DNA of 37,518 nt from Balneola sp. Lineage in GTDB: Bacteria > Bacteroidota > Rhodothermia > Balneolales > Balneolaceae. Shown piece by piece: positions 1-37,518 of the stretch. The position numbers and the translations under genes are program-made. The notes under the pieces were generated by a model. It made no database searches and was not told the DNA's origin. It saw nothing but the letters and a program-made list of their open reading frames with translations. Within the stretch, counting starts at the first letter, position 1. Each line of letters starts with the position of its first letter. The DNA is taken from assembly GCA_002720745.1 (NCBI GenBank), contig PBJO01000017.1, positions 1-37,518 on the forward strand. The letters are read 5' to 3'.

Positions 1-1203
1 ATGCACAGACCCTTAATTTTCATAGGCTCAGATCCTACTCCTTTTCAATGGTTTCGTCTGCTACCTAAACTTGCAAAACATCCAAATGCCCGAATTATTT
101 TAGAGGCTGGTGCATCCTTGTACGGTTGGGATTTTGAAGAATTAAATGTAGTTCATAGTAAAGTAATCTTGGGATGGGAAAAGTTGCTATATAATTCAAA
201 AAATCTCAAATCATCTCCAATCAATTCATTCGATGGGATTATTCGCTTAGGAAAGGAAGCGCTAAACCCAGCTTTGGCTCATTTTTTTTCTGAGCATAAG
301 TATCTCACTCAACTGCGGTTTATCACACATGAACCTTATGAGGATGCGTTAGCTAGTCAACCTTATTTTATCACTCCAGAAGTAGCTTTTTCTTGGGTTG
401 ACTTAGAAAATAAACATACTCAAGTTACTTCTAAAAAATGGCATAATACATTAGATGAACTAAATAAAGAATATTTAGAGCAATTGGAGCAGCATTTCAA
501 TCAAGGCCAAAATAATACACTTACTGATGGAGCTGTTTTTTATCGATTAAGTAAAATTCTCCCATCATCCACTCCTATTTTTTTATCTAACTCTTTTCCT
601 GTTCGTGATCAAGCGTTATTTGCTCCAATGTGGTCGGTTGACAATCCCTTGATATCACAACGTGGTGCAGCAGGTATCGATGGGATTAGTTCCACCGCTC
701 TAGGGGTATCATTATCCTGCCAACTACCCGCAGCCGTTTTAACAGGTGATATTGCTTTTTTCTACGACATCAATGCCCTTTTATCTGCTAAGTTAATCAC
801 TAAACCATTGATTATTTTTGTTATTAATAATGGGGGTGGGAATATTTTTAGTAGCCTTCCTATTAAAAAAGCAGCTCCAGACAGTATGGATTGGTTCATA
901 ACCCCACAACAAGTATCCATCGAATATCTTGCGCGAAGCTACGGACTGAACTATTCCAAGATTGTCAATTCCAATCAGCTTTGGGATAACGATTGGGCTG
1001 AACAAGTCCAGGAATTACTTAAAGTACATACTTTGATCCATTCGAGTACCATTCAGACAGAAGATGATAAATTTAAAAAAGGTCCAGAAGAAACAAACCA
1101 AGTTTATCCTACATCAATTAATACTGCTTTAAATGTAAAAATTGTTGAGTTTATCACCAATAGTGAAGCATCCATTGCTGAGCGTAATGATTTTAGGAAG
1201 TAA
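1..1203 (+). CDS. menD: MenD, SEPHCHC synthase (5' end outside window)
   Basis: Thiamine-diphosphate enzyme of menaquinone synthesis that joins isochorismate and 2-oxoglutarate to make SEPHCHC in the cytoplasm. Only about 400 residues are present, against roughly 550-580 in the family, so the N-terminal pyrimidine-binding domain lies before base 1 and the ATG at base 1 is probably an internal methionine. The visible part covers the middle domain and the C-terminal cofactor domain. The family motif RGAAGIDG is followed by the diphosphate/Mg site, with GD at residues 249-250 of the visible part and NNGGGN at 276-281. The gene is followed at once by menH, and menB lies further on, a usual menaquinone gene order. 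The last residues are lysine-rich and poorly conserved, which is normal. Family assignment is secure; only the start is missing. Confidence 0.95.
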   Translation: MHRPLIFIGSDPTPFQWFRLLPKLAKHPNARIILEAGASLYGWDFEELNVVHSKVILGWEKLLYNSKNLKSSPINSFDGIIRLGKEALNPALAHFFSEHKYLTQLRFITHEPYEDALASQPYFITPEVAFSWVDLENKHTQVTSKKWHNTLDELNKEYLEQLEQHFNQGQNNTLTDGAVFYRLSKILPSSTPIFLSNSFPVRDQALFAPMWSVDNPLISQRGAAGIDGISSTALGVSLSCQLPAAVLTGDIAFFYDINALLSAKLITKPLIIFVINNGGGNIFSSLPIKKAAPDSMDWFITPQQVSIEYLARSYGLNYSKIVNSNQLWDNDWAEQVQELLKVHTLIHSSTIQTEDDKFKKGPEETNQVYPTSINTALNVKIVEFITNSEASIAERNDFRK

Positions 1204-1204
1204 T

Positions 1205-2023
1205 ATGGAAGGATATTACCAACAAGTGCGAGGGCTGCAATATTATTACATTACAAAAGGACATGGGAAGCAAGATGTAATTTTTTTGCATGGTTTTTTA
1301 GGCTCACATGCAATATTTCTAGAAGGTTTATTAGAGACCGATTTAATACATACACACCGGCTTATTTTGATGGATTTACTTGGGCATGGAGCCACCGAGG
1401 GTGCCGAATTACACTACCGATTTTCAGCAAAAGAACAAGTAGCTGACTTGGCTTATTTTATACGCCATCATTGCCAAAAACCAGTCATTTTGTGTGGATA
1501 CAGTATGGGAGCACGACTTGCGCTTTCTTTAGCGATTCAGCATCCTAACTTGTGTAGAGGATTAGTACTTGAGAGTGGTCATTTTGGAATTTGTAGGGAG
1601 ACAGAGCGTCAAAGCAGACAAAGTCTGGACGCACAAAGAGCAGATGAAATAAAGTCAGACTATTCCTCTTTTTTGCGGTACTGGGAAGATATTTCACTAT
1701 TTAATTCGCCCAATGCACGAATGCTCAATTCGGCCTACAGAGATATTCAAAAGACGCAGCAACCCATCTGGATTACTAATAGCCTGTTAGGATTTGGGGC
1801 AGGAACCATGCCTTGTCTAGAAAATCGACTCACTAGACTTCGTATGCCCGTTCTTCTTTTGGTTGGAGAAGATGATTCAAAATTTAAAGCGATTAACCAG
1901 AGAATGCATCTAATGCTACCTTCTTCTTATCTTAGCATTGTAAATGGAGCAGGCCACCGCGTTCACTGGGATGCTCCTGAAGCTTGGCAAAAAGAAATTG
2001 AACTTTTTATTTCCCTGTTATAA
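1205..2023 (+). CDS. menH: MenH-like alpha/beta hydrolase (SHCHC synthase)
   Basis: Probable 2-succinyl-6-hydroxy-2,4-cyclohexadiene-1-carboxylate synthase, which removes pyruvate from the MenD product. The 272-residue protein has an alpha/beta-hydrolase layout: an oxyanion-hole HGFLG near residue 30, nucleophile elbow GYSMGA with Ser100, a late acid in GEDD, and the catalytic His251 in GAGHR. I chose the ATG at 1205 because AGGAAG at 1195-1200 sits four bases upstream and the start follows the menD stop by one base. The longer frame opening with TTG at 1142 would overlap menD by about 60 bases and has no such signal. Position between menD and menB supports MenH over a generic esterase. Activity is inferred from family and context. 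Confidence 0.87.
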   Translation: MEGYYQQVRGLQYYYITKGHGKQDVIFLHGFLGSHAIFLEGLLETDLIHTHRLILMDLLGHGATEGAELHYRFSAKEQVADLAYFIRHHCQKPVILCGYSMGARLALSLAIQHPNLCRGLVLESGHFGICRETERQSRQSLDAQRADEIKSDYSSFLRYWEDISLFNSPNARMLNSAYRDIQKTQQPIWITNSLLGFGAGTMPCLENRLTRLRMPVLLLVGEDDSKFKAINQRMHLMLPSSYLSIVNGAGHRVHWDAPEAWQKEIELFISLL

Positions 2024-2059
2024 CCAACCCAGCAAATTGTAAATCAAAAAGGATTATTT

Positions 2060-2899
2060 ATGAGTAAATGGACCCCTAAAAAAGCATACGAAGACATCAC
2101 TTATGCCACTAGAAACGGTGTGGCTCGCATCGCTTTTAACCGTCCAGAGGTGCGTAATGCCTTTCGCCCAAAAACTGTTTTTGAATTATATGAAGCGCTA
2201 CTAGATGCGAAAGAAGACAACAGTATTGGCGTTGTTTTACTTTCGGGTGAAGGTCCTTCACCAAAAGATGGGGGCTGGGCTTTTTGCTCTGGTGGTGACC
2301 AACGAGTACGTGCAAAAACCGGATATAAAGCTGAAGATGGAATTCCCAGATTGAATATTTTGGAAGTTCAGCGACTTATCCGATTTATGTCAAAAGTGGT
2401 TATTGCTGTAGTACCTGGTTGGGCGGTAGGTGGCGGCCACAGTTTACATGTAACATGCGATTTAACACTTGCGAGCCAAGAACACGCTATCTTTAAGCAG
2501 ACTGATACAGATGTTGCAAGTTTTGATGGGGGGTTTGGCTCAGCCTACCTTGCCCGTCAAGTGGGACAAAAAAGAGCTCGGGAAATTTTTTTCTTAGGTA
2601 GAAACTATTCGGCTCAAGAGGCCTTTGAAATGGGAATGATTAATGCAGTCATACCTCATAATGAGCTTGAAAAAACCGCTTATCAGTGGGCGCAAGAAAT
2701 CCTACAAAAAAGCCCAACAGCAACTAAAATGGTTAAATTCGCTTTTAACCTGATCGATGATGGACTAGTTGGCCAACAAGTTTTTTCCGGTGAGGCAACT
2801 CGACTAGCCTATATGACTGAAGAGGCTGAAGAAGGTAAAAATGCTTTTTTGGAGAAAAGAGAACCGAATTGGGAAAAGTTCAAACGCTCACCTTCTTAG
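2060..2899 (+). CDS. menB: MenB, 1,4-dihydroxy-2-naphthoyl-CoA synthase
   Basis: Crotonase-fold enzyme that closes the ring of o-succinylbenzoyl-CoA to give dihydroxynaphthoyl-CoA in menaquinone synthesis. The 279 residues are full length for the family. Visible motifs are the substrate loop FCSGGDQ near residue 75, the oxyanion-hole stretch GWAVGGGH near residues 120-127, and QTDTDVASFDGG starting at Gln147. The Asp at 149 stands where type II (bicarbonate-independent) MenB enzymes carry a catalytic carboxylate; E. coli, a type I enzyme, has Gly there. A GGA-containing AAAAAGGA sits about six bases before the ATG. It follows menH by 36 bases in the same direction, and the men run ends here facing dnaJ; I see no convincing terminator in the short gap. 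Confidence 0.96.
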   Translation: MSKWTPKKAYEDITYATRNGVARIAFNRPEVRNAFRPKTVFELYEALLDAKEDNSIGVVLLSGEGPSPKDGGWAFCSGGDQRVRAKTGYKAEDGIPRLNILEVQRLIRFMSKVVIAVVPGWAVGGGHSLHVTCDLTLASQEHAIFKQTDTDVASFDGGFGSAYLARQVGQKRAREIFFLGRNYSAQEAFEMGMINAVIPHNELEKTAYQWAQEILQKSPTATKMVKFAFNLIDDGLVGQQVFSGEATRLAYMTEEAEEGKNAFLEKREPNWEKFKRSPS

Positions 2900-2927
2900 T
2901 CAGAAATAGAGCTATCTACTAGTATTA

Positions 2928-4103
2928 TTACCCTCCAAATACATCTTTCATTTTCGAAAAGAAACCCTTTTCTTCTTCAGTTTGATTGGAGATAGCGAAA
3001 TTATCATTTCCTTGCAAACTCTCAATAGCCGTCCGCTCTTTATCGGTCAGTTTTTTTGGAATATACACGTTCAACCGAACATACTGATCTCCCTCTCCCG
3101 AACGATTCAGTCCAATTATTCCTTTACCTCGCATTCTAAGCAGCTTTCCAGGTTGCGTACCTTCTTCTATGCGTAATTTAGCTTTACCCTTCAAAGTAGG
3201 CACTTCCAATTCCGCCCCCAAAACTGCTTGAGGGACGGTTAAGGTTAGATCGTAGTAAATATTGTTTCCATCTCGCTTAAAGTGCTCATGTAGAGTTTCT
3301 TGAATGAGTACAATTAAATCACCTGCAGAACCACCACGACGACCCGCATTCCCCTGATCTCGGAGAGTTAGATAATTACCATCAGAAACACCCGACGGTA
3401 TATTTACCTTTATTGTTTCTTCCCCATTTGTACGTCCTTCGCCCGAACATGAAGTACATTTATTTCGGATAATACGCCCTTCGCCTTGGCAGGTAGGACA
3501 GGCCTGAACATTCACCATTTGACCTAGCATAGTACGTGTTACTTGTCGCACTTCACCTAATCCATTACAGGTACTACAGGTTTCAAAATCTGAATCACTT
3601 GCTGCACCAGTGCCAGAACAAGTGCTACATATTAGTTGCTTTTTTACTTTTAGTTTTTTTTCAGTGCCAAATGCTATTTCTTCTAAGCTAAGTGGTATTC
3701 TGATTTTTAAATCCGACCCGGGAGTTCCTGGCTCTCTTCTGCGGCCACGGGAACGACTCCTACCTCCGCCACTAAACACATCTTCACCAAAAAAACCACC
3801 CCCAAATATATCCCCAAAACGACTAAAGATATCTTCTACATCGAAATCCATATTGCCACCACCAAAACCACCCTGTCCACCAATTCCTGCATGGCCAAAT
3901 TGATCATATTGCGCTCTTTTTTGAGGGTCTTGTAGTATCTCATAGGCCTCTGCAGCTTCCTTGAACTTCTTTTCAGCATTAGCATCTCCTTTGTTTCTGT
4001 CGGGATGATACTTCATAGCAAGTTTACGGTAAGCTTTTTTTAATTCGGCCTCGCCCACCCCTTTTGTGACTCCCAATACTTCGTAATAGTCGCGTTTAGA
4101 CAT
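2928..4103 (-). CDS. dnaJ: DnaJ, Hsp40 co-chaperone
   Basis: Cytoplasmic co-chaperone that delivers unfolded clients to DnaK and stimulates its ATPase. The 391-residue protein is a complete type I DnaJ. The J domain spans about residues 1-70 with the HPD triad at 33-35, followed by a Gly/Phe-rich linker. Four CxxCxGxG zinc repeats follow ([32 protein letters not shown]), then two beta-rich client-binding domains. The linker also has a short Arg/Ser-rich patch (RSRSRGRRR) before the beta domains, a little more basic than usual. It lies 38 bases after grpE in the same direction, so the two are almost certainly co-transcribed. No dnaK or hrcA is visible in this window. Confidence 0.97.
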
Positions 4104-4141
4104 GAATTCTGTATTTATAGATAACTTAGTTTAGACTACTT

Positions 4142-4825
4142 TTATTCACTAACAATTACTTTTGCATGTTTGATAACTCGGTTGCCTATTTTATATCCAG
4201 ATTCGAGCACTTGTAGCACAGTATTACTAGGGGTTTTTGAGTCTTCTGTAGGCTGTCGTAACATTGCATCATGGAAATCTACATCAAAGGGTACTTGAAC
4301 CTGGTTAATTGGTTCAACACCGTATCGCTCGAAGAGCTGTTTAAATTTTGAAGCAACCATTTGCACACCTTGAAGAAAATTTTCATCGATTTTTGTACTT
4401 GCAGAAGCCTCTAAGGTACGGTTCATGTCTTCTGCAATCGGAAGAATATCTTGTAAGGCTTGGATACGTGCATCTTCAAACAAACTAATCCGCTCTTTTT
4501 GAACTCTTTTTCGCACATTCTCTAATTCGGCTGCTTTACGGAGCAGGGCATCTTTTGTATTTGCTAGATCAAGTTGTAATTGGGCTTCTAAATCGAGTTC
4601 TTCCTCCTGACCATCCTCGTTAGTTTCTGCTTTTTCCGATGTAAGTTCAGTATTTAGTTCTACTGTAGTACTGTCAGATTCAACCGTATTTTGGTTGGTT
4701 GAATCATTGTCAGCATTATCATCGCTTGTCGAGTCCTTACTGCTTGAATCAGTAACTTGGTTCATTTCTTCTTGAATGGAATCTTTAACGTTTTGCATAC
4801 TGTTTTGCTGTGTACTTTCTTTCAT
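4142..4825 (-). CDS. grpE: GrpE, DnaK nucleotide exchange factor
   Basis: Homodimeric exchange factor that releases ADP from DnaK. The 227-residue protein is long for GrpE (family near 170-200). Roughly the first 85 residues are an acidic low-complexity tail rich in Ser, Thr, Asp, Glu and Asn. The long helical coiled-coil segment starts near EEELDLEAQL, passes through ELENVRKRVQKER, and ends in the small beta domain with the family-like VLESGYKIGNRVIKHAKV. It is the first gene of the grpE-dnaJ pair. The start at 4825 lacks a strong Shine-Dalgarno; later Met codons in the tail are possible starts and would only shorten the disordered part. The upstream region is described separately. Confidence 0.95.
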   Translation of the reverse strand: MKESTQQNSMQNVKDSIQEEMNQVTDSSSKDSTSDDNADNDSTNQNTVESDSTTVELNTELTSEKAETNEDGQEEELDLEAQLQLDLANTKDALLRKAAELENVRKRVQKERISLFEDARIQALQDILPIAEDMNRTLEASASTKIDENFLQGVQMVASKFKQLFERYGVEPINQVQVPFDVDFHDAMLRQPTEDSKTPSNTVLQVLESGYKIGNRVIKHAKVIVSE

Positions 4826-4925
4826 CTTATCTAAATAGTTTCCATTGTATTAATATTCATCCGCTTATTACTAAGTACTTTTATCAATATTTGATAAATC
4901 TGTAAAAATATAATTATTAAGTATT

Positions 4926-4944
4926 TTGGCAATTAGTATGCCAA
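4926..4944 (-). promoter_or_regulatory. Inverted repeat / possible sigma-54-like element before grpE
   Basis: TTGGCA and TGCCAA form a 6-7-6 inverted repeat about 100 bases upstream of grpE. Read on the minus strand the same bases give TTGGCATACTAATTGCC, in which GG and GC are separated by ten bases, as in -24/-12 promoters of RpoN holoenzyme. The positions after TGGCA depart from consensus. Either an operator or a promoter reading is possible, and chance cannot be excluded. No CIRCE repeat was found here. Another TTGGCATA occurs at 5004-5011, in the opposite orientation. Confidence 0.25.
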
Positions 4945-5011
4945 GCCGATTCAATAATTAGAAAATGACAAAGTTACCTTTTATTTATCTACATTATGAC
5001 AATTTTGGCAT

Positions 5012-5041
5012 AAAAAAAGCCCCTTCATGTCCGAAGGGGCT
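5012..5041 (-). terminator. Rho-independent terminator of the receptor/SGNH lipoprotein operon
   Basis: On the minus strand AGCCCCTTC, a six-base loop and GAAGGGGCT form a perfect 9-bp stem followed by a run of seven T. It lies 44 bases past the stop of the SGNH lipoprotein gene at 5085, as expected for its terminator, and insulates that operon from grpE downstream. Confidence 0.92.
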
Positions 5042-5084
5042 CAAATAAATATATAAAGGTTTATTTTAGCGTCTTCGCTTAAAC

Positions 5085-6689
5085 TTAAAAGGGAGCATAA
5101 ATTGGTTCAAATGCTAATGGATCAACTGTAGGTATGGTTGCCCCATAATTAGCATTTAAAACTTTGATTATTTCATTAGCAAGCAGTGCTTGGCCTCTGG
5201 GATTTGGATGAACAAAGTCAGTTGAGAAGACACTATTGTACAATTCTGCTTGTGTTAATGAGAGTGGTACAAGATTAATACCACCTGACGTAAAGCCAAG
5301 AACTCCATCAGCCGCTTGTACCCCTGCATTACCCATACCAATGGCGGCAGCAATTTGAGGTGATAACCCAAACAAATCAGCCATTATAGGATGTATGTCT
5401 ACTAAATGTAAATTGTCGTTATTATTAGCTGCAGCTGTTATAGCAGCATTGTACTGAGCAGCATGGTATAAGATATTACCTTGTTCTGCCGCAGTCAAAG
5501 TATATTGATCGGAAAGTGGCACTGACACGCCTGGAATACTCCCATCTTCTTGTGGTACACCAATCGTAAATATTGCAGTCAATGGAAAAATATCAGCGGG
5601 TATGCCTAGTGATGCTACGCCAGGCGATGCTTGACGCATACTAGCTATTCCCATAGCTGATAAATCAGTTAATGATTCGTCAGTAATAACAGGTGCATTT
5701 GCCACATCAGCTGTGAATGTAATTTTTCTAATCGCAGCTTCTTCAGCAGTAATCGCACCAGCTAGAACTACTTGATCTAATGCAGCATTATATGCTCCAT
5801 ATGCCGCCACACTGTTTAAAAATGCTGCTGTAGGAGCATCAACAGAACCAGCTGGGAGTAGGTTTACACCACCACTTAATTGAGTTGCCGCCTGAAAATA
5901 TGGAAGTATGGTCCACGGCGCTATATTTAAGACTATTCCATGAGCCCCATTGGCTGTTAAAGCAGCTACTGATGCATTAATCGTCGCAGTAAATGTCGCA
6001 GGATCGGTCAATGCACCAGTATTGGTAGGATCATATCCATCTACAGAGCCTCCACCTAATGCATACCCCAAAAGGTCATTTCCTCCAGGCCATAATGAGA
6101 AAAAAGTTGGACTACTTGCTACTGCATCACCTAATACGGTTGCTGTTGGTCCACTCATAAATGCACCAAAGAGAGGATTTGCTTGTCCGTATCCTGCTAC
6201 ACCCATGTCAATTGCTCTCATGCCAGGCACTGAGAAATTATGTATCGGTGAATTTGTATTTTGTTTTACCCCATCACCAACTGATGGAACCAGTGCGTCA
6301 CCTAATGAACCTTGGCCTGTTGTTAAGAAAGCAAGGGCAGCGTTGAGATCTATAGCCGTTCTCCCAGTACCCATAACCGTTACTATATTTGGATAATTAT
6401 AAGTAATGGTAGGATCAATTTGTTGTAATTGTCTTGCTACAATAGTAGGGTACGCATTTTCTTGTCCTTCCTTAAAAAAGCCACCATCTTGATATCCCGC
6501 AGTCATGGAAGCACCCAGCCAAACAAAGTTTGAAGCTCTATCTTTTAGATCTCCTAGGGTCAGGTTAGATTCCGTCGCATTTGAGTCTATCCAATCACTC
6601 GTGAGTGTATCTTCAGAACTACAATTAGCTAAAACAATGATAGCTAAAGCTAAAGTAGCGATGTGTTTAAATGTCTTAATACTATTCAT
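5085..6689 (-). CDS. SGNH/GDSL-family hydrolase, lipoprotein
   Basis: Probable envelope-anchored esterase or deacylase. The 534-residue product begins with a lipoprotein signal (hydrophobic run, then lipobox LANC with Cys near residue 23). SGNH blocks are visible in order: LGASMTAGY near residue 58 carries the nucleophile Ser, WPGGNDLLG carries the Gly and Asn of the oxyanion hole, and DFVHPNPRG near the C-terminus holds the Asp/His pair. It is much longer than a minimal SGNH domain (about 200 residues) because of large Ala- and Thr-rich insertions between the blocks. It starts seven bases after the stop of the TonB-dependent receptor, so both are one operon ending at the terminator at 5012-5041. 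The substrate is not visible; an acylated glycan or lipid taken up by the receptor is a guess from context. Confidence 0.85.
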   Translation of the reverse strand: MNSIKTFKHIATLALAIIVLANCSSEDTLTSDWIDSNATESNLTLGDLKDRASNFVWLGASMTAGYQDGGFFKEGQENAYPTIVARQLQQIDPTITYNYPNIVTVMGTGRTAIDLNAALAFLTTGQGSLGDALVPSVGDGVKQNTNSPIHNFSVPGMRAIDMGVAGYGQANPLFGAFMSGPTATVLGDAVASSPTFFSLWPGGNDLLGYALGGGSVDGYDPTNTGALTDPATFTATINASVAALTANGAHGIVLNIAPWTILPYFQAATQLSGGVNLLPAGSVDAPTAAFLNSVAAYGAYNAALDQVVLAGAITAEEAAIRKITFTADVANAPVITDESLTDLSAMGIASMRQASPGVASLGIPADIFPLTAIFTIGVPQEDGSIPGVSVPLSDQYTLTAAEQGNILYHAAQYNAAITAAANNNDNLHLVDIHPIMADLFGLSPQIAAAIGMGNAGVQAADGVLGFTSGGINLVPLSLTQAELYNSVFSTDFVHPNPRGQALLANEIIKVLNANYGATIPTVDPLAFEPIYAPF

Positions 6690-6696
6690 GATTTAA

Positions 6697-9630
6697 CTAT
6701 CTGTTTAAAAGGTTTTCAAAATTAAGCTGAACGTAATAAATGGCTCCAACATTTGGATTTGCGAATGATGTTGTGTATCGCTCATTCAAGATGTTAGAAC
6801 CTCCCACTTTTACACTAGCATTAAGTGTGGGTAGTGCGTAAGAAACTTGTGCATCAAGAGTTTGAAAATCTGGGATAATACCAGAACCTATAGATGACTG
6901 CCACAAATAAGCGTCTTGCCATCTATATGTCATATTAAACCCTATTTTATCGGTCAATTTTCTGTTGCTTAAAGAGAAGTTATATCTCCATTCGGGTGTA
7001 TTGAAGGCTACGTTATAGGTTCGTTGAGTCAAGTCATCTAAATCCTCGATTTTATTATAAGTAGCATTACCGGATACTTTAAAGTTATCAAATAGCATAA
7101 GGTCCGCACTTAAGCCAAATCCATAAGTATTCACATCGTCGTCCATATTGGTATCATAACCATAACGTTGTAGACCAATACCTTGGCCACCACCCGTAAC
7201 AAAGACTTGTTGCAAGTCAGAGCTATGTTGCACACCTTCTGAAGTTGTATAACCGGTAGGAATTGCACCGGCTCCGGTTAACCCGCCAGCTATTGAATAA
7301 GCCTGTGTAACATCAATTTCAGCGCCAAAGTCTTTATACGTACTTTCGTAGTAATAAAGATCTAAAAATAGTTTGCCATCAAATAGAACACTTTTATAGC
7401 CTACTTCAAAAGTAGTAACTCTTTCAGTCTTATACTCTTTATAAGCATCATTAGCGACAACTAAATCACTCACATTACCACTAGCTTGCGCAGCTTGCAC
7501 ACTCTCGGTAGTATACACTGTATTTTTATCTAGGTTGTATCTGTCAGCAATTAATTCATTTCGCCCAAGAAGTCGTCGAGTAACAACATCTAAATCAATA
7601 TATTGATCTTGAGTAGTTGGCATTCTAAATCCTTGTTGATAAGATGCTCGAAGATTTTGATTATTGGCAAACTCCCAAACAGCAGATGCTCTTGGTGATA
7701 TCTGACCTTCAAAATTTTCATTTTTATCATATCTCATGGAGGTTTGAATTTTTAAACTCTCCATAAGGTCTCTTGAAAGTTGTACATAACCTCCGTACTC
7801 ATTGAAGGAAACCTCATCACCATTTTCATCTAACGCAAAGAGTGTACCTTCAGAGTTTAGTGCAAACGTTCTAAAGTTAGCTCCAACTAAAATATTTGCA
7901 AATTTTATAGCCTCTCCAAAGTTGTAAGTACCCTCATAATGGTAGAGTGCTGATTTATCTAGGAATTTAGCTCCTCCCTCAGATATAGCTTTACTTCTAA
8001 ATTCATCCATACTGGCTTTGAATTCGTCACTATCAGCACTAGGTTGAGCAAACGCAGCAACTTGTCTTGCAGCATCATGAAGAGCATTATAGTTTGTAGC
8101 ATTAATCGTAACTCCTGTTGGATTGGCACCGGTGGTATTACCACCTGTAAGATAATCTACATATGCTCCAAAATAAGCCGGTAAGTAATGTCGTTGATTA
8201 ATTAGCGATGCCACCGTATTAGCAGCGTATGAGTCTCCTGAATTTTCTTGAGTTGTATAAGCTCGAATAGAAAAATTTGACCCACGTAACTCTAGTTTAC
8301 CAGTCCATATGCTTAGATCATCTAAAATAAAGCGGTCATTAGCAGTATATACCGTATTTCCCAAACCAGCATTAAACTGAGCAATCGCCTCAATTTTATC
8401 ATTCAGTCTATAATGGAGAGCGGTACCAATTTTTATATTTTCAGCAGTATTATCAACGAAATCACTCTCTTTATAACCAGTAGGAGTAAAAGCACCGTTT
8501 ATACCATTAGGTAATAAACTTCTTATGGCTAAAAGTTGACCGGCTAATGCAGGATCAGTGGAAGAATTGTTTATTAAAAGATCTGCTACTGTACCTATAT
8601 CAATCATAAAGTCACCATAAGTATTGACGCCGTCATAAACTCTATTAACGTCCCGCATTCTTTCAGAATTATTTGGTATACCCTCTACGGTAGCACCACT
8701 TTGGTCTCTATAGTCAACCCCGACAAAGTCTTGAGCATTGAGCCATGAGGCGCTTACTTTAAATGCAATTTTGTTATTGATAGCTTGAGCGTATCTAAAA
8801 CCTGTATCTTGATACAAAGATGCCTCATGATCAACACCATCTTGATGCGTTGTTCCAACTTTGGTGCGTATATCTAATCCTTGGTAATCAAATGGGCTTT
8901 TAGAATTAAGTAACAGAATGCCATTCATTGCATTAGGGCCATATAGTGCTGATGCTGCACCTGGAATAAGTTCAACACTCTCTACATCTAATTCTGAAGC
9001 ACCTAATATATTACCTATTGGGAAATTTAAACCTGGTGCTTGCCCGTCAACGCCGTCAAGTAACTGCACAAATCTAGTATTCCCATTTGAACCAAACCCT
9101 CTGGCATTTACAGAATTGAAAGTGATACTTTGTGTACTAAAATCAACACCGTTGACATTACGAATAGCATCATAAAAGGAGGTTGCAGCAGTATTTTTGA
9201 TATCTAGAATATCCATCTTTTCAATAGAAACAGGAGACTTTAGGATTGATTCTTCAACTCGCGAAGCAGATACCACAAGATCAGCTCCAAAAAATATCTG
9301 TTCCTCCATCACTACTTGTATGTCAGGGACATTGTTGTCTTCTATAACTATTTCTTGAGTTTGAAAACCAATGATTGAAAATTCTAATATAATAGGTGGA
9401 TCTATTTGTACTGTCAGGCTAAATTCACCATTCGAGTTCGTAGGGGTTCCTACAATTGTACCTTGTACAACAACATTAACCCCTGCTAATGGGTCTCCGT
9501 CAACGTCCAGTACTTGTCCTGAGACAGTTGTATTCATTTCTGGGTTGGAATTAATGGCATGTAGATTCACTGTATTATATGCCAAAAAGACAACCGTTAA
9601 CAGTATCATTTGCCGCAGCATTTTACTCAT
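6697..9630 (-). CDS. TonB-dependent outer-membrane receptor with carboxypeptidase-like N-terminal domain
   Basis: Outer-membrane active transporter of 977 residues. An N-terminal signal peptide of about 25 residues (hydrophobic LLTVVFLAYNTV) is followed by a carboxypeptidase-regulatory-like beta domain at about 35-115 (VSGQVLDVDGDPLAGVNVVV). A plug domain lies at about 120-240, with LLDGVDGQAPG and the plug end VELIPGAASALYGPNAMNG. The remaining 700 residues are a beta barrel rich in alternating aromatic strands, ending near LNFENLLNR. No separate SusD-like partner is seen; instead an SGNH lipoprotein follows after seven bases. A LacI-family operator-like palindrome lies about 110 bases upstream. 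The substrate cannot be told from sequence; sugar-responsive control would suggest a carbohydrate. Confidence 0.93.
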   Translation of the reverse strand: MSKMLRQMILLTVVFLAYNTVNLHAINSNPEMNTTVSGQVLDVDGDPLAGVNVVVQGTIVGTPTNSNGEFSLTVQIDPPIILEFSIIGFQTQEIVIEDNNVPDIQVVMEEQIFFGADLVVSASRVEESILKSPVSIEKMDILDIKNTAATSFYDAIRNVNGVDFSTQSITFNSVNARGFGSNGNTRFVQLLDGVDGQAPGLNFPIGNILGASELDVESVELIPGAASALYGPNAMNGILLLNSKSPFDYQGLDIRTKVGTTHQDGVDHEASLYQDTGFRYAQAINNKIAFKVSASWLNAQDFVGVDYRDQSGATVEGIPNNSERMRDVNRVYDGVNTYGDFMIDIGTVADLLINNSSTDPALAGQLLAIRSLLPNGINGAFTPTGYKESDFVDNTAENIKIGTALHYRLNDKIEAIAQFNAGLGNTVYTANDRFILDDLSIWTGKLELRGSNFSIRAYTTQENSGDSYAANTVASLINQRHYLPAYFGAYVDYLTGGNTTGANPTGVTINATNYNALHDAARQVAAFAQPSADSDEFKASMDEFRSKAISEGGAKFLDKSALYHYEGTYNFGEAIKFANILVGANFRTFALNSEGTLFALDENGDEVSFNEYGGYVQLSRDLMESLKIQTSMRYDKNENFEGQISPRASAVWEFANNQNLRASYQQGFRMPTTQDQYIDLDVVTRRLLGRNELIADRYNLDKNTVYTTESVQAAQASGNVSDLVVANDAYKEYKTERVTTFEVGYKSVLFDGKLFLDLYYYESTYKDFGAEIDVTQAYSIAGGLTGAGAIPTGYTTSEGVQHSSDLQQVFVTGGGQGIGLQRYGYDTNMDDDVNTYGFGLSADLMLFDNFKVSGNATYNKIEDLDDLTQRTYNVAFNTPEWRYNFSLSNRKLTDKIGFNMTYRWQDAYLWQSSIGSGIIPDFQTLDAQVSYALPTLNASVKVGGSNILNERYTTSFANPNVGAIYYVQLNFENLLNR

Positions 9631-9736
9631 AATGATTCCTAATTAATTATGATTGGTAGTTATTTCAACTTTTACGTGTACTTAAAAAGTAAAAGAAACA
9701 ATCTGTAAATATACATTCTTATAATTTACACATAAA

Positions 9737-9750
9737 TGCAAGCGCTTCCA
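9737..9750. promoter_or_regulatory. LacI-family operator-like palindrome
   Basis: TGCAAGCGCTTCCA matches the general LacI-family operator pattern TGNAANCGNTTNCA at every fixed position, with the central CG typical of that family. It lies 107 bases upstream of the receptor start, on the side from which the receptor/SGNH operon must be transcribed. No LacI-type regulator is encoded in this window, so a trans-acting regulator elsewhere is required. The matching is seen directly; the binding is inferred. Confidence 0.55.
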
Positions 9751-9820
9751 AAAAAGCATCTTATGCTGGTAATAATAGTAAATAGTTTATAAATTCACTC
9801 GTTTTTTCGCAATTAATCCG

Positions 9821-9850
9821 TTGTATCATTCCATTTAGTTTCTCTATAAT
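9821..9850 (+). promoter_or_regulatory. Candidate promoter for the second SGNH gene
   Basis: TTGTAT at 9821-9826 and a perfect TATAAT at 9845-9850 are 18 bases apart, giving a start near 9857 and about 80 bases of leader before the ATG at 9939. The pattern is of the sigma-70 kind; in this branch promoters often differ, so this is only a candidate. Confidence 0.35.
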
Positions 9851-9906
9851 CATTCATGCTACTTCATTGTGCGAGATGTTTCGACCTACTATCGCATTTA
9901 TAAGTG

Positions 9907-9924
9907 CTTAGATCAATATCTAAG
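9907..9924 (+). repeat. 7-bp inverted repeat in the leader of the second SGNH gene
   Basis: CTTAGAT, a four-base spacer and ATCTAAG form a perfect inverted repeat ending 14 bases before the ATG at 9939. It could be an operator or an RNA hairpin close to the ribosome site. No T-run follows, so it is not a terminator. Confidence 0.4.
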
Positions 9925-9938
9925 AACTCTAATTCAAC

Positions 9939-10673
9939 ATGCGTATTTTATTCGTTCACTGCTTCATTTTTTGCGTCACCATCAGTGCTTGTGACAAATC
10001 TAAAACCAATGAGGATGATTAAGTGATAAATACCAGACATGCACTACCCAGTATTTCTTATTTAGCATTAGGGGACTCTTACACTATTGGAGAGGCAGTC
10101 GATTCTACTCAAAGTTGGCCTTTACAATTGGCTGATACCCTTCGCGAAGCCTACAATCTTCAAGTTAATAAACCTACAATTATAGCTACTACTGGCTGGA
10201 CCACTAATCAACTACAACGGGGAATCGAAGAAGCAGGTCTAGAAGAAAAATATGAGTTGATATCTCTACTAATAGGAGTTAATAATCAATATCAAGGGTA
10301 TGAATTCAAACAATTTGAAGAAGAATATGAAACGTTAATTAAATGGGCGATTCAACAATCTGTATACGGAGCATCAGGTATATTTGCCGTATCTATTCCC
10401 AACTATGGTGTCACTCCTTTTGGCCAAACAAGAGGAGAGGATGCGATCAGATCCGATTTGTTAGCTTATGACGCAAAAGCCAGAGAAATCTGCCAGCGTT
10501 TTGATATCCCATTTTTTGATATAACCCCTTTATCAGAACTTGCTAAAAATAATTCCGAGCTTATTGCCGAGGATCAATTGCATCCAAGCGGCCTTCAATA
10601 CGCAGAATGGGTCCGCTCATTTTCTAGTCATGTAGCTGATCTCATTTCAGTGTGGCCTGGATATAGTAGATAA
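9939..10673 (+). pseudogene. SGNH/GDSL hydrolase lipoprotein interrupted by an in-frame TAA
   Basis: Reading from ATG 9939 gives a typical lipoprotein signal peptide (MRILFVHCFIFC, then lipobox ISAC with Cys18) and a short polar linker KSKTNEDD. A TAA at 10020-10022 interrupts it. The next codon, GTG at 10023, continues in the same frame for 216 residues to 10673. That part is a complete SGNH hydrolase: YLALGDSYT holds the nucleophile Ser, then a GVNN block, and EDQLHPSG gives the Asp/His pair. If translated from GTG 10023 the enzyme would be cytoplasmic, without export signal, and that start has no clear ribosome site. One base change in the TAA would restore a 244-residue lipoprotein. It may be a fresh nonsense pseudogene, a sequencing error, or a readthrough product. 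The neighbour at 10725 is a different SGNH subfamily. Confidence 0.8.
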
Positions 10674-10724
10674 TTAATTTAATTCCTACGGTACAATCAC
10701 TTGGAAAGTAGCTACGGCAGACAC

Positions 10725-11396
10725 TTATTTAGAGGTATTACTGCTGATGAGTGCATCAACTAGATAGCCCCAAACATGTTCAGCTACTTTTATATGTCCT
10801 TCTTGGTTCGGATGAATTTGATCTGGTAAGTTGAGTTCTGGTACACCCCCTACCCCCTCTAATACAAAAGGGATAAATAACACATCGTTCTGCTGGGCTA
10901 ATTCCACATACATTTGTCGAAACTCAAGCGTATAATCAGCCCCTAAATTTGGGGGTACTTCCATACCTGCCAAGACGATTATTGCTTTGGGATATTTAGC
11001 TTGTACCTTATCTATAATGCCTTGAAGATTGGCCTTGGTTTGCTGTAAATTTAGGCCCCTTAGCCCATCATTACCCCCTAATTCTAACAAAAAAATATCG
11101 ACTCCTTGCTGTAGAACCCAATCAACTCTGCGAAGTCCACCAGCCGAAGTTTCACCGCTTAGTCCAGCATTAACAACAGTATAGTTTAACCCCAAAGAAT
11201 CGATTTTTTGCTGAATTAAAGCAGGAAAAGCTTTGTCTGGATTTAGTCCGTATCCAGCCGTTATACTATCCCCAAAGAATAAAATTTTTTCGGGGCTTTG
11301 CTGTGCTTGAACTCCCATAAAATTTTGTTGTACGATTAACAGCCCTACTATCCAAATAAAGCATTTTTCAATTGTACGAAGGTAGATTAAAAACAT
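10725..11396 (-). CDS. tesA: TesA-like periplasmic arylesterase / lysophospholipase (SGNH)
   Basis: SGNH hydrolase of the TesA / arylesterase subfamily, which cleaves acyl thioesters and esters in the periplasm. Blocks visible: FFGDSITAGYG (nucleophile Ser), NAGLSGETSAGG, LGGNDGLRG (oxyanion Asn), and LPDQIHPNQEGH (Asp/His). I prefer the ATG at 11396, giving 223 residues. Its N-terminus is a compact signal peptide (FIWIVGLLIVQQNFMGVQA, then Gln-rich mature start). A longer frame opens at 11438, adding 14 mostly polar residues; neither start has a strong Shine-Dalgarno. The gene is divergent from an ABC ATPase/permease pair, the same arrangement as tesA-ybbA-ybbP of E. coli, which supports the subfamily call. 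The exact substrate is open. Confidence 0.85.
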   Translation of the reverse strand: MFLIYLRTIEKCFIWIVGLLIVQQNFMGVQAQQSPEKILFFGDSITAGYGLNPDKAFPALIQQKIDSLGLNYTVVNAGLSGETSAGGLRRVDWVLQQGVDIFLLELGGNDGLRGLNLQQTKANLQGIIDKVQAKYPKAIIVLAGMEVPPNLGADYTLEFRQMYVELAQQNDVLFIPFVLEGVGGVPELNLPDQIHPNQEGHIKVAEHVWGYLVDALISSNTSK

Positions 11397-11610
11397 AAGA
11401 ACTGTGGTTAACAAATTGTGGTTATAATCATAGTACATTTTTTAGTATATAGAATGAATATTGCATATAGAATAAAACTTTTAAAGCACACCTAAACGAC
11501 ATAAAGTAAACTAGCCATAAATGGTATTATTAATCAGTAACCTTTAAGTCAATAAACAACATTCCGGCGTTGATAATAACTAAATTTTTCCGAAAATATT
11601 TAATTTTCAA

Positions 11611-12378
11611 ATGAGCACATCGGCAGCACTCCAAAAAGAGACTACCCTTTCTCCTATATTACAACTAGAGCATATAAATCGAAGCTTTAAAAGTGGTAAT
11701 TCTAATCTACATGTACTCAAAGACATCGGATTTAGTATATCAAAAGGAACTTCTTGTGCTATTGTTGGTCCGTCTGGTAGTGGAAAAACTACGTTGTTGG
11801 GAATTTGCGCGGGTTTAGACACTCCTGATTCAGGAAAAATACTGCTGAACGGAACTATTCTTAGCGAGATGGATGAAGACCAGCGAGCGGATATTCGTAA
11901 TAAAAAAGTAGGCTTCATTTTTCAAAACTTTCAACTCCTACCTACCCTTACAGCACTTGAAAATGTAATGGTCCCCTTAGAATTACGTGGTAGTGGTGGT
12001 GATGAAATTGAGCATAGAGCAATTGAACTGCTAACCAGTGTTGGCTTAAAAGATCGCTTAAGTCACTACCCTTCTCAACTCTCCGGTGGTGAGCAGCAGC
12101 GAGTTGCTATCGCTCGGGCCTTCATCAATGAACCGAGTGTACTCTTTGCAGATGAACCCACTGGTAATTTAGACTCCGAAACCGGTGACCAGGTTGAGGA
12201 ATTACTCTTTAATCTGAATAAGGAGAAACAAACCACCTTAGTCATTGTGACTCATGACCTACTACTTGCCCAGAAGTGCGAGCAAGAAATACGCTTGAGC
12301 CGAGGCGAAATAACCGAGCAACGCATAGGGAACATCTTCACGCAAAAGGACGGCAAAAACTCAATTCCGAAGCAGTGA
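11611..12378 (+). CDS. ybbA: YbbA-like ABC transporter ATPase (LolD/MacB type)
   Basis: ATP-binding subunit of an FtsX-type mechanotransmission ABC system. The 255 residues contain all family motifs: Walker A GPSGSGKT at 53-60, Q-loop in FIFQNFQLLP, signature LSGGEQQRVAIARA near 150, Walker B VLFADEPTGNLD, and the H-loop in VTHD. About 18 extra residues precede the domain. Its stop TGA overlaps the next ATG in TGATG at 12376-12380, so translation is coupled to the permease. It is divergent from the TesA-like esterase, as ybbA is from tesA in proteobacteria. LolD is the nearest alternative, but no LolC/E-like tandem is seen here. Confidence 0.9.
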   Translation: MSTSAALQKETTLSPILQLEHINRSFKSGNSNLHVLKDIGFSISKGTSCAIVGPSGSGKTTLLGICAGLDTPDSGKILLNGTILSEMDEDQRADIRNKKVGFIFQNFQLLPTLTALENVMVPLELRGSGGDEIEHRAIELLTSVGLKDRLSHYPSQLSGGEQQRVAIARAFINEPSVLFADEPTGNLDSETGDQVEELLFNLNKEKQTTLVIVTHDLLLAQKCEQEIRLSRGEITEQRIGNIFTQKDGKNSIPKQ

Positions 12379-14912
12379 TGAGCAAACCTTCCTCAAATAC
12401 TCTTTGGCTTATCAAAATGGCCTGGCGCGAATCTAGAACTCACCGCGTTAAACTAGCTTTGTTTCTCTTAGCTATTGTTATTGGAGTTGCTGCTCAGGTA
12501 TCCATAAGTTCATTGCGAGATAATCTGACTCAGAGTATTGATAGTCAATCTAAGGAGTTACTAGGAGCTGATTTGGAAGTGCGACATACTGCCCCTTTCG
12601 ACTCAGATTTAAACAGATTTTTAGATAGTCGATTCGATGAAAGTGCCGATATGGTTCGATTTGCTTCAATGGTGTCTGCTGATTCTGGATTTACTCGACT
12701 CTCACAAATATTTGCTTCTTCATCCACCTATCCTTTTTATGGAAGTATAAAAACCCAGCCAGCTCAAGCTTTTGAGACCTTTAAGCTTGAGAGGGGCGCA
12801 TTAATTGATCAGAGTGTATTAGATCAATTTAATTTGAGTGTAGGTGATACATTAACCATTGGCCTAGGTTCGTATCCCATTCTTGGAGGCATGCTGTCTA
12901 TACCTGGACAGGCACAAGCAGGATCTTTTTTTGGTCCTAGAATATTTATTCCTATTGACGGCTTAGAAGAAACCGGGTTGTTACAGCGGGGTTCAAGGGT
13001 TGAGTATCTTCGTTACTTTACCTACCATGATGATCAAAAACCAGAACAGATCCGGGCAGCATTGGATTCACTACAAGATCTGAGTTCTTTTGGCTTCGAT
13101 GATGTTGAGGAGCGTCGTTCGGAAGTGAGTTCGGCCATTGAGCAGTTGAGTAACTTCTTAAATATAATAGGATTCATAGCATTATTGCTGGGTGGGCTTG
13201 GTATAGGTAGTTCAATGTTTGTATACATTCGAGAAAAAGTACCACAGATTGCCATTCTTAAATGCGTTGGGGTTAAAGGTAAGGATGCTATACTAATTTT
13301 CTTATTTCAATCATTCGTTATGGGCATGATTGGTGCCGTTTTAGGGGCTTTTATAGGGGTAGTAATTCAACAAATATTACCCTTTTTAATTACTGATTTT
13401 TTACCGGTCGAATTACAATTATTTCTATCTTGGCCATCGGTCTTAGTTGGTATGGCAGTAGGGGTATTAGTCACCCTTTTATTTGCGGGGTTACCACTAG
13501 TCGATTTAACACAAATCTCCCCACTTCAAACCCTTCGCCGTAGTAGCATTACAAAATCAAACATTCTTAACCGAAGGCGATATTCAATAATAGGGCTAAT
13601 ATTATTAGGTGTCTGGGGATATGGCTTCTGGATGCTGGGAAGCGTTGAGGCCGCGTCCTGGTTCAGTTTGGGAGTAATAGTTCTTTCTAGTATGTTAATG
13701 TTCATTTCTCTGGGTTTAATGAAATTGACCCGTACACTTATCCGTCCGCGTTGGCCTTACGCAATCCGTCAAGGTCTATCCAATCTATATCGTCCTCAAA
13801 ATCAAACCACTACTCTCCTGCTTAGTTTCGGCTTGGGTATCACGCTCATAAGTTCACTCTACTTAACTCAAGATCTATTATTGAATGCGCTTAACTTCTC
13901 TACCTCCGATGATATCCCGAACGTTGCCTTCTATGATATCCAAGCCGACCAAAATAATAAGGTAAATCAGGTAATCAACGAACTAGGGTACGAAACACTT
14001 CAAAATGTACCCATTGTTACCATGCGCTTAGAAGCAATAGGAAATGCGAAAGTTTCCCAGATTTTAGCCGATACCTCACGAAGCGCACGACGTTGGGCTC
14101 TTCAAAGAGAATATCGTTCAACTTATAGAGATTCACTCATTGAAACCGAAAAACTGACTGAAGGTGAGTTTATTGGCCAATATGAGTTGAATATGGATAA
14201 TCTCGCTAATGATTATGTACCAATAACAGTAAGCTCAGATCTCATGGATAATCTAGCAGCAACAATTGGTGATACTCTTCGCTGGGACGTACAAGGAATT
14301 ACTATTTCTAGTACGATTGTGGGTATTCGTGAAGTTAGATGGGATGAACCTCAACCTAACTTCTTTGTGGTTTTCCCAGATGGAGTTCTTAATTATGCAC
14401 CTCAATTTTTTGCCACAACTGTGCGTACTTCGACTCGGTCGGAGGCACTAATCTTACAAGAACAAATTGTAAATCGCTATCCAAACATTTCTGCCTTAGA
14501 TATTGGTTTACTCATAGAGTCTTTTCGAGATTTCTTAAATCAAATTACATTTGTTATACAGTTTATTGGGCTTTTTAGCATTCTAACTGGGCTTATTGTT
14601 TTAGCGGGTGCTGCTGCAAGCTCTCGATTTCAGAGGCTAAAAGAAGCACAACTCTTGCGAGTATTGGGCGCTCAAAAACAAATTATAAAACGAATTTTGT
14701 TTATCGAATTTTTTGCAGTCGGTGGCCTGTCTTCTCTACTTGGTGTAGGCCTTTCACTTGGGGTTAGCTATTTGGTTGGATATTTCGTGTTCGATTTAGT
14801 ACTTCAACCAAGTTGGGGTATACTATCTCTTGAAATTCTTATTATCATAGGACTAGTGACTTTGGTAGGGGCTACAAATTCAAGTATATCAGTTGATCGT
14901 GAAAGAGCTTAA
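12378..14912 (+). CDS. ybbP: YbbP-like FtsX-family ABC permease
   Basis: Large membrane partner of the preceding ATPase, 844 residues from the ATG at 12378. Starting upstream at 12276 would add 34 residues read from inside ybbA and is unlikely. The layout is one N-terminal membrane helix (LALFLLAIVIGVAAQVS), a long periplasmic domain, and three helices with an FtsX-like signature (PQIAILKCVGVKGKD). Another helix pair follows, then a second periplasmic domain, and a last FtsX-type three-helix block (AQLLRVLGAQKQI). Such twin FtsX permeases do not import small molecules but move or gate envelope components; YbbP's role is not settled. Stop at 14912, then a bidirectional terminator at 15028-15055. 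Confidence 0.9.
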   Translation: MSKPSSNTLWLIKMAWRESRTHRVKLALFLLAIVIGVAAQVSISSLRDNLTQSIDSQSKELLGADLEVRHTAPFDSDLNRFLDSRFDESADMVRFASMVSADSGFTRLSQIFASSSTYPFYGSIKTQPAQAFETFKLERGALIDQSVLDQFNLSVGDTLTIGLGSYPILGGMLSIPGQAQAGSFFGPRIFIPIDGLEETGLLQRGSRVEYLRYFTYHDDQKPEQIRAALDSLQDLSSFGFDDVEERRSEVSSAIEQLSNFLNIIGFIALLLGGLGIGSSMFVYIREKVPQIAILKCVGVKGKDAILIFLFQSFVMGMIGAVLGAFIGVVIQQILPFLITDFLPVELQLFLSWPSVLVGMAVGVLVTLLFAGLPLVDLTQISPLQTLRRSSITKSNILNRRRYSIIGLILLGVWGYGFWMLGSVEAASWFSLGVIVLSSMLMFISLGLMKLTRTLIRPRWPYAIRQGLSNLYRPQNQTTTLLLSFGLGITLISSLYLTQDLLLNALNFSTSDDIPNVAFYDIQADQNNKVNQVINELGYETLQNVPIVTMRLEAIGNAKVSQILADTSRSARRWALQREYRSTYRDSLIETEKLTEGEFIGQYELNMDNLANDYVPITVSSDLMDNLAATIGDTLRWDVQGITISSTIVGIREVRWDEPQPNFFVVFPDGVLNYAPQFFATTVRTSTRSEALILQEQIVNRYPNISALDIGLLIESFRDFLNQITFVIQFIGLFSILTGLIVLAGAAASSRFQRLKEAQLLRVLGAQKQIIKRILFIEFFAVGGLSSLLGVGLSLGVSYLVGYFVFDLVLQPSWGILSLEILIIIGLVTLVGATNSSISVDRERA

Positions 14913-15027
14913 AAATACAGTTAATAACTTCGGATAATTTCAGCGTAATCTTTTCCGATATTGCCTAAATTCTAAAATTGAGAGTTCTAGATTGAAAAAG
15001 CTGATACTAGTTTGGGTAAATGGCAAA

Positions 15028-15055
15028 AAAAAGGCTTCCATCACGAAGCCTTTTT
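15028..15055. terminator. Bidirectional Rho-independent terminator
   Basis: AAAAAGGCTTC, loop CATCAC and GAAGCCTTTTT form an 11-bp perfect stem with A-tract on one side and T-tract on the other. It sits between the converging ends of ybbP (+) and the FadL-like gene (-) and can stop transcription from both. Confidence 0.9.
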
Positions 15056-15090
15056 ACACTAACTACGGAGATCAATTTGGGATAATGAGG

Positions 15091-16653
15091 TCATATTTTA
15101 ATTTTTATCCCAATTAATACATTTATCAAGTTATTCCTTTCTGAAATACTTTCTTGAATAGACACGCTAGAAAGTACATCCTGATATTCATACAATATAG
15201 AACGGTCATTCCACTGAATATATTGTGTAGTTATATCTAGAAAGAAGTCTCTACTTAGTGGTATTCCTATACCTCCTGAATAAAGCCTGCGAGTTTCATT
15301 AATTTGGGCTGATTTAGAAGGCAGCATACTAGAACCTGCCCTTATTTCGGTACCGTTTTTAAATCGATACTGAGCTCCAATTCGGGTATTCATCACGGAC
15401 TGGTATCTTTGACCAATACTTTGCTTTATAATGTTTTCTTGATCTCGTAAAAAAACCACTTCATCAAAATCTAAACTCTCGTCATAAGTTAAATCAATAT
15501 CCATCTTATTGTGGGAAATAAAATCAATTGCAATACTTATATCAAAGCCTTTTAACTGATTTACAGCCATTCCTAGAGAATACTTAGAAGGGCGTATTAC
15601 CGCATAAGTAAATTCCCCTTCGAAGCTGTCAAAAAAAGGATTTAAAAAGTTGTCAAAGCTGGTAGTTATCATTGAACTATATTCCTCGGTAATCTCCATT
15701 TTAGATGGTAATGACCAAGATGCACCTAGATTTAGAAATTGCCCTATTTGGTATATAGCTCCAATTCTAGCCTCTATACCTAATATATCGGAATCTAAGT
15801 TGTCAGTAAGCTGAATGCTATTAATATCTGTACCATTCTCCCCATTTTCATCTTGTTCTATGAAATCACCGTCATAAAAGTTGTCAAGATCTTCCTCCAA
15901 TATATTTCGGCTAATATTATGTGAGGCCTCGTTTATACCTAACGAAAAGCCGATATGAAGGTTTTTTTTGAATTCGGTCCCCAAAAAGAAAGCAAATTCT
16001 CTTGATCTGCCTTTTTGGGTTAACTCGCTTTGCTGATATGTACCTGGGAAACCATTATCAAAGCCTATTCTAAGTATCGACTCAAGTTGAGTTTGTGCCT
16101 GGTCAATATAGTCAATGGCATAAGTTTCAAAAGCAATGTTTCTATAATCACTTGATTCGCCTTTGAATACATCGGTTATTGTGCTCTGATTATTAAATGC
16201 GCTTGATCCGAGTGCGCGATTGTATAAGCTGTTTATGTGAATTCCTCCACCAATGACTAAGCTACCAACTCTAGTTGGTACTTTATATATTACTCCAATG
16301 TTATTAAAAATATCATATTTGGAATCTAATAATAACTCATTTCCTCTGAAATTTTGATTGAATTCGGAGCGATTGCTCATATATCCGAGGTTCAAATAAC
16401 TACCCTTTATTAACGACATCCCTGCAGGATTGTCTATAAAACTTGCATATCCATTTTCCATGGCTACGGATGGTATAATTGCTGAGTTTGCGCTACCTAA
16501 GTATTGCTGGGAGCTGAATAATTGGCTCAAACTACTGTAACTCATTGGATCGTAACCATCCTGAGCCATGGCAAGTGAAAAAATAAACGAAAACAAAAGC
16601 AAACTTATTAGACCAAGTAGCCTTTTTAAACCAAATCTGGTTTTTTTTTTCAT
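15091..16653 (-). CDS. OmpP1/FadL-like outer-membrane protein
   Basis: Probable outer-membrane beta barrel for hydrophobic substrates. The 520-residue product has an N-terminal signal peptide (KKKTRFGLKRLL, hydrophobic LISLLLFSFIFSLAMA, then QDGYDP). FadL/OmpP1-type features follow: an early family-like SFIDNPAGMSL loop, repeated amphipathic strands, GIHINSLYNRA, and a beta-signature ending in LINVLIGIKIKI. I choose ATG 16653 because GAGGG at 16662-16666 lies eight bases upstream. A GTG at 16662 would overlap the upstream stop and hide that site. The start follows the stop of the Tyr/Gly-rich lipoprotein by five bases, so the two are translationally coupled. Substrate unknown. A PorV-like assembly role is possible but less likely at this length. 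Confidence 0.75.
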   Translation of the reverse strand: MKKKTRFGLKRLLGLISLLLFSFIFSLAMAQDGYDPMSYSSLSQLFSSQQYLGSANSAIIPSVAMENGYASFIDNPAGMSLIKGSYLNLGYMSNRSEFNQNFRGNELLLDSKYDIFNNIGVIYKVPTRVGSLVIGGGIHINSLYNRALGSSAFNNQSTITDVFKGESSDYRNIAFETYAIDYIDQAQTQLESILRIGFDNGFPGTYQQSELTQKGRSREFAFFLGTEFKKNLHIGFSLGINEASHNISRNILEEDLDNFYDGDFIEQDENGENGTDINSIQLTDNLDSDILGIEARIGAIYQIGQFLNLGASWSLPSKMEITEEYSSMITTSFDNFLNPFFDSFEGEFTYAVIRPSKYSLGMAVNQLKGFDISIAIDFISHNKMDIDLTYDESLDFDEVVFLRDQENIIKQSIGQRYQSVMNTRIGAQYRFKNGTEIRAGSSMLPSKSAQINETRRLYSGGIGIPLSRDFFLDITTQYIQWNDRSILYEYQDVLSSVSIQESISERNNLINVLIGIKIKI

Positions 16654-16658
16654 TAGAC

Positions 16659-17864
16659 TCACCCTCTTGATGAACGACTAGATGTAGAGCGTCCAGTAGA
16701 TTTTGATGCGCTTGAGCTTGACCGTGTTGAACTTTTAACAGCGCCTGAGCTACGGTTAGAGCTGCCATTGGACCGACCTACACTCGAAGAAGATCCAGAA
16801 GATCTGCCTGTTGAACGACTTCCTGAACTTCGGACTGTTCCTTTAGAATTACTACCACTGCTAATTGAAGATTGAACCGCCCGCCCTGTTGATCGAGTAT
16901 TCCCTATACTATTGTATATACTTCTAGATCGGGTAGATGAGGATGGCGCACTTTCCCAACCTGAGCGAGCATTTTTTGAAGCAGAACGAGTGTAAATGGC
17001 CTTTGAAGATGCATTTTTGCCAGTTCCCCTAGTTAATCCCGAGTTGCTTGAACTACTTAGCCCATAACGTCTTGCTCCACGTAGTCTGTCTTGTGTAGAG
17101 CTTTTATTTGCTTGTTCTATGAAAACAGTGTTCCCGCCATAAGGTGAATATCCCCAATATGCTATATGTCCATAATATCCGTATCGGTATGAGTTAAATC
17201 CGAAAAAGCCATTCCAACTATGATAAAATGGATCATAAGGACTGAACCAAGACCAGCCACCATATCCACCCCATGCCCAATAAGAGCTTGGACTCCAAGC
17301 ACTGTAATATCCATAGTATCCTCCCCACCATCCTACATGCAATCTCCACCAGCGCTTAGCATACCAATTACCCCAAAAATCATTATCAAACCAACTATCT
17401 CGATACCCGCGGTTATAACCACGGTCATATCCACGATCAAAGCCTTTCTCATATCCTTGATCGTAAGTAAAGTCATGACCATTCACCTGAAAATTGCGCT
17501 CATAATTAGCAGAGTTGAGAACATCTATGTAATGCTCATCATACCATTGCTCAGCTTCATAGTCTTTATAATAAATGCTTTGTTCGGTGAAATCATTACT
17601 GTTTGTTTCGTCTTTCGAATTTGAAGTAGATCCATTTTGACCATAAAGATTTTTACTATAATTTGAATTTGACGTTTGCTTAGTAGATGACCAATCATAT
17701 CCCAAGTATGTTCGCTCATCATCGTCCCAAGAATAATATTCATCTCCCTTAACCTGTGTTGGACGATCTAGATCATATGACAATTGCATCTGTGTATAGC
17801 ATCCCGTATTGAACCATCCGAATACTAACGTAAAGAGTATAACTAGAAAAGAGTGGAATTTCAT
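16659..17864 (-). CDS. Tyr/Gly/Trp-rich and Ser/Arg-rich probable lipoprotein, function unknown
   Basis: I do not recognise a named family. The 401-residue product begins with a signal-like segment (FLVILFTLVFGWF) ending in NTGC, an imperfect lipobox with Cys near residue 22. Then come an Asp/Ser/Asn-rich linker, a set of GY repeats (GYEKGFDRGYDRGYNRGYRD), and an aromatic block rich in Tyr, Trp and Gly. The C-terminal third, about 130 residues, is almost only Ser, Arg, Gly, Thr and Lys and strongly basic. GGAGG at 17869-17873 lies four bases before the ATG, one of the best ribosome sites in the window, so high expression is plausible. It is coupled to the FadL-like gene and lies 88 bases after the response regulator. 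A surface-exposed, matrix-binding or structural role is only a guess. Confidence 0.65.
   Translation of the reverse strand: MKFHSFLVILFTLVFGWFNTGCYTQMQLSYDLDRPTQVKGDEYYSWDDDERTYLGYDWSSTKQTSNSNYSKNLYGQNGSTSNSKDETNSNDFTEQSIYYKDYEAEQWYDEHYIDVLNSANYERNFQVNGHDFTYDQGYEKGFDRGYDRGYNRGYRDSWFDNDFWGNWYAKRWWRLHVGWWGGYYGYYSAWSPSSYWAWGGYGGWSWFSPYDPFYHSWNGFFGFNSYRYGYYGHIAYWGYSPYGGNTVFIEQANKSSTQDRLRGARRYGLSSSSNSGLTRGTGKNASSKAIYTRSASKNARSGWESAPSSSTRSRSIYNSIGNTRSTGRAVQSSISSGSNSKGTVRSSGSRSTGRSSGSSSSVGRSNGSSNRSSGAVKSSTRSSSSASKSTGRSTSSRSSRG
17400..17465 (-). repeat. Imperfect 12-bp tandem repeat encoding GY-x-R units
   Basis: About five 12-base units code for the run GYEKGFDRGYDRGYNRGY within the Tyr/Gly-rich lipoprotein. 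Units share an ATATCC-like core and differ at a few positions. Such arrays expand or shrink by slippage in whole codons (four residues per unit), so length may vary between strains. Confidence 0.6.
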
Positions 17865-17952
17865 AGGACCTCCGGTTTTGAATAAACTTACAAAATTAAT
17901 TTAAATATTTTAGTTTTAAGGTACTATCACATAATGATGTTAGAACTTCCTT

Positions 17953-18582
17953 TTACAATTCGCCCCGCAGCGACTTTGCAATTACCTCTGCTTTAGAATT
18001 AACGTGTAATTTTTTGTAAATATTGCGTATATGAGCTCTAACTGTGTCAATTGAAATATTTAATCGATCAGCGATCAATTTATAACTGAGTCCATCGACC
18101 AAACCGTTAACTATATCTTGTTCCCTATTGGTTAAATTACTTTTTTGTTTTTTTTGTCCTCTGTAATTGAAGTGTGTAATAACCTTACGAGCAATCTGAG
18201 GAGACATAGGAGCCCCACCCTGCATTAGTAACTCAATGGCATCTTTGATTTCTGGTAAAGAAGTGTGCTTTAACAAATAGCCTGATGCGCCTGCCTTTAA
18301 TGATTCAAATATCTTGTGCGAATCGTGATAGACGGTTAGCATTATTATCTCAATATCAGGATACTTTTGCTGAATAATTTTCATTCCTTCTATCCCACTC
18401 ATCCCTGGTAGTTGTATGTCCATCAACAACACGTTAGGATTTGGGTATGTAGATAAATAATCCAACATATCTTCCACACATTCAGTAGCTACTGGACAGG
18501 ACATGTCTTTTTGCATATTCAGATATCTCTGCATGAGTTGTCTAATCTTTTTATTGTCTTCTATAATACCAACTTGTGCCAT
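17953..18582 (-). CDS. NarL/LuxR-type response regulator
   Basis: Cytoplasmic DNA-binding response regulator of 209 residues. The receiver domain (about 1-120) shows the acidic pocket ED at residues 8-9, phospho-acceptor Asp55 in LLMDIQLPG, Thr83, and Lys105 in GYLLKHTS. A LuxR-type helix-turn-helix follows at about 145-209 (LTNREQDIVNGL, then IADRLNISIDTVRAHIRNI). It lies 35 bases after the sensor kinase gene and is thus its likely partner. It is followed by the lipoprotein and FadL-like genes, which may be its targets; that is inferred only from order. Confidence 0.93.
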   Translation of the reverse strand: MAQVGIIEDNKKIRQLMQRYLNMQKDMSCPVATECVEDMLDYLSTYPNPNVLLMDIQLPGMSGIEGMKIIQQKYPDIEIIMLTVYHDSHKIFESLKAGASGYLLKHTSLPEIKDAIELLMQGGAPMSPQIARKVITHFNYRGQKKQKSNLTNREQDIVNGLVDGLSYKLIADRLNISIDTVRAHIRNIYKKLHVNSKAEVIAKSLRGEL

Positions 18583-18617
18583 AGATTTAAGATTATGGGG
18601 ATTACTAATGCTAAGTG

Positions 18618-21600
18618 TTAGTTATTTAAAGGTACCTGCAAAGAAACAGAAAAATCTTTATTATTTTGTATTTTAAGCATTCCATTCATTCTTTGCGCTC
18701 GCATTTTCATGTTACGTAATCCATGGCCCGTTTTTTTAGAATTATTAACATTACTTCCATTATCAGAAACCACCGTACTTAGTATATTGTCTTGAAGTCT
18801 GAGCCCTATCGATACTCGGTCACCATTAGAATATTTTACCACGTTATTCAATGCTTCTTTTATAATGAGATAGGTATTTTCTCTTATTTCTACTGGTATT
18901 TTCTTGTCCATTGGCAATGAATCAAAAGCATATTCTATATCAAACTGCGTAGTATCTAAAATTGCTAAAGCATAATCTTGAATCCGATCGGTCAGATCAC
19001 CAAAAGAATCATTCCGAGCATCAATCGACCAAACAATATCATCAAGACTACCCACAATTTTTCGACACTGACGCCCTATTTGAGATAGAGATTCTTTTAA
19101 TTCTTGTTGGACAGTATCTGCTAACAAAAAATCAGATTGCAGAGCAATCTCAGTTAAACTCGCACCTACATCATCATGTAAATCACTCGCTATTCGAACG
19201 CGCATTCGCTCCATATCAACAAGCTTTGTTATTTTTGTTGTTCTTCGAATTAAGTACAATACCCACCCAATTAAAATCAAAATACCAATCCAAAACCACA
19301 GACTTTGATAGTACGGAGGGTTAACCTTAAACTGTATCTGAGCCAATTCTTCACTTATAAGCCCATTTGAATTTACCGCTTGCACTTGGAATATATAATC
19401 TCCAGATGAGAGGCTGGGATATCGAAGCGTGGTATTTTTTGTTTGCTGCCACTGCTCTTCTAAGCCTAATAACCTATAACGGTAGTACAACTGATCTGGG
19501 GCTGTATAATTAAGTCCTATAAATCCTACTTCGAAAAAATTCTGATTATAATCCATCTGTAATTTTTTGGTGTCTAAAGGATCCACGTTGAAACCAGAGA
19601 GAAGTACTTCCTCAATGTGAATCCTAGGAGGTTTTTCATTGCCTCTGTATTTTTTTGGATTGAATTTGGATAATCCTTCTACCGTACCTAACCAATATTG
19701 CCCTTGTGAATCCTCATAAAATGCCCCTAGATTCATTTCATCACTAATTAAACCCTCTTCCTGAGTAATGGCTTTAAAAGTATTTCCGTCTAAATTATAT
19801 TGAATCAGGCCACCATTTGTTCCTATCCATAGTAAGTTAGATTTCTGAGGATCTTCATAAAGAAAATAGCAAACTCGACTAGGTAATCCATCCTTTTCAG
19901 TTATTGCCATTAGTTCATTATCACTGATCCTGGCTAATCCTCCAAATGTGTGTGCCCAGATGCTTCCCTGACTGTCTTCGATAACCCCCATAACCGATAT
20001 ATTGGGTATACCTTCTGCTAGCCCCCAAGTGCGAAATCTTCCGTCCCGTTTCATTTCAACAACACCAGAGTAGGTAGCCACCCATATTGTACCTTTCTTA
20101 TCTTCTATACTTTTTAATATGGTATTTGATGGCCAAGACGGGATCTGGGTGCTGTATTGGTTTATTGTCCAGGTCTCTGGGTTATAGAGGTCAGTGTAAT
20201 CTACTTTTATAAGGCCATGATCGTATGTGCTTACCCACATTGTAGACGAATTACTCCATCTGATATGTCTTATCTTTCGATATGGAAAATAGAGTTCAGC
20301 GATGGTTTCAACTCTATTATTTTTAACATAACCCAATGCATCTCTCATTCCTATCCAAGTAGTACCGTAAGGGTCTTCACTTAGATGGTACACTCGCTGA
20401 TCTGCTAAACCTTCTAATTGTGGCCACTTGAAGGGGCCTAATTCTTGTGGTACATTGCTCGATGTAATGAGATCGCTATATTCTTTAGATAATATCTGAA
20501 CTCCCCCTCCATAGCTTCCTATCCAGAGGTCTCCATTTTCCTGTTCAATGAAACCAGTAACTAAATTATTGCTGAGGGTATTTGAGAGATCATAGTTAAC
20601 CACATATTCTCCTAGAAAAACATTGGCTCCTCCTCCATAAGTCCCAATCCATAGTATTCCCTCCTTGTCAAAATATAGATTATTTATCAAGGTATTAGAC
20701 ATGCCATCTTGGCTCCCATATCGTATTAACCCATCCTCTCTTTGGTGTAATAAACCATCCTCAGTTCCCATCCAAAGGGTACCATCTTGGTCTAGTGCCA
20801 AAGATTGAATTCTAGAAGCTAGATTTGAAGTATTAAGTTTATGAAATGTAAATTGCCCTTCTTTATAGCTATATAAACCATCTCGCGATCCAATCCAGAC
20901 AACATTATTATTGGTATCTAATATGGCATCTCTATAACGAGTTTCTTCGCTTATGACCGACATATCAAACGATGTAGAATCAGAAAAAATTTTGGGTCCC
21001 AACTCGTAGATACCTGTTCGTGAAATTAGTAAATAAGATGTATCAGTCTCAATTATTTTTCGGACCGGCCCATTGAACGTTAAAGTAGATGGATTGAGAT
21101 GTGTAAGTGGTTTAGTAGATTTTGGGGAATAAAGATAGATACCATGCTCTTCAGTACCTAACCACAATCGATTTTGGGAATCCTCAAATAAACTAATTAT
21201 TGCGTATGCGGGCACCTCTGAGACATAATGTATGGAATCTTTTGTTGGAGAATACCAATGAAGACCCTGTGAAGTCCCTATCCAAATCTTGTCATCAACG
21301 CTAAGATATAAAATATTAATTTGGGTACTTTTTAAGCCGTCTTCTTGTAAGTAAATCGTGAAATTATGACCATCGAATCGGTTTAATCCAAAACCAGTCC
21401 CCATCCATATATAGCCTTTTTCATCTTGGATTAGTGTATTTACGACCGACTCACTTAAACCTTGAACAATGGAATAATTCCGAAATGCATACTCCTGAGC
21501 AGAGGTCACATCTACATAACTTAGCAAAAACACAATGCCCCATTTACCTAAGAAAAAAATAGTTTGATATATTCTCAAAATTAGAGATCGATGGGTTTTT

Positions 21601-21638
21601 TTTGCCTCATCAAAAAGGATTTCTTTTTTATAGTTCAT
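18618..21638 (-). CDS. Sensor histidine kinase with Reg_prop beta-propeller and Y_Y_Y domain
   Basis: Inner-membrane sensor of 1006 residues. After a signal/anchor segment near residues 19-48, the periplasmic part carries many two-component-regulator propeller repeats, recognisable as IWIGT..G.. units such as GYIWMGTGFGLNRFDG. A Y_Y_Y domain follows (FIGLNYTAPDQLYYRYRLLG). One membrane helix lies at about 779-797. The cytoplasmic part is HisKA_3 with phospho-acceptor His821 in SDLHDDVG and a HATPase domain (EALNNVVKYS with Asn931; SDNGSN; GHGLRNM). This N-terminal plan is common in hybrid glycan sensors of Bacteroidetes, but here the regulator is a separate gene just downstream. The signal is unknown. 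Its own promoter should lie in 21639-21710, divergent from the GNAT-like pseudogene. Confidence 0.95.
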   Translation of the reverse strand: MNYKKEILFDEAKKTHRSLILRIYQTIFFLGKWGIVFLLSYVDVTSAQEYAFRNYSIVQGLSESVVNTLIQDEKGYIWMGTGFGLNRFDGHNFTIYLQEDGLKSTQINILYLSVDDKIWIGTSQGLHWYSPTKDSIHYVSEVPAYAIISLFEDSQNRLWLGTEEHGIYLYSPKSTKPLTHLNPSTLTFNGPVRKIIETDTSYLLISRTGIYELGPKIFSDSTSFDMSVISEETRYRDAILDTNNNVVWIGSRDGLYSYKEGQFTFHKLNTSNLASRIQSLALDQDGTLWMGTEDGLLHQREDGLIRYGSQDGMSNTLINNLYFDKEGILWIGTYGGGANVFLGEYVVNYDLSNTLSNNLVTGFIEQENGDLWIGSYGGGVQILSKEYSDLITSSNVPQELGPFKWPQLEGLADQRVYHLSEDPYGTTWIGMRDALGYVKNNRVETIAELYFPYRKIRHIRWSNSSTMWVSTYDHGLIKVDYTDLYNPETWTINQYSTQIPSWPSNTILKSIEDKKGTIWVATYSGVVEMKRDGRFRTWGLAEGIPNISVMGVIEDSQGSIWAHTFGGLARISDNELMAITEKDGLPSRVCYFLYEDPQKSNLLWIGTNGGLIQYNLDGNTFKAITQEEGLISDEMNLGAFYEDSQGQYWLGTVEGLSKFNPKKYRGNEKPPRIHIEEVLLSGFNVDPLDTKKLQMDYNQNFFEVGFIGLNYTAPDQLYYRYRLLGLEEQWQQTKNTTLRYPSLSSGDYIFQVQAVNSNGLISEELAQIQFKVNPPYYQSLWFWIGILILIGWVLYLIRRTTKITKLVDMERMRVRIASDLHDDVGASLTEIALQSDFLLADTVQQELKESLSQIGRQCRKIVGSLDDIVWSIDARNDSFGDLTDRIQDYALAILDTTQFDIEYAFDSLPMDKKIPVEIRENTYLIIKEALNNVVKYSNGDRVSIGLRLQDNILSTVVSDNGSNVNNSKKTGHGLRNMKMRAQRMNGMLKIQNNKDFSVSLQVPLNN

Positions 21639-21710
21639 ATTATAATATACTAAGCTAAGTATTATTAGGACGACATATATTGCTACTTTCGATTCGAAAT
21701 AATAAAAAAT

Positions 21711-22832
21711 ATGAGTACTTCAGCACTTTCTATTAATCTTCGTAGCTATGACAAGGAGATCAAAAAATTTTTGGAAAAAGTACTTATAGGTAGCCTTGGT
21801 GGTATTCAATTTCGGGTACATAGGCGAAAAAGTACGAACCATAGAGATGAAAAAGTACATTATCTATGTTTGTCTAGAAATTTGAAACTTATAGGTGTTG
21901 TAGGACTTTTAGACAGAACCGATATAACTGGCAAGCAGTGGCTCTATATTAGGTATCTACATGTTAATGGAACCCTATATTATCCCAGGCGTAACAAAAA
22001 AACTGCGCTTGGTGGGGATGCATTTGCCAGTTATGTTCAACGTAACCCTAGCGGCAGTGATGGAGGTCGTGACCAGCGCAGGTCCATACTTCAACAGGTA
22101 CTTCTTAAGCATTTAAAAGAATATACAAAAAGCATAACTGCCTCGCATACCCTTCCAGCTTATGCATTTATATAAGATAAGAATCATCAATCTATAAGGC
22201 TTTGTAACCGATTTGGTTTTGAGAAGGTTCAAGAGATTTACACATTATTATTCCACCGTTTTAAACCATCGTTTCACACACAAATATGCATAATCACGCC
22301 CGAAAAAATACATGGGATGAGAGATACATTAGATCAATTCTACAAGGCTTATGACGCCTATCACACCAGAGGGCTTAACGAACAGGGATATTTTATAGGA
22401 TACAGGGTGAATGGAAAATGGGTAGCTGTAGCACGAATAATGAGATAATCGTGGGATATTGAAGGCCTTCCAGAATATCTTTCGTTTTTACGAAAATGAC
22501 GGATTGATCGCTGGCCTTATCTTCACCAATTGATTCCAGGACGCGTATTCCACTTTATATCAGCTGACTATTTTTGGTTTAAACAGGGATATGAAAAATA
22601 TCTTGAACAAATTATGAAGCATGCCATAGCCAACGAGAAGGTTCATACTGCAACGATTTGGATGTCTAAGGAAAGTCCCCATATTAAAATACTGCGAAAG
22701 ACTATTTCATGGGGATATTTGAATAAGCTTGGGAATTCATGTAGCATTTCTCTGGTGATGCGAGTATTTATGAATAATAGTCAAGAATCAAAGAAAAAAA
22801 TGATTACAACAAAATGGGTCCTGTTTTCATAA
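21711..22832 (+). pseudogene. Two-domain GNAT-like acetyltransferase interrupted by three in-frame stops
   Basis: A single reading frame runs from ATG 21711 to TAA 22830-22832 (374 codons with final stop) but is broken by TAA at 22173-22175, TAA at 22446-22448 and TGA at 22497-22499. No frameshift is needed: the frame stays open and protein-like between the stops. The stretch after the first stop contains a typical GNAT signature, NHQSIRLCNRFGFEKV. The later part (HFISADYFWFKQGYEKYLEQ, then WGYLNKLGN) resembles the second half of long GNAT-like proteins of about 370 residues in this phylum, judged from memory. It most likely encodes a lost N-acetyltransferase. The neighbours are unrelated. 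A readthrough gene or assembly errors are the alternatives; three stops make the latter less likely. Confidence 0.75.
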
Positions 22833-23004
22833 GTGCTTGTGATATGACGTAGCTTACCTTTGCAACTAAAACCATAAAATTTTGAATCTAATTCACCAGA
22901 ATTTGCCTCTCAAATAAATGCACAAATTGAATAAGATATCCTATGATGGGTTATTTACTAGCGAGCAGTCAGCTTCAAGACTTAGAAGATCTTTAATCAA
23001 ATCG

Positions 23005-23859
23005 TTAGCCTAAGTACACACGCAAAGCTGCACTTCGGTTATGGTGGCGTAATTTACGAAGAGCCTTTTCTTTTATTTGACGTACTCTTTCTCTAGTTAA
23101 ATCAAAACGCTCTCCAATCTCCTCGAGTGTTAAGGAATGTTCACGACCAATACCAAAGTAAAGTCGAATAACTTCTGCTTCTCGTTTGGTTAACTTTGAA
23201 AGAGCTCGCTCGATTTCAACTTTAAGGGACTCCCCCATAAGTTCAAAATCTGGATTTGGAATTTCTTCATTTTCAAGAACATCGAGTAATCGATTATCTT
23301 CTCCTTGGGCAAATGGGGCATCCATTGAGAGATGGCGTCCAGATATTTTTAAAGTATCAGCTACTTCACCTACGGTCATTTCCAAACTTTCCGCCAATTC
23401 ATGAGCCGATGGTAAACGCTCGTAATCTTGCTCTAACTTAGACAGCTCTTTTCCTATTTTGTTAAGTGCCCCTACTCGGTTAAGTGGTAAACGTACAATA
23501 CGACTCTGTTCTGCCAAGGCCTGCAAAATTGACTGACGGATCCACCAAACAGCGTATGAAATAAACTTGAATCCACGAGTTTCATCAAATCTTTTAGCTG
23601 CTTTAATCAAACCTAAGTTCCCTTCATTGATCAAATCGCCTAATGACAAACCTTGATTCTGGTATTGCTTAGCTACAGAAACAACAAAGCGTAAGTTTGC
23701 TTTTGTTAAATCTTCAAGTGCTCTTTGACTCCCTTTTTGAATTTCTTTTGCAAGACGAACTTCGTCATCCGGAGTTATTAATTTTTCCTTTCCAATTTCA
23801 TGTAAGTAGCGATCGAGTGATTCAGATTCACGGGTAGAAATACCAGAGCTTTTTGCCAC
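23005..23859 (-). CDS. rpoD: Primary sigma factor, short Bacteroidetes type (RpoD/SigA)
   Basis: Housekeeping sigma-70 of 284 residues. It lacks the long region 1.1 and non-conserved region of proteobacterial RpoD, as is normal in Bacteroidetes. Region 1.2 is seen in [20 protein letters not shown]. Region 2 holds [27 protein letters not shown] and [13 protein letters not shown]. Region 3 follows, and region 4 ends with [20 protein letters not shown] and [11 protein letters not shown]. The start is a GTG at 23859; an in-frame TAA nine codons upstream rules out a much longer protein and no ATG lies between. It sits 187 bases from the end of deoB and probably has its own promoter there. Its identity as the primary factor follows from region 2 and 4 conservation. 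Confidence 0.96.
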
Positions 23860-24046
23860 AATAAAGTAATTTAGTTCGAATTATCCAGAAGAATTGCAGT
23901 ACCATAAACGATTAATGGATCGCACATACAAAATATAATAATATCAGAAAGAGCAATTCATTATTGACTCTACAATCTTGCCAACCCTAAATATACGGAA
24001 AAAATTAACTTTTATGTAGCCTTTAATGTAGTAAGGTGTTCTTTTT

Positions 24047-25204
24047 TTACAGTAAACTTTCCGACCCAAATGTTTTTGGATAGCCTAGAAAATCCATTAT
24101 GCTAACCGCAACTTGGTTAAATCCATCACGTACCCCTAGATTTTTAACGGGTGCATGTTCCCCATATACCAATACCGGTACAAACTCCCTTGTATGATCA
24201 GTATTTTGGATACAAGGGTCATTCCCATGATCTCCAGTTATAATGAAAATATCCTCGCTAGTCAGCTCATACATTATTGCGGGCAGAGCTGAATCAATTT
24301 CCATAAGTGCCTCTGCATACCCCACTGGATCTAGCCTATGGCCAAATAATTGGTCTGTGTCTATAAGATTAATGAATAGTAGGTCCTCTTCCTTGGCTTT
24401 CAATCTTTCGATGAGTCTTTCGATGCCTTCAGTATTCCCTTTTGTTGGATACAAAAAATCAAATCCTTCACCATTGAACAAATCAGCAACTTTACCAATA
24501 GAGGCTGTCTTGTGCCCTCTTTTTTGCAGTTCTTTGACAAGATGATTTTTGGGTGGAGCAGCAGACCAATCATGACGTTTATGCGAAATTCGCTGAAAAT
24601 TTGAAAGTTCTCCTTTGAATGGTCTTGCAATGACTCGCCCTACCTCATATTTGCCTATCAGCAGTTTATGTCTTGACCATTCACACCACCTAAAAAGGGT
24701 TTCAATTGGGACAATATCTTCATGTGTAGCAATCTGAAATACACTGTCAGCAGATGTATAAACTATGGGTAAACCTGTAAGTATGTGCTCGTCACCATAA
24801 TCTGCAATAACATTAGTTCCGGAATATGGAGCATTACACAATACGTTGGCTTTACCAATTTCTTGACAAAAAGACTGGATTAACTCAATTGGAAAGCCAT
24901 TTGGATAGGTTGGAAAAGCTTTTTCCAGCACAATTCCAGCTAGTTCCCAGTGCCCCGTGATAGAGTCTTTACCGTATGATAGTTCACGCAGCTTACCATA
25001 ACTGGCTATTGGAGCTGATTCGGGAGGAATACTGACAAGTTTAACAATATTACCCAAGCCCATTTTTTGGAAATTAGGGAGCTTTAACATAGTGGTTTCA
25101 CTAACATGTCCCATGGTATGAGCCGATTGATCACCATACTTCTCTGCGTCTTTCTGGGCCCCCACACCCCAACCATCAACAACCAATAAAACAACCCGTT
25201 TCAT
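24047..25204 (-). CDS. deoB: Phosphopentomutase
   Basis: Alkaline-phosphatase-fold enzyme interconverting (deoxy)ribose 1- and 5-phosphate in nucleoside salvage. The 385 residues are full length. Metal and catalytic motifs: VVDGWGVG with Asp9, the active-site segment GKDSITGHWE (in most relatives GKDTMTGHWE, so Ser stands at the first hydroxyl position while the second Thr is kept), CNAPYSGTNVIADYG, VYTSADSVFQIATHED, NLIDTDQLFGHR and GDHGNDP. The ATG overlaps the stop of the preceding GAF/GGDEF-like gene in TAATG (25202-25206), so it is translationally coupled to it and probably to pepF before that. The coupling to a sensor-like protein is unusual. Confidence 0.95.
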   Translation of the reverse strand: MKRVVLLVVDGWGVGAQKDAEKYGDQSAHTMGHVSETTMLKLPNFQKMGLGNIVKLVSIPPESAPIASYGKLRELSYGKDSITGHWELAGIVLEKAFPTYPNGFPIELIQSFCQEIGKANVLCNAPYSGTNVIADYGDEHILTGLPIVYTSADSVFQIATHEDIVPIETLFRWCEWSRHKLLIGKYEVGRVIARPFKGELSNFQRISHKRHDWSAAPPKNHLVKELQKRGHKTASIGKVADLFNGEGFDFLYPTKGNTEGIERLIERLKAKEEDLLFINLIDTDQLFGHRLDPVGYAEALMEIDSALPAIMYELTSEDIFIITGDHGNDPCIQNTDHTREFVPVLVYGEHAPVKNLGVRDGFNQVAVSIMDFLGYPKTFGSESLL

Positions 25205-26667
25205 TATAGGACCTGCAAGTGTATTTGCTGATTTTTTAGCACTTCTGCAAGCTGTTGTTTGGCTGCACTCAATACTTCGTATGCATTTGAGTACTTTGTA
25301 TTTAATTTTACTGCACCGAATTTATAGGAAACCATAATATTCATTCCTGAACTCAATTTTAATCCATGAGCAACCTTGGAGCGGACCTGTTCTACCCATT
25401 CTTCCAGTACTGTTTCTTTATTGCTTTGAAGCATAAAACTATAAACATAGTCCGACTGAAATCCGATATAACCTTTCTGCTGAAATCGGTAGGGGTTCAA
25501 AAAGCGCACGATATCACGTTGCATTTTATGAAGTTCCTCCATTCTGAAGCGGGTCCGAAATGAAGATAGATCTTCAAAAGTTACAAGTCCCATCCATGTA
25601 TGACGTTCTGGCTCGGTGCGTAGGCGGTACAACTCATGCTCTATTGACTTCTCCCAAAGCTCTGTAACTAGAGCTTGATATTTTTCTGTGAAAATATCTT
25701 CATCCATGATAGATTTACGCGTATTACTTTGTAACTGCAAGGCTGCAACTCGAGCTAAGTTTGCCAATTTATGCTTGGTGGATTCTTTAAAACTGAGCGG
25801 GTCTTTGTGGTAAGCTATAAAAGCACCTTGTCGACGTTCATGCACAATTAGTGGGAGTACATAACTTGCACCTTCGGTTCTAGTTTCATGCGCAGAAACT
25901 AACTTTGGATTTGAGTTAAAGTGCATGTTAAATATAGGATAGCCTTTCTCTAGTGCTTCTCCTACACTGCTCTTATCATCTACCCCAAGCCCCACATATG
26001 GCGCATTTTTTGCAAATTTAGCGTTGAGGGCTAGGGTCCAATGATCCATAGCAGAACACAAAAAACTTACACCTCCATTAGGTATTAAGATTTGCATTTC
26101 ATCCAAACATGTGGTAATCACTTCCACTTTATTCAAGCGTGAGTGTATGTTAGCTAATGATTCCTCATACTCATCCCATTCCTTCTGTTGTTCATGCAAA
26201 TCAACAACTTCAAGGTAAGTATCCAGCACATTCACCATCGCATTATTATAGGAATAAATAGCATCAATCAAAGCTTCTTCATCCAAGTCCCGATTTGATT
26301 CAAGGACTGTCAGCCCAACCGTTTCTCCCTTGTTAATAAAGGGGATGATCAGCATAGTTTTGGCATGTACCTCGCTAAAATAATGTCCTAACTTGGCTTT
26401 GGAAATATCTTCACCTATTTTCAACTTTAATAATTCGTCAAGCTCCTTATAGTCATTTAGGAAATGATGGTGAAAGTTTACCCGATCTTTGAACATTACA
26501 TTACTCAATCTAGTACTGTGGGTTTCCCATACAAACTGCTGTCTTGATTGATTCACCCAGCACATATAGGCTAATTGAGAATTAGTTGAGGTGCGCACTA
26601 AGTGCAATAAATCAGCAATTATTTGCTTGAATTCACGTAGTGCTTTTTCTTGACGATCTAAACTCAT
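25204..26667 (-). CDS. GAF-domain protein with degenerate GGDEF-like C-terminus, function unknown
   Basis: A 487-residue soluble protein without signal peptide. I read two GAF-like sensory modules: about 20-165 (TMLIIPFINKGETVGLTVLES) and about 180-330 (ASYVLPLIVHERRQGAFIAYH), joined by a helical linker. The C-terminal 130 residues have the order of a GGDEF domain: GLVTFEDLSSFRTRF where active enzymes have a D-x-D-x-F strand, a helix, then GFQSDYVYSFML where GGDEF would stand. A late KFGAVKLNTK and LSAAKQQL resemble the closing helix. Key catalytic residues are not conserved, so c-di-GMP synthesis is unlikely; ligand sensing or a scaffold role is possible. It is stop-start coupled to deoB and 58 bases after pepF. 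The fold assignment is inferred by eye. Confidence 0.6.
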   Translation of the reverse strand: MSLDRQEKALREFKQIIADLLHLVRTSTNSQLAYMCWVNQSRQQFVWETHSTRLSNVMFKDRVNFHHHFLNDYKELDELLKLKIGEDISKAKLGHYFSEVHAKTMLIIPFINKGETVGLTVLESNRDLDEEALIDAIYSYNNAMVNVLDTYLEVVDLHEQQKEWDEYEESLANIHSRLNKVEVITTCLDEMQILIPNGGVSFLCSAMDHWTLALNAKFAKNAPYVGLGVDDKSSVGEALEKGYPIFNMHFNSNPKLVSAHETRTEGASYVLPLIVHERRQGAFIAYHKDPLSFKESTKHKLANLARVAALQLQSNTRKSIMDEDIFTEKYQALVTELWEKSIEHELYRLRTEPERHTWMGLVTFEDLSSFRTRFRMEELHKMQRDIVRFLNPYRFQQKGYIGFQSDYVYSFMLQSNKETVLEEWVEQVRSKVAHGLKLSSGMNIMVSYKFGAVKLNTKYSNAYEVLSAAKQQLAEVLKNQQIHLQVL

Positions 26668-26725
26668 AATGGGTAATTTCTTTAAAGATAGTGTCTAGAA
26701 CACTCATATACACTTCTTAATTTGG

Positions 26726-28597
26726 CTATTGATTCTGCAGCTGAGTATATAATTCTTCTGCTCTGAGTATCATACGTTCAAAAGAAGCCAATCCTTTTTG
26801 CCAGAACTTAGGATCTTGTATGTCCAGACCCATACGGGCTATAAGCTGATGCGGCCATTCAGAACCTCCTGCCTCCAATAAGGTCAAGTAACGATTCGCA
26901 AAACCCTCTGGTTTACGTTGATACTCTTCATACAATGCTAAGACCAATAGCTCACCAAAAGCATAGGCATATACATACCCAGGCGTATGTAAAAAATGCG
27001 GTATATAACACCACCAGTGACTATATTCAGGGGTCAATTCTACAGATGGGCCATATAGTTTTTCTTGCTCCGTTTTCCACAGTTCTGAAAAACGTTCTGT
27101 GGTGAGTTCACCCTCATTTCTGCGTGCAATATGCATGGATTCTTCGAATCGATTCATCGATATTTGCCGGAAAACCGTGGCTATAGTGTCATCGATTTTA
27201 CTCATTAATAAGGCCAATTCTTCCATTGGATCATCCAACTGTTTTATGAGCCGTTGGAACACTAACATTTCACCAAATACAGAGGCTGTTTCTGCGGTGG
27301 TCAAGGGAGTGCTGGATTGAAGGACTCCTTGTTTTCTAGAAAGGAATTGATGTACACCATGACCCAATTCATGAGCTAAGGTTTGTACATCTCTAAGTCT
27401 ACCATCATAATTCATAAACACATACGGATGAACAGAAGGAACAGTACCTGCTGAGTATGCTCCCCCTCTTTTTCCAGGTCTTATAGCTGCATCAATCCAT
27501 TTTTCATCAAAAAAACGCGCAGCTATTTCTGCCATCTTGGGACTAAATTCATCGTAAGCATCCAATACAATCGAACGGGCTTGCTCCCAAGTGATTGTTG
27601 TCTCCGTCTTTTTTAGAGGAGCATAGCGGTCAAAATCTTTAAAATCATCTATCCCAAGGAGCTGCGATTTTAGTGTATAATATCTCTGCGCCCAATGGTA
27701 ATGACCTGTAACCGCTTTAACTAGTGTATTAACCGTTATGTCATCGGTTTCATTAGATAAATTACGCGCATGAATCCACGATGGGTGCCCACGCAATTCA
27801 TCATTGGTAGCTTTATCAGCCAATAATGTGTTGAATATGAACGTCAAACTTCTAGAAAGCTTGTTAAAGCCGTCCGATAAAGAGACATGTGCCTCTCTAC
27901 GAACCTCCCTATTTGGGTCATGTAGAAGACTCAAAACTTCTTGCTCTGATTTATCTTTTCCAGCATAACGAAAGGTTGCCGAACCCAAAGTTTCGTCAAA
28001 ATAGCGGATCCACGCGCTCTGCCCTGTAACACTTTTAGCGGAAAGTATTTGCTCTTGCCCTTCACTGAGTGAATAGGGCTTGTAGATTCGTGAGGATTCT
28101 AAATAATGAGTATACTCCGCTAAAACTGGGTCATTGATCAGATTTTGAGCCTCATTCTCGTCAAAAGCTAACCATTCTACACGAAAGAACACTATCATTT
28201 GACTCAGCTTGGAACCTAACTCGTTAGTTGACTGAACGGCTTTTCCATAAGCGGCATCTTGAGTGTTAGTACTCCATAATAAATAGGAAAAAGATCCTAT
28301 TTTGCCAGCGGTTTCCTTAATAGCCTCATACTCTTTTAGTAAAGTAAAGAATTCTGTAGCGTCTAACTCTGCAACAAATCCACGGTATTTCTTAGCAAAA
28401 GATTGAGCACTTTGCAATACATTTTCTTGATCGTTGATAAATGCCGGATCATCAATTCCTGTATATAAATCATCCAGGTCCCAGTGTATTTCTTCGGCTC
28501 CAGTAGTCTTATTCTCCATTGATTTCATATATTGGTTACTGTTTTGTATGGTTTCAAAGGCATGATGACCGCGTAGGTCGATCAATTTGAATAGCAT
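26726..28597 (-). CDS. pepF: Oligoendopeptidase F, M3 metallopeptidase
   Basis: Cytoplasmic zinc peptidase that degrades oligopeptides. From 28597 it has 623 residues; PepF proteins usually start just before the WDLDDLY motif, so ATG 28528 or 28519 (597-600 residues) is more likely than the first ATG. None has a clear ribosome site. The M3 zinc site is TLAHELGHGVHQF (HExxH at His409 counted from 28597), with the distal Glu in the following ETASVFGE. SYLLWSTNTQDAAYG near residue 100 and SHWWCYIPHFLHTPGYVYAYAFG near the end are typical of the family. It is first of a likely pepF-GAF-deoB unit. Confidence 0.93.
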   Translation of the reverse strand: MLFKLIDLRGHHAFETIQNSNQYMKSMENKTTGAEEIHWDLDDLYTGIDDPAFINDQENVLQSAQSFAKKYRGFVAELDATEFFTLLKEYEAIKETAGKIGSFSYLLWSTNTQDAAYGKAVQSTNELGSKLSQMIVFFRVEWLAFDENEAQNLINDPVLAEYTHYLESSRIYKPYSLSEGQEQILSAKSVTGQSAWIRYFDETLGSATFRYAGKDKSEQEVLSLLHDPNREVRREAHVSLSDGFNKLSRSLTFIFNTLLADKATNDELRGHPSWIHARNLSNETDDITVNTLVKAVTGHYHWAQRYYTLKSQLLGIDDFKDFDRYAPLKKTETTITWEQARSIVLDAYDEFSPKMAEIAARFFDEKWIDAAIRPGKRGGAYSAGTVPSVHPYVFMNYDGRLRDVQTLAHELGHGVHQFLSRKQGVLQSSTPLTTAETASVFGEMLVFQRLIKQLDDPMEELALLMSKIDDTIATVFRQISMNRFEESMHIARRNEGELTTERFSELWKTEQEKLYGPSVELTPEYSHWWCYIPHFLHTPGYVYAYAFGELLVLALYEEYQRKPEGFANRYLTLLEAGGSEWPHQLIARMGLDIQDPKFWQKGLASFERMILRAEELYTQLQNQ

Positions 28598-28761
28598 GAA
28601 ATATACATTTAGATTAAGCTATTTTAAAGCGTGAATAAGCTTAAGATAAAACGAATGTTGAAGTGCTTTTTTACTTACATCTGCTTAATTTAGATTATTA
28701 ACTTGTAGGGTCTTATCGGCCTGATGGATGTCTTTAAAATTGTTCAACCCACTTATTTAAT

Positions 28762-31700
28762 TTGATCTTGAAATCATTAGAAGCCGCCTTTGGCCCAAAT
28801 TCAGCACTAGTAGAAGAGTTATACGAGCAGTACCAAAAATCTCCCAATTCAGTACCTACGCATTGGAAGCGTTACTTTGATGAATTGAACGGCGTGGAAG
28901 GAAATGGTGAGGAAACTAATCAAAATTTGGCAGCCTCCAAGATTACTCCCACCACTCCTGCAAGAACAGTTCCTTCGAAAGAAATAACGGAATCTACCAA
29001 GCCAGCACCAGCGGGTGTGCTGCAAAAAATAAAAGGTGTTACTACAAAAATTGTAGAAAACATGGATGCTAGTCTAGTGGTGCCTACGGCTACCTCATTG
29101 AGAGTACTTCCTGTAAAAATGATGATAGAGGACCGGACCATTATTAATCGGCACTTAATAAAAAGAAACGAACCGAAGGCATCCTTTACTCATTTCATCT
29201 GTTGGGCTGTTATTCAAGCAATTAAACAATTCCCAACAATCAATCATACCTACCATAAGAATGGTAAGGTCCACTACCGCGTAATACCCGAACAGATTAA
29301 TCTAGGTGTCGCGGTTGATTTACCGAATAAAGATGGTAGCCGCAACCTTGTTGTACCAAATATTAAAGGTGTGGATAAAATGAACTTTAAGGAGTTCTTA
29401 TACTCCTTTGCAGAGTTGGTAAATAAAGCACGTAGTGGTAACCTTCAAATTGAGGATTACCAGGGAACTACCATTTCGATTACTAACCCAGGGACTCTTG
29501 GCACCGTATCTTCAGTTCCGCGACTCATGCCTGGCCAAGGAACAATTATTGCTACTGGGGCTATAAACTACCCCGCCGAATTTCAAAACATGTCAAAAGA
29601 TGTACTAAATCAACTCGGAATATCCAAGGTTATGTCCATGACCTGTACCTATGATCACCGTATTATACAAGGGGCTGAATCTGGCGCTTTTTTAAATGAG
29701 GTTAACCACTTACTCAGTGGAAAAGCCGATTTTTATGATTCCATTTTTTCTGACTTAGATATACCCTACGACCCTATTCCATACGGAGAAGATTTTTATT
29801 CAGGACCTTTTAATGGTGGAGCTAATACATTAGAGGAAGACCGCCGGACCATTGGTGTTTGGAGGCTGATTAACATGTATCGAATGCGTGGTCATGTCTT
29901 AGCTAACTTAGATCCTTTGGAAAAAGAACCAGGATATAATCCTGAATTAGATTTGGCCTATTATGGATTGTCTGTTTGGGATCTAGATAGGGAATTTTAT
30001 TGTGGAGGGCTTGGAGGTAAACGAGAAGCCTCTTTGCGAGTCATTATTAAGCTTCTACGGGATACCTACTGCGAGCAAATTGGTGCTGATTATATGCACT
30101 TGCTCGATCTGGAAGAGCGTAAGTGGTTGCGCGAACGAATGGAATCCTCACTTAATGAGGCTGTTTTAACCATTGATGACAAAAAACAAATTCTTTCCAA
30201 GCTCAACCAAGCGATGGCTTTTGAAGAATTCCTCCACAAAAAATACATTGGCCATAAACGGTTTTCACTAGAGGGAAATGATACCTTGATTCCAATGATG
30301 CATTTTCTATTGGAGAAAGCAGGTGATTATGATGTAGAAAAAGTATTCATGGGCATGGCACATCGTGGTCGATTGAACATTCTAGTGAATATTATGAATA
30401 AGCCCTATCACAGGGTATTTGCGGAATTTGAGGGCAATGTAGATCCAGATACTATCCAAGGTTCAGGTGATGTTAAATATCACTTAGGTGCCAAAGGTAC
30501 TCATGTAACTGCTACTGAAAAGCATATCGAAATAGAGCTAATGCCCAACCCTTCACATTTAGAAGCAGTTAATCCGGTGGTCGAAGGAGCTTCTCGATCC
30601 GTACAAGATCATCACAAAGCCGAAGATGCTCAAATGAAAATAATTCCAGTACTTATGCACGGCGATGCTGCATTTGCAGGACAGGGAGTAGTCGCTGAAA
30701 CACTCAATATGTCACTCTTAGAAGGATATAAAACCGGTGGAACGGTTCATATCATTATTAATAACCAAATAGGTTTCACCACGTTACCAACTGACGGTAG
30801 AAGTACAGAATATGCGACTGATTTAGCAAAATCGGTTCTTGCCCCTATCTTTCATGTAAATGGTGACCATCCTGAAGCCGCGGTTCATGCAATACAGATG
30901 GCACTTGAGTATCGTCAAAAATTTGGCAAGGATGTTATTATTGATTTGATCGGGTACCGCAAACATGGCCATAATGAAGGAGATGAGCCTGCCTTTACCC
31001 AACCTGGTATGTATAAGGAGATCAAAGACCATAAAACAGTAAGAGATTTATATACCAAATGGTTAGTCAAGCGCCAAGAACTCACTACCGAGGAAACCCA
31101 ACAAATTTTTAATGAGTTCGATGATTTATTAATGGCTGCTTTTGAAGATGCCAAAAAAATCCCTCATTTAGAGGTGACCAACGAACTCATTGATAGAAAA
31201 GAAAGTGTCCAAAAAAATCGAACTATTTTCCCAGATACCACCTTCTCGAGAAAAAAACTAGACGAAATTGCTGTTAAATTAAACACTGTTCCAAAAGATT
31301 TTGATGCCAATCCAAAACTTTTGCGTCAATTGGCTAAAAGATTAGAAATAGTCCAAAAGAATGAGAAAAAATTAGACTGGGGTTTCTCCGAAGCACTTGC
31401 TTTTGGTTCTTTATTAATAACTGGAAAAACTGTTCGCATCACTGGACAAGATGTGGAACGAGGAACTTTCTCACACCGTCACGCCGTACTTCATGGGACT
31501 GCTACCGACCAAACTTTCACTCCACTTAATCATCTAACCAAGGGGCAAGGTAGGTTCCATGTGCACAATTCCCTTTTGAGTGAATACGCAGCTTTAGGGT
31601 TTGAATTTGGCTACTCAGCAGTAAATAAAGATGCCTTGGTAATCTGGGAAGCACAGTTTGGTGACTTTACCAACGGTGCTCAAATCATTATTGATCAATT

Positions 31701-32403
31701 TATTTCTTCAAGTGAAGTAAAATGGGGACAAACATCCTCGTTGTTAATGAACTTGCCCCATGGCTATGAGGGTCAAGGCCCTGAGCATTCATCAGCCAGA
31801 TTAGAACGCTTTTTACAACTCTGTGCTGAGGATAATATGCAGGTGTTTAATCTTACTACACCTGCACAATACTATCATATGCTTCGAAAACAATGCTTGC
31901 AAGAGCATAAAAAACCGGGGATTCTGATGAGTCCAAAAAGTCTTTTACGCCATCCACGAGCTGTCTCCAATGTAGATGAATTAGCAAACGGTTATTTTCG
32001 CCCATTCTTAGAAGATGAACGTTTACAAGACTTCTCATCCGTTGAGAGGGTCGTGCTCTGCTCAGGCAAAGTGTATTATGATTTAGTACAAAAAGCCGAG
32101 GAATTAGCGGTTAATAATGTCGCATTAGTGAGAGTGGAACAGCTTTATCCATTCCCAGACCATGATATTCAACAGTATCTGAAAAGCTTTAAAGCGGCTA
32201 AAGATATTGTGTGGTGCCAAGAAGAACCTAAGAATATGGGTGCTTGGTTTTTTGTATCGGATCGTATTAAGCAAAACTTAGCCAAAGGTCAATATCTTCG
32301 ATATGCAGGGCGGCAAGCTTCTGCATCACCGGCTGCCGGACAGAAAAAAATTCATGATGCTGAGCAATTGCAACTCGTGATGCAGGCTTTAGAGTCGGTT
32401 TAA
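28762..32403 (+). CDS. kgd: Fused E2/E1 2-oxoglutarate decarboxylase/dehydrogenase (Kgd type)
   Basis: Multifunctional 1213-residue enzyme of the TCA cycle, as in mycobacterial Kgd (SucA with an E2 catalytic domain in front). Residues 1-45 carry the family's LVEELYEQY start motif. After a Pro/Thr-rich linker, an acyltransferase (E2-like) domain runs from about 88 to 325 with catalytic His299 in YDHRIIQG, where the usual E2 Asp is replaced, as known for this family. The E1 part follows: GMAHRGRLN with His534, the thiamine-diphosphate motif starting GDAAFAG at 634 and ending NNQIG, then GYRKHGHNEGDEP. No lipoyl domain is present, so it must use an external one to act as a dehydrogenase. The start is TTG at 28762, bounded by an in-frame TAA at 28735 with no ATG between. 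It converges tightly on sad. Confidence 0.95.
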   Translation: MILKSLEAAFGPNSALVEELYEQYQKSPNSVPTHWKRYFDELNGVEGNGEETNQNLAASKITPTTPARTVPSKEITESTKPAPAGVLQKIKGVTTKIVENMDASLVVPTATSLRVLPVKMMIEDRTIINRHLIKRNEPKASFTHFICWAVIQAIKQFPTINHTYHKNGKVHYRVIPEQINLGVAVDLPNKDGSRNLVVPNIKGVDKMNFKEFLYSFAELVNKARSGNLQIEDYQGTTISITNPGTLGTVSSVPRLMPGQGTIIATGAINYPAEFQNMSKDVLNQLGISKVMSMTCTYDHRIIQGAESGAFLNEVNHLLSGKADFYDSIFSDLDIPYDPIPYGEDFYSGPFNGGANTLEEDRRTIGVWRLINMYRMRGHVLANLDPLEKEPGYNPELDLAYYGLSVWDLDREFYCGGLGGKREASLRVIIKLLRDTYCEQIGADYMHLLDLEERKWLRERMESSLNEAVLTIDDKKQILSKLNQAMAFEEFLHKKYIGHKRFSLEGNDTLIPMMHFLLEKAGDYDVEKVFMGMAHRGRLNILVNIMNKPYHRVFAEFEGNVDPDTIQGSGDVKYHLGAKGTHVTATEKHIEIELMPNPSHLEAVNPVVEGASRSVQDHHKAEDAQMKIIPVLMHGDAAFAGQGVVAETLNMSLLEGYKTGGTVHIIINNQIGFTTLPTDGRSTEYATDLAKSVLAPIFHVNGDHPEAAVHAIQMALEYRQKFGKDVIIDLIGYRKHGHNEGDEPAFTQPGMYKEIKDHKTVRDLYTKWLVKRQELTTEETQQIFNEFDDLLMAAFEDAKKIPHLEVTNELIDRKESVQKNRTIFPDTTFSRKKLDEIAVKLNTVPKDFDANPKLLRQLAKRLEIVQKNEKKLDWGFSEALAFGSLLITGKTVRITGQDVERGTFSHRHAVLHGTATDQTFTPLNHLTKGQGRFHVHNSLLSEYAALGFEFGYSAVNKDALVIWEAQFGDFTNGAQIIIDQFISSSEVKWGQTSSLLMNLPHGYEGQGPEHSSARLERFLQLCAEDNMQVFNLTTPAQYYHMLRKQCLQEHKKPGILMSPKSLLRHPRAVSNVDELANGYFRPFLEDERLQDFSSVERVVLCSGKVYYDLVQKAEELAVNNVALVRVEQLYPFPDHDIQQYLKSFKAAKDIVWCQEEPKNMGAWFFVSDRIKQNLAKGQYLRYAGRQASASPAAGQKKIHDAEQLQLVMQALESV

Positions 32404-32413
32404 TATCGTTACC

Positions 32414-33805
32414 CTAGGTTTCTACAACCGCTTGAATTCGCGTAAACGCTCTAATTCCTTGCAATCCCAATTCTTTACCCCATCCAGACTCGTTATATCC
32501 TCCAAATGGTAAACGAGGATCGGATTTAACTATATCATTGATCGCTATATTTCCTACCTGCAATAATTTGGGATATTGAGCTATTCGAGCAGCTGATCTG
32601 GTAAATAACGCAGCTCCCAACCCATATGTGGTCTTATTCGCTAATGCGATCATGTTTTGATCATCTTTAGCTCGAATGATAGCGGCTACTGGGCCAAACA
32701 ACTCCTGATCAAAGGCTGGCATACCTGGGCTAACGTTTGATAAAACAGTTACAGGATAGTAAGCTCCCTTTCCATCAGGAATTTGCCCACCTAATTCGCA
32801 ACAGGCTCCTAAATCAATAGAATCGCTAACCTGTTTAGCAAGTTGATCTCTCAAGTCTAGTCGTGCCATTGGTCCCACAAAATAACCATCAAATGAGCGG
32901 CTTAATGGATTTATGAATTCATATTGCTGAGCAAAAGCTAAAAACTGTTCCATAAACTCATCATAAATCTCGTCTATCACAATAATTCGCTTAGCTGAGA
33001 TGCACGACTGACCGGTATTTAGCCATCTGGATTGCGCACACTTTTCAACCGCATTTTTGAGCTCCGCATCATCAAATATTAGATAGGGATCACTACCTCC
33101 CAATTCCAACACACTAGGCTTGAGATATTCAGCGGCTTGCTTAGCTACTACCCGTCCTACCCCAGTACTACCTGTAAACGTAATCATATTGACAGAAGGA
33201 TGTGAAATTAGTGACTCTACTCTACTATTTTCTACTTTAATATGCACCAATAATCCATCTGGAAAACCTGCATTCATAAATAATTGTTCAATTATTTGTG
33301 CGCAACCTTGGGTGCTAGGAGCATGTTTTAAAAGGATACCATTTCCCGCCATTATTGCTGGCACAGCACAACGAAAGACCTGCCAAAAAGGAAAATTCCA
33401 TGGCATAATAGCTAGAATACATCCTAGAGGCTCAAATTGGACATAAGAACGCTGATATTCAGTACTTATGGAATCCATAGTTAGGTAGGTCTCTGCTGAA
33501 TTAGCAAACCAGCGGCAAAGCCATGCACATTTAGAAATTTCTCTAGCGCCTTGCCTCCATGGTTTTCCCATTTCGTTAGCCATAGTCTCAGCAGCATCCT
33601 GTTCAATTTGTTCCAAATCCGAAGCTAGTTTAAGCATGCACACTTTTCTTTGTGAAAAATTTATCGCTTGCCATTCATTTTGGGCTATACCCAGTTTAAG
33701 TAATCGTTCTTCTATTTCCTGCCCGCTATGCTGCGGATACTCCTTTATACATTCTAAAGTTGCTGGATTAATACTCTTTAGAGTAGGTAGATTGGTGATA
33801 GGCAT
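32414..33805 (-). CDS. sad: Succinate-semialdehyde dehydrogenase (Sad/YneI type)
   Basis: NAD(P)-dependent aldehyde dehydrogenase of 463 residues. It resembles E. coli Sad along its length, including GCILAIMPWNFPFWQVFR and AGNGILLKHAPS. The catalytic Glu234 stands in VLELGGSDP and the catalytic Cys268 in NTGQSCISAKR. The C-terminal DPRLPFGGYNESGWGKELG completes the fold. It would oxidise succinate semialdehyde to succinate. It lies 16 bases after the class-III aminotransferase in the same direction, so they are co-transcribed, and its end faces kgd with only 10 bases between. The neighbour enzymes make or could make this very semialdehyde, which supports the substrate over other aldehydes. 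Confidence 0.88.
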   Translation of the reverse strand: MPITNLPTLKSINPATLECIKEYPQHSGQEIEERLLKLGIAQNEWQAINFSQRKVCMLKLASDLEQIEQDAAETMANEMGKPWRQGAREISKCAWLCRWFANSAETYLTMDSISTEYQRSYVQFEPLGCILAIMPWNFPFWQVFRCAVPAIMAGNGILLKHAPSTQGCAQIIEQLFMNAGFPDGLLVHIKVENSRVESLISHPSVNMITFTGSTGVGRVVAKQAAEYLKPSVLELGGSDPYLIFDDAELKNAVEKCAQSRWLNTGQSCISAKRIIVIDEIYDEFMEQFLAFAQQYEFINPLSRSFDGYFVGPMARLDLRDQLAKQVSDSIDLGACCELGGQIPDGKGAYYPVTVLSNVSPGMPAFDQELFGPVAAIIRAKDDQNMIALANKTTYGLGAALFTRSAARIAQYPKLLQVGNIAINDIVKSDPRLPFGGYNESGWGKELGLQGIRAFTRIQAVVET

Positions 33806-33821
33806 CGTATCGATGGTTTAA

Positions 33822-35021
33822 TTAGTGAGACATTTCAAGCGAGTCTACAATTGCTTCTTTGATTATCTCTAATGTTTCAACTAACAGGTTCATAGGTATC
33901 GTTAACGGGGGCGCAAGCCTAATGAGGGTATTTGAATGAAGAGTCCAACCCAACAATATTCCCTTGTTAAAACAGTATTCTACTACCATTTGTGTCAATT
34001 CACGGTCACGTAACTCAAGACCTAACATGGCCCCCATACCCCTCAATTCTACAATACCGGAACCTTTCAAAATAGCTCTAGCATGTTTTTCAATTATCCT
34101 AGCCTTAGAAGTATAATTTCCTTGTTTTAATACCCTCAGATTAGCTAAAGCCGCGGCTGCACTAACTGGATGACCACCAAAGGTTGTGACATGATTGAGT
34201 GGGGGTTCGTACATAAAGCTTTTGAAACGTTCTCGAGAGGACACAAAAGCACCCATGGGCATTCCACCTGACATGGCCTTTGCAAGACATAAAATATCAG
34301 GGACTACTTGGTAATGTTCAAAAGCAAAAAAGCAGCCTGTACGTGCAAAACCTGATTGAATTTCGTCAAAAATCAATACTGCTCCAACATCGGTGCAGCG
34401 GTTTCTCAACGCCTGTAGCCACTTTTGATTAGCAGGTATCACTCCACCTTCTCCTTGAATAGGCTCAACAATAACTGCCGCGGTTTCTGTATCAATCTTG
34501 GTTAGGTCATCCAAATTATTAAAATGCAAAAAAGACACATCCGGAAGTAGGGGTAAATAAGGATCTCTGTAGACATTACGCCCCGTTACACTTAAGGAAC
34601 CATGCGTGTCGCCATGATAGGAATTATGAAAAGCCATTAATTTTGTACGATCAGTAGATTTTTTTGCAAGTTTAAGTGCACCTTCATTTGCTTCGGTTCC
34701 GCTGTTCACTAAATACACTTGCTCCAATGGCTCGGGCAATAACTCGACCAATTCTTTGGCAAAATTCCATTGCACATCTTGGACAAACTCACCATATACC
34801 ATGACATGTAGGTGTTTATCCACCTGTTCTTTAATAGCCGATACTACTGCCGGGTGACGGTGGCCTAAACTACTTACAGCGATACCAGAAATAAAATCCA
34901 CATAGCTTTGCCCTTGCTTCGTATGTATGAATGCACCTTCTGCTTTCTCAATCTCTAGGCCTATTGGAGCATCACTCGTCTGAGCTACAAAGTGTTTAAA
35001 TTGCTCTAATGAATACGGCAT
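33822..35021 (-). CDS. Class-III aminotransferase, possibly 4-aminobutyrate aminotransferase
   Basis: PLP enzyme of 399 residues. Family motifs in order: GHRHPAVVSAI, LVNSGTEANEGALKLAK, SYHGDTHG, the cofactor-binding IFDEIQSGFARTG with Asp219, and the Schiff-base lysine Lys248 in CLAKAMSGGMPMGAF. Then TTFGGHP and ELRGMGAMLGLEL follow. Class III covers GABA, acetylornithine and diamine transaminases, which cannot be separated by these motifs. The operon with a succinate-semialdehyde dehydrogenase 16 bases downstream makes GABA:2-oxoglutarate transamination the best guess (GabT-like). The start at 35021 has no visible Shine-Dalgarno. Class assignment is firm, the substrate is not. Confidence 0.9.
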   Translation of the reverse strand: MPYSLEQFKHFVAQTSDAPIGLEIEKAEGAFIHTKQGQSYVDFISGIAVSSLGHRHPAVVSAIKEQVDKHLHVMVYGEFVQDVQWNFAKELVELLPEPLEQVYLVNSGTEANEGALKLAKKSTDRTKLMAFHNSYHGDTHGSLSVTGRNVYRDPYLPLLPDVSFLHFNNLDDLTKIDTETAAVIVEPIQGEGGVIPANQKWLQALRNRCTDVGAVLIFDEIQSGFARTGCFFAFEHYQVVPDILCLAKAMSGGMPMGAFVSSRERFKSFMYEPPLNHVTTFGGHPVSAAAALANLRVLKQGNYTSKARIIEKHARAILKGSGIVELRGMGAMLGLELRDRELTQMVVEYCFNKGILLGWTLHSNTLIRLAPPLTIPMNLLVETLEIIKEAIVDSLEMSH

Positions 35022-35416
35022 ATATGTATTGAGATGGTTTGAAATTGAAAATTAGTATAATTCGAAAATAGTGCGTTTTTAAACATATATATGTTAATTA
35101 TTCAGATAATGCAGAGATTACACTATAAATCACTTTGCTAGTTAAAATGTCAACCGGAAACGAGTTGAGAAAAAAAGTGCTAACCATGTACATATAACAG
35201 GAAACTTAAGTTCTGAGAATTGGGTTAAACATATAATTAAAAATTATTAGTATCTTTAATATACTTATAATTGTAGAATATCGAGTCAAAGAAGCATATG
35301 CTCAGTCAATTTGAGCAGTGATTGCATTCTATTGAATGTACTGCCGTAAATAGAGGGTACATCTCGTTTATCCAAATTAACCTAAATCACTATTCCATAA
35401 AGAAATAATATTATTC
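35022..35416. other. Divergent AT-rich intergenic region
   Basis: About 395 bases without a supported gene. It contains a 14-bp perfect palindrome, AACATATATATGTT, at 35082-35095 near the aminotransferase start, and a GCTCA/TGAGC hairpin near 35308-35325. Promoters for both divergent genes must lie here. I could not fix -35/-10 boxes with confidence. Confidence 0.6.
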
Positions 35417-37518
35417 ATGAAAAAATCTTATTTCCCGGCACTATTCATATTTCTTGGCACTTTAACACTACTTTCGATTTTATTTTTACCCAATATTTGG
35501 GACAAAAGCGCAGTCGAAAGTGTTACGCTTTCAAATGACTCTACTTTCAATCTACCTAAAATCAAGAAAGCTGTAGATTACCGAGCTACCACTAATGAAG
35601 GCAGGCAAGAATATTTATTCAATCTACTTAAAGATCCAGTTAGCCAAGAAATTCCTAGAGGAATAAGAACAAAGGAACTTAACTTTGGCCAAGAGCTTGC
35701 AAATGAGTTAGCTACAAAAGCCAAAGCGATAAATAATATGGCCTGGTCAGAGATAGGGCCTTATGATGTTGGCGGTAGAACTCGCGGTTTAGCTATTGAT
35801 CAGCGTAATTCCAATATTTTACTAGCGGGTGGAGTATCTGGTGGAATTTGGAAAAGTACCGACGGTGGGAAAACATGGATGCTAAAATCAAATCCTGGTG
35901 AGAATTTGGGAGTAACGGATATTGTACAACATCCTAATTCCCTAAATACATGGTATTATACTACTGGAGAATATTACAGCTCGACCGATGCACGAGGGGC
36001 TGGCGGTGGAACTTATTATGGTTCAGGTATTTATAAATCTACCGATAATGGAGAAAGCTGGAGTGTGATTGCATCAACAGAGGATACCGACAACACATTC
36101 AACTCCCCCTTTGACTTTATCAGTGCTATTGAAATTAATCCCACCACTGGGAGCATCTTTTTCACAAGTAATGCTTTTGGTATTTTTCGAACAACAGATG
36201 ATTTTAATACATATTCAGTAGTTTTAGGTGGAGTAAATGAACATCGATATGCCGATATTGAAATCACATCTACTGGTAAGATTTATGGTGTTGTTTCTAC
36301 CGGATTTAGTAGTAGTCAAGGAAACTCAACACCCGGAGTTTATGTTTCTACCGACGATGGAACCAATTGGCAGGATATTACCCCTGACGACTTTCCAACG
36401 ACTCACTATCGCTCTGAGATTGGAGTAGCTCCATCGTTTGAAGATCTTTTTTACTTACTTACCGATACTGGCGGAGGAGCTAATGGACTTAGTTTTTATT
36501 TGTTTGTCACCAGTAATTTAAATTATGTAAGTGCTATAAATAGAAGTGATAATATTCCAAATTTTGGCGGAATGGTTGGTGATTTAAACCCTCAAGGCGG
36601 GTATAATTTGGTGTGTGTGGTTTCTCCAGAAACTCATAATACTGTATTCATTGGAGGTACTAATTTATTCCGATCGAAAAATGGCTTTGGCAGTCCAGTT
36701 AATTCCAGTAATGATCCCGACATTTGGATTGGTGGTTATGCCTATGCAAACAATGTAAGTGGATACAATAACCATCATCCTGACCAGCATAATCTCATTT
36801 TTGATCCTACTAATCCTAAGAGAGCTTTTAGTGCCCAAGATGGCGGTATAAGTGTGACTAATGACATTACCAGTACGCCTGTAGCTTGGAGTTTACGTGA
36901 AGATGGTTATAATGTTACTCAATTCTATACAGTGAGCATACATCCAGACTCTGCAAATACAAAAATTATTGGAGGGACACAAGATAACGGCTCTCCCTTC
37001 TTTAAATTTAATACAAGTGGTAGTCATCCAGCATCTAATGATGTATCTTCAGGGGATGGTTCATTTGCCTATATGGGTAAGAACTATTTTCTAACTTCTT
37101 CACAACGTGGAAGAGTTATTAGGTACAATTATAGTGGAACAGGCGACCCTACGAATTGGTCCTATGTTGCTCCATCAGAAGCAAATGGTCAGTTATTCAT
37201 TCATCCTTTTGCCGTTGATCCATCCAATGAAGATTATGTAGCCTATCCTTCTGGAAATCATATTTTATTAAATAAGGAAATGACTACTTTATCACGTAAT
37301 ACGGGATCAGAAAATATGAATGGTTGGACGCGTTTACGTCATGTATCTGTTGGATCCGGACAAAATATAACTGCCTTAAGTTTTAGTACAAAATATCCGT
37401 CATCTCGATTATATCTTGGTGGTAGCTCTGATTCAGAAAAGCCAAAAATCCTACGAATGGACAATATGGAAGATGACAGCACCTTTACCGTTACTACTAT
37501 AAGTGGTGCAGATGAAGG
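35417..37518 (+). CDS. Exported Asp-box (BNR) beta-propeller protein, 3' end outside window
   Basis: An open frame from ATG 35417 to the window end (700 codons, no stop), so the gene is incomplete. The N-terminus has a signal or anchor segment (KKSYFPALFIFLGTLTLLSILFL). About 90 residues later comes WSEIGPYDVGGRTRGLAIDQ, followed by Asp-box repeats S-x-D-x-G-x-x-W: KSTDGGKTW near residue 148, KSTDNGESW near 208, VSTDDGTNW near 311. Further conserved turns are HHPDQHNLIFDP and GGTQDNGS. This plan fits sortilin/VPS10-like or sialidase-like propellers secreted in this phylum, often through type IX secretion with a C-terminal sorting domain; that part would lie beyond the window. Catalytic residues of sialidases are not evident. 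Confidence 0.8.
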   Translation, partial: MKKSYFPALFIFLGTLTLLSILFLPNIWDKSAVESVTLSNDSTFNLPKIKKAVDYRATTNEGRQEYLFNLLKDPVSQEIPRGIRTKELNFGQELANELATKAKAINNMAWSEIGPYDVGGRTRGLAIDQRNSNILLAGGVSGGIWKSTDGGKTWMLKSNPGENLGVTDIVQHPNSLNTWYYTTGEYYSSTDARGAGGGTYYGSGIYKSTDNGESWSVIASTEDTDNTFNSPFDFISAIEINPTTGSIFFTSNAFGIFRTTDDFNTYSVVLGGVNEHRYADIEITSTGKIYGVVSTGFSSSQGNSTPGVYVSTDDGTNWQDITPDDFPTTHYRSEIGVAPSFEDLFYLLTDTGGGANGLSFYLFVTSNLNYVSAINRSDNIPNFGGMVGDLNPQGGYNLVCVVSPETHNTVFIGGTNLFRSKNGFGSPVNSSNDPDIWIGGYAYANNVSGYNNHHPDQHNLIFDPTNPKRAFSAQDGGISVTNDITSTPVAWSLREDGYNVTQFYTVSIHPDSANTKIIGGTQDNGSPFFKFNTSGSHPASNDVSSGDGSFAYMGKNYFLTSSQRGRVIRYNYSGTGDPTNWSYVAPSEANGQLFIHPFAVDPSNEDYVAYPSGNHILLNKEMTTLSRNTGSENMNGWTRLRHVSVGSGQNITALSFSTKYPSSRLYLGGSSDSEKPKILRMDNMEDDSTFTVTTISGADE

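Follow-up and report, generated by a model that had tools for sequence, protein, structure and literature searches.

A lipoprotein signal and an intact SGNH hydrolase domain parted by one in-frame TAA in a Balneola genome: a probable recent nonsense allele

Introduction

When a lipoprotein signal and a complete SGNH hydrolase domain share one reading frame and are parted only by a single TAA, is the stop a lesion, a signal that is read through, a wrong base, or a junction at which translation starts afresh? A locus of this kind lies in a 37,518-nucleotide stretch from a marine member of the Balneolaceae, Balneola sp. (hereafter the window, meaning this whole stretch of DNA), which is contig C17 of a draft genome of 2.17 Mb in 25 contigs that is 98.6% complete. 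Here, we compare the locus with its relatives within the genus and the family, examine the predicted enzyme, and weigh the explanations for the stop.

An in-frame TAA between a lipoprotein signal and an SGNH domain

Translated on the plus strand, 9939–10673 reads MRILFVHCFIFCVTISACDKSKTNEDD, a stop, and then VINTRHALPSISYLALGDSYTIGEAVD, continuing through DQLHPSG to a C-terminal WPGYSR before the terminal stop, in a single frame throughout. The locus and its neighbourhood contain the following features.

9939..9992, plus strand: lipoprotein signal peptide MRILFVHCFIFCVTISAC, with lipobox ISAC and Cys codon 9990–9992; found in all congeners, with the Cys at the same position
9993..10019, plus strand: linker DKSKTNEDD, nine codons 3' of the lipobox Cys, from translation and congener comparison
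10020..10022, plus strand: in-frame TAA; a Tyr codon in G002 (TAT), G005 (TAC) and G004 (TAC), and one for Phe or Asn in further close congeners
10023..10673, plus strand: SGNH/GDSL hydrolase domain, 216 codons and a stop, from PF13472, AlphaFold and Foldseek
10725..11438, minus strand: TesA-like second SGNH gene, convergent and intact; a neighbour in congeners too
11611..14912, plus strand: YbbA-like ATPase and YbbP-like permease, adjoining the tesA-like gene, from profile matches and congener comparison

The first-pass annotation, made from the letters of the window, had described a lipoprotein signal from ATG 9939 with lipobox ISAC, followed after the TAA by a full SGNH domain in the same frame, and the translation and profile match agree with both; the linker, which it put at eight residues, has nine. 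In a bacterial lipoprotein the signal and lipobox are continuous with the mature protein, as they are in the congeners, whereas here the frame ends nine residues past the lipobox. Directly 3' of the TAA and in the same frame stands GTG 10023, a possible reinitiation start, which also opens the 216-residue entry in the list of open reading frames; the SGNH frame closes at TAA 10671–10673.

Downstream of the stop, the Pfam profile Lipase_GDSL_2 (PF13472) matches with an E-value of 6.4e-22 over profile positions 1–176 of 178, and its score of 79.3 bits, against a curated cut-off of 32.9, places the product in the SGNH/GDSL family. In a 28-sequence alignment, G17, D18 and S19, G85, V86 and N87, and D184, L186 and H187 are invariant, comprising the Ser in GDS, the Asn in the block III motif and the Asp-x-x-His expected of an SGNH catalytic site, so that the SGNH blocks are as intact as the first reading had supposed. 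An AlphaFold model of the GTG 10023-started product, computed with 28 aligned relatives as input, has a mean pLDDT of 91.6, with residues 1–4 as the sole segment below 50, and its Foldseek neighbours are SGNH esterases such as 7c23 and TesA-type thioesterases (TesA 1jrl). Given the near-full profile match, the model confidence and the Foldseek placement, the domain 3' of the stop is complete. Against the TesA equivalog NF007819 the product scored 20.1 bits, where the cut-off is 270, and it was not assigned to that group.

The stop is private to one genome among its relatives

The genus is represented by nine genomes, including that of the window, and the gene is present in each; the nearest named relatives are Balneolaceae UBA2956, the uncultured Balneola sp. 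AG-896-M03 and M30B45. All eight congeners have an open frame that starts at an ATG, encodes a hydrophobic signal with a Cys at the lipobox site, and continues into the enzyme; a family in which every relative begins at the equivalent of GTG 10023 and lacks a signal, the outcome that would have spoken against the first reading, was not seen. Because relatives at 91–92% protein identity (G002 at 92% and G005 at 91%, the two closest) cross the codon without a stop or an indel, the frame shared on either side of the TAA is, on this alignment, not a product of chance.

The site of the TAA is occupied by TAT in G002, TAC in G005 and G004, TTC in G008 and AAT in G001 and G006; the linker around it is different in G003 and G007. 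A sense codon in close relatives had been suggested as a check, and one is found, encoding Tyr in the two nearest. One codon further on, the window and G005 share GTG, G002 has GTA, and G004, G001, G008 and G006 all have ATG. Across the family, 37 of the 92 genomes searched contain the gene, and at the 21 additional loci with N-termini read, a hydrophobic start leads into the enzyme without a stop. Given the Tyr codon in the closest relatives and the lack of a stop in the family loci read, the TAA goes back to one substitution that, of the genomes examined, only the window's carries. Viral contigs were searched for another strain of the species and yielded none.

The frame is interrupted where its orthologues are intact, as in a pseudogene. 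Young bacterial pseudogenes likewise differ from their intact orthologues by one in-frame stop of their own and are otherwise undamaged; here, however, the stop precedes the catalytic domain and adjoins an in-frame GTG, from which the domain might yet be translated. The Balneolaceae lipoprotein SGNH hydrolases of UBA2956, AG-896-M03 and M30B45 have the same locus beside tesA-like and ybbA/ybbP-like genes, the same signal and the same domain, but a sense codon where the window has TAA between the two. This gene order (SGNH, tesA-like, ybbA/ybbP-like) is identical in G005, G002 and G004, and the SGNH gene pair recurs in the remaining congeners.

Elsewhere in the family, the SGNH orthologue of G027 (L021) reads LLFLGAIENESC, against LLFLGSCEDESS in its relative G022 (L017), and its lipobox Cys seems to have been lost or shifted.

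Interrupted genes elsewhere in the genome

We compared 400 kb of contig C10, together with the window, against G005, and found internal stops in three of about 215 shared genes, the SGNH gene counted, with one further gene split. A GNAT-like gene in the window (21660–22814, also given as 21711–22814, plus strand) has TAA 22173, TAA 22446 and TGA 22497 where G005 has Glu, His and Trp; it is intact in both G005 and G002, the alignment contains no frameshift, and on this comparison it is a clear pseudogene. On contig C10 of the window's genome (G000), the minus-strand gene at 49037–49696 (L119) is 74% identical to a G005 gene, carries several in-frame stops, and is probably another pseudogene. 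A second SGNH gene on the same contig (338665–339687, minus strand; L103) has an in-frame TAA within the domain, at a Leu codon (TTA) of G005; it was left out of the count, its G005 counterpart having no ATG at the expected place, and no close copy of it was found in the other congeners.

The reverse comparison showed stops in four G005 genes, three of them near the N-terminus, and these three look like over-extended start calls in the window's genome rather than decay. Since two more of the roughly 215 compared genes carry such stops, nonsense-interrupted genes are an occasional, ordinary occurrence in this lineage. Additionally, the window gene at 16659–17864 (minus strand) matches its 437-residue G005 counterpart only through residues 9–364; the C-terminal part is unaligned, and this end differs between close relatives.

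Substitutions in the domain after the stop

Along the branch leading to the window, the region 3' of the stop has acquired 9 replacement and 5 silent changes, compared with replacement-to-silent counts of 7:7 for G002 and 10:9 for G005. Neutrality is rejected for the pooled sister branches (17:16, P 0.0008), while the window's 9:5, with its few changes, differs significantly neither from neutrality (P 0.18) nor from the sisters' counts (Fisher P 0.53). Private substitutions have a mean profile log-odds of −2.4 in the window against −1.0 and −1.2 in the sisters (about −1.1), a difference that is not significant (P 0.10) but places them at rather more conserved positions, and is at most suggestive of relaxed constraint on the domain. 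Because the changes are too few, neither the profile score nor the silent and replacement counts can separate decay from retained function.

Alternative explanations for the stop

A wrong consensus base, a chimeric draft assembly or a minor allele within it would leave the organism's own gene intact, and would account for one aberrant base in one draft genome of 25 contigs with the remainder of the gene undamaged. We consider this improbable, as real decay occurs in the same genome, where other genes are interrupted by nonsense codons, some by several; moreover, none of the genome's ABC_tran matches, among the matches listed, has an internal stop, and no frameshift split was flagged in any window gene that G005 also has. 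Programmed readthrough or a reassigned TAA, which would yield the full lipoprotein, fits the frame common to two intact halves, but is very improbable. Readthrough calls for a stop and context conserved in orthologues, and the stop is absent from every relative examined; it also calls for a suppressor tRNA for UAA, and the anticodon TTA occurs in none of the 31 tRNAs found, in a draft that may miss some. Other interrupting stops in the genome, TGA among them, replace codons for Leu, Glu, His and Trp, and with amino acids so unrelated, a single meaning for TAA is a poor fit; stop reassignment or suppression was rejected on the tRNA set and on this mixture of amino acids. Thus, where the first-pass annotation left recent decay, readthrough and a wrong base side by side, the relatives' Tyr codon favours a recent private nonsense mutation, and the unconserved stop and the lack of a TTA anticodon among the 31 tRNAs go against readthrough.

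A different possibility is that ribosomes finishing at the TAA start again at GTG 10023, giving a cytoplasmic SGNH enzyme of 216 residues that lacks a signal but is functional, in which case the location of the enzyme would have changed without its being destroyed. Reinitiation is reported to be efficient at overlaps and very short stop-to-start distances and to drop sharply by 14–38 nt (PMC10666635), which fits the adjacency of TAA and GTG at a distance of 0 nt. This GTG is the sole in-frame ATG, GTG or TTG between the stop and the domain, the product started from it is predicted to fold completely, and, as a post hoc point, of 112 possible nonsense changes 13 fall upstream of the domain and two directly before the GTG. 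A signal-less form is not absurd for the SGNH family by analogy, because gammaproteobacterial homologues (Pseudoxanthomonas, Rhodanobacter) and one from a Chitinophagales MAG seem to begin just before the domain, with no signal. Those of Pseudoxanthomonas and Rhodanobacter have the same domain at 42–46% identity and start a few residues before YLALGDSYT; they apparently have no upstream signal, whereas the window has one, severed by the stop. On the other side, the start codon is not conserved, being GTA in G002, and the window-branch substitutions tend, though not significantly, towards conserved positions. A GAGG lies 8 nt upstream of GTG 10023, but carries little weight because Shine-Dalgarno-like motifs are not enriched before the starts of 269 long open reading frames from G000 C10 and the window (26/269, against 20/269 and 29/269 at control positions), as reported for Bacteroidetes, and a Shine-Dalgarno-driven start was accordingly discounted. 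The 16S gene, sought for an anti-Shine-Dalgarno check of its 3' end, is only partial and lies at a contig end. In Flavobacterium johnsoniae, A at −3 and −6 is reported as favourable (PMC6847099), but GTG 10023 has T and G at these positions. A literature search for natural stop-start relocations yielded nothing nearer than general work on termination and reinitiation. Overall, GTG 10023, which the first-pass annotation had not considered as a reinitiation site, would offer a plausible route to the cytoplasmic enzyme that it foresaw in the absence of readthrough, and we regard such relocation as unlikely; the specific proposal that one mutation created a TAAGTG stop-start junction and so made a working enzyme of the cytoplasm out of a lipoprotein esterase of the envelope, caught soon after its origin, strikes us as rather improbable.

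Discussion

The observation is real, and our preferred explanation, to which we give a probability of about 0.62 on sequence comparison, is an ordinary recent nonsense allele in an ancestrally intact lipoprotein gene. One recent substitution on the window genome's own branch would have turned a TAY Tyr codon into TAA, and this nonsense codon would now separate the lipoprotein signal from the SGNH esterase domain. Ribosomes from ATG 9939 would read 27 codons before the stop and release just the signal peptide with a nine-residue tail; while the altered codon and the uninterrupted genes of the relatives are directly seen, we infer that the exported, lipid-anchored esterase has been lost. Counting against decay, the gene has no second lesion apart from the TAA, and all catalytic blocks are intact. 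A recent date for the change would explain the intact domain, as would continued production of some enzyme by reinitiation at GTG 10023. The convergent TesA-like SGNH gene may cover for the lost esterase and so make its loss tolerable.

A nonsense allele of this kind would have little import beyond annotation, where automatic calls from GTG 10023 would show a cytoplasmic esterase and mask the lost export signal. If reinitiation at that GTG were true, the locus would be a clean example of one base sufficing to shift an enzyme out of the envelope into the cytoplasm, the same step that divides the signal-bearing from the signal-less branches of the family.
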